Assembly (NCBI RefSeq): GCF_030413175.1
Contig: NZ_CP129212.1
Coordinates: forward strand, 7,255,412-7,319,411
Reading direction: 5' to 3'
Length of the DNA: 64,000 nt
Source: Bradyrhizobium roseum
GTDB taxonomy: Bacteria; Pseudomonadota; Alphaproteobacteria; Rhizobiales; Xanthobacteraceae
Shown: positions 1 to 64,000 of the stretch, in pieces
Numbering within the stretch: the first letter of the stretch is position 1
Layout: the number at the start of each line of letters is the position of its first letter
Notes under the pieces: generated by a model
Told to the model about the DNA's origin: nothing
Seen by the model: the letters and a program-made list of their open reading frames with translations, nothing else
Databases searched by the model: none
Position numbers and translations under genes: made by a program

Positions 1-52
1 CCGCCGCCTCCGTGACGGATTGCGGCTCACCTCGATCCGCAGGCCCCATCAT
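1..52 (-). CDS. Start of an unidentified gene, cut by the window edge
   Basis: A reading frame opens with two consecutive ATG codons (bases 52-50 and 49-47) and stays open to the window edge, giving about 17 residues. A GGGAGG Shine-Dalgarno-like run lies just upstream, and the frame begins only 13 bases after the stop of the nif-type IscA gene. This spacing suggests the next gene of the nifB-ferredoxin-iscA operon. Too little is visible to name a product. Confidence 0.45.
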   Translation of the reverse strand, partial: MMGPADRGEPQSVTEAA

Positions 53-65
53 CGGCGCCTCCCGT

Positions 66-374
66 CTAATGGTTCGAGCAAGAAACCTGCTTCGGATCCT
101 TGAACACCAGTCCGGTTTGCGCCGGGGTATCGGCGAAATCGATGGTGACGCCGTCGAGCAGGATCCGGCTCTCGGCCGGCAGGAACAGCTTGACGCCGTC
201 GCGCTCGACCACCGCCTCGCCAGCCGCAGGCTCCCGGCGAACGCTGATATCGGCCGCCAATCCCGAGCAGCCGCCCGGGCTGACCGCGAGCCGGAAACCG
301 CTCGATGCCTCCCCGTCGGCACGGATCATCATCCGAATGAATTTGGTGGCGGCCGGCGTAAGGGTGAAGTTCAT
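66..374 (-). CDS. nif-linked HesB/IscA-family iron-sulfur carrier
   Basis: This 102-residue protein belongs to the A-type Fe-S carrier family, as shown by the GGCSG motif around Cys36 and the overall length. A-type proteins accept or deliver [Fe-S] clusters, here probably to nitrogenase-related targets. The C-terminal tail has a single Cys (Cys99, in SCSNH), whereas canonical IscA has a Cys-x-Cys tail, so one of the three usual ligands is missing. It lies 12 bases downstream of the ferredoxin gene and is presumably cotranscribed with nifB from the sigma-54 promoter at 2267-2282. A complete IscA is encoded at 5163-5483. Confidence 0.85.
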   Translation of the reverse strand: MNFTLTPAATKFIRMMIRADGEASSGFRLAVSPGGCSGLAADISVRREPAAGEAVVERDGVKLFLPAESRILLDGVTIDFADTPAQTGLVFKDPKQVSCSNH

Positions 375-386
375 CTGGCTTCTCCT

Positions 387-611
387 TCAGGCCGGGACCT
401 GATAACGCGGAAACGAATTGTCGATCACGCAGGTGTTGTCGACCGGGCAGACCGCCGCACATTGCGGGGCGTCGAAATGCCCGAGACATTCCGTGCATTT
501 CTTCGGATCGATCACGAAGGTGCCGTTCTTCTCCGAGATCGCGACATTGGGACATTCCGGCTCGCAGGCCGAACAGCTCGTGCATTGTGACGATATGATC
601 TTCAGCGCCAT
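387..611 (-). CDS. fdxN: 2[4Fe-4S] ferredoxin, FdxN type
   Basis: A 74-residue ferredoxin with two cluster-binding sets: Cys10, 13, 16 and 20, then Cys39, 42, 51 and 55. The eight residues between the second and third Cys of the later set are typical of nif-linked FdxN/FrxA ferredoxins. Such proteins donate low-potential electrons and are often needed for NifB or nitrogenase activity. It lies 34 bases downstream of nifB on the same strand, so it probably shares the nifB promoter. A paralogue with the same layout occurs at 28917-29111. Confidence 0.9.
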
Positions 612-645
612 CGCTTACTCCTGAGGCTCATCGCGTTTCGTCTTT

Positions 646-2205
646 TCAGGCCGCGCTGATCAGCGCGCCCTGGCGGATCTCGGCATCGCCGCGCTCAACA
701 TGTTCGATCTCGCCGCTGTTGACCTTGTCGAGATAGGATTTGAACCAGGCGATCGCCGACTTTTCGATGAACTCATGGGCGAACTGGTCGACCGGCTCGA
801 TACCCGCCGTCAGCAAATCGGCCTTCGGACACCCACCGATCTTGGCCACGAACACCGCGTGGCAGTCGTTGATGGCGCGGATCACCGTCTCGAGGCTTTC
901 CTCGTCGCCGAAGCCACCCTGGCAGTAGAGGTCGACACGGCGGTGTCCGACGAACTTCGCGCCCGCGGTCGAGAGCTCATAGACCTGGAACTCCTTGGCG
1001 TGACCGAAGTGCTCGTTGATCAAGCCGGAGCCCTTGGTCGCAACGGCGACCAGCAGCTTGATATCGCTCATTTCGCCCGCGAGCGTGGAGAGTTCCTCCT
1101 GCTTCGCCGCGACCTTGGCGACGCGCTCCTCTTCCACCTTGGCCTGATAGGCCTTGCGGGTGTCGAGATCGTAGTTCACCTCCATCGCCATGATCTTGTC
1201 GGTGGTGAACTCCGCGCTGCGGTCCTCGCCGAGCAGGCCGACCGCGTCGGCACGGCACTGCCGGCAATGCCGCATCATGTTCATCTCGCCTTCGCAGCTA
1301 TCCTGCAGCGCCTTCAGCTCCTGCGCCGTCGGGCCTCGCTGGCCGGTCAGGCCGAATACGGTGCCGTGCTCGGGGGCCGAAATCAGCGGCATGATGTTGT
1401 GCAGGAACGCGCCGCGGGATTTCACGGCCTTGTTGACTTCGACAAGGTGCTTGTCGTTGATGCCGGGGATCATCACCGAATTGACCTTGCAGAGAATGCC
1501 GCGCTCGGTGAGCATCTCGAGTCCCTGCAACTGCCGGTCGGTCAGCAGCTTGGCGGCCTCGACGCCGGTGTAGCGCTTGTGCTTCCAGAACACCCACGGA
1601 TAGATCTTCGCGCCGATCTCGGGATCGACCATGTTGATGGTGATGGTGACGTGATCGACGTTGAAGCCGGCAATGGTGTCGACGTGATCAGGCAGCGCGA
1701 GGCCGTTGGTCGACAGGCAGAGCTTGATGTCAGGCGCGGTCTTGGCGATCAGTTCGAAGGTCTTGAAGGTCTTTTCCGGATTGGCGAGCGGGTCGCCCGG
1801 GCCGGCGATGCCGAGCACCGTCATCTGCGGAATGGTTGATGCGACCGCCAGCACCTTCTTGGCCGCCTGCTCCGGGGTGAGCTTCTCGCTGACCACGCCC
1901 GGACGCGATTCATTGGCACAATCGTATTTGCGATTGCAGTAGTTGCACTGGATGTTGCAGGCCGGCGCGACAGCCACATGCATGCGTGCATAGTGATGAT
2001 GGGCTTCCTCGCTGTAGCAGGGATGGTTCTTGACCTTCTCCCAGATCTCGGTCGGCAAATCCCCCTGCCCCGCGGCCGATCCGCAGCTCGCCTTGCCGCT
2101 GCCGCCACTCGTACCGCAACCCTTGTGCTCGGCAATCGCCTGCATCACTTCTCCGACTTTCGCGGCGCTTGGGACGGCGGTACCTTCGTGTATTGAAGCC
2201 TGCAT
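646..2205 (-). CDS. nifB: NifB, radical SAM nitrogenase cofactor maturase
   Basis: NifB builds NifB-co, the 8Fe-9S-carbide precursor of FeMo-co. The 519-residue product has the radical SAM Cys-x3-Cys-x2-Cys motif at Cys83, Cys87 and Cys90. From about residue 390 it carries the NifX-like C-terminal domain found in many proteobacterial NifB proteins. The ATG at 2205 was chosen because a GAGGATC ribosome site precedes it by about seven bases; an upstream in-frame extension to 2283 would overlap the promoter. A sigma-54 promoter lies 62 bases upstream and a NifA site about 100 bases beyond that. It is the first gene of an operon with fdxN and an IscA-like gene. Confidence 0.97.
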
Positions 2206-2266
2206 GTGCGATCCTCGCTGCTTGCCAAATCCAAAAGATCCGAAACGAATGAGCTGCAGGACAATT

Positions 2267-2282
2267 AGCAACTCGCGTGCCA
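2267..2282 (-). promoter_or_regulatory. Sigma-54 promoter of nifB
   Basis: On the minus strand this reads TGGCAC, five bases, TTGCT, a near-perfect -24/-12 element with correct GG to GC spacing. It lies 62 bases before the nifB start. The 312-base interval between nifB and the SIR2-like gene contains this promoter, the NifA site at 2381-2396 and a 7-base inverted repeat (CAATCGG, 2424-2430 and 2444-2450). Nothing else was seen there. Confidence 0.88.
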
Positions 2283-2380
2283 TCGCCGAGCCGACGACAA
2301 CTTCGCACTATTTCAACGAGTTAAGGAAAGAGCGGCGGCTGTCGCGTTGCCAACAGGCGACGGCGGAGCGTTTCGAAATA

Positions 2381-2396
2381 TGTTAGAAACGTTACA
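2381..2396. promoter_or_regulatory. NifA upstream activator site for nifB
   Basis: Exact TGT-N10-ACA match. Its centre is about 105 bases upstream of the -24 element of the nifB promoter, a usual distance for NifA acting through DNA looping. Confidence 0.8.
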
Positions 2397-2517
2397 GACT
2401 GGGTGTTTGCCGGCGGGACACACCAATCGGACTGCTCCGGCCGCCGATTGAGAAGCGCAGGCAGCTCCGGAAGCGTCGCGCCGCCCGAAGCTGGAAGCCA
2501 TCGTCCAAGTGAAGCGT

Positions 2518-3387
2518 TCAACCGGCCGCCGTCAGAATTTCCACGGCCTCTGCCAGCGGAACGGCGATCGGCGTCAGGCCCTGGCTGATCAGAAACCGCA
2601 GCTCGTTCTTGCTCAGCGTCTTGGGTTCGACAATCGCGTAGTGCGTCGCCGCCGACCGCTTCGTGACCTGGCGAGCATAGGTCCGGAGCAACTGATCATT
2701 GAAGCGACAGCCGATGAAAACAAAACTCCGCTCGGTGCGGCGATCCTTCACGACATCCGGAATCGGCGTCTGGATGTCGATCTCCGTCAGCACCTCGACA
2801 TAGTCGGCGTCGGAAATCAGGAAATTCTTCGCCGGTGCGACGCTCCCGTGCGGCTTGTACAGCAGGGTGGTCCAGCCGTTTGCCGCCGCGCGGTCCGACT
2901 CCACGCCGGCGGCATCGTAGAACCGATACCAGCGGTCTTCGCCGATCCCTGCGCGGGTGATGCCCTGGACCTCGCCCCAATCGCTGCGTTCACCGAGTGC
3001 CGCGCGCATGGCGCCGTCATACCAGGTATCGACGATCATCGGCAGGCGCAGCGAGGCCAGATAGCGATGCAGGGCCGTCGGCTCCACCGGCGATGCGAAT
3101 GCCTCCGACATCAAGGCCGTGACGGTGGACCTGTGCTTCATGCTTTCGATATGTTGCGCAGCCGCCCAGGCATTGCCCTTGGCGCGCCGCGGCAACGCGA
3201 CCTTGATCCCGAAGAACGCGGCGAGCGCTTCCGGATTTACCGGGACGGCGGCCTTCGAGAACTCGGCGATTCCCGGGCCGAGATACGGGACGATCGTTCC
3301 CGCGCGCAGTCCCGCGGCAACCCGCTTCAACGACGTCTCGGCGTCGGCACGGGTCATGAAATCCAACTGGGGAACCGGGGCGTTCAT
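2518..3387 (-). CDS. SIR2-like domain protein in the nif operon
   Basis: The 289-residue product resembles the SIR2-like (SIR2_2) group: an N-terminal VPYLGPG loop in place of the Rossmann Gly motif, a central PHGSV segment containing the likely catalytic His, and a late FIGCRFND segment typical of this group. Such domains bind NAD-type nucleotides and may hydrolyse or transfer ADP-ribose, but the substrate here is unknown. The ATG at 3387 overlaps the nifT stop by one base (TGATG), so translation is coupled to nifT. It is the last gene of the AAA+ to nifT operon, which argues for a role in nitrogenase assembly or control. Function is not established. Confidence 0.8.
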
Positions 3388-3608
3388 CACTCTTCACTTT
3401 CCTGGCCGCGCTTGCGGGCGTTGACCGTGATGGGGAGCGAGGTGCCCGCCGCCATTTCCGGCAGATCGAGGACCCAGCCATTGGCGATACGGATCCAGCC
3501 GCCCCACAGCGATTCGTGTTCGGATTCCACGATCGGCTCCTCGAGATCCTTTTTCGGCACGTAGATCGAAAGCCCCGTCTCCGGAGAACGGCGAATCATC
3601 ACTTTCAT
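3387..3608 (-). CDS. nifT: NifT/FixU protein
   Basis: A 73-residue protein of the NifT/FixU family, recognised by its size, the N-terminal KVMIRR strand and the conserved GGWI segment. Its biochemical role is unknown; it is commonly linked to nifDK or nifS and is often dispensable. The ATG at 3608 overlaps the nifS stop by four bases (ATGA), and its own stop overlaps the start of the SIR2-like gene. The three genes are therefore tightly coupled. Confidence 0.9.
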
Positions 3609-4813
3609 AGGGTCAGCTCCGTGGATCGGGATGGGTTCGCCGTGACATGCCCGCGCTCTTGCCATGAGGGTGACAGCGCCCTCAATTTGGCAACGATCTC
3701 CGGCAGCAGATTCAGCACGTAGACAACGTCATCGATGGTGTTGTCGCGTGACAACGAAAACCTGATGGCGCCGCGCAGCGCCGTCGTCGGTACATTCATC
3801 GCGCGCAGCACGTGCGACGGCTCCATCGAGCCGGATGCGCAGGCCGAGCCCAGGGACGCGGCTATACCGGCCCGGTTCAAATGATGAATGATGGCCTCAC
3901 CTTCGAGATGCTCGAAAGCGACGTTGCAGGTGTTCGACAACCTGTTCTCGGTGTCGCCCAACACCATGCAATCGCCGATCTGGAGAATGCCCCGTTCGAG
4001 ACGGTCGCGCAGGATATGAACGCCGCCCTGCTCGTCCTGCAACTGCGCCAACGCCAGTTCGGCGGCTTTTCCCAATCCGACGATCCCGGGCACGTTCTCG
4101 GTGCCGCCGCGACGCCGGCGCTCCTGAGGGCCGCCGCGAACCAGCGGATTGAACTTCGTGCCCTTGCGCAGATAGAGCGCCCCGATGCCCTTCGGGCCGT
4201 GCAGCTTGTGTCCCGACAGCGACAGCATGTCGATCCCGGTCGCCTTCAGATCGAGCGGGATCTTGCCGACCGCCTGCACCGCATCGACATGGAACAGTGC
4301 CCCGGCCTCATGCGCCATCGTGGCCAGTCGATCGACCGGGAACAGCGTTCCGGTCTCGTTGTTGGCCCACATCACCGATGCGAGTGCGGTGCGTGGCCCA
4401 AGCGCCTGCCTAAACGCTTCGAGATCGAGACGGCCCTGCGCATCGACGCCGATCAAATGCGTCCTGATACCGCGTGACGACGCGAGGTACTCCACCAGCG
4501 AAAGAACGGCGGGGTGCTCGACGGCCGTCGTGACGATCTCGTCACGTCCGTCCTGCGTATCCAGCGCCGACAGGATCGCGGCATTGTTCGATTCGGTGCC
4601 CCCCGACGTGAACACGATTTCGTGGTCGAAGGCCGTCCCAAGCAGCGCCTGCAGGCTGCTGCGCGCCCGCTTTACCGCGCCTGCGACTTCACTGCCGAAG
4701 GCGTGAGCCGACGAGGCATTTCCGAACTGTTCCGAAAAATACGGCAGCATCGCCGCAACGACGGCCGGGTCCGTGCGCGTCGTCGCGTTGTTGTCGAAAT
4801 AGATCGGCCGCAC
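3605..4813 (-). CDS. nifS: NifS cysteine desulfurase
   Basis: NifS is a PLP enzyme that releases sulfur from cysteine for nitrogenase cluster assembly. The 402-residue product has the PLP lysine in SGHKLHGPKG (Lys203), the substrate histidine region around His100, and the active-site Cys325 in GSACASGS, as in class I NifS/IscS enzymes. It starts 12 bases after the NifU C-terminal gene stop and overlaps nifT. The cluster also carries the class II desulfurase SufS, so two sulfur donors are encoded. Confidence 0.96.
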   Translation of the reverse strand: MRPIYFDNNATTRTDPAVVAAMLPYFSEQFGNASSAHAFGSEVAGAVKRARSSLQALLGTAFDHEIVFTSGGTESNNAAILSALDTQDGRDEIVTTAVEHPAVLSLVEYLASSRGIRTHLIGVDAQGRLDLEAFRQALGPRTALASVMWANNETGTLFPVDRLATMAHEAGALFHVDAVQAVGKIPLDLKATGIDMLSLSGHKLHGPKGIGALYLRKGTKFNPLVRGGPQERRRRGGTENVPGIVGLGKAAELALAQLQDEQGGVHILRDRLERGILQIGDCMVLGDTENRLSNTCNVAFEHLEGEAIIHHLNRAGIAASLGSACASGSMEPSHVLRAMNVPTTALRGAIRFSLSRDNTIDDVVYVLNLLPEIVAKLRALSPSWQERGHVTANPSRSTELTL

Positions 4814-4825
4814 GGAACGCCTCTT

Positions 4826-5116
4826 TCAATGTCGCGCCTTCGCCGCTCCTGCGACCGGGATCAGGCGCACGAACTCGCCGAGCCTTTCCACCAGGCGCGC
4901 CTGGATGCCCTCGAGCGTGGCGCTACTCAACTTGCAGAAGACGCAGGCGCCCGTGAGCTTGACCATGATCTTGTTGCCGTCGATCTCGATCAACTGGCAG
5001 TCGCCGCCGTCCCGCTGCAGGTTCGGTCGGATTTCCTCAATCACCGCCTTGATGATCTCGGCGCGATCCATCTCCGCGGCCGGCGATTGCTTCGAATGTT
5101 CGGTTTCAATCAGCAT
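4826..5116 (-). CDS. Stand-alone NifU C-terminal domain protein (Nfu type)
   Basis: The 96-residue product contains only the C-terminal NifU/Nfu domain, with GACVFC supplying the Cys-x2-Cys cluster ligands. The N-terminal IscU-like scaffold and the central [2Fe-2S] domain of full NifU are absent. It probably carries [4Fe-4S] clusters to nitrogenase apoproteins. The ATG at 5116 was chosen because it begins where homology to short NifU proteins begins; the frame is open further upstream. It sits between iscA and nifS. Confidence 0.88.
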   Translation of the reverse strand: MLIETEHSKQSPAAEMDRAEIIKAVIEEIRPNLQRDGGDCQLIEIDGNKIMVKLTGACVFCKLSSATLEGIQARLVERLGEFVRLIPVAGAAKARH

Positions 5117-5162
5117 GATCTCGATTTCTTTCCGTTGGCCGGATTCAACACCGTCGGCTGGT

Positions 5163-5483
5163 TCAGCCGAACGATTTTCCGCAGGAGCAGCTGTTCTTCG
5201 CGTTCGGGTTTTCGAAGGTGAAGCCCGACCCCTCAAGGGCAATCACGAAGTCGATCGTGGTCCCTGCAAGGTAGTCGTGGCTCTTGTTGTCGACGAAGAC
5301 CCGCACGCCGTCGCGCTCGATCACGGTGTCGTCGGGGTCGACCTCGTCGACCAGGCCCAGCATGTATTTGAAACCGGCGCAGCCGCCCGCCTCGACCATG
5401 ATGCGCAAGCCGTCGACCGGCTTGTTGGCCGTGGCGATCGCGTTGCGCACCGCGTTCAGCGCACTATCCGTCAGATTGATCAT
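5163..5483 (-). CDS. iscA: IscA-type iron-sulfur carrier in the nifS operon
   Basis: A 106-residue A-type carrier with the complete three-cysteine set: GGCAG in the first half and SCSCG near the C-terminus. It likely transfers clusters made with NifS sulfur. The ATG at 5483 follows a GAGGGCGAG ribosome site; the longer open frame to 5594 would run into the AAA+ gene. It lies 82 bases downstream of the AAA+ ATPase gene and 46 bases before the NifU-like gene. Confidence 0.92.
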   Translation of the reverse strand: MINLTDSALNAVRNAIATANKPVDGLRIMVEAGGCAGFKYMLGLVDEVDPDDTVIERDGVRVFVDNKSHDYLAGTTIDFVIALEGSGFTFENPNAKNSCSCGKSFG

Positions 5484-5565
5484 TGCTCGCCCTCGTTGCT
5501 GGGTCCGTTGAGCAATGAGTTGGCAAGACTTATGCCATACAGCAATCAATTGATAATGTTGCGCT

Positions 5566-7344
5566 TTACAGCTTTGCGGCTGTCGCCTTTGCAACGCGTG
5601 TCAGGTTTCCGACATGGCGGCTTTGCGCCGCCGGCGGACACTCGGGGGCCGACGGCGGCCTCAGATCGATGCCGCGGAATATCGCGCAGCGCTCGAACAC
5701 CTCCAGGGTCGGAGGCACCTTCCTGTGTTGGCAATATTTGGCGACGAGCTTTGCCAGCCCCTTGATGTCGCGGCCTGACGTGCCCGGGAAAGTCCCGACC
5801 AGGGCGTCGAGCAACGGGGCATCGACCGCGAGCCCGAATTGCTCGGTCATGACGCTCCAGATCTTCCGGCGCGCCTCGTCGTCCGGCGGCATGAACTTGA
5901 TCAACGCGATGCAGCGCGAGACGATCGCCTCATCGATATCATCGATGCGGTTCGTGGTCAGAAACAGCAGGCCATTGAAATATTCCAGCACCCGCAGGAA
6001 CACGCCCACGACGGCGTTCATCGTGATGTCATCGTCCCGGCGCTTGATATAGACGTCCGCCTCGTCGATCAGCATGACTGCGCCCCAGCGCTGCGCCCGC
6101 ATCAACGCGTCCTTGAGCGCGCTTTCCATGGCGGCAACGTTAAGCCCGAGCTGGCCGGAATGAACCCGGTAAAGCGGTCGCTGGATGATTTCGGCATAGA
6201 CCTCCGCCGTCAGCGTCTTGCCGACCCCGGGCGGCCCCGCGCACAACACCGTCGTGCCTCCGGATTTTCCGGCGACGATGTCGTCCATCAGGACATCCAT
6301 TTCGGCGGTGAGGATGTCGATGAGATCGGTCTGCTCCTCGGGCAGGATCAGCTTTTGCTTCAGATCGGGCTGATAGGCATAGGGCGTCATGTCGGCGACA
6401 TGAACCCAAACATGATGGTGTAGTTCGAGATGAAACATCAGCATGTAGGGATGTACCGGCATCCTGCAGAACAAGCCTCCCGGAATCGCGGCCCTGGATT
6501 GCTCGACCTCGACTTCGGCATCATAGAGATTGCTCTTGGCGGCCTTTCTCAGATATTGGCCAAGGATATCCCCGGTCACATCGAGTGTCAGCGCGCGCGT
6601 GCTCAGGATGCTTTCATCATTGACGAGGCGCCCCAGACCGCCGCCCGACGACAACACGACGACGTCCTTGCGTGACCAATCCGTGTCCCGATGAGACGAA
6701 TTCGGATCTTCCGCAAAGAAGCCGGTGCCGCTCCCTGAGAACTGGTGACCATACTGTCCCCGCCAGGCGAAATAGCGGCTTTCGGTGTCGTCATAGGCCG
6801 CGATCAATTCAGGCGTTTCCTTCAGGAACCCCTTTGCCGCGAAGATTTCGGGCACCGTCTTTCCGACGATGTCACCGGCTGAAATCCTGAGCGTCGTCGA
6901 CGTGATCGTGCCTTTGGCGTTGGCCTTCAGCTCGATAAAGACCCGGCCGGTCTCGTCATTCGAAGGCGGCGTAAAGTCGAGCCGCGTGACGACGTATGGC
7001 AGCGGCCTGCTGGCGACGCTGGCGGTGAACATCCAGCCCCGGATCGCATCGGCGACCAGATAGCGCGCGATCGCGGGCAGCACGGATTCCAGGTCCGCGG
7101 CCGCGAACCTGACGCCGCGTTCGCTGAAGGCCCGCTGAAGGGTCACGATCTGGGCCGAGCGGACCTGCATATCGGGTCCGGCCTGGTGGTAGAGATCCTT
7201 CAGAAACCCGAGTTCGGCGTCGGAAAGCTGACGGAATGCGACCTCCACCCTGTCGCCGAAGCGAAGTTGCTCCCTGAGCGAGGCCAGCCCCGGAAAGCTT
7301 GCGACCATCGCTTCGAAGTAAGGCCGCTCGATCTGAAGCTTCAT
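5566..7344 (-). CDS. AAA+ ATPase of the nif cluster
   Basis: A 592-residue protein with an uncharacterised N-terminal half (about 1-350) and a C-terminal AAA+ module. Walker A is GPPGVGKT at 370-377, Walker B is MLIDEAD ending at 430, and a sensor-1-like TTN is at 463-465. AAA+ proteins of this kind remodel or activate partner proteins. Its position as first gene of the iscA-nifU-nifS-nifT operon, behind a sigma-54 promoter at 7456-7471, points to nitrogenase maturation or metal-centre insertion. That role is inferred from position only. Confidence 0.88.
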   Translation of the reverse strand: MKLQIERPYFEAMVASFPGLASLREQLRFGDRVEVAFRQLSDAELGFLKDLYHQAGPDMQVRSAQIVTLQRAFSERGVRFAAADLESVLPAIARYLVADAIRGWMFTASVASRPLPYVVTRLDFTPPSNDETGRVFIELKANAKGTITSTTLRISAGDIVGKTVPEIFAAKGFLKETPELIAAYDDTESRYFAWRGQYGHQFSGSGTGFFAEDPNSSHRDTDWSRKDVVVLSSGGGLGRLVNDESILSTRALTLDVTGDILGQYLRKAAKSNLYDAEVEVEQSRAAIPGGLFCRMPVHPYMLMFHLELHHHVWVHVADMTPYAYQPDLKQKLILPEEQTDLIDILTAEMDVLMDDIVAGKSGGTTVLCAGPPGVGKTLTAEVYAEIIQRPLYRVHSGQLGLNVAAMESALKDALMRAQRWGAVMLIDEADVYIKRRDDDITMNAVVGVFLRVLEYFNGLLFLTTNRIDDIDEAIVSRCIALIKFMPPDDEARRKIWSVMTEQFGLAVDAPLLDALVGTFPGTSGRDIKGLAKLVAKYCQHRKVPPTLEVFERCAIFRGIDLRPPSAPECPPAAQSRHVGNLTRVAKATAAKL

Positions 7345-7455
7345 CGCCGTTCACCGGTTGGGATCAAGGGCCGAACCGGAGACTTTCGATGCAGATCTCG
7401 TCGTACATGACGCAGGTTCAGCCTCGAACGCAGCGGAGCGGTCGCACCCGGGTGA

Positions 7456-7471
7456 AGCAAAAACCCTGCCG
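7456..7471 (-). promoter_or_regulatory. Sigma-54 promoter of the AAA+ / nifS operon
   Basis: The minus strand reads CGGCAG, five bases, TTGCT, matching the -24/-12 consensus with correct spacing. It lies 112 bases before the AAA+ start and after the stop of the preceding 100-residue gene. No TGT-N10-ACA site was found close upstream. Confidence 0.7.
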
Positions 7472-7503
7472 AAGCCGGAAGCGGCGCATTCCATCCAGAG
7501 GAG

Positions 7504-7806
7504 CTAGTGGCGCTCCTGAACACCGTCGTGAACGGCAAACTGGACATTGCCCTGGCGCCAGGAAAACGCACCATTCGGATCGCTGACGTCAATGCTGCGC
7601 TCGGGGATCAGCCGGTCGCAGAGCATGACGATGATGTCCTGTAGCGGCGCGCTGGTGTCGTTCTCCTCGGTCATGCGATCGATCGAGATTTCGCCGCCTT
7701 CCATGCCGTCCGCCTCGATGTGGACGATGAAAATCTCCTCGTGTCCGGCAATACCGTGCGCCGTGACCCTGAAGGTCTCACCCTTGTATTCAAACTCCCG
7801 TACCAT
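7504..7806 (-). CDS. Uncharacterised 100-residue protein
   Basis: The protein is acidic and rich in beta-type sequence with no motif I recognise. An AAAGGGAGGAG ribosome site stands just upstream of the ATG, which supports a real gene. It lies between the AAA+ operon promoter and the divergent gene at 8056, inside the nif cluster. No convincing sigma-54 promoter was found directly in front of it. A NifA site at 7948-7963 lies in the shared upstream region. Confidence 0.7.
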   Translation of the reverse strand: MVREFEYKGETFRVTAHGIAGHEEIFIVHIEADGMEGGEISIDRMTEENDTSAPLQDIIVMLCDRLIPERSIDVSDPNGAFSWRQGNVQFAVHDGVQERH

Positions 7807-7947
7807 TTGGCTCCTCCCTTTCCACTTTTTTTGTTCGCGTCGCGAGGTCCGGGGACCCCGGCGCTGAAGCGCGGCGATCTTTAGGATTGTCGAAATCGAG
7901 GGTCAAGCTTTCCGAAGCGAAACGGACACTGCGCGTAAAGGATGAAA

Positions 7948-7963
7948 TGTCGGCTTTGCGACA
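7948..7963. promoter_or_regulatory. NifA upstream activator site (TGT-N10-ACA)
   Basis: Exact match in the divergent interval between the genes at 7806 and 8056. It is unusually close (about 10 bases) to the -24 element of the plus-strand promoter at 7973-7988, so NifA bound here might act on either side. Confidence 0.55.
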
Positions 7964-7972
7964 AAAGCGAAC

Positions 7973-7988
7973 CGGCAGACAATTTGCA
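7973..7988 (+). promoter_or_regulatory. Sigma-54 promoter of the gene at 8056
   Basis: Reads CGGCAG, five bases, TTGCA on the plus strand, with the invariant GG and GC at the right distance. It lies 67 bases upstream of the ATG at 8056. Confidence 0.7.
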
Positions 7989-8055
7989 TTGCTGTGCCGT
8001 GCCGCGCCAGATCGCCGGCATTGTATGACATCGCAGGAAATCGGAGAGGCTTGCC

Positions 8056-8667
8056 ATGACGACGATCGAGATGACCGCGCCGACCATCGAGAAGACTGCC
8101 TTGGGCCGGCTTGATCGGGAGGGGCGCCTGCTCAACGCCGTCCTCAAGAGTGCGACGAAGAAGCCTGGACGGTTTGGCTTCCGCGGCGACATCGCTCTCA
8201 AATTCCAGGCGCAGCTCGCCGACGAAAAGCGTCCGCCGGAGTTCTCGATCGAGCAGGTTCTGACAATCGCCCAGGATGGCGAGAGCACTATCCCGGTCAT
8301 GGCCGGCTATCTGCATTCCTTTGCCTATCTGGAGGTGGCGTCGGAAGTGCTGGATGGCCTGCTCAGTCCGAGCGGGACCTACTTCATGTTCTGCAACAAC
8401 ATCGATCTGCTGGCGAAATACCGCGTCACCCTTCGAGGTATCACCTTCCATGTTCTGCCCTGCGACGAATCGACTGTCTGGAAGGAAATGATGGACCTGA
8501 TGAGCATCGACAAGAACGACGTCAAGAAGCTCGATACCGCAGGCAAGCTTGACTACCTGCTCGATGCGGCAACCGGCTTCGAGGGTAAGTATGACGTCAT
8601 TACCTTCGAGGACGGTCTGGCCCGGATGGAGCCGGTGAAGAACCGAAACGAAAATCGTCCGGTCTGA
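8056..8667 (+). CDS. Uncharacterised nif-cluster protein, 203 residues
   Basis: I do not recognise this protein. It is soluble in appearance, mixed alpha/beta, with isolated cysteines near residues 115 and 138 rather than a cluster-binding set. A sigma-54 promoter and a NifA site lie directly upstream, so it is probably expressed only under nitrogen-fixing conditions. It is transcribed alone; the convergent Rieske gene ends 15 bases after its stop. A nitrogenase-related role is inferred from regulation and position only. Confidence 0.8.
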   Translation: MTTIEMTAPTIEKTALGRLDREGRLLNAVLKSATKKPGRFGFRGDIALKFQAQLADEKRPPEFSIEQVLTIAQDGESTIPVMAGYLHSFAYLEVASEVLDGLLSPSGTYFMFCNNIDLLAKYRVTLRGITFHVLPCDESTVWKEMMDLMSIDKNDVKKLDTAGKLDYLLDAATGFEGKYDVITFEDGLARMEPVKNRNENRPV

Positions 8668-8682
8668 TTAGGCAACTCGCGG

Positions 8683-9099
8683 TTACGCCTCCTCGCCGGG
8701 AAGGACTTCATCGTCCTCGACCAGCGTCACGCCGGTCACGCAGATGTCGTCATCGAGGACCGTCACGGCGACCGGCGTGAGGCTGCGGCCCTTGCAAGGG
8801 CCGTCCACGCAGATGCCGGTGCCGAGTTCGAACAATGCGCCGTGCTTGCCGCACATCAGGCGGATGCCGTTCGGATCCAGAAACTGGTTACGCTCCCAAT
8901 CCAGATTCACCCCGTCATGCGGGCATTTGTTGATATAGCCGAAGACCTGGCGGCCCCAGCGGACCACCAGGATCGGCCAGGGCCGCATGGCGCCGTCTTC
9001 GACAATCATGAGCTGGAAACCCCTCGCCTGCTGGCTCGGGATATCGCTCATCCTGCAGATTGCGTAGGCCACGTTGGCTTCCATCTTTCCCTCGTTCAT
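8683..9099 (-). CDS. Rieske [2Fe-2S] ferredoxin-like protein
   Basis: A 138-residue Rieske protein. The cluster ligands are Cys59 and His61 in CPH, and Cys83 and His86 in CGKH. Two more cysteines (97 and 102, GICVDGPC) fit the C-terminal part of the fold. There is no signal peptide, so it resembles soluble Rieske ferredoxins that feed electrons to oxygenases or flavoenzymes. Its ATG overlaps the stop of the amine oxidase gene (ATGA at 9096-9099), so the oxidase is the probable partner. A link to nitrogen fixation comes from position only. Confidence 0.9.
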   Translation of the reverse strand: MNEGKMEANVAYAICRMSDIPSQQARGFQLMIVEDGAMRPWPILVVRWGRQVFGYINKCPHDGVNLDWERNQFLDPNGIRLMCGKHGALFELGTGICVDGPCKGRSLTPVAVTVLDDDICVTGVTLVEDDEVLPGEEA

Positions 9100-10730
9100 G
9101 ACGATGCGTCCGTGAATCTCGTTGCCTCAGCCCGCTGCTCGCGCGCCCGCGCCTTGGTCAGCAGCAACCGGTTGGCCGCGAGCGAAAATTCCAGCCAGGC
9201 GGCGGCGATGTCGCGCAGGATCGCCTGCAGGTATTCCCTGGACAAATGATGCTCGTCCGGAAAATTTGACAGCGCGCAGGATGACCGGTTGAAAGCAACG
9301 ACATCGTCGAGCACGGACTTCATGACGTCGCCGAACGGCTGCTGCACCGCCGGCGTCAGCGACGAACGACCGCGTTCGACCGTGACCACGTCGACATCGA
9401 ACTCCAGCTCGCCGAGTACCGCGAGCGCATTGTCGAAGACATCTTCCATCGATTCAAGAATGGCGCGCTGCGTGAGTTGCTCACGCTCCTGGGCGGCAAG
9501 GCTGCGATGAAGGCGATGGCGATAGTCGTCGAAGGCCGCATCTCCCTGCGCGGCAACCCAGGCACCGAAGCGGGCGAGACTCGCCGCGTTGATCGAGCCG
9601 GCATTGCCGAGCGCGGCGCCGGAATAGGCCGCCCCCTTCTCTTGAGCCGCCTTGCGTTTGAGCGAAAGATCGATCCGCCGTGCCGCCTCCAGCGCACCTT
9701 CCAGATGGCCGGCCCCGCGCGAAGCGGTTTCCGATCCGCCCAGATAGAGCTTTCCGTTCCAATACACCCGCCGCAGCATCGGATTTGCGGTACCGACATG
9801 TTCGGTCTGCGCGGAGGTTCGGTCGAATTCACTGCAGGTATGGGGCTCCGTCGCCCAATCCTGATAATGCTGCTCGCCATGTTCAAGCGCGGCCCCGAAG
9901 AGCTGTACCATCTGATTGTCGATCAGCAGCGGAAGACCGGCGCTGAAACTTGCGCGCAGTTCAGGTGACAAGGCCAGGAACCCGCCGAGAGCGGCCCTTT
10001 CCGGGTCGCCATCACACGCGTCGAAGATTTCGCCGAGCACCGCCTGTTCGTGAGTCACGAAGGCATTGCCGGAATGTCCGGCCTCGCGCCAGTAAGCGCG
10101 ATCATAGGCAACGACCACCTTGGCGTGGGCTGCCATCCACGTCTGGGTGCTACGCATCGCTTCGCGCGTGGCCTCGTCGAGACCGGGTCCGAAGCGAACA
10201 TGCTGTTCGAGCAGCCGCGGCGGGATCGCGAGCACGACATGACGCGCCCGCACCTCGACGACGGTGCCGCCGGCCGCGAATGTCAGGACGACATGATCTC
10301 CACCATCGCTGACGCTGTTCAGCACATGGTTGAGACGCAGCATGTTTGGCGGCCAATCAGCAGCGAGACGATCGACAAGCTGCGCCATGCCGCCTCGCAG
10401 ACGACGGGCGCCATCGTGAAGCCGTTTCCCGTCAATGCGGTCGAAGCTCTTTTCGGGGTCGTTGAGATGCAGTACGGAACCATCGTCGTGCTGACGAATG
10501 TCGGTGAGCCCCAGTTCGGCGACCAGGCTCTTCATCAATGGCTGCGTGTCCGGCCAGAACCAGGTTGGACCGAGATCCACCGTCAGTTCCGATCCGGCAG
10601 TGGCCGACAGGATGCGGCCGCCGAGCCGTCCCCGCGCCTCGAACAAGCCGACGGCCAGGCCTTGCCGGTGCAGGCTTCTCGCCAGCACGACACCACACAA
10701 CCCACCACCAATGATCGCAGCGTCCAACAT
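9096..10730 (-). CDS. FAD-dependent amine oxidase-like protein with a C-terminal extension
   Basis: The 544-residue product starts with a dinucleotide-binding GGGLCG motif and a GGRI motif, and has the C-terminal FAD-binding segment (GGSETASRGAGHLEGAL) of flavin monoamine oxidases. After the oxidase domain, roughly the last 160 residues form an extra helical region I do not recognise. The ATG at 10730 places the FAD motif at the very N-terminus, and a possible sigma-54 promoter 36 bases upstream supports it over longer in-frame starts. It is translationally coupled to the Rieske gene. The substrate is unknown. Confidence 0.87.
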   Translation of the reverse strand: MLDAAIIGGGLCGVVLARSLHRQGLAVGLFEARGRLGGRILSATAGSELTVDLGPTWFWPDTQPLMKSLVAELGLTDIRQHDDGSVLHLNDPEKSFDRIDGKRLHDGARRLRGGMAQLVDRLAADWPPNMLRLNHVLNSVSDGGDHVVLTFAAGGTVVEVRARHVVLAIPPRLLEQHVRFGPGLDEATREAMRSTQTWMAAHAKVVVAYDRAYWREAGHSGNAFVTHEQAVLGEIFDACDGDPERAALGGFLALSPELRASFSAGLPLLIDNQMVQLFGAALEHGEQHYQDWATEPHTCSEFDRTSAQTEHVGTANPMLRRVYWNGKLYLGGSETASRGAGHLEGALEAARRIDLSLKRKAAQEKGAAYSGAALGNAGSINAASLARFGAWVAAQGDAAFDDYRHRLHRSLAAQEREQLTQRAILESMEDVFDNALAVLGELEFDVDVVTVERGRSSLTPAVQQPFGDVMKSVLDDVVAFNRSSCALSNFPDEHHLSREYLQAILRDIAAAWLEFSLAANRLLLTKARAREQRAEATRFTDASS

Positions 10731-10765
10731 CGACCGGCCTGCACATGTTGCTACCACCCGCGCTC

Positions 10766-10781
10766 TGCAAGATTCGCGCAA
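10766..10781 (-). promoter_or_regulatory. Possible sigma-54 promoter of the amine oxidase-Rieske pair
   Basis: Minus strand reads TTGCGC, five bases, TTGCA. The -12 half is perfect, but the -24 half has TG where GG is expected. The position, 36 bases before the ATG, is right. No NifA site was found nearby. Confidence 0.4.
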
Positions 10782-10832
10782 CATTCGATCGAGGCTGACG
10801 TAACAGGAGATTTGCCCGACTTCCCAAGCAAC

Positions 10833-10848
10833 TGGCACAAAACTTGAT
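10833..10848 (+). promoter_or_regulatory. Sigma-54-like promoter of the gene at 10886
   Basis: Plus strand reads TGGCAC, five bases, TTGAT. The -24 half is perfect; the -12 half has GA where GC is standard. It stands 38 bases before the ATG at 10886. Confidence 0.55.
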
Positions 10849-10885
10849 AATTCCATACGCGACGCCCTTGCGTATGGAGATTGGC

Positions 10886-11341
10886 ATGAATGTCACATCG
10901 GATTTCGTCGGCTGTTCCCAGGATGAGCTGAAAGCCCTGCTCGATGGCGGCACGCTCACGGTCTACTCGGTCGCCCGCCCGACCACCGCAGATAAACCCG
11001 TCGAGCGTAGCGGCACGTTGGCCACGTTCACCTTCGCCTCGCCGGCCTTCGGCGCTGCGTCGGACGGTTTTGAAACCCCCAACTTCGCCGCAAATCCCGT
11101 CGCGGCGAGCAGCGTCGGGACGCCGGGATTCGCCCGCGCCCGCAAGGCGGACGGCACCGTCATTGCCGATTTTTCAGCGGGGCCCGGCGATCGCGAGATC
11201 AAGTTCAGCGAGGTGTCATTCTCGCAAGGCGCACCAGTGAAACTCACCGCCTTCAAGTTCATCGCGGAGGGAGGATGGCCGGAGCGACCTGAATATTACG
11301 ACACCCGCCCACGCCCGGGCTATCCGATGCCGACAACATAA
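10886..11341 (+). CDS. Uncharacterised nif-cluster protein, 151 residues
   Basis: Not recognised. The N-terminal part is ordinary; the middle is rich in Ala, Ser, Thr, Phe and Gly (residues about 45-90), and the C-terminus is Pro/Tyr/Arg-rich. There is no clear signal peptide or membrane segment. The ATG at 10886 was chosen over upstream in-frame starts because GGAG stands seven bases before it. A sigma-54-like promoter precedes it and the sulfurtransferase gene follows 68 bases later on the same strand. Confidence 0.75.
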   Translation: MNVTSDFVGCSQDELKALLDGGTLTVYSVARPTTADKPVERSGTLATFTFASPAFGAASDGFETPNFAANPVAASSVGTPGFARARKADGTVIADFSAGPGDREIKFSEVSFSQGAPVKLTAFKFIAEGGWPERPEYYDTRPRPGYPMPTT

Positions 11342-11377
11342 CGCCGAAACCCGGCCAGATGTCTCTTTGGCGACGAT

Positions 11378-11393
11378 TGTCGCGTTTCTGACA
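11378..11393. promoter_or_regulatory. TGT-N10-ACA motif just before the sulfurtransferase gene
   Basis: The sequence is an exact NifA-site match, but it ends only 16 bases before the start codon at 11410 and no sigma-54 promoter was found between them. It may be a chance match or may act at a distance. Confidence 0.3.
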
Positions 11394-11409
11394 TGGAGAT
11401 CATTTCGAG

Positions 11410-12267
11410 ATGAGCTATGCAAATCCTGAAGCGCTGGTAAGCACCGATTGGCTCGCCGAGCATCTGACGGACTCCAACATCCGGATCCTCGATTGCACCT
11501 GGCATCATACCAGCACCAATCTCGATGGACGAACACAGTACCGGGGCCGCCATCTTCCGGGTTCGGTGCATTTCGACATTGATCACGTGGCCGACAAGTC
11601 CAGCCCGCTGCCACACATGCTTCCCGGCGCGGCCGATTTTGCCAAGAAGGTCGGGCTGCTTGGGATCGGCGACGGCGATCGGGTCGTGGTTTATGATCGG
11701 CTGTATGGCGGGGCCGCCGCGGCACGGGCCTGGTGGATGTTTCGGGTCTTCGGTTACGAAAACGTCGCGATGCTCAATGGCGGCTATGGCAAATGGACCA
11801 AGGAAAAGAAGCCCACGGACATGTCGGCGGTGCGGCCGGAACAGAAATCATTTTCGGCGTCGTACAATCCCGCGCTGGTGCGCACCCTGGCCGAAATGAG
11901 GGAAAACCTCATCACCGCCGCGGCACAGGTCGTCGATGCGCGCGGGCCCGGCAAATTTGACGGCACCCAGGAAGACGTCTTCCCGTTCAGAAAACTTGGC
12001 CACATCCCGAATGCCACGAATATTCCATGGGCCGATCTGATCGATCCCGACACCGGCGAACTTGTTGCCGCGGATGCGCTCGCCGCGCGCTTCACCGCGG
12101 CCGGGATTGATCTTGACCGGCCGATCGTGACGACCTGCGCTTCCGGCATCATATCCTGCGTGACCGCCCTCGGTCTCTATCTGCTCGGACGCACGAACGT
12201 CGCCGTCTATGACGGGTCCTGGGCGGAATGGGGCATGGCCGACGATACGCCGGCCGTCGCCGCGTGA
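11410..12267 (+). CDS. sseA: Rhodanese-family sulfurtransferase (SseA-like)
   Basis: The 285-residue product has two tandem rhodanese domains, an inactive N-terminal one and a catalytic C-terminal one with Cys243 in CASGIIS. This layout is that of thiosulfate and 3-mercaptopyruvate sulfurtransferases, which move sulfane sulfur to acceptors such as cyanide or thiols. Within a nif cluster it could supply sulfur for clusters beside NifS and SufS. Two small genes follow closely on the same strand and are probably cotranscribed. Confidence 0.9.
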   Translation: MSYANPEALVSTDWLAEHLTDSNIRILDCTWHHTSTNLDGRTQYRGRHLPGSVHFDIDHVADKSSPLPHMLPGAADFAKKVGLLGIGDGDRVVVYDRLYGGAAAARAWWMFRVFGYENVAMLNGGYGKWTKEKKPTDMSAVRPEQKSFSASYNPALVRTLAEMRENLITAAAQVVDARGPGKFDGTQEDVFPFRKLGHIPNATNIPWADLIDPDTGELVAADALAARFTAAGIDLDRPIVTTCASGIISCVTALGLYLLGRTNVAVYDGSWAEWGMADDTPAVAA

Positions 12268-12295
12268 GAACGTCGCCGGATGGAGGCATGCGTTC

Positions 12296-12559
12296 ATGAG
12301 CACAGATCTGGCATCGGCCACTTCGATGGCGGAAGGCGAGGAATACGAACTTCTCGCCGGCGAGGATGGCACATCGTTCATCCTGCGCTCGAAGGTCGAT
12401 TTTCTCGCCGCGCATTTGCGGGGCGAGGATGCAGCACGCTTTCGAGCCGACTATGACTCTATCAGGCTGCAATTTCCGGACTGGAAGCCGGACCAGACGC
12501 TCGCCCAACTCTGGGACCAGGGCGGATACAGCTGGCTCGCATCGAAGGAGGCGGATTGA
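12296..12559 (+). CDS. Small uncharacterised nif-cluster protein, 87 residues
   Basis: The protein is acidic and Trp-containing near its C-terminus. I do not recognise a family. The ATG at 12296 follows a TGGAGG ribosome site. It lies 28 bases after the sulfurtransferase stop, and the next gene starts two bases after its stop, so the three form a likely operon. There is no membrane segment or cysteine. Confidence 0.75.
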   Translation: MSTDLASATSMAEGEEYELLAGEDGTSFILRSKVDFLAAHLRGEDAARFRADYDSIRLQFPDWKPDQTLAQLWDQGGYSWLASKEAD

Positions 12560-12561
12560 TC

Positions 12562-12879
12562 ATGGCAACGACGCTGGTAAAGACCACGCAGGACGGCCGA
12601 AAGCTGGAAGTGATCGGATTGGCGATATGCCTCGACGGACAACTCGAGGCGTTTGAACTGGTCGAGGTCAAGATGCATCCCAACAAGCGCGCGATCTGGA
12701 CGGTCATGCCCGAGGCCACACACATGGCAGGCAGGGTGGCGCTGACCCGCGAGCAGGCCGAGATCGTAACCGCGGCCTTCCGAGAGGCCGAAGCGGAGAT
12801 TCTCGCCAGCCCCGTGGCCATCAACGAACGCTTCCGCATTGCGGCAATGTGGAAGGCGCGCGAGCAAGGGATCGAATAG
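12562..12879 (+). CDS. Small uncharacterised nif-cluster protein, 105 residues
   Basis: Not recognised. The C-terminal half is strongly helical and charged. AAGGAGG precedes it, about 10 bases before the ATG at 12562; a TTG two codons earlier is an alternative start. It is the last gene of the sulfurtransferase operon and converges on hspQ, whose stop is 51 bases away. The short interval holds a weak CCGGC/GCCGG stem and no other feature. Confidence 0.75.
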   Translation: MATTLVKTTQDGRKLEVIGLAICLDGQLEAFELVEVKMHPNKRAIWTVMPEATHMAGRVALTREQAEIVTAAFREAEAEILASPVAINERFRIAAMWKAREQGIE

Positions 12880-12929
12880 GCCGGCTTGCATTCGCCGGAT
12901 GAACGCGGCCCGGGCGCTGTCGGACGAAG

Positions 12930-13262
12930 TCAGTTCATCGTCACATTGCGCCGGCGATAACACCCCTTCTCGTCACGCTCGAACAGACTATCCAGCTCTG
13001 GATGGCTGACCGGTTCGTCGGATCCGTCCGGCATCAAATTCTGCTCGGAGATATAGGCGACGCAGGGATTTTGGCCGCTTTCGGCGAACAGATAATAAAA
13101 CGGCTGGTCCTTGCGCGAGCGCGCCTCGACCAGGATCGTCTCATACGTTCGATTGCAGTCGGCAAACTCCGGGTCGACATCGAACACGACGCCGCGGAAC
13201 TGATACATCCGGTGACGGATGACCTGGCCGATGCCGAATTTGGCGATAGCCGTTTTGCTCAT
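12930..13262 (-). CDS. hspQ: HspQ/YccV-family protein
   Basis: The 110-residue product matches the HspQ (hemimethylated DNA-binding YccV-like) family, with the FGIGQVIRHR start and the RGVVFDVDPEF segment. In enterobacteria HspQ is a small heat-shock protein that acts as a specificity factor for the Lon protease. The ATG at 13262 begins the conserved region; the frame is open much further upstream over fdxB. It is the last gene of the nifHDKENX operon, 52 bases after fdxB. Why a proteolysis factor belongs there is unclear. Confidence 0.9.
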   Translation of the reverse strand: MSKTAIAKFGIGQVIRHRMYQFRGVVFDVDPEFADCNRTYETILVEARSRKDQPFYYLFAESGQNPCVAYISEQNLMPDGSDEPVSHPELDSLFERDEKGCYRRRNVTMN

Positions 13263-13314
13263 GACCGACCGGACGCGCGCTCGATGCGATCTTCCCATTG
13301 CTATTGCCGCCCCG

Positions 13315-13614
13315 TCAGCCCACGGAAGCCGGCGCCGGACCGTGGGTCTGGCAATTGGTCGGGCACACGCGGGCGCAGGCGCCGCAGCCGATGCACGCCC
13401 CATCGTCGTTCATCACCATGATCTTCTTTTCAATCTCGTCGTCCTCATCGTCGTCGAGCGCGACGAGTTCCCCGTCTTCGCTGAGGCCCTTGAGCGTCAT
13501 CACATCGCGGCCGCAAACCTTGAAGCAGCGACCGCAGCCGATGCATTTCTTCTCGTCGATAGCGAGCAGATAGGCTGGGTTCCAGTCGCGACCGTCGCGG
13601 GTTGCATTGGTCAT
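13315..13614 (-). CDS. fdxB: nif-specific ferredoxin III (FdxB)
   Basis: A 99-residue ferredoxin with two [4Fe-4S] motifs, CIGCGRCFKVC and CIGCGACARVC. They are separated by an acidic insert with a run of Asp and Glu, as in FdxB. It is thought to serve as an electron carrier in nitrogenase function or FeMo-co assembly. It sits between the DUF683 gene and hspQ on the minus strand. Confidence 0.94.
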   Translation of the reverse strand: MTNATRDGRDWNPAYLLAIDEKKCIGCGRCFKVCGRDVMTLKGLSEDGELVALDDDEDDEIEKKIMVMNDDGACIGCGACARVCPTNCQTHGPAPASVG

Positions 13615-13632
13615 GGTACAAATGCCCTTGTG

Positions 13633-13833
13633 CTAGGCTGATTCGAGGCTCTTGAGCACCGCACGCTTTTGCTCGAGCTCGGCGAAGGCATCATAGGCCT
13701 GCTGGGCCACGGTCAGAATCGTCTGCCATTGCAGCGGCAGTTCCTCGGACAGGTCATGCAAGTTCATCTTGGCCTGCGTCGCCTTGGCGGACAGTTTCTT
13801 GATTTCGGCCTTTAACGTTTCCAGATCACTCAT
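13633..13833 (-). CDS. DUF683/CCE_0567-type small protein
   Basis: A 66-residue, almost entirely helical protein of the DUF683 group, usually encoded between the nifX-associated protein and fdxB. The family includes a structurally described metal-binding helical hairpin from cyanobacteria. It starts eight bases after the stop of the DUF269 gene. Exact function is unknown. Confidence 0.9.
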   Translation of the reverse strand: MSDLETLKAEIKKLSAKATQAKMNLHDLSEELPLQWQTILTVAQQAYDAFAELEQKRAVLKSLESA

Positions 13834-13841
13834 GGCTCACC

Positions 13842-14312
13842 TCAATAATCCGCGACGGGCCTGAACTTCTCGATCATCTCGACGCCGGCCTTGACATATT
13901 TATCGCCCTCTTCCGCCAGCTTGCCGAGATTGTCGAAGCCGAAGCGATGCACGTCGCGCAACTGCTTGTTGACGACGATCAACCGCCCGCCGATCAGGAC
14001 CATGCGGCCAAAGCCCTCATGGCTCATCTTCAGCATCGGCGAAATCATCACGCCGGTGGCGCGCTCGATCGAAAGCGCCACCGCGTTGAAGAACAATTCC
14101 ATCCGCCAGATGGTTTCCGGATCGGGGTCGCCGATGATCGGCAGCGCCCGGCGGGCCTCCTTGTCCAGGATGTAGGGCTCGAGCAGCGTGAGGTCACTCT
14201 TGCCCTCCCAGGCACCGTGGGTGTCCTGGGCCCGCCATATCTTGATGAGTTCCTTGACAAACGGCGCCTCCGCCGCGGGCGTTGGTTCGAGCACTGCTGC
14301 AGCGTCTGACAT
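13842..14312 (-). CDS. NifX-associated nitrogen fixation protein (DUF269)
   Basis: The 156-residue product belongs to the DUF269 family, encoded next to nifX in most proteobacterial nif clusters. It follows the nifX stop by eight bases. The family is conserved but lacks a defined biochemical role; a part in FeMo-co trafficking is commonly assumed. No cluster-binding cysteines are present. Confidence 0.93.
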
Positions 14313-14320
14313 GATGATTC

Positions 14321-14716
14321 CTATTCTTCAAAATCGAGGGTTCGTTCCTGGTCCTTCAACAGCGCCTTGCGTAACCAGGGCGGCGGCGTGCCTTTCAGCA
14401 CGTCTTCGAGCTTGGCCAGGAGGTCGGTGATCTCTTCGGGTTGATTGACCTTCATCGGGTGGATGTTATTCGCCACCACCCTCGCCGCGCCGGAGCCGCC
14501 GATGGCGGCGACATAGAGAATGGCGCAGTCCTTGATCGCATCTATTTTGGGCGCGAGCTTGTCCTCATTGCCGTCTTCCTTGAGATCGCCCTCGAACTGA
14601 ACGGCTTCGAGGAAGCGGTGCCCCTGCGGACCGATTTCATAGATCGCGATATTCTTCGCCCAGCCGAAATGAGCATCGACGCGCTTCAGGTCCTGGGTGG
14701 CGAATGCGATTTTCAT
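14321..14716 (-). CDS. nifX: NifX, FeMo-co precursor carrier
   Basis: NifX binds NifB-co and the VK-cluster and passes them to NifEN. The 131-residue product has the NifX/NafY-type fold signature, with the KIAFATQD start and a GGSGAARVV segment. The ATG at 14716 follows AAGGACG at good spacing; an in-frame TTG at 14746 inside the end of nifN is less likely. It lies 26 bases downstream of nifN. Confidence 0.94.
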
Positions 14717-14742
14717 GACGTCGTCCTTCTTTAATGCTGTCG

Positions 14743-16131
14743 TCAATGCAGCGAAGCTACGGGAGCCTCGCCATCGGCTCCTGTGTCCGCAATCCGCCAG
14801 GTATCGGGGGTCGGCTGGCGATGATCCTCGTGGTCGGCAATAACGAGGTTGGCGATGTTAAAGATCAGATCGCGGGTACCGCGATAGCCGACCGAGAGTT
14901 GATGTCCCGCGCCCACCCGGTCGAACATCGGAAACCCCGCGCGGTGGAACGGAATCTTCAACCGTTCCGCAGCCTGGCGGCCGTGCGAGTGGGTGATGAG
15001 CAGATCGCAGCCGCGGTCTTTGGCGAGGTTTTCGAGATCTTCGAGATCGCCGATCAGCACTTCCTCGATCTTGACCCGTTCCAGCACCGGCGACTGGGTT
15101 GTCGTCACCGCCACCGTCACCTTGGCCCCCATCTCGTGCAGCATGCTCGATAGATCGAACAGGAGATCCGGCTCCGCGCCGATCGCCAGCTTCCGGCCGC
15201 CGATATGGAAATGCGCATCGAGCATCGCGTCGGCCAGTTGTCCGCGCTGGCGCCGGTATTTCGACGGCACCGGCCGGCCGCTGATTTCGCTCAGAAACAC
15301 GATGAACTCGTCATTGGGACCGAGGCCACAGAGGCGCTCAAAGACCCTGAACGGCGCTCCGGTCTTCTTCTCCATCGCTTCGGCGGCGGGCCGCATCTGC
15401 GCGCCGATCGCGATGGTCCAGGCCGCCTGGCCCATCGCCGCCACTTCGTCGACGCTGATGCCGCCGATCGTCGTCGGCACGAACTCGTCAGGAATATGCC
15501 CGTCGAGCGAACCGGCGAGATCGGGGAGGAACGAAGGTTCGAGCGCGAAATCCTCCATGATCGTCCTGATCTCATCGATGTCGCCCGGCGTGAGATGACA
15601 GCCGGGGAGCACATTGACGCGGCTGGGATCGCGGCGGGCAGCGGTCGTCGGCGCCTCCACCAGCACCTCCACCATGCGCGCCACCGTCTTCTCCCAGCCG
15701 TCCTGGAACGCATCCTTGAAATCGGGTGTCGCGACATAGACCATCGGGAGTGAGGCGAGCTCCGGATGCTTTTGCCGGATCAGCCTGATGTAACCCTCGA
15801 CATCGTCCCCCTTGGTTTCCGTGACCCCGGTCGAGCAGATCCCGATAATCTCCGGCTTGGTCCGCTTGTGGATGTTGAGAATAGCCTGCTCGACATTCTC
15901 ATAACCGCCGAGCACGGTCGCGACTTCACTCATCGCCGTCGTCTGCAGCGGCACGGCTTCCTTGAAATGCCGCACGAACAGGGTCAGTCCGAACGAAGTG
16001 CAACCTTGCGACCCGTGCAGCAGCGGCATCGATCCGCGCAGTCCGAGGAAAGCGAATGCCCCGCCGATCGGCTGGCTCATCTTGAGCGGGTTGACGGCGC
16101 AGGCCTTCTTTCCGACGGTGACGATCGCCAT
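14743..16131 (-). CDS. nifN: NifN, FeMo-co scaffold beta subunit
   Basis: NifN pairs with NifE in the scaffold complex where NifB-co is converted to FeMo-co before transfer to NifDK. The 462-residue product is NifK-related. It contains the conserved GSQGCTSFG motif with Cys44, matching a P-cluster-type ligand position, and the CSTGVTE segment. It starts nine bases after the nifE stop. Confidence 0.96.
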   Translation of the reverse strand: MAIVTVGKKACAVNPLKMSQPIGGAFAFLGLRGSMPLLHGSQGCTSFGLTLFVRHFKEAVPLQTTAMSEVATVLGGYENVEQAILNIHKRTKPEIIGICSTGVTETKGDDVEGYIRLIRQKHPELASLPMVYVATPDFKDAFQDGWEKTVARMVEVLVEAPTTAARRDPSRVNVLPGCHLTPGDIDEIRTIMEDFALEPSFLPDLAGSLDGHIPDEFVPTTIGGISVDEVAAMGQAAWTIAIGAQMRPAAEAMEKKTGAPFRVFERLCGLGPNDEFIVFLSEISGRPVPSKYRRQRGQLADAMLDAHFHIGGRKLAIGAEPDLLFDLSSMLHEMGAKVTVAVTTTQSPVLERVKIEEVLIGDLEDLENLAKDRGCDLLITHSHGRQAAERLKIPFHRAGFPMFDRVGAGHQLSVGYRGTRDLIFNIANLVIADHEDHRQPTPDTWRIADTGADGEAPVASLH

Positions 16132-16140
16132 GGCGCGGCC

Positions 16141-17826
16141 CTACTCTGCGGCCTGCAGGACAGGCGCGACCGGTTCTGCCGCTGCCGTCGCCGCAGCCAG
16201 GATATCCTCGATCCGGACGGAGCACGCCCCGCAGCCGCCGGAAGCATTGGTGTGCTGCTTCACTCCCTCCGTCGTCGTCAAACCATGCGCGGCGATCGCA
16301 TCCTCGATGGTCCCGAGGTCGACCGTCTTGCAATGGCAGATCTTCCTGGCGCGGCGGGCGTTTTCTGCAGCCACCGGATCGGCGGCCAGCGCGGCCGCCT
16401 CGGCGTCCATTTGCGCCATCGCCTTGGCCTGCCAGCTCTTCGCGCCAGTCTCCCAGGGCGCTGGTTGCCGGAGCTGCTCCCACACCGGATTATAAAGCGC
16501 CTTGTCGATTTCCTCGACCAGCTTCACCATGCCGACATAGCCCATATAGGCATGGCTGCGCTCCTGGTTGATATCGAGCCAGGGCATGCCTGCCTTCAGG
16601 GCGACGAATTGCGACTTGCCGCCCGAGAGCATGATGTCGGCCTTGGCATCCTTCATCATCTTGTACATTTCGCGCGGCGTCATATCGTCGATCATGTGGG
16701 CGTCCTGGCCCATCAGCTCCTTGATCCGCTCCTTGTCCTCCCTGGTCGATTTCTTGACGCTGGTCCCGACCAGTTCGAGCCCGGCTTCCTGCAAGGCTGC
16801 CACCACCGACCACGACTTGACGCCGCCGGTGATCAGCAGAACTTTCTTGCCCTTGAAGCGCGGCTTGTAGGGTTCGATGGCGGCCCAGGCCTTGGCCTCC
16901 TCGCGCGCGATCACCGCTTCCGTTCTCGCCATCAGCTCGTCAGGCGCACCGCGTTCGATCAGCATCCGCGCGATTTCCCGCAGCGAATCGCTGGAATCCT
17001 CGATGCCGTAGAACGAGCCTTCGAAGAACGGAATGCCGTAGCGCTCCTCCATCTTGCGGGCCACGTTGATCATGGCCTTGGAGCACACCATCATCGCCGC
17101 GCGCGCACGATGCGAATAGGCTACCTCGCGATATTTGCCATCGCCCGAGATGCAGGACAGGATCCGGATGCCGAGTTCATCGAGCAGCGGCTTCACCTGC
17201 CACAATTCGCCGGAAAGATTGTATTCGCCGATGATGTTGAGGTCATAGGGCGTGGTGAAATCCGGCTCCTGCGTGCCGATCACATGTTCGAGCAGGGCTT
17301 CGCCGGCCAGCTTGTTGCCGAGATTCTTCGGTCCGACGAAGCCGGGCGAATTGACCGGGATGACCGGCTTGCCGAATTTCTGGCTGGCCGCCTTGCAGAC
17401 CGCGTTGATGTCATCGCCGATCATGGCGGGAACGCAGGTCTGATAGACAAAGACGGCCGGCGGATCGTACTTCTCGATGATTTCCTTGACCGCCTTGTAA
17501 AGCCGCTTCTCGCCGCCGAACACGACGTCGGTCTCGTTGATGTCGGTGGTGAATCCCGTGCGCCAGAGGTTGGAGCCGGACGACCTGGCGCCGCGGTTGT
17601 CCCAAGAGTTTCCTTCGCAGGCGATCGGGCCATGAACGAGATGGGCGACATCGGTCAGGGGCTGCAGCGCAATCTTGGCACCGTCAAAGGCGCAGCCGCC
17701 GGCGGCGCCGCCGGGCTGCAGCTGCTTGGTGCAGCCCTTCTTTCGTTCGGCCTCGGATTTATTGCCGTTCTTGCCGCAGCCCGGCTCGTTGAAGACATCC
17801 TGGATTGTTGCCGACAGCGAACTCAT
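16141..17826 (-). CDS. nifE: NifE with a C-terminal BFD-like [2Fe-2S] domain
   Basis: NifE is the alpha-type subunit of the NifEN scaffold for FeMo-co. At 561 residues it is about 90 longer than ordinary NifE. The extra C-terminal part carries Cys497-x-Cys499 and Cys532-x2-Cys535, the ligand pattern of the bacterioferritin-associated-ferredoxin (BFD-like) [2Fe-2S] domain. The NifE body has the expected early cysteines (Cys32, Cys45, Cys70). The ATG at 17826 follows AAAGGAGAG; a longer frame to 17895 lacks a ribosome site. The extension may give NifEN its own redox centre. It lies 127 bases downstream of nifK with no clear promoter between. Confidence 0.96.
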   Translation of the reverse strand: MSSLSATIQDVFNEPGCGKNGNKSEAERKKGCTKQLQPGGAAGGCAFDGAKIALQPLTDVAHLVHGPIACEGNSWDNRGARSSGSNLWRTGFTTDINETDVVFGGEKRLYKAVKEIIEKYDPPAVFVYQTCVPAMIGDDINAVCKAASQKFGKPVIPVNSPGFVGPKNLGNKLAGEALLEHVIGTQEPDFTTPYDLNIIGEYNLSGELWQVKPLLDELGIRILSCISGDGKYREVAYSHRARAAMMVCSKAMINVARKMEERYGIPFFEGSFYGIEDSSDSLREIARMLIERGAPDELMARTEAVIAREEAKAWAAIEPYKPRFKGKKVLLITGGVKSWSVVAALQEAGLELVGTSVKKSTREDKERIKELMGQDAHMIDDMTPREMYKMMKDAKADIMLSGGKSQFVALKAGMPWLDINQERSHAYMGYVGMVKLVEEIDKALYNPVWEQLRQPAPWETGAKSWQAKAMAQMDAEAAALAADPVAAENARRARKICHCKTVDLGTIEDAIAAHGLTTTEGVKQHTNASGGCGACSVRIEDILAAATAAAEPVAPVLQAAE

Positions 17827-17953
17827 TTGTCTCTCCTTTTGACAGACCGACTTGCCCAAGGACCGAAAGCGACTCTTTGCCTTCGGTAGATCCACCCCGC
17901 CGCGCGTCCCGAGATCCGAAGTGCGGCGGCGAGGCAGTTGTTCCGACCATCCC

Positions 17954-19513
17954 TTAGCGGATGATGTCGAAGCTGAAGTCGGTCTTCGCAGGAACGTTGG
18001 TGTTGCGGTCGATTTCGTCGAAGATCTTGTCGAGGATCCACACCAGCACGTTCATCCCGCCCTGATAGCCCCAGACCGGATAGCGGTGATGATGATGGCG
18101 ATCGAAAATCGGGAAGCCGATCCGGATCAGCGGCGTGCCGGTGTCGCGTTCCAGGTACTTGCCGTAGGTGTTGCCGATCACGAAGTCGACCGGCTCGGTG
18201 AACAGCAGCGAACGCATATGCCAGAGGTCCTTGCCCGGATAGACGTGGCAATTCTGGCCGAACGGCGAGCTGTCGAACACCGCCTGGACTTTTTCAGCCC
18301 ATTGCTTGGTACCGTTGGTCGCCAGCACATGCGTAGGCTCGGCGCCGAGTTCGAGCAGGAATGCCGCGAGCCCGATGCAGAGGTCCGGATCGCCATAGAT
18401 CGCGAACTTCTTGCCGTGAATATGCGCGCTCGAATCCGCCATGGCGTCGACCAGCCGGCCGCGTTCGCGCGCCAGTTCCTCCGGGATCGCCTTGCCGGAA
18501 ATCCGAGACAGCGCCATGATGAATTCGTCGGTCGCCGTCACCCCGATCGGGTGATTGAACGACACCACTTCCTGGCCGTGGGCGGCGATCAGCGGCAGCG
18601 TCTTCTCGGTGGAATAATGCTGCATCGAGATCGTCGCCTTGGCGTGGATCGCGTTGGCCGCATCCTCCAGCGTAGTTCCGCCGTCATACATGCGGAATTC
18701 GCCATCGGTCGGCGTGTCGAACACGTCGCTGTTGTCGGCGAGAATGGTGTACTCGATCCCCATCGTCTCGAAGATGCGCTTGACCTCGCGGGTATTGCCG
18801 ACGGTGTAGCCGTCGAATCCACCGATGAAGTTGATCTTCTCGTTCGGCTGCCGTTCCAGCTTGGGTGCCGTTCCGGCCTTGCCGTCCCAGAAATGCTCGA
18901 TGATGCCCTTCAGGGCGTTATCGTAGCCGGTGACGTGGCTTCCGACGAAAGCGGGCGTATGCGCGAACGGGACGTCGTACTCATTGGGGACGGACCCCTT
19001 CTCCTTCGCCGTCTTGATGAAGGCGTTGAGGTCGTCGCCGATGACCTCCGCCATGCAGGTGGTGGAGACGGCGATCATCTTGGGCTTGTACATGCTGTAG
19101 GTGTTGGCGAGGCCATCGATCATGTTGTTGAGGCCGCCGAACACCGCGGCGTCCTCCGTCATCGACGACGACACGCAGGAGCTCGGCTCCTTGAAATGCC
19201 GCGACAAATGGCTGCGATAATAGGCGACGCAGCCCTGCGATCCGTGGACGAAGGGGATGGTGCCTTCGAAACCCACGGCGGCGAATACCGCGCCGAGCGG
19301 CTGGCAGGCCTTGGCGGGGTTCACGGTAAGCGCTTCCCGCGCAAAATTCTTCTCGCGATATTCGGGGGTCTTGGCCCACTCGCGAATGCGCTCCACTTCC
19401 GCGGGATCGCGCGGGTTCTCGAACATCTTCTTCTTGTTCGCCAGCATCTGCTGGTATTCCGGGCCTCGGAACAGCTCGAAGTGATCGAGCACGTGGTCTG
19501 CATTCTGCGTCAT
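17954..19513 (-). CDS. nifK: Nitrogenase MoFe protein beta chain
   Basis: NifK forms the alpha2-beta2 MoFe protein with NifD. The 519-residue product has the P-cluster ligands at Cys70 (KACQPLG), Cys95 (GSQGC) and Cys153 (STTC), the same numbers as in Azotobacter. The long N-terminal extension that wraps the alpha subunit is present, so this is group I MoFe nitrogenase. It is 91 bases downstream of nifD. Confidence 0.98.
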
Positions 19514-19537
19514 GGTGGCACCCTTTCCAAAATTCGT

Positions 19538-19561
19538 GTGTCGATCCTTGTGTCGATCCTT
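19538..19561. repeat. Two tandem copies of a 12-base unit
   Basis: GTGTCGATCCTT occurs twice without a gap (19538-19549 and 19550-19561) in the nifD-nifK interval, beside the hairpin at 19567-19595. It is probably a local duplication. Confidence 0.9.
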
Positions 19562-19566
19562 GGCTC

Positions 19567-19595
19567 GCCGGCTCTCCCGATCGGGGAGAGCCGGC
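19567..19595 (-). other. Strong mRNA hairpin between nifD and nifK
   Basis: A perfect 12-base-pair stem (GCCGGCTCTCCC with its complement) closes a five-base loop. It starts nine bases after the nifD stop in transcript order. There is no T-run, so it is more likely an mRNA stability element or processing barrier than a full terminator. Confidence 0.75.
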
Positions 19596-19604
19596 GCAAG
19601 CCGG

Positions 19605-21107
19605 TTACTCCGCCGCCATCAGCGCGGGCTTCGGCGCGGCCTTCCAGGGCGGCGTGGCCTTCTTCCAGATCGGCGAGTTGATGGCCATGTCCATGTCACG
19701 GGCGAAGATCGCGAAGCCGTCATAGCCGTGGTAGGGGCCGGAGTAGTCCCAGGAGTGCATCTGCCGGAACGGCACTCCCATCTTCTGGAACACGTACTTC
19801 TCCTTGATGCCCGAACCAACCAGGTCCGGCTGCACCTTCTCGACGAACTTCTCGAACTCGTATCCGGTCACGTCGTCATAGATCAGCGTGCCGTCCTTGA
19901 CGTAGTGCTGGGCGGTGCGCTGATAGTCGTCGTTGTGGCCGAACTCGTAGCCGGTGCCGACCACTTCCATGCCGAGGTCTTCGTAAGCGCCGATCACGTG
20001 GCGCGGCCGGAGTCCGCCGACGAACAGCATCACGGTCTTGCCTTCGAGGCGCGGCCGGTACCGTGCGATCACCGCATCCATCAGCGGCTGATACTTGGCG
20101 ATGACGCGCTCGGCGCCTTCCTTGATCTTGTCGTCGAAGAAGCCGGCGATCTTGCGCAGCGACTCCGCGATCTTGCTTGGTCCGAAGAAGTTGTACTCGC
20201 ACCACGGAATACCGTACTTCTCTTCCATGTGGCGCGAGATGTAGTTCATCGAGCGGTAGCAGTGCAGCACGTTGAGCTTGGCCTTCGGTGTCGCTTCCAG
20301 CTCGGCGAGCGAGCCGTCGCCGGACCACTGGGCGATCACGCGCAGGCCCATCTCCTCGAGCAGGATGCGGGACGACCAGGCGTCACCACCGATATTGTAA
20401 TCGCCGATGATCGCCACGTCGTACGGCGTGGGCTCGAATTTCGGCGGCGCATCCGGCGCGATCTTGTCGAACACCCAGTCGCGGATCGAGTCGTTGGCGA
20501 TGTGGTGGCCGAGCGATTGCGATACGCCGCGGAAGCCTTCGCAGCGGACCGGGACGATGGTCTTGCCTTCGTACTCCTTCGATTTCTGCTTGGACACCGC
20601 CTCGATGTCGTCGCCGATCAGTCCGATCGGGCATTCCGACTGCACGGTGATGCCGTTATTGAGCGGGAACAGCTCCTGGATTTCGTCCATGATCTTGGCG
20701 AGCTTCTTGTCGCCGCCGAACACGATGTCCTTTTCCTGGAAATCCGAGGTGAACTGCATGGTCACGAAGGTGTCGATCCCGGTCGTGCCGATGTAGTAGT
20801 TGCGGCGCGCCGCCCAGGAGTATTGGCCGCAACCCACCGGGCCGTGGCTGATATGGATCATGTCCTTGATCGGGCCCCACACCACGCCCTTGGAGCCGGC
20901 ATAGGCGCAGCCGCGGATCGTCATCACGCCGGGAACCGACTTGATGTTCGACTTCACGCCGCAGTCCGATTTGCCGGCTTCATGCACGTTGAGATGCTTG
21001 GCGCGGCGCTTGGCGGTCTTCTCCGGATAGACCTTCAATACTTCTTCGATCAGTTCCTTGTTGCGAGCCTTGATCTCTGCAACGCTCTGCGTCTGGGCTA
21101 AACTCAT
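19605..21107 (-). CDS. nifD: Nitrogenase MoFe protein alpha chain
   Basis: NifD carries FeMo-co, the site of N2 reduction. In the 500-residue product the P-cluster ligands are Cys67, Cys93 and Cys159. The FeMo-co ligands are Cys283 (VLHCYRS) and His451 (QMHSWDYSG), and the catalytic His is at 201 (SQSLGHH). No V- or Fe-type nitrogenase features or delta-subunit gene were seen. It is 82 bases downstream of nifH, with a hairpin between. Confidence 0.98.
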
Positions 21108-21145
21108 TTCGGTTTTCCTCGCGTTGTCTGTTTGCGATGCTTGGG

Positions 21146-21171
21146 TCCGGTCCCTCGCAGGAGGGACAGGA
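21146..21171 (-). other. mRNA hairpin between nifH and nifD
   Basis: GTCCCTC and GAGGGAC form a perfect seven-pair stem with a four-base loop (21150-21167). Three further pairs after one mismatch extend it. A hairpin here is common in nifHDK operons and is thought to stabilise the more abundant nifH transcript. Confidence 0.7.
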
Positions 21172-21189
21172 CAATGGCGATTGGCGAAC

Positions 21190-22215
<1,026 letters not shown>

Positions 22216-22246
22216 TCAGCAACCATCGCCTTGCACAAGCATGGTT

Positions 22247-22262
22247 TGCAACGACTGTGCCA
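22247..22262 (-). promoter_or_regulatory. Sigma-54 promoter of nifHDK
   Basis: The minus strand reads TGGCAC, five bases, TTGCA, a perfect -24/-12 match. It lies about 155 bases before the nifH ATG. The 425-base interval between nifH and the receiver gene holds this promoter, two NifA sites and an AT-rich stretch near 22283-22305 that could bend between them. Confidence 0.95.
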
Positions 22263-22331
22263 GCGCCCGTCGGCGACGGAATTTTCATTGATTCTAAATA
22301 CATACCGGGGCCGCACAGGCGGCGGCAGACT

Positions 22332-22347
22332 TGTTGTAAACCCGACA
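22332..22347. promoter_or_regulatory. NifA upstream activator site 1 of nifH
   Basis: Exact TGT-N10-ACA, about 75 bases upstream of the -24 element of the nifH promoter. Confidence 0.88.
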
Positions 22348-22381
22348 TCGCTGCGCTTCACCTGACGTCGGAAGCCGTGGC

Positions 22382-22397
22382 TGTCTCAAACGAAACA
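22382..22397. promoter_or_regulatory. NifA upstream activator site 2 of nifH
   Basis: Exact TGT-N10-ACA, exactly 50 bases beyond site 1. Paired sites are common upstream of rhizobial nifH. Confidence 0.85.
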
Positions 22398-22517
22398 AGT
22401 ATGCGGTCTGCCGGCACCGTAATGAGCGCCCCTCGCGCCAAAGCGGACGTCCGCACCATGCGGCACCGCGGTACGACGTTTGCTTGGGAGAACCAAACCA
22501 GGTCAGCGAGGACGAAG

Positions 22518-22961
22518 ATGCCGATCGATTTGAAGCCTTTGCTCCCGGAGCAAGACGACATCATTTTCGTGGTGGAAGACGATGAGGTCATTCGCTCGGC
22601 GCTGCACTTCATCCTGGATGACCGGAACGAGACTCACTCATTTGCGAGCCTTGACCAGGCCATTGCCAAGGCCGCGAGCAGGAATCCGAATGCGATCCTG
22701 CTTGGGATCGGTATGGTGCAGCACAACGGAGAACGAGTTTTGGCCGAGATCGTCATGCGGTTGCCCGGCACAAGGATCCTGATCGTGGCCGATTCCGTCA
22801 ATGACCCCATCGCCGTTGCGAGCCTGAAATGGGGGGCTCACGACGTGCTCGGAAAGCCCATCAGCTTCGATTCCGTCCGCCGCAAGGTCGATGCCTTGCT
22901 CGGACCTCAAGAGCTCTCACCGACCTTGCTGGGATTGCTGCCGTTGTCGGCTGCATGGTGA
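22518..22961 (+). CDS. Degenerate response-regulator receiver protein
   Basis: The 147-residue product is a single receiver (CheY-like) domain with no output domain. The acidic cluster Glu20-Asp21-Asp22 and the conserved Lys113 (GKPI) remain. The phosphoacceptor position is Gly63 (LLGIGM where LLDIGMP is usual), and the conserved Thr/Ser position appears to be Ala91. It therefore cannot be phosphorylated in the normal way and is a pseudo-receiver, perhaps a protein-interaction module. The ATG at 22518 follows GAGGACGA. It is divergent from nifH and 56 bases before sufE. Confidence 0.85.
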   Translation: MPIDLKPLLPEQDDIIFVVEDDEVIRSALHFILDDRNETHSFASLDQAIAKAASRNPNAILLGIGMVQHNGERVLAEIVMRLPGTRILIVADSVNDPIAVASLKWGAHDVLGKPISFDSVRRKVDALLGPQELSPTLLGLLPLSAAW

Positions 22962-23017
22962 AAACGCACAGGCGCAGGCAAGGACGCAGTACGACAAACA
23001 ACAGAGGTCGCGACCCC

Positions 23018-23494
23018 ATGGACCACTCATCTACTGATATTCCGCCGATCGATGACATCATCGACAACTTCGCATTGCTGGACGAGTGGGACGACCGATA
23101 TCGCTACGTCATCGAACTCGGCCGCGGCATGAGCCCGCTGCCCGAGCTCGACCGCACCGAGGCGAACAAGGTTCAGGGTTGCGCAAGCCAGGTATGGTTG
23201 GCAACGGCGATGGGTTTCGATGACGACCGACCTGTGCTCACCTTCCGCGGCGACAGCGATGCTCACATCGTCCGTGGACTGGTGGCGATCCTGCTCGCGA
23301 CCGTCTCCGGCAGGCAGGCCACCGAGATCCTGGCGACTGACCCGATTGCCCTGTTCGATCGTCTGGGACTGCGCGAACACCTGACGCCGCAGCGTTCGAA
23401 CGGGTTTCGGTCCATGGTCGAGCGCATCCGCGCCGACGCCCGGCAGGCGCTGTCAGATGCCCCTCCGGCCAATCGGCTTCGGGCGGTCAGCTGA
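23018..23494 (+). CDS. sufE: SufE sulfur acceptor
   Basis: SufE takes persulfide sulfur from SufS and passes it to the SufBCD scaffold. The 158-residue product has the acceptor Cys55 in QGCASQVW. It follows the pseudo-receiver gene on the plus strand and overlaps the convergent nifZ gene by eight bases at the 3' ends. Its partner SufS is encoded immediately beyond nifZ on the other strand. Confidence 0.93.
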   Translation: MDHSSTDIPPIDDIIDNFALLDEWDDRYRYVIELGRGMSPLPELDRTEANKVQGCASQVWLATAMGFDDDRPVLTFRGDSDAHIVRGLVAILLATVSGRQATEILATDPIALFDRLGLREHLTPQRSNGFRSMVERIRADARQALSDAPPANRLRAVS

Positions 23495-23825
23495 CCCCTC
23501 GCGGCGCGGCCCTCACCATCTCCCGGCCCCGCATGATGACGACGGCCGCACGGTTGAAAAATTCGACCGTGTAGTAGATTTCTCCCAGAAAGCTCCAGCT
23601 TTCGCGGACCATGCCGGTATCGCCCTGGTGGACCAATGTCTCGCCGATATCCCGGTGAGGATAGATGCCGTCATTTGTGATCTGCGTCAGCGAACGCACC
23701 GCGTCGCCGCGCTTGAATTCGTGTTTACCCGGAACGCCCGGGGCTCGGCCAACCTGTCGCCGGCGGGCGTCGTGGACGACACGGCCAATGGTGACAGGCC
23801 TTGAATGGGGAGTTGGGTGGTTCAT
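23487..23825 (-). CDS. nifZ: NifZ
   Basis: NifZ helps form the second P-cluster pair of the MoFe protein. The 112-residue product shows the NifZ-domain pattern: a basic GRVVHDARR start, NDGIYPHRDIGETLV in the middle, and an aromatic YYTVEFF segment. Its start overlaps the sufS stop by four bases (ATGA), so it is translationally coupled to the suf operon. It is the last gene there. Confidence 0.85.
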   Translation of the reverse strand: MNHPTPHSRPVTIGRVVHDARRRQVGRAPGVPGKHEFKRGDAVRSLTQITNDGIYPHRDIGETLVHQGDTGMVRESWSFLGEIYYTVEFFNRAAVVIMRGREMVRAAPRGVS

Positions 23826-25063
23826 GCGAAGAACTCCTGCGCCTTGGCGAGAGCACGCGCCAGAACATCGACCTCGTCGTGGGTGTTATAGAGAGCGAAC
23901 GACGCCCGGCAGGTCGCCGTGACGCCGAAGCGTTCCAGCAGCGGCATGGCACAATGTGTCCCTGCCCGCACTGCAACGCCGGCGCGATCGATGACGGTCG
24001 CGAAATCATGCGCGTGAGCGCTCTTCATTTCAAACGATATAATGGCGCCCTTTTCGGCCGCCGTTCCGATGATGCGCAGCGAGTTGATCTCACGCAGTTT
24101 TTCTTGCGCATAGGACAGCAGCGAGGCTTCATGCGCCCTGATCCGGCTCTTGCCGATCGAATTGATATAGTCGATCGCCGCACCAAGCCCGATCGCCTGC
24201 ACGATCGGCGGCGTTCCGGCCTCGAACCGGTGCGGCGGCGCGCCGTAGGTGACGTTATCCCGGTGGACCTCGCGGATCATCTCGCCGCCACCGTTGAATG
24301 GCGGCATGGTCGCCAGATGTTCGTGCTTGCCATAAAGCGCGCCGATGCCGGTCGGCCCGTACAGTTTGTGGCCGGTGACAACGTAGAAATCGCAATCGAT
24401 ATCCCGGACGTCGACATCCATGTGAACGGAAGACTGCGCGCCGTCGACGAGCACGGGAATTCCCCGTGCGTGCGCGATCCGCACCACTTCCTTGACCGGC
24501 ACGACGGTGCCGAGCACATTCGACATCTGCGTGATCGCGACCATCTTGGTGCGTTCGGTCAGCAGCTTCTCGAATTCGTCAATCAGGAAATTGCCGTCGT
24601 CGTCCACCGGCGCCCATTTGATCACCGCACCCTGGCGTTCGCGCAAGAAATGCCAGGGAACGATGTTGGCATGGTGCTCCATGATGGAGAGTACGATTTC
24701 ATCGCCCGGCCCGATGCGCGCGCGCCCGAATGTCTGGGCAACCAGGTTGATCGCCTCGGTCGCGCCCCGGGTGAAGACGATCTCGTCGCTACGACCGGCA
24801 TTCAGGAATCCGGCAACCTTTTCCCGGGCACCTTCGTAACCTTCCGTTGCGGCGTTGGCGAGGTAATGCAGCCCGCGATGAACGTTTGAGTATTCGGATG
24901 TGTAGGCCTGGGTCAGCCGATCCAGAACGGCCCTCGGCTTCTGGGCCGAAGCGGCATTGTCGAAATAGACCAGCGGCTTGCCGTAGACCTGCATTCCGAG
25001 GATCGGGAAATCCTCGCGAACCCGGCCGACGTCATAGCTGCCATTGCTTACCGCCGGGTGCAT
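23822..25063 (-). CDS. sufS: SufS cysteine desulfurase
   Basis: SufS is the class II (SufS/CsdA) PLP desulfurase that works with SufE. In the 413-residue product the PLP lysine is Lys233 (TGHKLYGP) and the catalytic Cys371 lies in RAGTHC. The ATG at 25063 leaves four bases to the sufD stop; an in-frame TTG at 25084 would overlap sufD. It supplies sulfur independently of NifS. Confidence 0.95.
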   Translation of the reverse strand: MHPAVSNGSYDVGRVREDFPILGMQVYGKPLVYFDNAASAQKPRAVLDRLTQAYTSEYSNVHRGLHYLANAATEGYEGAREKVAGFLNAGRSDEIVFTRGATEAINLVAQTFGRARIGPGDEIVLSIMEHHANIVPWHFLRERQGAVIKWAPVDDDGNFLIDEFEKLLTERTKMVAITQMSNVLGTVVPVKEVVRIAHARGIPVLVDGAQSSVHMDVDVRDIDCDFYVVTGHKLYGPTGIGALYGKHEHLATMPPFNGGGEMIREVHRDNVTYGAPPHRFEAGTPPIVQAIGLGAAIDYINSIGKSRIRAHEASLLSYAQEKLREINSLRIIGTAAEKGAIISFEMKSAHAHDFATVIDRAGVAVRAGTHCAMPLLERFGVTATCRASFALYNTHDEVDVLARALAKAQEFFA

Positions 25064-25067
25064 CGCA

Positions 25068-26399
25068 TCATCCCCGCTGGCCAAGCCAGGCCGCCGTGGC
25101 GTCTATCAGCGCATCACGGATGCCCTCATGCGCGACCGCCTCGACGACTTCGGCGGCGAACGCCTGAATCAGCAGCGCCTCCGCCTGCTTGTCGGGAATG
25201 CCGCGGGCCATGAGGTAAAATTTGAGCTGATCGTCGAGCGTGCCCGCCGTGGCGCCGTGGCCGCACTGGACATCGTCGGCGAAGATCTCCAGCTCGGGCT
25301 TGCAGTCGGCCTCCGCTCTGTCAGACAGCAGCAACGCACGAGACATCATCTTCGCATCCGTCTGCTGCGCCTGCGGCCGAACGGTGATCTTGCCCTGAAA
25401 CACGGCGCGCGCCTTATCGTCGACCACCGCCTTGAAGACTTCGCGGCTCTGGCTGCCAGCGACAGCGTGATCGACGACAAGCGTGTTATCCGCATGTTCC
25501 CCGCCGGCCAGCAGGCTGAGGCCACGTAAATTGGCTTCGATGCCTTCCCCCGCCAGCAGCACGAACAGCTGGTTGCGGACGACAGCTCCACCTGCCGTGA
25601 AAGCCAGTTCATTGAATTTCGCTCGCGCGCCAATGTTGGCCAGGAGCGTTGCCAGGTGGATGGCGAGGTCCCCCTCGCGCGTCATCTTGATGTGATCGAC
25701 CTGAGCTTCATCGCCAACCACGACCTGGAGCACCGTGTTGACCTGATAGTCCAGTTGATCGCGGCCCTCGTGGGTCTCGACGAGGATCGCGCGGGCGCCT
25801 CCGCCGACCACAACCAGCGACCGCGTGACCATGGCCGCCGGCATTGGTCCCGTATTGACGAAGACGAGGTGCACCGGCCGCTCGATCGTGGCACCAGGCG
25901 AAACCGTAATCACGACGCCATCGCCGGCCAGCGCCGTGTTGAGCGCCAGTGCCGGGTCGTCGGCAGGGACCGTCGTGCCAAGGCCTTGCGACAGCAAGGG
26001 TTCGTCCTCGGCCAACGCTTCGGCCATCGGCCGAATGGTGAGGCCTGGTTCGAGATTGGCGAGGTCGGACATATCCTTCGCAAACGAGCCGTTCAGAATG
26101 ACCAGCCGCCTGAAGCCAAGTGCGGCGAACACGCCGCCCGCATCTCGCGCCATCGCCCTTGCCTTGACATCGGGCGGAGCCGCAAGCGGCTTGGCATCCC
26201 GCATCAATCGCCGCAGGTCGGTGTACCGCCAGGCCTCAACGCGCGGGTGCGGCAGCCCGGCCACTGCAAAATGATTGAAGGCTGCGGCACGCACCGCCGC
26301 GACATCGCTGCCGCCCGGCAAGCCCTGCCGGGAGGTGGTGTAAACATCGACCAGGCCAAGCTCGGCCTGAGTCCTGACGGGGCGAATTCCAGCGTTCAT
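25068..26399 (-). CDS. sufD: SufD scaffold subunit
   Basis: The 443-residue product is the SufD partner of SufB in the SufBC2D Fe-S scaffold. It was recognised by the beta-helix core and the C-terminal segment around CGHGAT that contains the family's conserved His. It lies between sufC and sufS on the minus strand, five bases after sufC. The N-terminal region is variable, as usual in SufD. Confidence 0.93.
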   Translation of the reverse strand: MNAGIRPVRTQAELGLVDVYTTSRQGLPGGSDVAAVRAAAFNHFAVAGLPHPRVEAWRYTDLRRLMRDAKPLAAPPDVKARAMARDAGGVFAALGFRRLVILNGSFAKDMSDLANLEPGLTIRPMAEALAEDEPLLSQGLGTTVPADDPALALNTALAGDGVVITVSPGATIERPVHLVFVNTGPMPAAMVTRSLVVVGGGARAILVETHEGRDQLDYQVNTVLQVVVGDEAQVDHIKMTREGDLAIHLATLLANIGARAKFNELAFTAGGAVVRNQLFVLLAGEGIEANLRGLSLLAGGEHADNTLVVDHAVAGSQSREVFKAVVDDKARAVFQGKITVRPQAQQTDAKMMSRALLLSDRAEADCKPELEIFADDVQCGHGATAGTLDDQLKFYLMARGIPDKQAEALLIQAFAAEVVEAVAHEGIRDALIDATAAWLGQRG

Positions 26400-26404
26400 G
26401 ATCG

Positions 26405-27163
26405 TCAGGCCGCTTCGTTCTGATATTGCGCGTAGCCGGTCGCTTCGAGCTCAAGCGCGAGCTCCTTGCCGCCGGTTCGCACGATGCGGCCGGCCGATAG
26501 CACATGGACGACGTCCGGCACGATATAGTCCAGCAGCCGCTGGTAATGCGTGATCACGATCATCCCGCGCTCGCTCGATCGAAGCTGGTTGACGCCGTTG
26601 GCAACGATCTTCAGCGCGTCGATGTCGAGGCCGGAATCGGTCTCATCGAGCACGCAGAGCAGCGGTTCCAGAAGCGCCATCTGCAGCGTCTCGTTTCGCT
26701 TCTTCTCGCCTCCGGAGAACCCGACGTTGAGCGGCCGGCGCAGCATCTCGGCGTCGATGCCGAGCTTCCGGGCAATCTCGCGGACGCGCTTGAGCAGTTC
26801 CGGCGAAGTCAACTCCTCTTCACCACGCTTGCGGCGTTGCGCGTTCAACGCGGTCCGCAGGAATGTGACGGTAGCGACACCCGGGATTTCCAATGGATAC
26901 TGGAAGGCAAGAAAGACGCCCTTGGCGGCACGTTCGTCCGGGCTCATCGCGAGCAGGTCCTCGCCCCTGAACAGAACTTCGCCACCGGTAATCTCGTAGC
27001 CGGGCTTTCCCGCCAGCACGTAAGAGAGTGTCGATTTGCCGGCCCCGTTCGGGCCCATGATGGCGTGGACCTCGCCGGCATTCACGGCAAGATCGAGGCC
27101 GTTGAGGATCTTACGTCCGCCGATTTCGGCCTGCAGGTTGCGGATCTCGAGCAGTGGCGTCAT
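26405..27163 (-). CDS. sufC: SufC ATPase
   Basis: SufC is the ABC-type ATPase of the SufBCD complex. The 252-residue product has Walker A GPNGAGKS, the family signature SGGEKKRNE and Walker B VLDETDSGLD. It is cytosolic and drives the conformational change that opens the SufB-SufD interface. It is 37 bases downstream of sufB. Confidence 0.97.
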   Translation of the reverse strand: MTPLLEIRNLQAEIGGRKILNGLDLAVNAGEVHAIMGPNGAGKSTLSYVLAGKPGYEITGGEVLFRGEDLLAMSPDERAAKGVFLAFQYPLEIPGVATVTFLRTALNAQRRKRGEEELTSPELLKRVREIARKLGIDAEMLRRPLNVGFSGGEKKRNETLQMALLEPLLCVLDETDSGLDIDALKIVANGVNQLRSSERGMIVITHYQRLLDYIVPDVVHVLSAGRIVRTGGKELALELEATGYAQYQNEAA

Positions 27164-27200
27164 CGCAAATTGCCTCCGTTGCCTGTTTGAACCGACACCA

Positions 27201-28697
27201 TCACCCGACGCTGCCTTCCAGCGATATCGAGATCAGCTTCTGCGCTTCCACCGCAAACTCCATCGGCAGTTGCTGCAGCACATCTTTCACAAAGCCGTTG
27301 ACGACGAGGCCGACGGCTTCTTCCTGGCTGAGACCGCGCTGGATGCAGTAGAACAGCACGTCCTCGGAGATCTTGGACGTCGTCGCCTCGTGCTCGAACT
27401 GCGCCGTCGAGTTCTTCGCCTCGACATAGGGCACGGTGTGCGCGCCGCACTTGTCGCCGATCAGCAGCGAGTCGCAGGCGGTGAAGTTGCGTGCGCCGGT
27501 CGCCTTGCGATGCGCGGTGACAAGGCCGCGATAGGTGTTTTGCGACACCCCCGCGGCGATGCCCTTGGAGATGATCCGGCTGGTCGTGTTCTTGCCGAGA
27601 TGGATCATCTTGGTGCCGCTATCGACCTGCTGGTGACCGTTCGAGATCGCGATCGAGTAGAACTCGCCGCGCGAATTGTCGCCGCGCAAAATGCAGCTCG
27701 GATATTTCCAGGTGATCGCCGAACCGGTCTCGACCTGGGTCCAGGAGATCTTTGAATTGTTGCCGCGGCAGTCGCCACGCTTGGTGACGAAATTGTAGAT
27801 GCCGCCGACGCCTTCGGAATTGCCGGGATACCAGTTCTGCACCGTCGAATACTTGATCTCGGCGTCGTCGAGCGTGACGAGTTCGACCACGGCAGCATGC
27901 AACTGATTCTCGTCGCGCTGCGGCGCGGTGCAGCCTTCGAGATAGCTGACATAGGCGCCCTTGTCGGCGATGATCAGCGTGCGCTCGAATTGTCCGGTGT
28001 TGCGCTCGTTGATGCGGAAATAGGTCGACAATTCCATCGGGCAGCGCACGCCCGGCGGCACGTAGACGAACGAGCCGTCGGAAAACACCGCCGAGTTCAA
28101 CGTCGCGAAGTAATTGTCCGAGGTCGGCACGACCGTGCCGAGATACTTCTGCACCAGTTCGGGGTGCTCGCGGATGGCTTCCGAGATCGGCATGAAGATG
28201 ACGCCGGCGGCCTTCAATTCCTTCTGGAACGTGGTGGCGACGGAAACGGAGTCGAACACGGCATCGACCGCGATGCGTCGTTCGCCAGGGGCGCCTTCGC
28301 CCTCCTTGCGCACCACGCCTTCCAGCATCTCGACCTCCCGCAGGGGGATGCCGAGCTTCTCATAGGTCTTGAGGATCTCCGGATCGATCTCGTCCAGCGA
28401 GCCGATCTGCTTCTTCGGCTTCGGTGCGGAGTAATAGTAGAGATCCTGGTAGTCGATCGCGGGATAGTTCACGCGGGCCCACGCCGGCTCGCTCATGGTC
28501 AGCCAGCGGCGATACGCCTCCAGCCGCCATTCCAGCATCCATGCCGGTTCGTTCTTTTTTGCGGAGATGAAGCGGACGGTGTCTTCCGACAGCCCCTTGG
28601 GAGCCTTGTCGGACTCAATGTCGGTAACGAACCCGTATTTGTATTGCTCAACGTCGACGCTCCGGACCCTTTCAACGGTCTCCTGTACGGCTGCCAT
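27201..28697 (-). CDS. sufB: SufB scaffold subunit
   Basis: SufB is the main Fe-S assembly subunit of the SUF system. The 498-residue product has the conserved [18 protein letters not shown] region, with the cysteine that starts the sulfur route, and a C-terminal [15 protein letters not shown] segment. It starts three bases after the stop of the 67-residue gene. It is part of the fdxN-to-nifZ operon behind NifA sites. Confidence 0.97.
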
Positions 28698-28700
28698 TCG

Positions 28701-28904
28701 TCACTCCACTCGCGGATCGGCTGCCAGATCGGCATGCCAACGCGTCCTCAATTCCGAAGCATCAACCGGGCGCGCCCTCGCGACGACGCGCGCAATCACC
28801 TGCCGAACCCGCCGATCTTCACCCGCGACAAGCGCAAGCAGAAGCTCGCCCATGCGGGAAAATAACTCGCCGGTTGTCCTGGCAGTGCTGCCAATGTTTG
28901 CCAT
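28701..28904 (-). CDS. Small uncharacterised protein between fdxN and sufB, 67 residues
   Basis: Not recognised. It is basic and helical, rich in Arg, Ala and Val, and has no cysteine. AAAGGA stands eight bases before the ATG, and the gene fits between fdxN (12 bases away) and sufB (three bases away), so it is very likely translated. It may be an accessory to the SUF machinery; that is a guess from position. Confidence 0.7.
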   Translation of the reverse strand: MANIGSTARTTGELFSRMGELLLALVAGEDRRVRQVIARVVARARPVDASELRTRWHADLAADPRVE

Positions 28905-28916
28905 CGCTGCGGTCCT

Positions 28917-29111
28917 TTACGCGGGCACGCAGGTGTTTTCGACCGGGCACACCACGGCGCATTGCGGCGTGTCGAAATGCCCGACACATTCGGTGCATTT
29001 CTTCGGATCGATGATGTACATGTCGTTCTTGAGACGGATGGCGGCGTTGGGACACTCGAATTCACACGCGCCACATACCGTGCATTGTGAGGCAATGATC
29101 TTGTAGGCCAT
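28917..29111 (-). CDS. fdxN: 2[4Fe-4S] ferredoxin, FdxN type, leading the suf operon
   Basis: A 64-residue ferredoxin with the same ligand layout as the one at 387-611, including the eight-residue spacing in the second motif ([13 protein letters not shown]). The ATG at 29111 begins the conserved region. It is the first gene after a sigma-54 promoter 41 bases upstream and two NifA sites. The two ferredoxins may serve different partners, one NifB and one the SUF or nitrogenase side. Confidence 0.92.
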
Positions 29112-29151
29112 CTCGTGACTCCCGCGCGTCGATGCCGGACGAGATATCCCT

Positions 29152-29167
29152 TTCAAGCGCCGTGCCA
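29152..29167 (-). promoter_or_regulatory. Sigma-54 promoter of the fdxN-suf-nifZ operon
   Basis: The minus strand reads TGGCAC, five bases, TTGAA. The -24 half is perfect and the -12 half has GA for GC. It lies 41 bases before the fdxN ATG, with two NifA sites 56 to 90 bases further upstream. Confidence 0.75.
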
Positions 29168-29222
29168 GAAGTCAGTCCCTTGATTTACAACCGTTATTCG
29201 CAGTTGTAGGGGATCGCTGTCC

Positions 29223-29238
29223 TGTCGCTCCCACGACA
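29223..29238. promoter_or_regulatory. NifA upstream activator site 1 of fdxN-suf
   Basis: Exact TGT-N10-ACA between nifA and fdxN. It is part of a pair with the site at 29242-29257. Confidence 0.85.
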
Positions 29239-29241
29239 GCC

Positions 29242-29257
29242 TGTCGCAACTGCGACA
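29242..29257. promoter_or_regulatory. NifA upstream activator site 2 of fdxN-suf
   Basis: Exact TGT-N10-ACA with symmetrical flanks (CTGTCGCAACTGCGACAG), starting 19 bases from site 1. It lies immediately after the nifA stop codon. Confidence 0.87.
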
Positions 29258-29264
29258 GTCACGT

Positions 29265-31010
29265 TTAGAGGTGCTTGACCTCGATGCCATGCTTCTTCAA
29301 CGCATAGCCGATCTGGCGGGGCGTCAGGCCCAAGATGCGCGCGGCCTTGGCCTGAACCCAGCCGGATTTCTCCATCGCCGCGATGAAGCGATCGCGCTCG
29401 CTCATCTGTCCCCAATTCGCCTCCACCGAAGCGGCGGGCGCTGGCGCGGGGTCGGAGTCCGGCTGACTTGGCGGCGTGCTGGCGTTCGTCGCCCCGCCTT
29501 TGGGTACGGCCGGCAACACCGGCAGCGGGATCGCGGGCCGCAACCGCGCCGGCGCGACTTCCGAACTCCCCTTCCAGAGCATCGCAGACAGGCACTCGTT
29601 CCGGCGACAGGCAAAATCGTCCATCGCGATCGATGGACCATGCGCCAGCGTCGCGGTGCGCTGAACGCAGTTCTCCAGCTCGCGTACGTTGCCAGGAAAG
29701 CCGCAGCCCATGAGCACTTCCAGCGCGGTCGCGTCGAAGGTCAGGGTTCGGCCATTCTCGCCGTTGAAGCGCTTGAGGAATTCACCGGCAAGCTGCGGGA
29801 TATCGCTACGCCGCTCACGCAGCGGCGGCATCAAAATCGGCACGACGCTGATACGATAATAGAGGTCGGCGCGAAACTCCTTGCGAGCCACCGCTTCCTC
29901 GAGATTCCGGTTGGTCGCCGCAACGACCCGCACGTCGACCTTGATCGTATGGTTGCCGCCGACACGTTCGAATTCCTGCTCCTGAAGTACGCGCAGAAGC
30001 TTGGCCTGGAAGGCGGGAGAAATTTCGCCGATCTCATCGAGGAACAGCGTACCCTTGTCGGCGAGTTCGAAGCGTCCCTTGCGCGCGTTGAGCGCGCCGG
30101 TAAATGCTCCCTTTTCGTGGCCGAACAGCTCGGACTCGAGGACGGATTCCGGCAATGCGGCACAGTTGATCTTGATGAAAGGACCCTTGGCGCGCGGCGA
30201 CAACTCGTGAATCGCCTTGGCAATCAGCTCCTTGCCGGTGCCGGATTCGCCGCGCACCAACACGGTCGAATTGGATTTGGCGACGATCGTAATCTGCTCG
30301 AGCAGCGAACGGAGAGCAGGACTGTCTCCGACGATCCCCTTGATGTGGACTCTCTTGCGCTCCCGCGCCGGCTTCAGCTCCGACAGCTCCTTCTGCAGAC
30401 GGTAGCTCTCGGCCATCAGGCGGTCGCGGTCGCGCGAGACGACGCGGTAAAGCTGAACGGTCTGTCCGATCAGATTGGCTATCATGGTGAGAAAGCGCAC
30501 GTCGGTATCGAGCCTGAACACCGACCGGCCGTCCCAGATGCGATCGATGGTCAACGTCCCGACGACCTTCGCGCCGATCCGGATCGGCACGCCGATGAAC
30601 GAGACCCTGACATCACCGTCAGCTCCGAGCGCAGTCGCGTCCGTCTTGAACAGCGGATGGGTAAGGACGTCCTCGGCGACCAGCGGAACGGCGGTCGCGA
30701 CAATCTGACCGATCGCCGTTTCCGGCAAGCGAGCCCGGTAGCGCTCGTCGGCTCCCTCGTGCCAGCCAACGCCGACGGTGACATCCGGCACATCGTCATC
30801 GGCCAGCAGTGAGATGACGCCATGGCGCATCTGCAGGAAGGACGATAGAACGTTGAGGACGTTCGATAGCGTGGTTTCCAGTCTGTTTGGCGCGTTAAGT
30901 AGCTTGGAAATCTCGTAGATTCCAGTGAGCGCGATGTCACTCAGGGGAATCAGCGGCGGCTTGGGCTGCGCCTCTAAGCCTTCAACAACGGACGCATCGG
31001 CATGGGCCAT
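29265..31010 (-). CDS. nifA: NifA, sigma-54-dependent nif activator
   Basis: NifA is the master activator of nif promoters. The 581-residue product has an N-terminal GAF domain (about 40-190), a central AAA+ domain with Walker A GESGTGKE (254-261) and the sigma-54 contact loop GAFTGA (301-306), and a C-terminal helix-turn-helix. Cys436, 448, 468 and 473 fit C-X11-C-X19-C-X4-C, the pattern of oxygen- and metal-sensitive rhizobial NifA. The ATG at 31010 follows GGAGAG at good spacing; an in-frame ATG at 31079 would add 23 residues but lacks a ribosome site. It lies downstream of fixR. Confidence 0.97.
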
Positions 31011-31317
31011 GATGATCTCTCCATCGTCCTGGACTTCCCCCGCCGACTTTTCTGAAGGTTTGCTGATATCCTGTCCCATCTTCGTTCAATTGTCGTGCTC
31101 AAGTTCAACGCACCGGCGCGGAACTTATCGGCGCGAGTTGCACACTTTTTTCCCGCCACGGGCCTGCGGCCCATCCCCCGCAGTTGCCGGCGACCGGGCG
31201 GTCGCGGCCGTTGTTGCAGCACCTGCACTGATCTGCATCAGACCGGCAAGGCTAAGCTGACGACACCGCGGCGTCCCGGCACGCCGCTTTTTGAAGCCCG
31301 AGGACGCACCCGAGGGA
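31011..31317. other. Long interval between fixR and nifA
   Basis: About 300 bases separate the two genes, longer than expected for a tight fixR-nifA operon. It contains a GGGCC-TGC-GGCCC palindrome at 31160-31172 and GC-rich sequence. I saw no convincing sigma-54 promoter or NifA site here. An unrecognised separate nifA promoter is possible. Confidence 0.5.
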
Positions 31318-32103
31318 TCAGACGTGCTGTCCGCCATTAATCTTGATTTCCTCACCGGTGACGTAGCTGGCCGCGTCCGAGCACAGAAAGAAGATCACCT
31401 TGGCGACCTCGTCGGGCGATCCGATCCGGCCCATGGGTATGACAGGGGCAAGCCGAGCCTCGGTCTCCGGTGACAGAATGTCAGTCCTGATTTCGCCTGG
31501 TGCGATGGCGTTCACCCGGACGCCGTGCGGCGCGAAATCGTGTGCCATCTCCCTAGTGAGGCAGGCAAGGGCCGCTTTCGAAGTTGCATAAGCCGTCCCG
31601 GCAAAGGGATGCACACGCGAACCGACGATCGAGGTGACATTGACGACGGTGCCGGAGCCGTCCTTCAACTCGTCGAACAGACCGCGGGCGAGCAGGATCG
31701 GCGCCAGAAAGTTGACATGGAAGACATTCATCCAGGTATCAACGGGGGTCGTCAGCGACGTGAGACGGCCACCCTCGACGTTCTTCGGGGAAAGGGCCGC
31801 ATTGTTGACCAGTGCATGCAGCGGCATCCCGCCGAGACGCGCCTTGATCTCGGCGAGTGCCTGCGGCATGGCGCGGTGATTGCCGAGGTCAACCTCAACG
31901 TGATCGTTCGACCCCGCATCCCATGGGCACCGGTTGCCGTCGAACGGCTGACGCGAGCAGGTGATGATCCGCCAGCCCGCTTCCGAGAACAACTTCACTG
32001 TTGCGTGTCCGATACCGCGCGAGGCGCCGGTCAGAACCATGGTCTTTTGCCCGGCGGAAGGCCGCACGATTTCCGAAGGCATGCCGGGAAAAGGACAGAG
32101 CAC
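31318..32103 (-). CDS. fixR: FixR, short-chain dehydrogenase-like protein
   Basis: FixR is the SDR-family protein encoded upstream of nifA in Bradyrhizobium; its substrate is unknown. The 261-residue product has the cofactor motif TGASRGIGHA, the NNAA segment, and the catalytic YATSK. The GTG at 32103 was chosen because GGAG stands six bases upstream, whereas the ATG at 32082 has no ribosome site. In Bradyrhizobium the fixR promoter links nifA to redox control through RegR and to NifA itself. Confidence 0.9.
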   Translation of the reverse strand: MLCPFPGMPSEIVRPSAGQKTMVLTGASRGIGHATVKLFSEAGWRIITCSRQPFDGNRCPWDAGSNDHVEVDLGNHRAMPQALAEIKARLGGMPLHALVNNAALSPKNVEGGRLTSLTTPVDTWMNVFHVNFLAPILLARGLFDELKDGSGTVVNVTSIVGSRVHPFAGTAYATSKAALACLTREMAHDFAPHGVRVNAIAPGEIRTDILSPETEARLAPVIPMGRIGSPDEVAKVIFFLCSDAASYVTGEEIKINGGQHV

Positions 32104-32228
32104 AGCGTTCTCCAGCGCCTGTCCTATTCGGATCGTCGTACAGGCTCGATATTTCTCGGGTCAGTCGTCACAGCAAGGCCGCGCCAATCGTAGCGTAGCG
32201 TCGACTGTTCTCCGACACTTGCGGGGTT

Positions 32229-32244
32229 TGCACGATCCGGGCCA
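32229..32244 (-). promoter_or_regulatory. Candidate sigma-54 promoter of fixR-nifA
   Basis: The minus strand reads TGGCCC, five bases, GTGCA, with GG and GC correctly spaced. It lies about 125 bases before the fixR start. The 419-base interval between fixR and the FmdB-like gene also holds the NifA site at 32348-32363. Confidence 0.5.
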
Positions 32245-32347
32245 ACCGATCGAGATCGGACTTCCGAAGGCGAAGTCGCCCGATCGGATCGGGGCACGAA
32301 CCAATTTTACGGACCGAAGCCGGTGAATGTCGATCTTCCGACAAACC

Positions 32348-32363
32348 TGTCATGTTCGATACA
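32348..32363. promoter_or_regulatory. NifA upstream activator site between fixR and the FmdB-like gene
   Basis: Exact TGT-N10-ACA. It is about 104 bases from the fixR -24 candidate and about 52 bases from a weak plus-strand -24 candidate, so it could serve either direction. Confidence 0.6.
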
Positions 32364-32414
32364 AGCCGAGCCAGCATCAGACGCATCAACCGTCGCTGAT
32401 ATGCGCAACCGGAT

Positions 32415-32430
32415 TGGTCCGGTTCCTGCA
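32415..32430 (+). promoter_or_regulatory. Weak candidate sigma-54 promoter of the FmdB-like gene
   Basis: Plus strand reads TGGTCC, five bases, CTGCA. GG and GC spacing is right but both halves have mismatches. It is 92 bases before the ATG at 32523. Confidence 0.3.
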
Positions 32431-32522
32431 CTGTCGCCTTCAACGAAAGTTCCAGACGAACATGCACTGGGCGAGCCGATCACGTCATTGACCAGACCGG
32501 TCCGCTGAACGGAAGCACCGCG

Positions 32523-32750
32523 ATGCCGCTGTATGGTTACCATTGCGCAAAGTGCGATGAGGATATCGAATTGCTGATCGGCGCTTCCGAAACACCCGTC
32601 TGCCCAACGTGCGGCGGCGTGGACCTGGCGCGGCTGGTGTCGCGCACCGCCCCGGAACCCAAGAGCCGCAGGCTCGCAACGTCGGCGCGGGCGCGGGCGG
32701 CGCGCGAGGGGCACCTGAGCAATTACAGTCGCTCCGAACGCGGACGCTGA
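32523..32750 (+). CDS. FmdB-family zinc-ribbon protein
   Basis: A 75-residue protein whose first 45 residues form a zinc ribbon with CAKC and CPTC ligand pairs, as in the FmdB putative regulatory family. The rest is a basic Arg/Ala/Ser tail. FmdB-like proteins are found near formamidase and transport genes and may regulate transcription or bind nucleic acid. A formate/nitrite-type channel gene follows 161 bases later on the same strand, a fitting neighbour. Confidence 0.85.
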   Translation: MPLYGYHCAKCDEDIELLIGASETPVCPTCGGVDLARLVSRTAPEPKSRRLATSARARAAREGHLSNYSRSERGR

Positions 32751-32843
32751 TGGTCGCGGGCTTCCGCCGGCTTGACCCGAATCAAGTCGCGCCGCCGAGG
32801 CCGCCTTATCATGATCGGCGTCGACCACACGGAAGGGGCAATC

Positions 32844-32915
32844 ATGGCTGGGGCCGCACCCAAACTGACCGTCGAAAACGCTTCTGACGAACCGGCCGTC
32901 ACACCCTGGATATGA
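32844..32915 (+). CDS. Possible 23-residue leader peptide before the FNT channel gene
   Basis: A short frame with its own GGAAGGGG ribosome site ends in a stop that overlaps the channel start codon (ATGA at 32912-32915). It could be a translationally coupled leader peptide. I see no conserved motif, and the call rests on ribosome site and overlap only. Confidence 0.4.
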   Translation: MAGAAPKLTVENASDEPAVTPWI

Positions 32916-33781
32916 CACGGACGCGCGAGGATTCGCCGAAGACGCCTGACCTTGCCACGCCGCTGCCGCCGGAGATGGCGTTGGCCTGTGAGGCCGCCGG
33001 CGCCGCCAAGGCCGGACGAGATGCCATCGGCCTCGTCATATTGGGATTGCTCGCGGGCGCCTTCATCGCCCTCGGCGCGGTCTTCATGACCGTGGTGTTG
33101 ACGGGCGCCGGCGATTTGCCATGGGGGATTGCGCGTCTGGCGGCCGGACTGGTCTTCTCGCTCGGTCTGGTGCTGGTGATCGTCGGCGGGGCGGAGTTGT
33201 TCACCGGCGATTCCCTGATGATCGTTGCCTTTGCCAGCCGACGAATCACGCTTCGTGCCCTGCTTCGCGCGTGGTCATTGGTCTATATCGGGAATATCGC
33301 CGGCGCGATCGGCACCGTCGCGCTGGTGTTCCTCGCCGGGCATCACGAATTTGCCAGCGGCGCGGTCGGCAAGACGGCACTTGCGATCGCAACCGCCAAA
33401 GCAGCGCTGCCCACGGTTCAGCTGTTCTTCCTCGCCGTGCTGTGCAACGTGCTGGTCTGCCTCGCGGTATGGATGTCATTCGGCGCGCGCAGCGTGGCCG
33501 ACAAGGTGTTGGTCATCGTCCCGCCGATCACGGCCTTCGTTGCCGCCGGGTTCGAACACTCCATCGCGAATCTCTATCTGCTGCCTTACGGCCTTGCCAT
33601 CAAGGCATGGGCCGGCGCAGCGTTCTGGACATCGATCGGGCAGACACCGGCGGCGTTTCCGGGGCTCGGCGTCGCGGCGGTGCTGCACAACATTGCCGTA
33701 GCCACCATCGGCAATCTGGTCGGCGGCAGCCTCATGGTGGGCGGTGTTTACTGGTTCGTCTACCTGCGGCCCCGTCGATAG
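32912..33781 (+). CDS. Formate/nitrite transporter (FNT) family channel
   Basis: The 289-residue inner-membrane protein has about six transmembrane segments. Family motifs include GGAELFTG, the AGFEHSIANLY region with the conserved His of the pore, and NLVGGSL near the end. FNT proteins pass formate, nitrite or hydrosulfide. At the edge of a nif cluster it may move formate or HS-, but the substrate cannot be read from sequence. The start overlaps a small upstream frame. Confidence 0.9.
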   Translation: MTRTREDSPKTPDLATPLPPEMALACEAAGAAKAGRDAIGLVILGLLAGAFIALGAVFMTVVLTGAGDLPWGIARLAAGLVFSLGLVLVIVGGAELFTGDSLMIVAFASRRITLRALLRAWSLVYIGNIAGAIGTVALVFLAGHHEFASGAVGKTALAIATAKAALPTVQLFFLAVLCNVLVCLAVWMSFGARSVADKVLVIVPPITAFVAAGFEHSIANLYLLPYGLAIKAWAGAAFWTSIGQTPAAFPGLGVAAVLHNIAVATIGNLVGGSLMVGGVYWFVYLRPRR

Positions 33782-33803
33782 CGCGTACGCACGCGCCGCG
33801 CCG

Positions 33804-34637
33804 TCATTCCGCCTTGCCTGCCGTGGTCTCCTGCCCGCGGCCCGCCCGCCAGACCGGATCGGGGCGCGACCACAGCACCGGGTCGCGGATCGCTTCGGCC
33901 AAGGCCTCGGCCTGCACGGCCAGGAAGCGCGCGCCTTTTTCGGCCGTGGCGGTGCGCGGGTCACCCCAGGTGCCGGTGACCGGCGCGCGTTCGGAGAACG
34001 AGTAGAAGCGGGAGAAGCCCGCCGGCGCATGGACTGGCGCCGGCGCCTGCTGCATCGCCTCGTCGAGCTTGTGCGACTTCACGATGTCGTTCGCGATCGC
34101 CATCATGACCGAGGTCTCGCCCTCGCAGGCATGTTTTGGCGCGGTGTCGGACTCGAAGATCGCGGCGATCTTTGCCGGCGACAGGAACCACGGCGTCGTC
34201 GCGACGATCGGAAGATCATAGGCCACCGCGAGTTCGCGCGACGCCACGGCGAGCGGATCGATGTTGCCGCCATGGCCGTTGACGATCAGCAGGCGGGCAA
34301 AGCCCAGCGCGCGCAGCGAGCGGACGATGCTTTCAAGGATGGCGCGATAGGCGGCGTAATCGACGCTGATGGTGCCGCCGAACGGCAGATGATGCTCGCT
34401 CAAGCCGAGCCACAGGCCGGGCAGTACGGCGACCGGCACGGCATCCGGCCCCTCGGCCACCAGCCGGGCGGCCGCAATCGACGCCGCGCTGGCGCTGGCG
34501 GTATCGGTGATGACGGGCAGATGCGGGCCATGCTGCTCCAGCGATCCCGCGGGCAGGATCGCCAGCGCCCCCTTCCGCGCAGCGATCTCGCGCAGGTCCG
34601 GCGCGGTCATCCGTGCCCATTCGACTTCAATGCCCAT
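33804..34637 (-). CDS. Creatininase-family amidohydrolase
   Basis: The 277-residue product has the creatininase family metal-binding motifs: SLEQHGPHLP, a VNGHGGN segment and an ACEGETS segment. Members hydrolyse creatinine or related cyclic amides or take part in cofactor maturation. The gene is alone and converges on the FNT gene with a 22-base gap. The 300-base upstream interval (34638-34937) shows no clear signal. Confidence 0.88.
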   Translation of the reverse strand: MGIEVEWARMTAPDLREIAARKGALAILPAGSLEQHGPHLPVITDTASASAASIAAARLVAEGPDAVPVAVLPGLWLGLSEHHLPFGGTISVDYAAYRAILESIVRSLRALGFARLLIVNGHGGNIDPLAVASRELAVAYDLPIVATTPWFLSPAKIAAIFESDTAPKHACEGETSVMMAIANDIVKSHKLDEAMQQAPAPVHAPAGFSRFYSFSERAPVTGTWGDPRTATAEKGARFLAVQAEALAEAIRDPVLWSRPDPVWRAGRGQETTAGKAE

Positions 34638-34937
34638 GACGATCTCCCGAACCGATTGGATGGAGAACGTTTAGCATAGGCCGCCGCGGCGCACGGATGC
34701 GCCCGGATACAAAATATCGAAAACAACCCCATGCAAAGTAGAAAAGAGCACAGCCAGAACTTGCTCTCATAGGTTGAGCTTGGCGATGCTAGACGGTCCG
34801 TCATCACGGACCAGACGGGCCCCATCGGGCTGGCGACCCTGCAGGCGAAGGCGCGCAGATGGACCGTTGGTCCCGTCCTGCGCCGCCATGCTTAACAAGC
34901 TGTTGGTGCCTCCGTTTCCGGCGGCACCGCCATGACT

Positions 34938-35147
34938 TCACGCGGCGCAGCCAGCCCCGTTGCCGGAAGCGGCAGAACGGAAACCTTCAAAATAGGCTTC
35001 CAGTTCGGCCACGGCGCGATGCTCCCACTCCCTGGCTTGCGCCAGCAGCGAGTTACTGGAAACCGGCCGGAAGGCCGCGGTCTGGCGATACAGCGACGCA
35101 ATGGTGCGGTAGCGGCGGACGTTTTCCATGATGGCCAAGCTGCTCAT
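34938..35147 (-). CDS. Small uncharacterised protein, 69 residues
   Basis: Not recognised. It is helical and basic in the N-terminal half and Ala-rich at the end, with no membrane segment. GGAG precedes the ATG. It resembles small conserved proteins seen in Bradyrhizobium genomes, but I cannot assign a role. The flanking sequence up to 35313 shows nothing. Confidence 0.6.
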   Translation of the reverse strand: MSSLAIMENVRRYRTIASLYRQTAAFRPVSSNSLLAQAREWEHRAVAELEAYFEGFRSAASGNGAGCAA

Positions 35148-35313
35148 GTTCGAAATCTCCCCATTTCTTTTCCCGGGAGCGAACTTGCGTCAGAACGATT
35201 TTCGATTCGTTAGCGGAGCCGGGAGAGCGAACGTGTGGTTTCCGAACCCTTGACGGCGCCACCTCCGCGAGCGGACACGGCGCTGCGCTTCTTCTTAGGC
35301 GAAGCCGCTCCAA

Positions 35314-35562
35314 TCAATCGCCGGTGCGCGCGGCCTGCGGCGAAGCCGGAGCATTCCCGCTTGAGCAGACGATGCTCGACGGGAAAAACTCTCCATCGAG
35401 CGCCCAGGCGGGAAGCATCGTGCGGGCGCCAAACGCCAAGGCGATCCCCAGAAGCGATGCGCATGCCAGCGTGGCCGCGAACGGCCACGACGCTCGCCGC
35501 TGTTGCGAAGAAGATGGCAGGCCGGCTGCCGCGATCGCTGACGTCTGGGTCGAGTTGGTCAC
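35314..35562 (-). CDS. Small single-pass membrane protein, 82 residues
   Basis: The product has one hydrophobic segment at about residues 27-50 and a GTG start without a strong ribosome site. It lies 53 bases downstream of the PCu(A)C-like gene on the same strand and may be cotranscribed with it. No family was recognised; the call is tentative. Confidence 0.5.
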   Translation of the reverse strand: MTNSTQTSAIAAAGLPSSSQQRRASWPFAATLACASLLGIALAFGARTMLPAWALDGEFFPSSIVCSSGNAPASPQAARTGD

Positions 35563-35615
35563 TGGTCAGGATTCCGGCTGGAGAATGATGCATGCGAGCA
35601 TGGCAACCGCCGGCC

Positions 35616-36131
35616 TTAGTGATGCTTGTGCGCGCCGGCCACACCGCTGACCGCCGCGCCGGGATTTTCCTCGACGTTGTAAACGACCTCGACCGGTCCA
35701 GCCTTCTCGAACACCAGCGTGCCCTTGATCTTCTGGCCGAGCTGCAGCGGCTGCTTGAGGCCGAGCATCACGATACGAAGCGCGCCGGGCTTGAGTTCGA
35801 TCGTCTTGCCGGGCTTGATCTCGATGCCGTTCGCGACCGGACGCGTCTTGGCCATGCCGTCGACTTCGACGATCTCGTGGATCTCGATCTGGCCGGCCGC
35901 CTGCGATGTGCCGCTGATCAGGCGATCGGCGGTCTTGCCCTTGTTGGTGATGGTGAGGTAGCCGCCGGCGATGTTGGCGTCCGCCGGGGTCGGGCGCGAC
36001 CAGGGGTGGCCGATGTCGATAGCGCCTGCCTTGAACTCGTGCGCACCGGCACCGGTGGTAATGAGCACGGCGACTGCGACAAAAATGGCCGCCGTAATAA
36101 ACACAAAGATATCTCTGGCGATGGTTGTCAT
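35616..36131 (-). CDS. PCu(A)C-like periplasmic protein with a degraded copper site
   Basis: The 171-residue product has an N-terminal signal or anchor segment (about 7-32) and the PCu(A)C (DUF461) core, seen in DIGHPWSRPTP and the later MLGLKQPL region. PCu(A)C proteins hand Cu(I) to cytochrome oxidase using an H-x10-M-x21-H-x-M site. Here the first His (EIHEI) is present, but the next Met position is Thr (KTRPV) and the His-x-Met is replaced (LRIV). Copper binding may therefore be weak or altered, though a His-rich C-terminus (HKHH) remains. It is divergent from the outer-membrane gene at 36459. Confidence 0.85.
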   Translation of the reverse strand: MTTIARDIFVFITAAIFVAVAVLITTGAGAHEFKAGAIDIGHPWSRPTPADANIAGGYLTITNKGKTADRLISGTSQAAGQIEIHEIVEVDGMAKTRPVANGIEIKPGKTIELKPGALRIVMLGLKQPLQLGQKIKGTLVFEKAGPVEVVYNVEENPGAAVSGVAGAHKHH

Positions 36132-36458
36132 ATTTGTCCTACTCCGACACACGCTGGACAGTCAGCTATGTAGAGAAACAATCGGACGCGATTACGGCCG
36201 GCCGTCGCCGCGATTGCGGCTGGCGCCGGACCTGATTGCGGCCGAGACCCCCAGCGTGAGCGGCGCCGGTCGCGCAACCTCAAATCGCTGCTACGCCGCC
36301 CTTGCCACTCGCTCACCACGCGCCGGCCACATCGTCGCCGCGCTCGCAAGGACGGCTTCGCTTTTTCGCTTTGCTTCCGTCGCGAGCGGGCCGCGCTTCT
36401 CGCACGATCCAGTCAATCTCGCGCCTGATTGCGATGGCTAATCGTCAAGCTTAATCGA
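36132..36458. other. Divergent intergenic region
   Basis: About 330 bases between the PCu(A)C-like gene and the outer-membrane protein gene. It must hold both promoters, but I could not identify clear -35/-10 or operator elements. Confidence 0.5.
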
Positions 36459-37625
36459 ATGGGGGCGTATGTGCGTGCGTATCTGAAGCGGCCCGCGGCC
36501 GGCATTTTTTCTTCCATGATTGTTCTTCTGGCGATGCCTGCGAAAGCGCATCACCCCGGCGGCGGCGGCAATACCGGCAGCGGCGGCCCCATCAACACCA
36601 TCTCGGCCGACACGCTTGCCGAAGGCATGGTGGCGGCCTCGATCCGCTACGAATTCATCCGCCTCGGCCAGCTCAACGACACCGATCTGCTCGCCGCGGC
36701 GAACCGCGGCGTGCATGCGCATTCGATGCGCTCGATCGAAGCCGCCTCGCTTTCGGTGGCCTATGGCGTCACTAACGACTTCACCGTCGGCGTGCGCGCC
36801 GCCGGCATCCGCCGCTCCGACATTCGCGAGCCCGGCGGCATGGATGACATGCTGAGCGGCGGCCACATGGGCATGATGAGCTCGAACGACATGAGCGGGC
36901 TGATGAGCCCCGACGGCATCAACCGCCGCGGCAATTCGGCGGGCTTCGGCGACGTCACCATGCTCGGGCAATACCGCTTCCACAACAACGCGCAGAACGG
37001 AACGTCGGCCGCCGTGCTGTTCGGCTTCAAGGCCCCGACCGGCTCTACCAGTCAGCGCGACGCCTTCGGCAATTTGTTCAACGCCGAATTCCAGCCGGGC
37101 TCGGGCTCGTGGGACGGCCTGCTCGGCGCCGCCTTCACCAAGCGCACCGGCCGCTGGTCGTTCGACGTGAGCGCCCTGTATTACCTGATCACCAACGGCA
37201 CCCAGAACACCAATCTCGGCGACCGCCTCCTGTTCGGCGCCGCGGTGTCGTATCGCCTGGTCGGCGCCATCGGCTCGGCGAAAGAGATCGAACTGCACGA
37301 ATACTGCATGCAGCCGCGCAACCAGTTGCAAGAGCACTGCCTTTATCACGCCAACCACGACCACAGCGACATGAAGAAGACGCCCTATACGCTCGACCTG
37401 GTGCTCGAGCTTAACGGCGAGTGGCACGACAAACAGCGGATCGCCGGCATTCCCGATCCGAACTCAGGCGGCACCACGGTCTATCTGTCGCCCGGCGTCC
37501 GCGTCGGCTTCGATCGCTTTTCGGGCTTTGTCTCCGTCGGCGTTCCCGTGCTCAACGAGCACAACGGCGTTCAGTCCAAGCCGGATTTTCGCGTGCTGAC
37601 GGGGATCGGCGCCCGGCTGAACTGA
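36459..37625 (+). CDS. Putative outer-membrane beta-barrel protein, Met/His-rich
   Basis: The 388-residue product has a signal peptide (about 1-30, ending AKA before HHPGGGG) and alternating beta-strand segments through the C-terminus, as in outer-membrane barrels. Residues about 125-150 hold a Met-rich loop (GGHMGMMSSNDMSGLMS). A later loop is rich in His and Cys (ELHEYCMQ, HCLYHANHDHSDM), suggesting metal, perhaps copper, contact. The ATG at 36459 was preferred to a TTG ten codons upstream. It is divergent from the PCu(A)C-like gene. Confidence 0.75.
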   Translation: MGAYVRAYLKRPAAGIFSSMIVLLAMPAKAHHPGGGGNTGSGGPINTISADTLAEGMVAASIRYEFIRLGQLNDTDLLAAANRGVHAHSMRSIEAASLSVAYGVTNDFTVGVRAAGIRRSDIREPGGMDDMLSGGHMGMMSSNDMSGLMSPDGINRRGNSAGFGDVTMLGQYRFHNNAQNGTSAAVLFGFKAPTGSTSQRDAFGNLFNAEFQPGSGSWDGLLGAAFTKRTGRWSFDVSALYYLITNGTQNTNLGDRLLFGAAVSYRLVGAIGSAKEIELHEYCMQPRNQLQEHCLYHANHDHSDMKKTPYTLDLVLELNGEWHDKQRIAGIPDPNSGGTTVYLSPGVRVGFDRFSGFVSVGVPVLNEHNGVQSKPDFRVLTGIGARLN

Positions 37626-37650
37626 GGGCGGCATCCGTCGTCCGTCCGGA

Positions 37651-37671
37651 GGGACCGGCTTTGCCGGTCCC
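37651..37671 (+). terminator. Stem-loop after the barrel gene
   Basis: GGGACCGGC and GCCGGTCCC form a perfect nine-pair stem with a TTT loop, 25 bases after the stop. There is no T-run, so termination is likely but not certain. Confidence 0.6.
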
Positions 37672-37826
37672 GTCATTGACGCATGGTTGGTCTTGCTAAC
37701 CTTAGCAAACAATGGCGCTTGAAATGGCCGCGCCGCGACGACACAATGGCGTTTGTCTTTCAAACATGACGCGCCGATGATCCCCCGCACCGTACGGATG
37801 GCATGGTGCGGTAAGAGTGATCCATT

Positions 37827-38147
37827 ATGGCTGAAGCCGATCTCGACGTCGTCATCCGACAAATCGCAAAAGCGCAGAACAAGACCCTGATGGCCGCGGT
37901 CAAGAAGCGGCGCGACCAGATCATGGCCCGCGCGGCCAAGGCCAAGGACAAGGAGGCCCGCGACCAGTTCCGGCTGATCGCCAGGAGCACCATGGAGCTC
38001 GGCTCGGCAGCGGCCAAGCGGCTACATAACTCGGCGCAAAACACCGCCGATAGTTACCTCCGGGCGATGCGGAATGCGGCGGAGGAAGCGGCGGCGGCGG
38101 CGAAGAGGAAGCCGGTCAAGAAGGCCGCAAAGACCAAAGAAACGTAG
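37827..38147 (+). CDS. Ala/Lys-rich helical protein, 106 residues
   Basis: Not recognised. It is basic, helical and repetitive in Ala and Lys, ending in a KRKPVKKAAKTK tail like those of nucleic-acid-binding proteins. No signal peptide is present. AAGAGTG lies upstream of the ATG. It is transcribed alone. Confidence 0.65.
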   Translation: MAEADLDVVIRQIAKAQNKTLMAAVKKRRDQIMARAAKAKDKEARDQFRLIARSTMELGSAAAKRLHNSAQNTADSYLRAMRNAAEEAAAAAKRKPVKKAAKTKET

Positions 38148-38221
38148 CTTGCGTCATGCTCTCCCGATCCGTCGAGCTTTGATGACGATCGCGCACGCGG
38201 CGAACCAGCGAAGTAACTAGA

Positions 38222-38863
38222 CTAGGCGCTCGCAACCCCCAGCAACCTCATCAGCTTCTGCACCGCGCTGTCGGGCGTGGTGAGGACCGGTCGTCCGGTC
38301 GCCGCGGCGACCGCTTCCGCCGCCGGGGCCAGGCTGTACTGGGCGAGCGCGATGAGGTCGCAGCCGCGCAGATCCTTTGACGCTTCCACCACCAGGCGGT
38401 CGTGCGTGGCGCGGTCGCCGCGGTCGAGTGCGGCCATCGCGCCTTCCGCCAGTTTCGGCACAAGTTCTATTCCCGGCGGGAACTCCGGCGGCATCGAGGC
38501 CAGCGTCGGCGCGAAGGTCGACAGCAGGCCGATCTTGCCGCCGCGGGCGGCGGCCTGCTCGATCATCGCCTCGTTGGGCTTGAGCACCGGCATCGGCGCG
38601 TGGGCGCGCGCGACCGCCTCGATGCACGGGCCGAAAGCCGAACAGGTGAACAGGATCGCATCCGCCCCGGTGCCGGCCGCGTAGCGGCCGAGCTGAAGGA
38701 AACGCCCGGTCATGGCGTCGGTCAGCCTGCCGTCGCGCGCGAGATCGGCCGACAGGCTGTCATCAACCAGGTTCATCAGGCGGGCCTGCGGCCAGAGCCG
38801 GGCAAAGGAGGTTTCGATCGGAGCAATCGAATGTTTCAGGGCGTGGATCAGGGCAATGCGCAT
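38222..38863 (-). CDS. Asp/Glu racemase-superfamily protein
   Basis: The 213-residue product fits the aspartate/glutamate/hydantoin racemase superfamily, with Cys in the FTCSAFG motif as one catalytic residue. At the usual second Cys position there is AQYSLA without Cys, so the enzyme may be a lyase or isomerase variant (maleate isomerase-like) rather than a two-base racemase. The ATG at 38863 begins the conserved strand; the frame is open 12 codons further. It is a single gene. Confidence 0.75.
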   Translation of the reverse strand: MRIALIHALKHSIAPIETSFARLWPQARLMNLVDDSLSADLARDGRLTDAMTGRFLQLGRYAAGTGADAILFTCSAFGPCIEAVARAHAPMPVLKPNEAMIEQAAARGGKIGLLSTFAPTLASMPPEFPPGIELVPKLAEGAMAALDRGDRATHDRLVVEASKDLRGCDLIALAQYSLAPAAEAVAAATGRPVLTTPDSAVQKLMRLLGVASA

Positions 38864-38973
38864 GCGCGCGACAGTCTCGCCATGGCGCGGCGGTGTCAAC
38901 CCGGCGCGCCCCGCGACCCGCCGGCACCGCAGACGGCGGCATAGTACCCGGAATCACAGATCTGTATTGCGGC

Positions 38974-39012
38974 CATCCTTCGAGACGGCCGCTTGGCGGC
39001 CTCCTCAGGATG
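38974..39012. repeat. Palindromic repeat element, CATCCT...AGGATG type
   Basis: An imperfect palindrome with CATCCT and AGGATG at the ends and GGCCGC-TTG-GCGGCC at the centre. Elements of this form occur in intergenic regions across Bradyrhizobium and Rhodopseudomonas. It lies between the racemase-like and chemotaxis genes. Confidence 0.7.
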
Positions 39013-39116
39013 AGGTCTGACTCGTTGAAACACAACAACCTCATGCTGAGCAGCGAGCAACGCGAGCGTCTCGAAGCATGGGCAGCAAGCGACTCACGCA
39101 TCTCCCATAGCCGGTA

Positions 39117-41240
39117 CTACGCCGCCTTGATGCGCGCCAGGAAGCGGCCGACTTCGTTGCTGAGCGCTTCCGACTCCGCCGCGAGACCGTCCGACGATTG
39201 CAGCACGTCGGAGGCGGTTTCGCCGGTCTCGTTGGCTGCGCTGGAGACGCCGACGATGTTGTTGGAGACGTTCTGCGTGCCGGAGGCCGCCTGCTGGATG
39301 TTGCGCGCGATCTCCGCGGTCGCAGCGCCCTGCTGCTCGACCGCCGACGCCACCGTGGTGGCGATCTCCGACATCTTGTCGATGATCTGGCCGATGCCCT
39401 TGATGGTGTCGACGGCCTCCTGGGTCGAGCCCTGGATGGCGGACACCTGCGCGGTGATGCCCTCGGTGGCGCGCGCAGTCTGCGTGGCGAGGTTCTTGAC
39501 CTCGGAGGCGACAACGGCAAAGCCCCTGCCTGCCTCGCCCGCGCGGGCGGCTTCGATGGTCGCGTTCAGCGCCAGCAAGTTGGTCTGCGCCGCGATGGTG
39601 TTGATCAGCCCGACCACCTCGCCGATGCGGTTCGCCGCATTGGCCAGCTCGGTGACCGTGACTTCGCTCTTCGCCACCTGCTCCACCGCCTGCGCGGCGA
39701 TGCGGGTGGATTCGCCGACCTGACGGGAAATTTCCGAGATCGAGCCCGAAAGCTCTTCGGTCGCAGCCGCAACGGTCTGCACGTTGGCGGCGGCCTGTTC
39801 GGACGCCGACGCGACGGCGCCGGTCTGTTCCTTGGCCTGCGCTGCTACCCGCGTCATCTTCTCGGCCGAACCCTTCATGCGCGAGGCGGCGGTCGACACG
39901 GCAGCAAGCGCACTGGTCGCGCCATCGTTGAACTCGCTCGTCAACTGGTCGATCAGCGCGGCCTGCCGCTGCTTGGCCTCCTGCTCGGCGGCCTTATCGG
40001 CCGCGGCGGCATTGGCCTGCACGATGCCTTCGCGGAATACTGACAGTGCCTTCGCCATCTCGCCGATCTCGTCGCCGCCGCGCCGTGTGTCGACCTCGGC
40101 GGAGAGGTCGCCGGAAGCGAGCCGCGTCATGGTATTCTCGAGGCCGACCAGCCGCGCCACCAGATTGCGGCCGATATAGAACCAGACGAACAGCGCGGCG
40201 CCGGCGACGCTGATCGCCGCGATCATCAACATCACGAACGTGCCGAAGCTGATCGCCTCGTCGGAACGGTCGGTGGCTTCCTTGGTCTTGTTGGTGACCG
40301 ACTTCACTTGTCCTTCGACTTCCTTGGCGAGTTCGTCGGTCAGGCCGCGCGTCTCGTCGAGCAACTTTTGCCCGGACTGGCTGGCGGCGAGCTCCTTGCG
40401 GCGGGTCTCGAAAATCGTCTCGCCCGAGCCGAGCTTCAGCCAGGCTTCGCCTGCCTTGGGCAGGCCCTCGGTCGGCTGCAGCGTGTTGACGATATCAAGC
40501 TTCTCCTCGACCTTGGCCGCCATCGCCTTGAAATTTTTCTCCAGCGCCGCGACGCTTTCCGCATTGGGAGCGACCGCCGCGCGATCCAGCAGGCTCGACG
40601 CCAGATTGACGTAGCCGACCAGGTCGGCGAAGCCCTGCGACACCGGCACCTGGGTGGAAACCAGTTTCAGCAGCGTCATCATGGTCTGGTTGGCGTCGCC
40701 GCCCAGTGTCATCGAAACCATGGTGATGTCGGCCGCAGCCTTTTCGCCGGCCGGAAGCAGCACGTCGTTGAGCTTGGTCTGGGTGGTCTGGGCCGCCTTG
40801 ACGATCTCTTCGCCGCGGGCGCTGAGCTTGAGGCGTTCGTCGACCGCGCCATCGAGTGCGCCGAGCTTGCCGTTCATCGCCCCGATCAGCTTCTTCAGCC
40901 GGTCGATCGCGTCGCGATCGGTCTGGTTGCGGGCGACCTCGTCGAGCCGCTTGGCGACGCCATCCTGGCGCGTCTTCAGCGCGGCCAATTCCTGCTGGCG
41001 CTGGGCTTGCGATTTCGCCGCCAGCAAGGTCGGCGCCGAACCCGCCAGCGCCTGGGTATCCGTCTGCAGGCCGAGCGTGTCGACGATCTCCGGAATATTG
41101 CGGCCGGCGACGCCGTGGAAGAGATCGCGTACCTGCGAGAACATCAGCCAGGCGGCGGCGCCCGCGATTACGGTGGTTCCCGATACCGCGGCGAACGCGA
41201 AGAAAAGCTTGGCCCGAATGCCGAGTTTGCTGGATGTCAC
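39117..41240 (-). CDS. Methyl-accepting chemotaxis protein
   Basis: The 708-residue product has an N-terminal membrane segment (about 10-35), a long helical periplasmic sensor, a second membrane segment (about 330-355), a HAMP domain and a C-terminal signalling domain. The conserved hairpin tip is around [23 protein letters not shown]. The GTG at 41240 follows GAGGA, while the longer frame begins at TTG without a ribosome site. The ligand is unknown; the TRAP solute-binding protein gene just upstream could hint at a linked substrate. Confidence 0.93.
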
Positions 41241-41270
41241 GGTCTGTTCCTCAATTCCTGAGCGCGGCAA

Positions 41271-42326
41271 TTATTTTGCGGCAACCTTGTACTGCTGGAT
41301 CAATTCCCTGGCGCGCGCGTAAAGCTTCTCGCCGTCAATGCCGAGCTTCGCCATGTTGGCTTTCCACTCCGCCACAGCCGGCGCGGTGACCTGCTGCAAT
41401 TCGGCGCGCTGCTGATCATTGAACGACAGTGCGGTGAATCGCGGATCGTTCAGCAGCTTCTTCTTGGTGACCGCTTCCTGCGCTTCGCGGATGCGCGCGC
41501 TGCCCATCGAGAGCTCGGCGGCGTGTTTCTCGACGATCTTCTTCAGGTCGGCGGGCATCGAGTCCCAGGTCGCGCGGTTCATCACGATCATCAGCGACGG
41601 CGCCGCCAGCCGCGCATCGATCACGACCTTGAGCTGATCGGCGAGTGTCTTGCCGGCGACGCCCTTGGTCGTCGTGGTCGAATCCCAGCCATAGGCGATG
41701 GCATCGACATAGCCGGAAGCGATGGTGTCACCGATCATGTTGAGGGGAATGCCGAGCGGTACCGCGCCGAGTTTCGCCAGGGCCACGCCGACCGTGGTGC
41801 TCGGCGTGCGCATGCGCAGGCCGCGGAAATCCTTGACCGACTGGATCTTCTTGCCGGTCGTGAAGATCGGATAGGGCGGCAGCACGTAGAGGCCAAGCAC
41901 CTTGACCGAGGCGTAATCCTTGTCGAGCAGGCCTTCCTTGTGGAGCTGCAGCATAGCCGAAGTGCCCGCGATCGAGTTCTCGAACATGAAGGGCAGCTCC
42001 ATCACCGAGGACTGCGGGAAGCGGCCGGGATGATAGCCCTGCACGCTGGCCGCCATCTCGATCGTGCCCTTCTCGACCATGGGGAAGAGTTCAGCCGGCT
42101 TGCCGTAGCCGCCGAGCGGCTTGAGCTGGACTTCGATGCGGCCTTCGGATTCTTCCTCGACGGCCTTCGCGAATGGCAGCAAAACCTGATCGTAAGGCGC
42201 GGTGTTCTCGGTGTTGATCGAACCGAAGCGCAGCACTATGTCCGCCGCCGACGCAGGCGTGGAGAAAAGCGCGGCGAGACCAAGCAAGGTCGCCGCCGCG
42301 GATGGCATCCTGGTGCGGAAGAACAT
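41271..42326 (-). CDS. TRAP transporter solute-binding protein (DctP family)
   Basis: The 351-residue protein has a signal peptide (about 1-28, ending ASA) and the DctP pattern, including the GLRMRTPSTT segment with the conserved Arg that binds carboxylates. It would capture a small organic acid in the periplasm. The membrane subunits DctQ and DctM are not adjacent; the next gene is a chemotaxis receptor, 30 bases away, so the pair may work in sensing. The 287-base upstream interval shows no clear promoter. Confidence 0.9.
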   Translation of the reverse strand: MFFRTRMPSAAATLLGLAALFSTPASAADIVLRFGSINTENTAPYDQVLLPFAKAVEEESEGRIEVQLKPLGGYGKPAELFPMVEKGTIEMAASVQGYHPGRFPQSSVMELPFMFENSIAGTSAMLQLHKEGLLDKDYASVKVLGLYVLPPYPIFTTGKKIQSVKDFRGLRMRTPSTTVGVALAKLGAVPLGIPLNMIGDTIASGYVDAIAYGWDSTTTTKGVAGKTLADQLKVVIDARLAAPSLMIVMNRATWDSMPADLKKIVEKHAAELSMGSARIREAQEAVTKKKLLNDPRFTALSFNDQQRAELQQVTAPAVAEWKANMAKLGIDGEKLYARARELIQQYKVAAK

Positions 42327-42613
42327 TCTGTTTCCTTCATCACCGTCAGTCGAGTGTCAGCTCGCAGCACCTGACGGTCGCATGGGCGGTCCTTGACAGC
42401 CTCGACCCTAACTTTGTGCAATTAATCGCAGGTAAACCCTGCCTGACGCGGGGTCCGTGATACTACGGAGCCACTCCCGCGAAGCGGAATGATGAGCATC
42501 ATTCTAAATGAAGCACGGCGGACGCGTCGGACATCGACACGAACGCGTTCGCGCAAGGCGAGCACCTTGATTCCGCGATGCCATATGCGCCGTGTATCGC
42601 CAGCGCCGGGGTA

Positions 42614-43438
42614 TTACCGATCGATCCATTCCAGCGCGTTGCGGTCCTGCAACGAGAACCGCGGGCCGTCGTAGAGGAACGAGCACTGATGGATGACGAC
42701 CTGACCGGCGTCGACGGTCACGTGGGAGTAATCCGGCTGTTCATGCGATCCGGGAATGTGATCGGCGGTCACAAGATCGAACGCGACCTGATGCGCCAGC
42801 GCGCGCTGGATATGAAAGGGAATGCCGCGCCACAGGCCCGAGATCGGCCGATGCAGATGGCCCATGAACAGGTAGTCCGGCTTACGCGTGCGCGCGATCA
42901 CGTCCCATTCGGCCTCGGGATTGGCGAGCCTGATGCCGTCCATGTAGCGCAGCCCGGTATCGAATGGCGGGTGGTGCTGGAACAGCAGCAGCGGGCGATC
43001 AGCAGGCGCTGAGGCCAGCGCGTGTTCGAGGAAAGCCAGCCGCGCCTCGCACAGCAGCCCGGCGTGATCGGGGGCGGCCTCGTTCAGCGTATCGAGCGTG
43101 ACGACGGTCGCCGCGTCGAAGGCGTGGATGCCCTGCACGAAGCCGGAGGAATCGCGGGTAACGCCGGGGAAATGGCGGCCGAACGGATCGCGCTTGTCGT
43201 GGTTGCCCATCAGCAGGATCGTGGGTGCGTTCAACCGCGCGAGCACCGAGGCGAGGTTTTCGTAAGCGCCGTCTTCGCCCCAATGCGCGAGGTCGCCGGT
43301 GACGATGACGAAGGCAATATCGGGATGGTCGCGGTTGATCCGGTCGACGGCTGCCGTCAGCCGCTCGGCGGGATCAAGGCCGTAGATCTGGCGGCCGCGG
43401 GGGACAAAGTGGGTGTCGGTGAGAATGACGAACTTCAT
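42614..43438 (-). CDS. Calcineurin-like phosphodiesterase 2
   Basis: The 274-residue product has the metallophosphoesterase motifs DTH near the start, GDL, GNHDKR, the HH of QHHPPF, and GHLHRP. It belongs to the class III cyclic-nucleotide/glycerophosphodiester group (CpdA, GpdQ). Its ATG overlaps the stop of the paralogous gene (43435-43438), so both are translated together behind the ABC importer genes. The substrate is not certain; glycerophosphodiesters are a reasonable guess. Confidence 0.88.
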   Translation of the reverse strand: MKFVILTDTHFVPRGRQIYGLDPAERLTAAVDRINRDHPDIAFVIVTGDLAHWGEDGAYENLASVLARLNAPTILLMGNHDKRDPFGRHFPGVTRDSSGFVQGIHAFDAATVVTLDTLNEAAPDHAGLLCEARLAFLEHALASAPADRPLLLFQHHPPFDTGLRYMDGIRLANPEAEWDVIARTRKPDYLFMGHLHRPISGLWRGIPFHIQRALAHQVAFDLVTADHIPGSHEQPDYSHVTVDAGQVVIHQCSFLYDGPRFSLQDRNALEWIDR

Positions 43439-44259
43439 CGCACCATGGTCTCCCGGTCCCACGCCTTGTAATCGGTCGATCCCTCAATCCGGATCGGGCC
43501 GGCATAACCGAACTCGACCATGTGAACGGTGACGTAATCCCCGCCAAGGAACACCACACCATAGGCTTCCGGCAGGTCGGAAGCGCTCAACAGCTCGGTT
43601 TCGGCGAACACCGGAAAACTCGCATGGTTGGTGCCACGCAGCGAGGACGCCGGCACGCCGGCCACCGATCCCGCCAGCGGCAGATGGCAGTGGCCGAAGA
43701 AGATGTGACGGATCTTGTCGCGATGTCGGCCGACGATGTCGCGGAAGGCAGCATCATCAAGCAGCCTTATCCGGTCCATCGGCCTGAGATGGGTCGGCAT
43801 CGGATTGTGGTGCATGAACAGAAGAAACGGCCCGGGGTGCTCAGACAACCGCGCCCCGAGCCATTGCTGGCGGACCTCGCAGAATTGGCCGGCATGGCTC
43901 TCGGGCAGCACCGTATCGAGAAACAGGCAGCGACCGGCCGCGGTGTCGTGCACGCCATGGGCAAAGCCACCTGGCCCGGCATGGTCCGGGAAGACGCCCA
44001 GAAAGCTTTCGCGCCGGTCGTGATTGCCGATGCACAACCGCACCGGCACGGGAAACGATTCGAGCCGTGCCTTGAGCCATTCATAGTCATCGCGATCACC
44101 CCAGTCGGAGAGATCGCCGGTGATGACCAGAAGCTCGGCGTCGTGGTGACATTTGAGGATATCGGTCAGCGCCCGCTCGAAATTGAGCCGGGGATCGCGC
44201 CCGCCGATGGTCTTGCCGGGCGCTGTGAGATGGATATCGCTCATGTGGATGAGCTTCAT
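43435..44259 (-). CDS. Calcineurin-like phosphodiesterase 1
   Basis: A 274-residue paralogue with SDIH, GDLSDWGD, GNHDRR, MHHNPMP and GHCHLP motifs that build the dinuclear metal site. The ATG at 44259 begins the conserved core and follows CGGAG; the frame is open far upstream, over the importer gene, without significance. It lies 74 bases downstream of the solute-binding protein gene. Duplicated adjacent phosphodiesterases suggest related but distinct substrates. Confidence 0.88.
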   Translation of the reverse strand: MKLIHMSDIHLTAPGKTIGGRDPRLNFERALTDILKCHHDAELLVITGDLSDWGDRDDYEWLKARLESFPVPVRLCIGNHDRRESFLGVFPDHAGPGGFAHGVHDTAAGRCLFLDTVLPESHAGQFCEVRQQWLGARLSEHPGPFLLFMHHNPMPTHLRPMDRIRLLDDAAFRDIVGRHRDKIRHIFFGHCHLPLAGSVAGVPASSLRGTNHASFPVFAETELLSASDLPEAYGVVFLGGDYVTVHMVEFGYAGPIRIEGSTDYKAWDRETMVR

Positions 44260-44333
44260 GGGCGGGCTCCGATGTGATGCGATCGCGACCGCTGCGGCGT
44301 GACGCACCGCAGCGGTCATTGAGGCCTCTGTCG

Positions 44334-45608
44334 TCAGCGCGACGAACCGACCGTCTTCGGCAGCAACTTCTGCACATCGGCGGTCATGTCTGACAGTACC
44401 GCGTCCGGCTCCTTGGCGCGGGCGCCGGTGACGATGCTGTTGAGGTGGTCCTTGATGACGTCGGTGATCTTGAGGCCGTTGTCGCCGGGGAACGCGTACC
44501 ATTTGGTCAGCAGCGCGAGCTGGCTGACCGCGGTAAAATTGTTCGGATTCTTGACGTAGAAATCCTTCAGGTAGACGTCGTTGGCGACCTTGTTCGGCGG
44601 CATGTAGCCGGTGGTTTCCGCCATGATCGCCGCGCCCTTCGGACCGGTCCAGAATTTCACCACTTCCCAGGCCGCGTCGCGCTTGGCCTTGTCCTTGGCG
44701 AGGATCAGCACGACGTTGCCGCCCGCCGGCAGGCGGCCGTTCGGCGACACCACATCGGGAAACGTGTGGGTCTTCAGCTCGAACTTGCCGCCGATCATCT
44801 GGGTGGTCTTGTTGAGGTCGGAGGTGGACGTGATGTGGATGCCGGTCTTGCCGGCCGCAAACGTCGCACGCATGGCCGGCTGGTCGAGATTCGGCATGCC
44901 ACCCTCGGTGACCAGGCGGGCCAGCGTCCGAATCGCGAACTGTCCCTCGGGCCCGTTGAACGCCACCTTGGTCTCGTCGGCGTTCAGCATGGTGCCGCCG
45001 CGCGAAAACACCGGGGCCTGCCACAGCCAGTTGCCGGTGATGTCCCAGGCGTAGGTGATGCCGTTGATGTCGGGGCCGAGCGCCTTGATCTTCTTCGCCA
45101 GATCGATCAGCCCGTCCCAGGTCTTCGGCAGGTTCGTCGGATCGGCGCCGGCCTTCTTCGCCAGGTCGACGTTGACATAGACGATCGGAAGCGAGATCGC
45201 GAACGGCAATGCGTAGACCTTGCCGCTGGCGGTGCCGATGTCGTACATCGCCTGGTGAAAGCCCTGCTTGTCAAAGTCCTTCTCGGCGGCGATGTAGCCG
45301 TCGAGTTCGGCCGGAATGTTCTTGTCGACCAGCACGCGGACGCGGTTGAGGCCCTGGAAGGTCACGTCGGGCATCTGGTTGGTCACCGCTTCGCGCAGCA
45401 CCTTCTGGGTGCCTTCCTCGTAGGAATCGTAGGGCGCGCGCAGCGTGACCTTGATGTCCGGCCGCACTTTTGCGAACTCCTCGGCGATGCGCTTGTGGGT
45501 GCCTTCGAACAGTTCGGGATAGGGATATTGCATGACGACTTCGGTGTCGGCATGCGCAAGGCCTGCGGCGAGCGATAGGGCGGTAGCGGCAATCCATGTT
45601 CTGAACAT
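44334..45608 (-). CDS. ABC transporter solute-binding protein (UgpB-like)
   Basis: The 424-residue protein has a signal peptide (about 1-20, ending AHA) and the family 1 extracellular solute-binding fold used for sugars and glycerol-3-phosphate. It is the binding component of the importer whose permeases and ATPase are encoded upstream. With two phosphodiesterase genes downstream, a glycerophosphodiester or glycerol-phosphate substrate is more likely than a simple sugar. That is inference. Confidence 0.88.
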   Translation of the reverse strand: MFRTWIAATALSLAAGLAHADTEVVMQYPYPELFEGTHKRIAEEFAKVRPDIKVTLRAPYDSYEEGTQKVLREAVTNQMPDVTFQGLNRVRVLVDKNIPAELDGYIAAEKDFDKQGFHQAMYDIGTASGKVYALPFAISLPIVYVNVDLAKKAGADPTNLPKTWDGLIDLAKKIKALGPDINGITYAWDITGNWLWQAPVFSRGGTMLNADETKVAFNGPEGQFAIRTLARLVTEGGMPNLDQPAMRATFAAGKTGIHITSTSDLNKTTQMIGGKFELKTHTFPDVVSPNGRLPAGGNVVLILAKDKAKRDAAWEVVKFWTGPKGAAIMAETTGYMPPNKVANDVYLKDFYVKNPNNFTAVSQLALLTKWYAFPGDNGLKITDVIKDHLNSIVTGARAKEPDAVLSDMTADVQKLLPKTVGSSR

Positions 45609-45637
45609 TGTCGTCTCCTGCGGTTTAAAAATTCGGG

Positions 45638-46474
45638 TTATTTGATGCCGGTCAGCGTGATGCCTTCGATGAAGCGGCGTTGGGCGAACATGAAGGCGAT
45701 CACCAGCGGCGCGATGATGACGATGGCGGCCGCCATCAGCGGACCGTAATTGGTGCCGGCCTCGTTGTTGCGGAATTGCGCGACCGCCAGCGGCGGCGTC
45801 TGCAGATGCTCGCTGTTCAACACGATCAGCGGCCAGAAATAGTCGTTCCAGTGCGCGACCACCGAGAAGATGCCGAACGCGGTCACCGCCGGAATCGCCG
45901 TCGGCAGCATCACGCGCCAGACGATGCCGAACTCGGAAATCCCGTCCATCCGCGCCGCGTCGATCAAATCATCCGGCACCGTCTTGAAGAACTGACGCAT
46001 CAGGAATATGCCGAACGCCGAGATCGTGAACGGCAGCACCAGCGCCGCATAAGTGTCGAGCACGCCGAGTTTGTGCAGCAGCAGGAACACCGGAATCGCG
46101 GTGGCCTGCGGCGGGATCAGGATGCAGAACACCACGAGCGCGAACAGCACGTCGCGGCCGAGGAAGCGCAGCTTGGCGAGCGCATAGGCCGCCGGCAGCG
46201 CCACCAGCACCTGCAGGCTGAAGATCGAAATCGTGACGATCAGCCCGTTGAGCAGATAGCGCCACAGATTGGCCTTGGCGAAGGCGGTCTGAAGATTGTC
46301 CCAGAGCGCGAAATGGTGCGGAATGAGATGCAGCTCGGAGGAGAAGATTTCGGTTTGCGGCTTCGATGCCGTCGACAGCATCCAGATGAAGGGCGCCAGC
46401 ATGACAAGCGCACCTGCCAGCAGCAGGGTATGCCGCGTCGCTGGCCAGAGGTATGTGTGAACCCGCGACGTCAT
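45638..46474 (-). CDS. ABC transporter permease (UgpE/MalG type)
   Basis: The 278-residue product has six predicted membrane helices and the EAA-type cytoplasmic loop (DDLIDAARMDGISEF). The ATG at 46474 overlaps the stop of the first permease gene by four bases. It pairs with that permease to form the channel. Confidence 0.92.
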   Translation of the reverse strand: MTSRVHTYLWPATRHTLLLAGALVMLAPFIWMLSTASKPQTEIFSSELHLIPHHFALWDNLQTAFAKANLWRYLLNGLIVTISIFSLQVLVALPAAYALAKLRFLGRDVLFALVVFCILIPPQATAIPVFLLLHKLGVLDTYAALVLPFTISAFGIFLMRQFFKTVPDDLIDAARMDGISEFGIVWRVMLPTAIPAVTAFGIFSVVAHWNDYFWPLIVLNSEHLQTPPLAVAQFRNNEAGTNYGPLMAAAIVIIAPLVIAFMFAQRRFIEGITLTGIK

Positions 46475-47415
46475 GCGTAATGCACCTCGCGGTTGCCGAG
46501 TGCGGATTTGAGCAGCGTGAGCAGCAGCACGAAGACCAGGAACACGACGGTGATCGCGGCGCCATAGCCGGAGCGGAAGAACTCGAAACCCTCGGCGTAC
46601 ATCGTGTAGATCAGCACTTCCGACGATTTCGACGGACCGCCCTTGGTCAACACCTGCACGGTGTCGAACACCTGGAACGAGCGGATCGCCGAGATCGTCA
46701 CCACGAACAGCGTGACCGGGCCGAGCATCGGCCATGTCACCAGACGAAAGCGCGACCAGGCGCTTTCGGCGCCGTCGATCTCGGCCGCGTCGTAAAGGTG
46801 TTTCGGGATCGAGACGAGGCCGGCGAGGAACAGCACCATGTTGAAGCCGGTGGCCTGCCAGATGCCGATCGCGCACAGCGAATAGAGCGCGGTGCCGCGT
46901 TCCTGCAGCCAGCTATGGCCCTGTAGGCCGGCGGCGTGCAGCAGGCCGTTCACCAGTCCGAACTGCGGGTGCAGCATGAACTCCCAGACGATCGCCATCG
47001 CGATCAGCGTCGCCATCACAGGCAGGAAATAAATCGTGCGATAGAGGCTGCGGAGGCCGGCGCCGCTCTGGATCAGCAGCGCCGTGCCGAGCCCGAGCGC
47101 CACCGCGCCCGGCACCACGATCGCGACGTAGGTCAATGTGTTCTTCAGCGATATCCAGAACACCCGGTCGGCGAACATCTCGTGGTAGTTCGACAGGCCG
47201 GTCCAGGCGAACGACGGCGCGCCGAGCTGGTAGTCCGTGAAGGATAGCGCGAGCACGCCGGCCAGCGGGCCGATCAGCATCATCAGCATCAGCATGGAGG
47301 CCGGCGCGGCCAATGCGTAGGCGGATCGCGCGGTCGAACCGGATCCGGCAAACACCGGCAGGCGATCCCGCGCGGTTGCGGCCACCGGCGGCAGCGTAGC
47401 GGCGACGTCAGACAA
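46471..47415 (-). CDS. ABC transporter permease (UgpA/MalF type)
   Basis: The 314-residue product has about six membrane helices and the EAA loop (KHLYDAAEIDGAESAW). The TTG at 47415 was chosen because it overlaps the end of the ATPase gene and matches usual permease length; the frame is open further upstream inside the ATPase gene. The start is uncertain, and a later internal start is possible. Confidence 0.88.
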   Translation of the reverse strand: MSDVAATLPPVAATARDRLPVFAGSGSTARSAYALAAPASMLMLMMLIGPLAGVLALSFTDYQLGAPSFAWTGLSNYHEMFADRVFWISLKNTLTYVAIVVPGAVALGLGTALLIQSGAGLRSLYRTIYFLPVMATLIAMAIVWEFMLHPQFGLVNGLLHAAGLQGHSWLQERGTALYSLCAIGIWQATGFNMVLFLAGLVSIPKHLYDAAEIDGAESAWSRFRLVTWPMLGPVTLFVVTISAIRSFQVFDTVQVLTKGGPSKSSEVLIYTMYAEGFEFFRSGYGAAITVVFLVFVLLLTLLKSALGNREVHYA

Positions 47416-48565
47416 CGGCCATCCCCCGCGGCCGCTCGACGCGCGAGGCGATCTCGGTTGCGATGCGCTGGCCATTGCCGTCGAAGGCGCGAACCGCGTC
47501 CGGCACAAAGCCATAGCCGACTGAGGCCCCGATCGTCGGCAAAAGGCTGGGATCGTTGACACGCGCCACCACCGGCGCGCCCATGCCTTCACTTGCGACA
47601 TGGACGAAGGCTTCAGAGCCCAGATTTTCCAGATGCACGACCGTGCCCGAAAAGACGCCGGACCCGGTCAGATCGATCCGCTCCGGCCGAACGCACACGC
47701 GACACTCTCCCGCCGGCGCCGGCGTCGCCGCATGAAGGACATGACCAAGTACTTCCAGCCGGCCGTCGCCGCGAACGCGACCGGGAAACACATTGATTTT
47801 CGGCGTGCCGATGAATTCCGCGACACGAATATCGCGCGGGTCTTCATAGATCGCCGATGGCGTGCCAACCTGAATCAGCTCGCCGCCGATCATGACCGCA
47901 ATCCGCCCCGACATGGTCATGGCCTCGGCCTGGTCATGGGTGACGTAGATGAACGTGGTTTTGAGCTGGCGGTGCAGTTGGGCGATCTCGGCGCGCATAT
48001 GCACGCGCAGCTTGGCGTCCAGATTCGACAGCGGCTCGTCGAACAGGAACGCGCGGGGCTGGCGCACGATGGCGCGGCCGACCGCGACGCGCTGGCGCTG
48101 GCCGCCGGACAATTGTCCGGGCTTGCGCTTCAAGAGCGGCGAAATCTCGAGCTGCTCGGCGACGCGCTCGACATCCGCGCGGATGCCGCGCTCGGCGGCG
48201 CGGCGGCCCGGCATCAGCCGGCCGAGAATCGGCAACCGCGCCAGCGCCGACAGCCGTTTCATCCGCAGCGGCACCGCGATGTTGTCGAATACGCTGAGAT
48301 GCGGGTACAGCGCGTAGGACTGGAACACCATCGCCAGATTGCGCGCGCTCGGCCTGACGCCGTCGGCGCGGACACCATCGATCCGGATCTCGCCGGACGA
48401 TTGCGGTTCGAGGCCGGCAATGACCCGCAGCAATGTCGACTTGCCGCAGCCGGAAGGGCCGACCAGAGAGATGAATTCCCCGTCCTCGATCGTGAGGTCG
48501 ACGCCCTTCAGAACCTGGGTGCCGTCGAAGGCCTTGCGAAGGCCCCGAATTTCGATCTCGGCCAT
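47408..48565 (-). CDS. ABC transporter ATP-binding protein (UgpC/MalK type)
   Basis: The 385-residue product has Walker A GPSGCGKS, signature LSGGQRQR, Walker B LFDEPLSNLDAK, and a C-terminal OB-type regulatory domain as in MalK and UgpC. It energises the importer. It is the first gene of the operon; the 132-base upstream interval likely holds the promoter, which I could not define. Confidence 0.94.
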   Translation of the reverse strand: MAEIEIRGLRKAFDGTQVLKGVDLTIEDGEFISLVGPSGCGKSTLLRVIAGLEPQSSGEIRIDGVRADGVRPSARNLAMVFQSYALYPHLSVFDNIAVPLRMKRLSALARLPILGRLMPGRRAAERGIRADVERVAEQLEISPLLKRKPGQLSGGQRQRVAVGRAIVRQPRAFLFDEPLSNLDAKLRVHMRAEIAQLHRQLKTTFIYVTHDQAEAMTMSGRIAVMIGGELIQVGTPSAIYEDPRDIRVAEFIGTPKINVFPGRVRGDGRLEVLGHVLHAATPAPAGECRVCVRPERIDLTGSGVFSGTVVHLENLGSEAFVHVASEGMGAPVVARVNDPSLLPTIGASVGYGFVPDAVRAFDGNGQRIATEIASRVERPRGMAVV

Positions 48566-48697
48566 GTCAATCCGTTATCCGCGTGACGCGATACCGGATT
48601 TCCTAAAGGTCTTGTTTGACAGTTATATCACAAGGCCGCGGCAGCCGGGATTAAGCCCCAACTTTCGAAGCGCCGCGACAGGGAGACGCGGTGCTGC

Positions 48698-49054
48698 CTA
48701 TACCTTCACCAGGCTTTCGAAGCCGCCATAGATCAGCCGCTTGCCGTCGAACGGCGGCTTGCCCTCGGTCATCGCCTTCAGCCGCGGGTCGTTCATCACC
48801 TTGGCGTTGATCTTGTCGCGCTGCGCACGCGACTTGTAGGTAATCCAGGCGAACACGACGGTTTCGCCCGGCTTCAGCTTGACGCTGCGCGGGAACGACG
48901 TGAGCTTGCCGACCTTGACGTCGTCGGCGACCCATTCGCGATAATCCAGCGCGCCGTATTCACGCCAGACCTTGCCGCACTTCTTCGAAAGGCGGACGTA
49001 AGCATCGAGATTTTTCTTCGGCACGGCGACGATGAAGCCATCGACGTAGGACAT
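48698..49054 (-). CDS. DUF1428 family protein
   Basis: A 118-residue protein matching the DUF1428 family (YbaA-like), recognised by the MSYVDGFIVAVPKKN start and the REWVADDV segment. The fold is a dimeric alpha-beta barrel type; function is unknown. It may form a group with the SRPBCC and ArsR genes upstream, 121 bases away on the same strand. Confidence 0.88.
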   Translation of the reverse strand: MSYVDGFIVAVPKKNLDAYVRLSKKCGKVWREYGALDYREWVADDVKVGKLTSFPRSVKLKPGETVVFAWITYKSRAQRDKINAKVMNDPRLKAMTEGKPPFDGKRLIYGGFESLVKV

Positions 49055-49175
49055 GTTGGTTTCCTCTTGCTTTCCGGCGCTATCGCGCGCCGCATTTCGT
49101 CATCCAGCAACTTGCCTGAACTGGCATCGGCGCGCATCCGTTATGGTGCCGCAGCCACAGCAGACACCGCTCCGT

Positions 49176-49670
49176 TCAAGCGAGATAGCTTTCGAGCTTG
49201 GCCAGCAATTCCGTCCATCCACGCGCGTGATTGTCGCGTGCGGTCTCGTCGGCGAATTGTTCGTGCAGGAAAGTCAGCAGCGTGCCGCTGCCTTCCGGCT
49301 TGATCGAGATCGTCACCAGCGATTCCCGTTCCGGCGTGGAATGCCACGCCCAGCTGAACACCAGAAGCCGGCTCGGAACGACTTCGCGATAGACGCCGCC
49401 CACTTCGTTGTAGGCACCCCTGGCGTTGAAGCTGATCCGATAGCGGCCGCCGACGCGCAGGTCGATGTCGGCCTTGACCGAACCCTCCTCGACGCCGCCG
49501 GGCGCGAACCATTGCACTAGCTTTTGCGGGTCGGCCCACGCGGCGTAGACTTTTTCGGGCGCCGCGGCGAACCGGCGCGAGAGCGTGAGGCTGGGGCGCG
49601 CGGCGGGATCGGCGGCGCGGCTGTCGGGCTTTGCAGTGCTGGATTTGGCAGCGCTGGATTGGGTGGCCAT
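49176..49670 (-). CDS. SRPBCC/AHSA1-type protein
   Basis: The 164-residue product has the START-like AHSA1 fold signature (SRRFAAAPEKVYAAWADPQKLVQWF), with a 25-residue Ala/Ser-rich N-terminal extension. Such proteins bind small hydrophobic ligands or assist Hsp90-like systems. GGAGG precedes the ATG at 49670. The N-terminal part overlaps the end of the ArsR gene by 154 bases in another frame. ArsR-AHSA1 pairs are common and probably ArsR regulates both. Confidence 0.88.
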   Translation of the reverse strand: MATQSSAAKSSTAKPDSRAADPAARPSLTLSRRFAAAPEKVYAAWADPQKLVQWFAPGGVEEGSVKADIDLRVGGRYRISFNARGAYNEVGGVYREVVPSRLLVFSWAWHSTPERESLVTISIKPEGSGTLLTFLHEQFADETARDNHARGWTELLAKLESYLA

Positions 49671-50011
49671 GGGTCTTCCTCCACAAAAGCGGCAAGGCGG
49701 TCGAGCGCGTCGGACCAGAAGCGCTGATAGCGATTGAGCCACGCCATCGCCTGCTCCATCGGCTGGGCGGTCAGCCGACACGCGACCGTGCGGCCGGTCT
49801 TTTCGCGCACGATCAGGCCGGCGTCCGACAGCACATCGAGATGCTTCATGACCGCGGGCAATGACATCGAAAACGGCTGCGCCAGCTCGCTCACCGACAG
49901 GCTGTCGCGGCTGCCGAGCCGCGCCAGCAGGGCGCGCCGCGTCGGGTCGGACAGCGCCGCGAAGGTGCGGTCCAGCACCTCTTCCTGAGACTTAACCATA
50001 AGGTTAAGCAT
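49517..50011 (-). CDS. ArsR-family transcriptional regulator
   Basis: The 164-residue product has a winged helix-turn-helix with the DPTRRALLARL start and SLPAVMKHLDVLSDAGLI recognition region. Lacking metal-binding cysteines, it belongs to the group paired with SRPBCC proteins. From about residue 112 on the sequence is a Pro/Ala/Arg-rich tail encoded within the overlap with the next gene and is probably not structured. A palindrome sits on the start codon region. The ATG at 49999 is an alternative start. Confidence 0.87.
   Translation of the reverse strand: MLNLMVKSQEEVLDRTFAALSDPTRRALLARLGSRDSLSVSELAQPFSMSLPAVMKHLDVLSDAGLIVREKTGRTVACRLTAQPMEQAMAWLNRYQRFWSDALDRLAAFVEEDPWPPNPALPNPALQSPTAAPPIPPRAPASRSRAGSPRRPKKSTPRGPTRKS
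49991..50008. promoter_or_regulatory. Likely ArsR operator over the start codon
   Basis: CTTAACC-ATAA-GGTTAAG is a perfect seven-base inverted repeat with a four-base centre. It covers the first codons of the arsR-like gene. The position suits autorepression by the ArsR dimer. Confidence 0.65.
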
Positions 50012-50138
50012 ATACGCTGGGAAAACGCCGTCAAGCCGGCGTCTGCATCACGTCATTGCGATGTGGGTAGATGAACGGCCGAACCGTTCAGCGCAAAGAT
50101 CGCGCCCCGGTTCGGCCGAACTCTCTGGCAACATTCGA

Positions 50139-50402
50139 TCAATAGTCGCGATAGACCCGCATCCGCCGCGACGGCTGCTGCTGTCCAAAGGCTACGCGCG
50201 GATTAACGTTGCAGTACAGCGCGCGGCCGGACGCCGACGCCTGGCACTGCTCATAGCTGGCGTACGAGCAATCTCCGGGGATGCCGATTCCCCGGCCCTG
50301 GAGGCAGTAGGGGTAGTCATAGGCCGCGGCGGGCGAGCTGCCCGCCACCGAGGCGACGGTGGCGGCCGAAAGGGCCAATATCGCCAGCATTGCATTGCGC
50401 AT
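50139..50402 (-). CDS. DUF3551 family secreted protein
   Basis: An 87-residue protein with a signal peptide (about 1-27, ending AAA) and three to four cysteines in a YPYCLQG...CSYASYEQC pattern that defines DUF3551, a family abundant in Bradyrhizobium. Function is unknown. It is probably a small periplasmic protein with disulfides. Confidence 0.88.
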   Translation of the reverse strand: MRNAMLAILALSAATVASVAGSSPAAAYDYPYCLQGRGIGIPGDCSYASYEQCQASASGRALYCNVNPRVAFGQQQPSRRMRVYRDY

Positions 50403-50487
50403 CTTCGATCTCCTTCACGTGACACAAGAACCGCGTCGCCACTCCTCGTAAAACACCACGATCGGTCCAATGTTCCTGTGAGCTAGA

Positions 50488-51465
50488 TCACTGTACTTTT
50501 TCCACCTTGGCTTCCTCGATGACCTTCTTCCACTTGTCGGTTTCGGCCACAATCATGGCGCCGAATGCTTCCGGCGGGCCGATCAGCGGTTCGCCGCCGA
50601 GGTCGATCAGCTTGGCTTTGATCGCGGGCTCCGCGAGCACCTCGTTGATCTCCTTGTTCAGCCTGGCGATGATTTCCTTCGGGGTATTCTTCGGGACGCC
50701 CATGCCGAACAGCGCGCTCGCCTCGTAGCCCGGAATGGTATCGGCAAGCACCGGCACGTCAGGCAACAGCGACGATTTCGTCGTACTGGTAACCGCCAGC
50801 GCCCGTGCCGAGCCGGCGCGGACGTGCTGGAGGATGGAAGGCATGTTGTCGAAGATCACCTGGACCTGGCCGCCCAGCAGATCGGTGATCGCCGGCGCCG
50901 CGCCGCGATAGGGCACGTGCTGCATCTTGGCGCCCGACATCGCCATGAACATTTCGCCGGACAGATGCACCGAGGTGCCGTTGCCCGACGAAGCGAGGTT
51001 CACCTTGCCGGGATTGGCCTTCACATAGGCGATGAACTCGGCAACCGTCTTCACCGGCACGTCCTTGTTGACCGTCATCACGTTCGGCACGCGGTTGAAC
51101 GCCGCGACCGGCGCGATGTCGCGAACGACGTTGAATTTCAGGTTGGCGTACAGCGAGGCATTGATGTAGTTCGCCGGATTGACCAGCAGCACGGTGTAGC
51201 CGTCCGGCTCGGCGTTGATCACGGATTCCGTGGCGATGTTGTTGCCGGCGCCGGGCTTGTTCTCGATCACGAATTGCTGGCCGAGCCGCTCCGAAAGGCG
51301 TTGGCCGATCAGCCGCGCGATGATGTCGGTCGCGCCGCCCGGCGGATATCCGACGACCCATTTGACCGACCGGGTCGGATAGTCCGCGGCCGAGGCGCCG
51401 CCCATCGACATGGCAGCGGAAAGACCGACGACGGCCAGGCAAATTGCAGAACGGCGTGAAATCAT
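50488..51465 (-). CDS. Bug/TctC-family solute-binding protein 1
   Basis: The 325-residue protein has a signal peptide (ending ASA near residue 27) and the Bug/TctC fold, shown by YPPGGATDIIAR and HVPYRGAAPAITDLLGGQVQ. Such proteins bind carboxylates or aromatic acids; most have no dedicated transporter nearby, as here. GGGAG precedes the ATG at 51465. The next gene is 150 bases away and divergent. Confidence 0.92.
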   Translation of the reverse strand: MISRRSAICLAVVGLSAAMSMGGASAADYPTRSVKWVVGYPPGGATDIIARLIGQRLSERLGQQFVIENKPGAGNNIATESVINAEPDGYTVLLVNPANYINASLYANLKFNVVRDIAPVAAFNRVPNVMTVNKDVPVKTVAEFIAYVKANPGKVNLASSGNGTSVHLSGEMFMAMSGAKMQHVPYRGAAPAITDLLGGQVQVIFDNMPSILQHVRAGSARALAVTSTTKSSLLPDVPVLADTIPGYEASALFGMGVPKNTPKEIIARLNKEINEVLAEPAIKAKLIDLGGEPLIGPPEAFGAMIVAETDKWKKVIEEAKVEKVQ

Positions 51466-51615
51466 CAAATTTTCTCCCTTGAGGGCCGGGTTCCTTCCCG
51501 GTCCGATTCATTGTGCGGCGGCCATATTGGACCGAACGCCGCTTGCGTTGTAACAAACAAACCCCGATGCGGCCAGTCCGCGACGCCGCTTCGGACCGCG
51601 ACCAAAGGATGAGAC

Positions 51616-52035
51616 ATGCCCGTCAGAGTTAATGCACTCGATCATATTGTCATCAACGTCGCCGACGTGGCGCGTTCCGCCGAGTGGTATCGAAAGATCC
51701 TCGGCATGGAGGTGAACGTATTCGATCCTGGCCCCGGCAAGACGCCGCGCACCTCGCTGGTGTTCGGGAACCAGAAGATCAACGTGCGACCGCGCGAGGC
51801 CGACACGATCGAGTGGTTCACGGCGGATCACGTCGCCGCAGGCAGCGACGATCTCTGCTTCCTGACATCGAGCACGCCGGATGAGGTGGTGGCGCATCTG
51901 AAGGCAAACGGCGTGGCGATCGAGGAAGGCCCGGTGGCCAAGCAAGGCGCCCGCGGCACGCTGCGGTCGGTCTATTGCCGGGATCCGGATGGGAGCCTGA
52001 TCGAGATTTCGTCGTACGAGGATGGGGCCGGTTAG
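51616..52035 (+). CDS. VOC (glyoxalase/bleomycin resistance) family protein
   Basis: The 139-residue product has the paired beta-alpha-beta-beta-beta modules of the VOC family, with His10 (LDHIVINV) and Glu131 (SLIEISSYE) as likely metal ligands. Candidate roles include glyoxalase-type isomerase and dioxygenase-like reactions. It is a single gene followed by a long palindromic repeat. Confidence 0.88.
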   Translation: MPVRVNALDHIVINVADVARSAEWYRKILGMEVNVFDPGPGKTPRTSLVFGNQKINVRPREADTIEWFTADHVAAGSDDLCFLTSSTPDEVVAHLKANGVAIEEGPVAKQGARGTLRSVYCRDPDGSLIEISSYEDGAG

Positions 52036-52053
52036 GGCGCACCGCACCCTCCC

Positions 52054-52131
52054 CGTCATTGCAAGCGCAGCGAAGCAATCGATAGCTCAGCAAGCGGAGA
52101 AATGGATTGCTTCGCTGCGCTTGCAATGACG
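52054..52131. repeat. Long perfect inverted repeat, 27-base arms
   Basis: Arms at 52054-52080 and 52105-52131 are exact complements (starting CGTCATTGCAAGCGCAGCG) around a 24-base loop. The motif is an intergenic repeat type frequent in Bradyrhizobium-like genomes. It could fold into a stable hairpin in RNA and end transcription from the VOC gene. Confidence 0.9.
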
Positions 52132-52238
52132 CTGAGGCAGCACGGAATTCAATTACCTATTTGCCCATCGCGCCTTCCGATGGCAGAACTACTCCCAAGC
52201 AAAATCAAGGCAGCCGATAAAGCTGCGCGGGAGGACCA

Positions 52239-53819
52239 ATGACCAATTCACAGGCAGCACCCGGCATTGTCGGCCCCTTCGCCGGCCTCGACGTACCCTG
52301 GCTGCTGCGGATGCGCGCCGAGAGCCGCCGCAATCATCCGTTCCTGATCTGGGCGCCGTTCGAGGGGCCTGCTCGGAAATGGTCCTACGGCGAATTTCAC
52401 GACCGCGTCGGCGCGCTTTCCGCAGGGCTCGTCAAACGCGGCATCAAGCCCGGCGAATATGTGCTGATCCATCTCGACAATTGCATCGAGGCGATGCTCG
52501 CCTGGTTCGCCTGCGTCGAACTCGGCGCCATCGCGGTTACCACCAACACCCGCTCGGCGGCGGCGGAAATCGAATATTTCGCCGGCCATTGCGGCGCGGT
52601 CGCCGCCATCACCCAGCCGGCCTACGCCGAGCTGATTTCGGCCAATTGCCGGGACCTGCGCTGGATCGCCGTGATCTCCCACGATGCCGGCAGCAGGCCG
52701 GCGCAGGCTGCACCCCGCGGCGACAGTTTTGATTCGCTCTTCGCAGACAGCACCGACCGGCCGCGTCGCGCCACCGATCCCTTCGCGCCGTGCAGCGTGC
52801 AATACACCTCCGGCACCACGTCGCGGCCGAAGGCAGTGCTATGGACGCACGCGAACGCGCTGTGGGGCGCCAAGATCAACGCCGCCCATGAAGATCTGCA
52901 CGCCAATGATGTGCACCAGACCTATCTGCCGCTGTTTCACACCAACGCGCTGGCCTATTCGATGCTGGCGTCGCTGTGGGTAGGTGCTTCCTGCGTCATC
53001 CAGCCGCGGTTTTCCGCCAGCCGGTTCTGGAATGTCGCGCTGGAGCACAACAGCACCTGGACCTCGACGATCCCGTTCTGCATGAAGGCGCTGTTGGAAC
53101 ACGAGATTCCCAAGCACCACAAGTTTCGGCTTTGGGGCACCGCGATATCCGAGCCGCCGCCCTTTGCCGCCTTCGGCGTCAAGATGATCGGCTGGTGGGG
53201 CATGACCGAGACCATCACCCACGGCATCGTCGGCGAGGTCGACCAACCCAACATTCCGATGTCGATCGGCCGCGCCGCGCCGGAGTATCAGATCCGCATC
53301 GTCGAGGACGACGGCGCGCCGACGGAAGTCGGGGGCACCGGCAATCTCCTGATCAAGGGCATTCCCGGCCTGTCGCTGTTTGCGGAATATCTCCACAACG
53401 AAAAGGCGACGCGCGAGAGCTTTGACGAGCACGGCTATTTCATCACCGGCGACCGCGTCACGCTGCTGGAAAACGGCTTCATCCGGTTCGGCGACCGCAC
53501 CAAGGACATGCTCAAGGTCGGCGGCGAAAACGTCGCCGCCTCCGAGATCGAACAGGTGATCGCGGTGGTGCCGGGCGTGCGCGAAGCCGCCGTCGTGGCG
53601 AAGAAGCATGCCATGCTCGATGAAGTGCCCGTCGTCTTCATCATCCCGCAGGCCGGCGTCGAGGGTGCACCCGCCGACCTGCACGACACCGTGATGGCCG
53701 CGTGCCGCACGTCGCTCGCCGACTTCAAGGTACCGCGGGAGATTCACTTCGTCGACGACATGCCGCGCTCGACGCTGGAGAAGGTGGCAAAGGCGGAGCT
53801 GCGAAAGATGCTGGGGTGA
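52239..53819 (+). CDS. AMP-dependent acyl-CoA synthetase (CaiC-like)
   Basis: The 526-residue product has the adenylate-forming motifs YTSGTTSRPKAV (P-loop), GWWGMTET and FITGDRV, and a C-terminal KDMLKVGGENVAASEIE with the core lysine turn. It activates a carboxylic acid with ATP and CoA; sequence alone cannot name the acid, though the best resemblance is to crotonobetaine/carnitine-CoA ligases. It lies just before a convergent P450 gene. Confidence 0.9.
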   Translation: MTNSQAAPGIVGPFAGLDVPWLLRMRAESRRNHPFLIWAPFEGPARKWSYGEFHDRVGALSAGLVKRGIKPGEYVLIHLDNCIEAMLAWFACVELGAIAVTTNTRSAAAEIEYFAGHCGAVAAITQPAYAELISANCRDLRWIAVISHDAGSRPAQAAPRGDSFDSLFADSTDRPRRATDPFAPCSVQYTSGTTSRPKAVLWTHANALWGAKINAAHEDLHANDVHQTYLPLFHTNALAYSMLASLWVGASCVIQPRFSASRFWNVALEHNSTWTSTIPFCMKALLEHEIPKHHKFRLWGTAISEPPPFAAFGVKMIGWWGMTETITHGIVGEVDQPNIPMSIGRAAPEYQIRIVEDDGAPTEVGGTGNLLIKGIPGLSLFAEYLHNEKATRESFDEHGYFITGDRVTLLENGFIRFGDRTKDMLKVGGENVAASEIEQVIAVVPGVREAAVVAKKHAMLDEVPVVFIIPQAGVEGAPADLHDTVMAACRTSLADFKVPREIHFVDDMPRSTLEKVAKAELRKMLG

Positions 53820-53926
53820 AAATCTTGCAGGGTGGGCTGAGCGAAGCGAACCTACCCTCTTTCAGCGGGCTCGTTGGTAGATGGTGGGCACGTCGCTAGC
53901 GCTCCTTTGCCCACCCTACGCGACCC

Positions 53927-55212
53927 TCAATTCACCTCGAACCTGATCGGCAGTTTCTTCGGGCCGTTGACGAAATAGGCCTGCGTCATCTTGACTTCGC
54001 CGTCGATTGCGATCGACTTCAGGCGCGGCAACAATTCCTCGAACAGGATGCGCATTTCGAGTTTGGCGAGATACTGCCCGAGGCAGAGATGCGCGCCGTA
54101 GCCGAACGCGACGTGGCGGTTCGGCTTGCGGTCACAGCGGAATGTATACGGCTCCTCGAACACGTCCTCGTCGCGGTTGCCTGAGGCATAGCACAGCATC
54201 AGCCAGTCGCCCTTTGCGATCTTGCGCCCGCCGAGTTCGGTGTCGGCCGTGGCCGAGCGCATGAAATGCTTGACCGGCGTCATCCAGCGGATCGCTTCGT
54301 CGACCAGACCCGGGATCAGGTCCGGATTGGCCTTCACCTTCTCGAACTGTGCCGGGTCTTCCGCCAGCGCCCAGATCGCGCCGGCAGTCGAGGACGAGGT
54401 GGTGTCGTGGCCGGCGGTGGCCACGATCATGTAGTAGCTGGTCGCATCGTGATCCGGCATGTAGGCACCGCCGATTTTCGCATTCGCAATGACGGTGGCG
54501 AGATCGTCGCGCGGATGGCGGCGGCGGTCCTCGGTGATGCCGCGAAAATAAGCGCCGAAATCGGCGACCACCGCCTGCATCATCGCGGAGAACTGTTCCG
54601 CAGTGAGCTGTTCCCTGATGCGCGCCGTATCGGGATCCTGCGGGCCGAACAGCTCCTGCGTCAGCTTGAGCATGCGCGGCTCGTCCTGTTCGGGCACGCC
54701 GAGAATTTCCATGATGACGTGCAGCGGATAGCCCAGCGCGACGTCTTCAACGAAATCGCAAGCGCCGCTCTTGTCGAGCATGCGCTGCACCGTGGCGCGG
54801 GCGATTTCGCGGACGCGGCCCTCGAACTTTCCGAGATTGGCCGGCATGAACCAGCCCTGGGTCAATGCGCGGTATTTCGGGTGATCGGCGCATCCATCTG
54901 CACCAGCGAGCGCACCAGATTAGGCCCGCCGGTGATCTTGCGCACGCGTTTCTCCACCGCCTGGCTGGTCAGCGTGGTCGGACGGTCGGCGTTGTGGAAC
55001 AGTTCGTTCTGGCGGCTGATCGCCTGAATATGCGCGTGCTTCGTCACCACCCAAAACGGATCGAACGTCTCGGGCCGGGCGATGCCGAGCGGATTGTTGG
55101 CGCGCAGCCAGCGGTAGCTGTCATGGATGCGATGGTCGGCATAGGCGGCCGGATTGACCAGGGTGGCCGCGAGGTCGGCAGGGATGTCGAGATCGGAGGT
55201 CGCCGTTTCCAT
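53927..55212 (-). pseudogene. Cytochrome P450 interrupted by a one-base frameshift
   Basis: The N-terminal part (from ATG 55212) runs to a stop near 54862. The rest continues in another frame with DHPKYRALTQGW after VQMDAP. One missing base around 54885-54890 explains the break; adding it gives a 428-residue P450. All catalytic motifs are otherwise intact: AGHDTTSSS in the I helix, EAIRW (ExxR), and the heme-binding FGYGAHLCLG. The length and motifs fit a soluble bacterial class I P450. The shift could be a real recent mutation or a sequencing error. Confidence 0.85.
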
Positions 55213-55361
55213 GGAGTTCCTGCCATCGATCATTGGTCAACGGCGTCGGATGCCGAAGATCGCAGATAACTAGCGGGCAGCAAAGTCACATGCTTGCGTT
55301 GAGCGGCTGGGACCCCCCCGTTCCGGGCGATGCGTGGCACCGAACCCGCAATGTCGGGAAA

Positions 55362-56459
55362 TCAATAATGCCCGAACGCCACCGGCCGGAACGCGTTCAG
55401 CAGGTGCTGGTCGAGCTTGTCGCCCATCTCTTCCATCATGGCGAAAGCGCGGGCATGGGTGAACTGCAGCCGGTAGGCGCGCTTCTCGACCAGGGCGGCA
55501 TAGATGTCCACGATCGTGGTCAGCCGAACGATGTCGCTGATCTGCTTGCCATTGAGGCCGTCGGGATAGCCGGTGCCGTCGAGGAACTCGTGGTGATGCA
55601 GCACCACGTCGAGCATTTCGGGCGGAAAGCCGCCTTGCGCGGACAGCGCCTCATGACCGCGGCGCGGATGCTGACGCATCTCTTCCATCTCCTCCAGCGT
55701 CAGCGGGCCCGGCTTGTCGAGGATCGCGACGGGGATGAAGGCCTTGCCGACGTCGTGCAGCAGGGCGGCGCGCGCCAGGCGGCGCTGGTCGTCATCGCGC
55801 ATGCCGAGGTGCTGCGCGTAGGAGACCGCAAAGCCGGTGACGAACAGGCAGTGGCGGTAGCTGCCGGTATGGTGGCAGCCGACCGTGGTCAGCCACTCAC
55901 GCAGCGACGAATGCTTGATCGCCTTGAGGATCTTGTTCTCGGCTTCGACGATGTCGCTGAATTTCAGGGGAACGCCGGCCGGGAGCCCTTCAAAAATCTT
56001 GACCATCACGGCGTGCGCCGCCTCGACACCGCGGTTCAGCACCTTGCCGCGATCGGTCTCGTCAAAGCCGTCGCTATCGGGGAATGCGGCGCGAATCCGT
56101 TGCAGGATGCCTTGCGCGTCGAACGGCCGGGCGATGGTGTCGGTGGCGCCGAGCGCCCAGGCCTGCATCGAGCCGTGATGCAGCGCGTCGGCCAACACGA
56201 ACAGCCGCGGCATCTCGCGATAGGCTTCGGTGCGCAGCTTGTTGCGCACCAATTGCACGCTCTCGGCAGAACGCAGGTTGATGTCGACCACGATACCGGC
56301 GAGGTCGCGCTCCGGTGCATCGGGAATGTCGGACGTGGCGATGGTGTCGACCTGGCCTACCGATCGCAGAATGCTGGCGAGCTCACTGCTCTGATCGCTC
56401 CGATCCGAAGCCAGCAGCAGCCGGCGCTTGATCGAAGTCTTGTTGGCTGCCGATGTCAT
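55362..56459 (-). CDS. HD-GYP domain protein with an N-terminal receiver-like domain
   Basis: The 365-residue product has a receiver-like region (about 10-125) followed by an HD-GYP domain (about 160-365). The HD-GYP motifs HDVGK, the HHHEFLDGTGYP segment, and a final AYR region are present, indicating cyclic-di-GMP phosphodiesterase activity. The receiver contains VVDINL where the phosphorylation site is expected. The ATG at 56459 was chosen; the frame is open 29 codons further. It may control motility or surface behaviour. Confidence 0.87.
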   Translation of the reverse strand: MTSAANKTSIKRRLLLASDRSDQSSELASILRSVGQVDTIATSDIPDAPERDLAGIVVDINLRSAESVQLVRNKLRTEAYREMPRLFVLADALHHGSMQAWALGATDTIARPFDAQGILQRIRAAFPDSDGFDETDRGKVLNRGVEAAHAVMVKIFEGLPAGVPLKFSDIVEAENKILKAIKHSSLREWLTTVGCHHTGSYRHCLFVTGFAVSYAQHLGMRDDDQRRLARAALLHDVGKAFIPVAILDKPGPLTLEEMEEMRQHPRRGHEALSAQGGFPPEMLDVVLHHHEFLDGTGYPDGLNGKQISDIVRLTTIVDIYAALVEKRAYRLQFTHARAFAMMEEMGDKLDQHLLNAFRPVAFGHY

Positions 56460-56785
56460 GAAACCCCAAAACCCCTCGCGGTGACGATTTGCATTCGACG
56501 CTAGCGGAGAATGCGTTCCCCGGGCCTTAAGAGGGACCGTGAACATAGGCTTCCGAGAAAGCTAAAATTTTAGGGATAGCATTGATGATGCGCTGCATTG
56601 CATACTCGCCTTTGCAAGCGGCTTTGGCTTGTGCGCTGCGGCGTGGCTTCACAGGGCTGCCTGTCGCGCACGGGCGGCAGATGCATACTCCGTTTCCGCA
56701 TTTCCTGTTCCCGGACGGATCGCGGTAGGATGCGGCAGCTGGGACGGCGACGCCGGAATTTCACATCCATTTGGGGAGAGCGGAG

Positions 56786-57574
56786 ATGCCGACGATCGAT
56801 CGCGACGGGGTCAAGATCTACTATGAGGTGCACGGCTCCGGTCCACCTCTCTTGCTGACCCACGGCTATTCCTCGACCAGCGGGATGTGGCAGGGCCAGA
56901 TCGCGGCGCTCTCGAAACATCACACGCTCATCCTGTGGGACATGAGGGGTCATGGCCAGTCCGATTATCCCGAAAATGTCGCGGCCTACAGCGAGGCGCT
57001 GACGGTGGCCGACATGGCGGCCCTGCTCGATGCGGTCGGCGCCCAACGGGCGATCGTCGGCGGGCTGTCGCTGGGCGGCTACATGTCGCTGGCATTCTAC
57101 CGCGCCCATCCCGAGCGGGTCCGCGCGCTGCTGATCATCGACACCGGCCCCGGGTTCAAGAAGGACGAGGCGCGCGAGGTCTGGAACAAGCGGGCGCACG
57201 ACACCGGCGACCGGTTCGAGCGCGAGGGGCTGGAGGTTCTGAAATCGGCAAGCCGCGAGCGCTCCAGCGTCACCCACCGCGACGCGTCCGGACTGGCGCG
57301 CGCCGCGCGCGGCATGCTGACCCAGCGCGATGCCCGCGTGATCGAGTCCCTGCCCGAAATCAAGGCGCCGTCGCTGATCGTGGTAGGCGCCGACGATACG
57401 CCGTTCCTTGCGGCCTCCGACTACATGGCGGCCAAGATTCCCGGCGCGCAGAAGGTGGTGATCCCGGCCGCCGGCCACGCCGTCAACATCGACCAGCCGC
57501 AGGCCTTCATCGACGCCGTGCTGCCGTTCCTCGACAGCCTCGATGCAGGGGCAAGGCAGAAGGCCGCATCGTGA
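56786..57574 (+). CDS. Alpha/beta hydrolase
   Basis: The 262-residue product has the GLSLGG nucleophile elbow with Ser, an oxyanion HGYSST motif near the start, and the catalytic His in GHAVN near residue 237. The substrate is not visible. GGAG precedes the ATG at 56786. The stop overlaps the start of the next gene (GTGA), so both are cotranscribed. Confidence 0.9.
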   Translation: MPTIDRDGVKIYYEVHGSGPPLLLTHGYSSTSGMWQGQIAALSKHHTLILWDMRGHGQSDYPENVAAYSEALTVADMAALLDAVGAQRAIVGGLSLGGYMSLAFYRAHPERVRALLIIDTGPGFKKDEAREVWNKRAHDTGDRFEREGLEVLKSASRERSSVTHRDASGLARAARGMLTQRDARVIESLPEIKAPSLIVVGADDTPFLAASDYMAAKIPGAQKVVIPAAGHAVNIDQPQAFIDAVLPFLDSLDAGARQKAAS

Positions 57575-57915
57575 AGGCCGCCGCGCTCGCCCTCGTCCTG
57601 ATCACCGGCGGCTCCGCGCCAGCGTCCGCGCAGCACTTGCCGCCGATCGGCGGCCCCTACCCGCCGCCATTTACCGAGACCTTGTCCAACAATATCCCGC
57701 TGGTATTCGGCATGGGGGCCGACGAAGCCGCCCAAGCACTCGGCGTGCCGCTCAATCACGTCCGCGGCCGGCCGGGCGAGGAAATCTTCCTCGCGTTCCG
57801 CAACGTCGGCGGCAGCGGATTGTTCGTCAAGCAGGACCGGCTGTTCCTGCAGTTCCGCAAGGGCAGGCTGGCCGGCTGGAAGGGCGACTGGGGCCACAAC
57901 TGGATGTGGCAATAA
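57571..57915 (+). CDS. Secreted protein of unknown function, 114 residues
   Basis: The frame begins with GTG overlapping the hydrolase stop. A signal peptide (about 1-20, ending ASA) is followed by a Pro-rich segment and a Trp-rich C-terminus (GDWGHNWMW). I do not recognise a family. Position suggests it belongs with the hydrolase. Confidence 0.65.
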   Translation: MKAAALALVLITGGSAPASAQHLPPIGGPYPPPFTETLSNNIPLVFGMGADEAAQALGVPLNHVRGRPGEEIFLAFRNVGGSGLFVKQDRLFLQFRKGRLAGWKGDWGHNWMWQ

Positions 57916-57962
57916 GCGGCTTCAGCCGACTCACCTACTCATGCAACCCAGAACAGGAAGGA

Positions 57963-58643
57963 ATGACCGTGGGACAGGATATCAAACTGACGGCTTCGGA
58001 CGGCTTCAACCTCGGCGGCTATCGCGCCGACCCTGCGGGCAAGCCGAAGGCGGCCATCGTGGTGATCCAGGAAATTTTTGGCGTCAATCACCATATCCGC
58101 TCGGTGTGCGACCGGCTCGCGGCCGATGGCTACGTCGCGATCGCGCCGGCGATCTTCGATCGCATCCAGCCGGATTTTCAATGCGGCTATTCGCCGGACG
58201 AGGTCGCGAACGCCCGCAAATTCATCGCCAGTCCGGATTGGACGGCGATGCTGCGCGATACGCAGGCCGCGATCGATGCGGTGAAGGATGTCGGCGCGGT
58301 CGGCATCATCGGCTTCTGCCTCGGCGGCAGTATCGCCTATGCCGCCGCGACCAAGCTGAACGGCCTTTCGGCCGCGGTGGGCTATTACGGCGGCGCCGTC
58401 GTCCGCTTCGTCGACGACAAGCCCCAGGTGCCGACGCAACTGCATTTCGGTGAAAAAGATGCGGGCATTCCGCTGACCGACGTCGAGACCATCAAGTCCA
58501 AGCGGCCCGAGGTCGAGGTCCATATATATCCCGGCGCGCAGCACGGTTTCCACTGCGACGAGCGGGCGAGCTACGACAAGGCCAGTGCCGATATCGCCTG
58601 GCCGCGCAGCTTGGCGTTCTTTGCCAAGCATTTGAAGAAATAA
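57963..58643 (+). CDS. Dienelactone hydrolase family protein
   Basis: The 226-residue product has the Cys nucleophile in GFCLGGS, an Asp in the later AGIPLTD region and a His in QHGFHCD, the dienelactone hydrolase triad. It would hydrolyse a lactone or ester. GGAAGGA precedes the ATG. It follows the small secreted protein gene by 47 bases and may be part of the same operon. Confidence 0.9.
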   Translation: MTVGQDIKLTASDGFNLGGYRADPAGKPKAAIVVIQEIFGVNHHIRSVCDRLAADGYVAIAPAIFDRIQPDFQCGYSPDEVANARKFIASPDWTAMLRDTQAAIDAVKDVGAVGIIGFCLGGSIAYAAATKLNGLSAAVGYYGGAVVRFVDDKPQVPTQLHFGEKDAGIPLTDVETIKSKRPEVEVHIYPGAQHGFHCDERASYDKASADIAWPRSLAFFAKHLKK

Positions 58644-58663
58644 GGGGCGCGATCTCTCTCGTC

Positions 58664-58765
58664 CGTCATTCCGGGGCGTGCGCAGCACGAACCCGGAATC
58701 CAACTAACCACGCGCAAGTCGCGAATTGGGTTCCGGGCTCTCGCTACGCGAGCCCCGGAACGACG
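58664..58765. repeat. Palindromic intergenic element, CGTCATTCCGGGGC type
   Basis: CGTCATTCCGGGGC at 58664-58677 pairs with GCCCCGGAACGACG at 58752-58765 with one mismatch. An inner pair (CCCGGAATCCAA with TTGGGTTCCGGG) makes a branched hairpin. This belongs to a repeat family common in Rhizobiales intergenic DNA. It lies between convergent genes and could act as a bidirectional terminator. Confidence 0.8.
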
Positions 58766-58783
58766 GCACAGGGCTACTCCGCC

Positions 58784-59788
58784 TTACTCGCCCTTGACGC
58801 CGGTTTGCTTCACGACGTCGGCCCATTTATCGAGGTCGCGGCGCAGCGCCTTGTCGAAGTCTTCGGGCGATCCGCCAACCGGAACGAGGCTCAGCGTCTC
58901 GATACCTGCGATGCCTTCGGGCGAGGCAACGATCCGGGCGAGCTCATCGGAAAGCTTCTTCACGATGTCCTTGGGCGTGGCAGCGGGTACGAACACGCCG
59001 AGCCAGCCTTCGATCTCGAAGCCGGGATAGCCGAGTTCGCCCATCGTCGGCACGTCGGGCATCGCCTTCCTGCGCTGTTCACCGCCCACCGCCAGCGCCC
59101 GGAACTTGCCGGCCTTGATCTGCGCGTGCGCCGTGGTCAGGTCCTGGAACGCCGTGATCACGGTGTTGTTGAGCAAATCATTCGTCAGCGGAGCCGAGCC
59201 GCGATAGGGAATGTGGGTCATGTCGATATTGGCGACCTTCTTGAGCAGTTCGCCATAGAGATGCGACGTCGTGGCATTGCCAAAGGTGCCATAGGGCTTG
59301 CCGGGATTGGCCTTGGCATAGTCGACCAGTTCCTTCACCGACTTGAACGGCTGCTGCTCGGGAACCACTAGAACGATCGTCGACAGCGCCACCTGGGTGA
59401 CCGGCGTGAGATCCTTGAAGACGTCGTAGGGCAGCTTCGGAACGAGGCTGGGCGCCTGGATGATCTGGGTGATGGCGAGCAGCACGGTGTAGCCGTCGGG
59501 CTGCGCTTTGGCGACGAAATCGTTGCCGACCACGCCGCCGCCGCCCGACTTGTTCTCCACGACCACGGTCGTCTTCCACGACTCCGAGAGCTTGTTGGCA
59601 AGCAGACGGCCCAGCACGTCGGTGGCACCGCCCGCGGGATAAGGGATCACCAACGTAATGCGGCGACTCGGATAGGCATCCGCCGCGACCGCTTGCGAAG
59701 CGCCGAACACGGCAGTCATGGCGATGGAAGCCAGCAATGCTGCTGCGGTCACCGCGCGCGTCACGCTGACCGGCAAAAGATAGTTCAT
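58784..59788 (-). CDS. Bug/TctC-family solute-binding protein 2
   Basis: The 334-residue protein has a long signal peptide (ending AVA near residue 35) and the Bug motifs YPAGGATDVLGR and HIPYRGSAPLTND. It is about as related to the protein at 50488-51465 as typical family members. CGGAG precedes the ATG at 59788. No transport genes lie next to it. Confidence 0.92.
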   Translation of the reverse strand: MNYLLPVSVTRAVTAAALLASIAMTAVFGASQAVAADAYPSRRITLVIPYPAGGATDVLGRLLANKLSESWKTTVVVENKSGGGGVVGNDFVAKAQPDGYTVLLAITQIIQAPSLVPKLPYDVFKDLTPVTQVALSTIVLVVPEQQPFKSVKELVDYAKANPGKPYGTFGNATTSHLYGELLKKVANIDMTHIPYRGSAPLTNDLLNNTVITAFQDLTTAHAQIKAGKFRALAVGGEQRRKAMPDVPTMGELGYPGFEIEGWLGVFVPAATPKDIVKKLSDELARIVASPEGIAGIETLSLVPVGGSPEDFDKALRRDLDKWADVVKQTGVKGE

Positions 59789-60180
59789 GGTCACACTCCG
59801 GATTGCAGGCACTCAACGGACAAACCGGCGCGCCTCGTTTCGACGATGCACTGTCTACAATGCTGCAGCGCAACTGGAAACACCGTTTCGAGTGCTGCCA
59901 ACACATAGCGCTGATTTATCGCAACCGATGCTCATGCGCGGTAGAACAGAGCCCGCAGAAAAGCGCAAACTTTCATTCACGCTACCCTGAGTTTAACGCT
60001 CGCGCGCAGGCGATTCTGCAATCCGATGCGAACGCTGCTCATGCAGGCGCAAGCGGAACACAGATTGCCTAGCGATCCAGCCGCGAGGCATTTGCCCAAG
60101 CATCTTGCTCAACAAAACGGCCAGATCGCGATGAGGATTTGATGAAAATGCGTCGCGAGCGAATGGATTTTCGAAAGACT
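59789..60180. other. Intergenic region without recognised features
   Basis: Nearly 400 bases between the second Bug protein start and the end of the export lipoprotein gene. It must hold the Bug gene promoter. I see no clear gene, repeat or promoter. Confidence 0.5.
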
Positions 60181-60960
60181 CTAGAACCAGCGCTCGCCAA
60201 CGAGCACGGTGTCACCGGGGCTGACCGCGCTGCCGGGCGGAACGACGTAGCGCGCCGTGCCCGACGCGTCGGTATGGGTGACCGTGACGCGGTCGCGCCG
60301 CGCGCGCGGCGAAAACCCACCGGCGATCGCCACGGCGCTCTCGACCGTCATGTTCGGAACATACGGATACTGCCCGGGCGCGGCGACCTCGCCGAGAATG
60401 AAGAACGGCCGGTAGGCCTCGACCTCCACCGCGACCGAAGGCTCCCGGATGAAGCCGGCGCGCAGCTTCGCCGCGATCTCCCCCGCCAGTCCGGCCGTGG
60501 TGCGGCCGCGTGCTGCCACCGAGCCGATCAGCGGCATTGTGATCGAACCGCCGGCGCTGACCGCATAGGTGTTGGTGAGACCCTCCTGGCCATAGACGAC
60601 GACGCGCAGCTTGTCGCCGGCATCAAGATGATAAGGGGTGTCATGCCGCACGGCCACGGGTTCGGCATAGGCAGGCACGGCAACGGGGGCAGCTGCTGCG
60701 CGCGGCGCCGCGGCGAACGCGGCGCGAACCGCACCGACAGCACCGCTGCCGGAACTGGTGGCGACCGCCGGCGGCGGCGCACCGGTCGGCTGGCCATAGG
60801 CCAATGAATCGAGATCGTCTTGCGGCGCGAGCGCAACAGGTCCAGTCGTGCGCATGCAGCCCGACAGTGCGAGCGCGGTGATGATCGCAGTGATCGGAAT
60901 TCGAAACGCGCGCACAACCCGCACCGGAGCCATCCCTTGAAGCGAGACAGCTCCAGTCAT
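60181..60960 (-). CDS. Polysaccharide export lipoprotein (Wza/BexD-like)
   Basis: The 259-residue product has a lipobox (LALSGC near residue 35), the polysaccharide export domain (YHLDAGDKLRVVVYGQ) and an SLBB-like segment (FFILGEVAAPGQYPYV). It is shorter than Wza and lacks a clear C-terminal membrane helix. It probably takes part in exopolysaccharide export at the outer membrane. The start is uncertain (60960 or 60933). It is a single gene. Confidence 0.85.
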   Translation of the reverse strand: MTGAVSLQGMAPVRVVRAFRIPITAIITALALSGCMRTTGPVALAPQDDLDSLAYGQPTGAPPPAVATSSGSGAVGAVRAAFAAAPRAAAAPVAVPAYAEPVAVRHDTPYHLDAGDKLRVVVYGQEGLTNTYAVSAGGSITMPLIGSVAARGRTTAGLAGEIAAKLRAGFIREPSVAVEVEAYRPFFILGEVAAPGQYPYVPNMTVESAVAIAGGFSPRARRDRVTVTHTDASGTARYVVPPGSAVSPGDTVLVGERWF

Positions 60961-61059
60961 GCATCGGCTATGGTTAATAAAGGGTATTTTGCGATCAGAG
61001 GTAGCGCAATATTGAAGCATCGCCCCGGACTTGCAGGGCGAGGACAGTGGAGGCCTCTC

Positions 61060-61716
61060 TCAGGCCATGACGCCGACACCGATCGGGCACGACACGCCGG
61101 TGCCGCCCAGCCCGCAATAGCCCGCCGGGTTCTTGGCGAGATACTGCTGATGATAGTCCTCGGCGAAATAGAATTCGCCCGACGGCGCGATCTCGGTGGT
61201 GATGGCACCGAGCCCCTTCGCCGCCAGCGCCTTCTGGTACGTCGCCTTCGACGCCTCGGCAGCCTGCCGCTGCGCGTCGCCAAAGGTATAGATCGCCGAG
61301 CGATACTGGGTGCCGACATCGTTGCCCTGGCGCATGCCCTGCGTCGGGTTGTGGTTTTCCCAGAACGTCTTCAGCAACTGCGCGTAGGAGATCTTCTTCG
61401 GATCGAACACGACCAGCACCACTTCGGTATGACCGGTGCGGCCCGAGCAGACCTCTTCATAGGTCGGGTTGGGCGTGTGTCCGCCGGCATAGCCTGCGGC
61501 GGTGGCATGGATCCCGTCGCCGAGTTGCCAGAACTTGCGCTCGGCGCCCCAGAAACAGCCGAGCCCGAATACCGCCTGCGCGAGGCCTGCGGGATAAGGC
61601 GGCTGCAGCTTGCGGCCGTTGACGAAATGCGTGGTGGCGGTCGGCATCGGGGTGGCGCGGCCGGGCAACGCTTCGGCGGCGCTCGGCAACGCGGTGGTCT
61701 TGCGCATGAACAACAT
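61060..61716 (-). CDS. msrA: Peptide methionine-(S)-sulfoxide reductase MsrA
   Basis: MsrA repairs oxidised methionine. The 218-residue product has the catalytic GCFWGAE motif (Cys near 54) and a C-terminal resolving region with Cys in GYCGLGG and SCP. The first 40 residues are an N-terminal extension. GGAGG stands before the ATG at 61716; the frame is open 35 codons further upstream. Confidence 0.95.
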
Positions 61717-61843
61717 GGCGTACCTCCAGGCGGGACATCGGCCTGGCGCGGCTTCGCCGGTGGCCGGTTGGACTCCCATATATGTCTCGACGCCGGATAC
61801 CGCAGCCCTGTTGCGCCGCACGACGCCAGGAACGCCTGCCGGG

Positions 61844-62161
61844 TCAATCCCTGGAGTAGCCGATCAACGGCTTGCTCGGCCGGAACAGGATCATCAGCAG
61901 GATGCCGATCACGCCCAGCACGGCAAAAACCGGCTGTTCCAGCAGCACGCGGACGACGCTGGTCCAGAGCCAGGGTGCGACACCCTCGACCCAGGTCCGA
62001 AATGCCAGCTGGCTGGACTGATGGATGTCGTTCCAGAACTGCCCGAACCGGGTGAACCGCAGGGTCTGGTCGGCGACGAAGCGGGCGCCGTCATAGACCA
62101 TGAAGATGAATCCGCCGGCCAGAAGCAGCAGGCCGATAAGCCGAAAAAAACCGCGGATCAT
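61844..62161 (-). CDS. Small membrane protein, 105 residues
   Basis: The product has two hydrophobic segments (about 5-22 and 75-95) and an amphipathic middle with several Trp and Phe. AAGGTGAG precedes the ATG. It resembles a conserved Bradyrhizobium-type small membrane protein, but I cannot assign a role. It lies 128 bases from msrA on the same strand. Confidence 0.8.
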
Positions 62162-62293
62162 GCCTCACCTTAATATATGTCGCCCGCCAAGGCCGTCAGC
62201 CAATACCGGGCCCCCCCTGGAAATTCAACCTCATCAGCACCTTAACCCGCCATTTCCGGCCCGCGTTCCGGCCTTTCGGGAAGCCGGAAAGCG

Positions 62294-62322
62294 TTGACGG
62301 TGCGGGAGGCGCCCTCTATAAG
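62294..62322 (+). promoter_or_regulatory. Sigma-70 promoter of rpsT
   Basis: TTGACG and TATAAG are separated by exactly 17 bases. It stands about 230 bases before the rpsT ATG and leaves a long leader that could carry autoregulation by S20. The rest of the 390-base interval from 62162 shows no further signal. Confidence 0.8.
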
Positions 62323-62551
62323 ACCTCCAATGGCGGCGGGCGCAATCCCGCCGCCGCTGTTCTTTGAGCCGCGCCGCTTTCGGGAGCACTTTTACTTCCG
62401 TCCATGGCAGCCTCAAGAATGGCTTAGCTTAAGAACACCCTGTAAAACGCACCAGCTGGAAAGTACCGCCAGCTTCGATCATGCAATTTGAACGGCCGGC
62501 GCGCTCAAGCCCGACCACCCGAGCGATGACAGCCGAAGGATAGTTGAGAAC

Positions 62552-62818
62552 ATGGCCAATACCTCTTCCGCCAAAAAGGCGACCCGCAAGATTGCCCGCC
62601 GCACCATCATCAACAAGTCGCGCCGCACCCAGATGCGCGGCGCGGTCCGGACCGTCGAGGAAGCGATCAAGAGCGGCGATCGCAATGCGGCCCTGGAAGC
62701 GATGAAGCGCGCGGAACCGGAACTGATGCAGGCGGCGCAGCGCAACATCGTTCACAAGAACAATGCGAGCCGGAAGGTGTCGCGCCTGACGCACGCGATC
62801 GCCAAGCTCGCGAAGTGA
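62552..62818 (+). CDS. rpsT: 30S ribosomal protein S20
   Basis: The 88-residue basic helical protein is S20, recognised by the [10 protein letters not shown] start and the KSRRTQMR and [12 protein letters not shown] segments. It binds 16S rRNA early in small-subunit assembly. In many Rhizobiales rpsT lies directly upstream of dnaA near the chromosome origin. A sigma-70 promoter precedes and a clear terminator follows. Confidence 0.98.
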
Positions 62819-62842
62819 ACTGACAGAAATTGACAGTCGTCA

Positions 62843-62872
62843 AAGCCCGGCCTCGCGCCGGGCTTTTTGTTT
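62843..62872 (+). terminator. Rho-independent terminator of rpsT
   Basis: AAGCCCGGC and GCCGGGCTT form a nine-pair stem with a five-base loop, followed by TTTGTTTT. It lies 24 bases after the rpsT stop. Confidence 0.93.
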
Positions 62873-63786
62873 TCCGACTCCTGCCCGCGCACACGCATGG
62901 CTCAAACTTCTTTCGCCAAGGCGCGCACAGCATGTTGCATTTCGGGCGCACGTTGAAAGGCGGCGCAATTGTCACGTTGCCGGGCATGGCCTGGCGTGTC
63001 ACATTTGTAACGCCCGTGATTTTACGTGGTGCAGTTATCGCGCCAGCGTTTTCGTGCGCATATGCGAGAAGCGCGAGCGCACATTGTCAACCAATCCATC
63101 GCCAGCTTCTTCTTTCGCGCCTTCTCGCCGCGCGGGTTACCCTGAAAAACAATTCCGAAAAACGCCGACTCGCTAATCACTTATCCACATAGCGAGGGTA
63201 AGCGTTTTGAAAATTGGTCCCGGTAACCACGATTGTAACGGTTTGTTAAAAATTTTTGCGAGTGCAGCGAAAACTGTCACACGTCCCGACGCCGCGGGAT
63301 TCTATGCGCTGATTCAAAAACTTGGTGTGGAGTTTCGCAACTGCAGTGTTGCAACTAAGCCGGAGAGTCGGGTCGCGACGTCGAATCACGGATTGTCAGA
63401 AATCACCCGTGGTGTATTTGTAACTCGTTCGCGACGCTCGAGGCTCTCCTGACCAGCGCGGTTTGAGACCCAAGAGCGGACGTGCAAATCGGCGGCGGTG
63501 TGCGCGTTAGCGACGCTTTCCAAGCGAAGCTGAGTTGGTAGCTCATAGCAATATGAGAGCGGTTGTTCTGTGTCTGAATTTCCTGGTGTGGCGCTCGTGT
63601 TCAGCGCGCGCCGGACAGGGAAACAAGACGAGGGGGAATGGAACGCTGACCGGCGATGCCATGATTGGGAACGCGGAGTTCGGGAACGTGTTGAAGACGA
63701 CAGACTGGGATACGCGGCGGCGCGGCAATCGAACAAGCGGATGTTCGGTAGCGGCAGACTGGCTTTGAACACTTGTGATCTGATTG
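62873..63786. other. Long non-coding stretch, candidate origin region
   Basis: More than 900 bases without a convincing gene follow rpsT. It contains a perfect DnaA box (63181-63189) and an AT-rich run at about 63236-63260 (GGTTTGTTAAAAATTTTTGCG) that could unwind. Open frames here are short and lack ribosome sites. By analogy with other Rhizobiales, dnaA may follow beyond 64000. Confidence 0.45.
63181..63189 (+). promoter_or_regulatory. Perfect DnaA box
   Basis: TTATCCACA matches the DnaA-binding consensus exactly. Only one perfect box was found, so it may belong to oriC or to the dnaA promoter rather than mark a full origin by itself. Confidence 0.7.
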
Positions 63787-63810
63787 CTCGCTGCGTGCTC
63801 TCGCAGCGAG
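63787..63810 (+). other. Hairpin before a small reading frame
   Basis: CTCGCTGCG and CGCAGCGAG form a perfect nine-pair stem with a six-base loop. It ends three bases before a GGGGGAGG ribosome-site-like run at the small frame starting at 63824. It could shield or expose that site. Confidence 0.5.
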
Positions 63811-63823
63811 AGGGGGAGGTACT

Positions 63824-63949
63824 ATGCTTTACGGAATCAACGCGACACTTGGCACCACCATTTCCATCGAGACCGCTTCTGAATCCCTGAACGACGCTAC
63901 CAGCCGTCCACGCGCGCAAACTCCGGGCAGACCGTCGAGTACGCGCTGA
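63824..63949 (+). CDS. Possible small protein, 41 residues
   Basis: A short frame with a strong GGGGGAGG ribosome site six bases before its ATG. The protein is Ser/Thr-rich and not recognised. A hairpin precedes it. It may be a small gene in the putative origin-dnaA region or a chance frame. Confidence 0.35.
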   Translation: MLYGINATLGTTISIETASESLNDATSRPRAQTPGRPSSTR

Positions 63950-64000
63950 CCTCGCGGCAGCTTCTCTCTCCATCCAGCCTTTGATCTGACAACGGCGGCT

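Follow-up and report, generated by a model that had tools for sequence, protein, structure and literature searches.

The 64,000-nucleotide stretch of Bradyrhizobium DNA that we have analysed as a whole (the window) contains a suf operon that is located next to nifA and that, in our reading, is a nitrogenase-dedicated, NifA-driven SUF operon of the Bradyrhizobium nif island, which replaces full-length NifU and whose SufB is interchangeable; we assign to this reading a probability of roughly 80%. The evidence comes from the gene content and promoter of the operon, from the distribution of suf and nifU genes among related genomes, and from gene-by-gene comparison of the nif-linked copy with a second suf operon of the same genome.

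Gene content and promoter of the nif-linked suf operon

We have confirmed the positions of nifA, the two TGT-N10-ACA sites, the -24/-12 element, fdxN, sufB, sufC, sufD, sufS and nifZ, the genes by NCBIfam and Pfam profiles (Table 1), in agreement with the sequence-only reading, which had placed an fdxN-orf67-sufBCDS-nifZ operon behind these sites; with the convergent sufE, the SUF gene set of the SufE type (SufB, SufC, SufD, SufS and SufE) is complete in the window. The doubtful member of that list is orf67, which may not be a gene, because it belongs to no family and has a positional relative in just one other of 36 loci (locus L138 of genome G205, 43 amino acids at 58%). The sufS gene probably starts at an ATG at 25063, as judged by eye, and its ATGA overlap with nifZ, also described earlier, is present; this zero gap is shared by the window and three others of the 36 loci, with nifZ more distant or unfound in most of the rest. 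At the positions of C405 in E. coli SufB and H360 in E. coli SufD, which we take to be the catalytic residues, the nif SufB and the nif SufD have a cysteine and a histidine, respectively; the active cysteine of SufS and the Walker A of SufC, recognised by motif, and the cysteine of SufE, located by eye in the sequence, are also kept.

Table 1. Features of the nif-linked suf region and of the associated nif gene groups, in window coordinates.
Feature	Position	Strand	Remarks
nifS	3605..4813	-	TIGR03402
Nfu-type protein gene	4826..5116	-	Matches just the C-terminal NifU domain (profile positions 209-290 of 290)
IscA/HesB-type carrier gene	5163..5483	-	First gene of the hesB-nfu-nifS group
Sigma-54 element ahead of hesB-nfu-nifS	5537	-	With NifA-type site at 5599-5614
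Two TGT-N10-ACA sites	22332..22397	.	Common to nifH (-) and receiver gene/sufE (+)
Sigma-54 element CGGTACGACGTTTGC	22469..22483	+	Ahead of receiver gene and sufE, in divergent orientation to nifH
Receiver-domain protein gene	22518..22961	+	Upstream of sufE, same strand
sufE	23018..23494	+	Above cut-off for PF02657, below it for the NCBIfam SufE models; convergent with nifZ
nifZ	23487..23825	-	PF04319
sufS (cysteine desulfurase)	23822..25084	-	Over TIGRFAM cut-off; motif AGTHCAMP
sufD	25068..26399	-	Over TIGRFAM cut-off
sufC	26405..27163	-	Over TIGRFAM cut-off; Walker A
sufB, nif copy	27201..28697	-	Over TIGRFAM cut-off
orf67, doubtful gene	28701..28904	-	Matches no NCBIfam/Pfam family
fdxN-like 2[4Fe-4S] ferredoxin gene	28917..29111	-	First gene of the operon; YfhL-like, 78.3 bits, below cut-off of 86
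Sigma-54 -24/-12 element TGGCACGGCGCTTGAA	29152..29167	-	Exact; -12 box TTGA
Predicted NifA-type upstream site TGTCGCTCCCACGACA	29223..29238	.	Exact TGT-N10-ACA
Predicted NifA-type upstream site TGTCGCAACTGCGACA	29242..29257	.	Exact TGT-N10-ACA; palindromic
nifA	29265..31079	-	TIGR01817, 767.7 bits (cut-off 528.85)
Short-chain dehydrogenase gene, position of fixR	31318..32103	-	Name fixR from synteny with the DOA9 region (PMC6066989)

The TGT-N10-ACA motif occurs 13 times in the window against 4.9 expected, and it is followed, 50-150 bp on, by a -24/-12 element at four places, all in the nif region, and in none of 60 first-order Markov simulations of the window. Upstream of fdxN, TGT-N10-ACA is combined with TGGCAY-N5-TTG[AC] in 35 of the 35 loci that have fdxN, the window included (37 loci were examined, two of them without an fdxN match; the 35 include near-identical relatives and are not independent), with two NifA-type sites in 26 of these and one in nine. 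A NifA-type promoter was found in none of the 66 segments scanned upstream of housekeeping suf genes. Chance occurrence of the promoter is ruled out by this conservation, by the housekeeping segments and by the simulations. The -12 box, which had been read as TTGC, is actually TTGA in the window, as in 31 of the 35 loci, and TTGC in the other four; the arrangement of TGT-N10-ACA upstream of GG-N10-GC is present, but with GA for GC at -12 in the 31. One genome, G034, has the same promoter and fdxN, yet no suf within the 20 kb examined.

NifA/sigma-54 control of fdxN-suf, predicted earlier, is well supported by this conserved promoter anatomy and by RNA-seq of rpoN mutants of the related Bradyrhizobium sp. 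DOA9, in which sufE, sufD, sufB and sufS fall, the suf copy being unspecified in the available text (PMC13207237).

The sufE gene does lie convergent at the far end of the operon, as had been noted, but its own sigma-54 element had been overlooked. A same-strand sigma-54 element precedes the receiver gene and sufE in 14 of 14 loci, all picked for having these genes beside nifH, and makes it unlikely that sufE is a bystander; convergent with the operon, sufE is yet predicted to be part of the regulon, via its own sigma-54 element and the sites that are shared with nifH.

The second suf operon and the absence of full-length NifU

The sequence-only reading had proposed a search for a housekeeping suf operon elsewhere in the genome, and a complete one is located at 3.965-3.971 Mb (locus L098), ruling out the nif-linked genes as the sole, housekeeping suf operon. 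This second operon is of the alphaproteobacterial type and shares its core proteins and their order with the nif-linked suf; it differs in having an IscS-like first gene and later DUF59-like and SufA-like genes (these two named by eye and from a weak tblastn match), and, unlike the nif-linked suf, it has no NifA-type promoter.

In the genus sample, sufB is found within about 15 kb of nifD in at least 23 of 127 nifD genomes (21 read by eye and two from a separate search, with at most seven sufB candidates scored per genome; genomes without any sufB match may be search misses). The nifD of the genomes in which nif-linked suf was seen is 89-97% identical to that of the window, i.e. the operon travels with one nifHDK type, as would be expected if the two suf operons were redundant and the nif copy were a passenger of the mobile nif island, kept by hitch-hiking. 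We consider this improbable: the genes are full-length in most nif copies examined, with an incomplete gene in two of 34 nif loci (sufD in G267; sufS in G140, at the stretch end), the catalytic residues are kept in the window, and the NifA-type promoter is conserved across several genera.

A profile search of this genome has found no full-length NifU; of the NifU-NifS system, NifS is present and the full-length scaffold was not detected. An IscU or NifU elsewhere in the genome was considered and rejected, the sole NifU_N match being weak and SufU-like (65.7 bits, cut-off 92.5). The two parallel sulfur routes that had been proposed are thus only half borne out: NifS is there, its gene group having a NifA-type promoter, but, judging from the sequence, this genome would have two sulfur donors (NifS and SufS) with a single scaffold type (SufBCD), and hence no pair of complete routes.

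Full NifU over the cut-off was found in none of the 195 genus genomes, which include the 127 with nifD. In the family sample (n = 149), nifD is present in 41 genomes (in one as a fragment); 14 of the 41 have long NifU matches, 13 of them over the cut-off, and no genome of this group has two sufB matches. Among the 27 nifD-positive, NifU-negative family genomes, sufB matched at least twice in 13 (G011 was counted from two partial matches and one full, and the second sufB of G023 is a partial match) and two more have nif-linked suf; in the other 12, no nif-linked or second suf was seen, so that in some lineages nitrogenase can apparently be served by housekeeping SUF. Two sufB matches without a nifD match occur in G091 and G150. 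The exclusion between NifU and SUF consists of genome counts that are phylogenetically clustered; within this scope, the nif SUF probably stands in for the missing NifU scaffold.

Gene-by-gene comparison of the nif-linked and housekeeping copies

The trees are based on 34 genomes that were picked because both copies are visible, and so are not a random sample; after leaving out the incomplete nif sufD of G267 and nif sufS of G140, sufD was tested in 33 of 34 pairs, and sufS in 33 of 34 pairs and 21 of 22 genomes. In a set of 22 genomes from several genera, sufD and sufS form clean nif and housekeeping clades; sufC does so too, by choice of the set, which was fixed after its tree had been seen (nif sufC in one clade), the sufD and sufS results being independent of that choice. 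Nif sufS falls on one side of the tree in 33 of 33 rows (support 94), and sufD is the gene most diverged from its housekeeping copy. For sufB, the nif/housekeeping split is rejected in the 22 genomes (AU p 9e-6, on quick trees and with a group that was not named beforehand), and the two copies of one genome are sisters in eight of the 22, the window's included.

Among the four proteins, conservation is highest in SufB, and first and second codon positions leave only four of the eight own-genome pairs, as would be the case if the sufB pattern came from a strongly conserved protein or from an artefact of assembly, and not from gene conversion. Third codon positions alone, in contrast, recover all eight pairs, which rules out protein convergence; fourfold-site identity between the two copies of the window's genome is 0.81 for sufB against 0.50-0.54 for its neighbours, and several of the assemblies consist of one contig each (including the window's and those of G053, G166, G213 and G288), leaving conservation or artefact very improbable indeed. 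Thus sufB appears to be the one core gene of the four that has been repeatedly homogenised with the housekeeping copy of its own genome; we infer both the direction of the conversion and the reason for its hitting sufB. Our literature search, judged by titles and abstract starts, has found no published account of sufB gene conversion.

The closeness of SufB to housekeeping SufB speaks against two fully separate machines, and qualifies the earlier claim of a SUF pathway dedicated to nitrogenase, which is otherwise supported, by a sufB that is kept near its housekeeping counterpart by gene conversion. It also fits a nif-linked operon that is a dosage copy, raising SUF capacity at peak Fe-S demand with no nitrogenase specificity, as do the 12 NifU-less nitrogen fixers of the family sample without nif-linked or second suf. 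Such a copy would not call for separate nif clades of sufD and sufS (and sufC, by set choice) across the 22 genomes, nor for the one-sided placement of nif sufS, and we regard it as rather unlikely. The dedicated operon remains our preferred reading; its narrower form, in which the assembly line is chimeric, with SufS and SufD/SufC specialised and SufB shared through repeated conversion that is confined to this gene and has the housekeeping operon as donor, stands in our view at even odds.

Proposed mechanism and its implications

Under nitrogen-fixing conditions, NifA would act on the two sites next to nifA and, together with sigma-54 RNA polymerase, switch on fdxN-sufBCDS-nifZ; the receiver gene and sufE would be activated through the regulatory region of the divergent nifH, and a third NifA-type promoter would drive hesB-nfu-nifS. 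Sulfur would be released by SufS-SufE (and NifS), SufBCD would be the scaffold in place of full NifU, and the IscA/HesB and Nfu proteins would carry the clusters to the nitrogenase apoproteins and NifB. SufB would be swappable with housekeeping SufB, being repeatedly overwritten via gene conversion, while SufS would stay nif-specific, as would SufC and SufD in many genomes.

The locus is relevant to the question of how Fe-S clusters are supplied to nitrogenase without NifU in rhizobia, and to the transfer of nitrogen fixation to other organisms: it offers a natural NifU-less set (SufBCDSE, NifS, IscA and Nfu), with a NifA-type promoter ahead of each group. From the gene-by-gene evolutionary signal, SufS and SufD are expected to be the specific parts and SufB the exchangeable one, so that subunit swaps would be a direct test.

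Comparison with known systems

The nif island of free-living Bradyrhizobium has reportedly been treated by Tao et al. in 2021. The nif-linked suf arrangement is not new, being in print for strains DOA9 and TSA1; as it has been published for these relatives, it cannot be called unusual within the group. In DOA9, fixR, nifA, a 4Fe-4S ferredoxin gene and sufB, C, D and S are located ~6 kb from nifDKENX, in the same order as in the window (PMC6066989), and nifU is listed among the rpoN-dependent genes (PMC13207237); we take this "nifU" to be an Nfu-type remnant. The available portions of these two accounts do not deal with the nifZ coupling, the sufE promoter, the loss of NifU or the sufB conversion. 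Bradyrhizobium nitroreducens TSA1 has sufBCDSE in its nif cluster, and photosynthetic Bradyrhizobium have sufBCDX; suf is listed there among the nif genes, as here, with promoter and evolution untreated in the portions available (PMC6167111, PMC11973431).

The NifUS system (reviewed in PMC8593673) is likewise a nif-controlled Fe-S assembly system for nitrogenase, and nifS is common to both; the present genome differs in that full NifU was not found, with SufBCD apparently in its place. A functional parallel comes from Paenibacillus polymyxa, which lacks NifU and in which, by deletion, a SufCDB scaffold, a NifS-like donor and an Nfu-type carrier have been found to serve nitrogenase, the complete sufCDSUB doing the job and a partial second copy not (PMC8038749). 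P. polymyxa has SufU, as opposed to SufE here, and, unlike in P. polymyxa as described in that portion of the paper, the present genome has a second complete operon, which is located in the nif island and preceded by a NifA-type promoter.

Gene content of the locus and the second suf operon

The window forms the final 64 kb of a 7.32-Mb genome contained in one contig, and all of the genes listed for this region by the sequence-only reading are present in it, with orf67 being doubtful as a gene. The nifA gene is located directly upstream of the fdxN-suf operon, and a short-chain dehydrogenase gene, ahead of nifA, occupies the fixR position. This arrangement is already known, because it is described in papers on strain DOA9, where the gene order is given as fixR-nifA-fer-sufBCDS (PMC6066989), on strain TSA1, where fixR, nifA and sufBCDSE are listed and the clusters are termed conserved (PMC6167111), and on photosynthetic strains, for which sufBCDX is listed (PMC11973431); the window's locus is a further member. 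With respect to regulation, sufE, sufD, sufB and sufS are reported as suppressed in rpoN mutants of DOA9, the suf copy concerned not being specified in the passages on this (PMC13207237), while a word search of the main text of a genomic reconstruction of the NifA regulon returns no suf gene (PMC4999443).

The catalytic residues of the window's SUF proteins are conserved in alignments and motifs, so that, judging from the sequence, the SUF machine should work. A search of the genome for another suf operon, proposed as a check on whether this one is the housekeeping system, has located a complete one at 3.965-3.971 Mb, in the order desulfurase-sufB-sufC-sufD-sufS and onwards; the nif-linked genes, therefore, need not be the housekeeping system. 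The genome contains four SufB/SufD-type matches in total.

Features of the window, in window coordinates
Feature	Position	Strand	Remarks
NifU remnant, C-terminal Nfu domain only, 96 aa	4826-5116	-	adjoins nifS
Sigma-54 element, divergent, opposite nifH	22469-22483	+	ahead of receiver gene and sufE; sites at 22332 and 22382
Receiver-domain-only protein	22518-22961	+	between nifH and sufE
Two further TGT-N10-ACA sites, 20 bases apart	32328-32363		~225 bases ahead of fixR-like gene

NifA/sigma-54 promoters

The two exact NifA-type sites (TGT-N10-ACA) that had been read upstream of fdxN are confirmed, together with the sigma-54 -24/-12 element TGGCACGGCGCTTGAA. In the window, a site is followed by an element within 50-150 bp in four cases, i.e. 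ahead of nifB, hesB-nfu-nifS, nifH and fdxN-suf, the one at nifB lying within the longest nifB reading frame, at its 5' end; the arrangement occurs in 0 of 60 simulated windows. Among 37 nif loci, the window's included, fdxN is present in 35 (no match within the stretch at the other two), and site and element precede it in all 35, with two sites in 26 loci and one in nine; the -12 box reads TTGA in 31 and TTGC in four. When the housekeeping operons of 34 genomes were scanned in the same way, over as much as 420 bp upstream of sufB and of the IscS-like gene, no such pair was returned in 66 segments.

On the other side of nifH, sufE is probably transcribed from the divergent sigma-54 element, whose sites would be common to nifH; an element in this position is found in 14 of the 14 loci checked, which were selected for sufE or the receiver gene adjoining nifH. 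The receiver-domain-only protein is fast evolving (about 38-61% identity where found), and at some loci its gene was not found, sufE being located directly behind the promoter. Near the paired sites ahead of the fixR-like gene, a -24/-12 element was sought and none was found.

Distribution of NifU and of nif-linked suf

The sole NifU match in the window's genome covers the C-terminal ~80 positions of NifU. In the family sample, nifD occurs in 41 of 149 genomes (one as a fragment) and a long NifU match in 14, 13 of them over the cut-off; the 14 have at most one sufB match each (one in 13, none in one). A long NifU match is lacking in the other 27 nifD genomes, of which 13 have at least two sufB matches and two more (G035, G149) have nif-linked suf genes at contig ends. 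A dedicated nif copy is not obligatory, because in the remaining 12, which also lack long NifU, no nif-linked or second suf was seen. Two genomes (G091, G150) have two sufB matches, though without a nifD match. Within Aquabacter, one genome (G061) carries the nif-suf operon but lacks NifU, and three (G016, G087, G126) carry NifU but lack a second sufB. In the genus sample (195 genomes, 127 with nifD), NifU over the cut-off occurs in none and the short C-terminal match in 78; the nifU named for DOA9 (PMC13207237) is taken to be this short remnant. Apart from those 12 genomes and the DOA9 nifU, the pattern fits SUF standing in for NifU.

In G035, the contig starts just before nif-sufC (L186, C3:1-20000) and no sufB match is returned for this genome at E 1e-100, which looks like an assembly break at a sufB repeat. 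In Rhodoblastus acidophilus (L074), a NifA-like gene (53% by tblastn) lies ~4 kb downstream of the sufS of a suf operon, which suggests nif-linked suf outside the family.

Similarity and phylogeny of the two sufB copies

In the window's genome, the nif and housekeeping copies of sufB share 97% protein identity (95.8% by tblastn alignment with gaps) and 0.81 of fourfold sites; the corresponding protein and fourfold values are 0.72 and 0.50 for sufC, 0.49 and 0.50 for sufD, and 0.78 and 0.54 for sufS. The similar stretch is limited to sufB, beginning 17 bases upstream of the start codon and ending at the stop codon. In ten of 34 genomes (G061, G051, G083, G104, G123, G092, G023, G067, G140, G155), the identity between the sufB copies (79-86% protein, 0.60-0.73 fourfold) is close to that seen for the other genes.

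In quick DNA trees of the 34 genomes with both copies (33 nif rows for sufD and for sufS), the fewest switches between nif and housekeeping are 16 for sufB, five for sufC, five for sufD and one for sufS, where the split has a support of 94, not starred. AU tests reject a single nif clade for sufB (p 1.4e-24), sufC (4.9e-6) and sufD (7.2e-13). The conflict in sufC and sufD is due to 12 genomes, where nif sufC groups with Bradyrhizobium housekeeping genes, as does nif sufD in the 11 of them with a complete copy; there, conversion or replacement has hit sufB, sufC and sufD, and not sufS.

In careful trees of the remaining 22 genomes, selected by the sufC split, sufB requires ten switches (nine in the quick tree) and the other three genes one each; on the quick trees, the AU test again rejects a single nif clade for sufB (p 9e-6). 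The two sufB copies of one genome are sisters in eight of the 22, the window's pair at 100/100 and two pairs at a bootstrap of only 62; no such pair occurs for sufC (0/22), sufD (0/22) or sufS (0/21). Third codon positions alone return the same eight pairs, with ten switches for sufB and two for each other gene, while first and second positions return seven sufB switches and four pairs, including the window's. Neither this pattern nor the exclusion between NifU and a second sufB was found in print in a search of open-licence papers.

The pattern is read as gene conversion, which may be favoured in sufB simply because it is the most similar gene; against this, sufD, the least similar on the whole, has undergone replacement in one group, and no replacement of sufS is seen in this sample. 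As to the direction of conversion, the window's sufB pair is placed among relatives as its housekeeping sufD and sufS are, an indication of transfer from the housekeeping copy to the nif copy.

Comparison with Paenibacillus

Deletion work in Paenibacillus shows that nitrogenase is served there without NifU, by SufCDB as the scaffold together with a NifS-like donor and a carrier of the Nfu type (PMC8038749). The window is alike in encoding the same kinds of protein, i.e. scaffold, NifS donor and Nfu-type carrier, and NifA-type promoters precede each of these gene groups.
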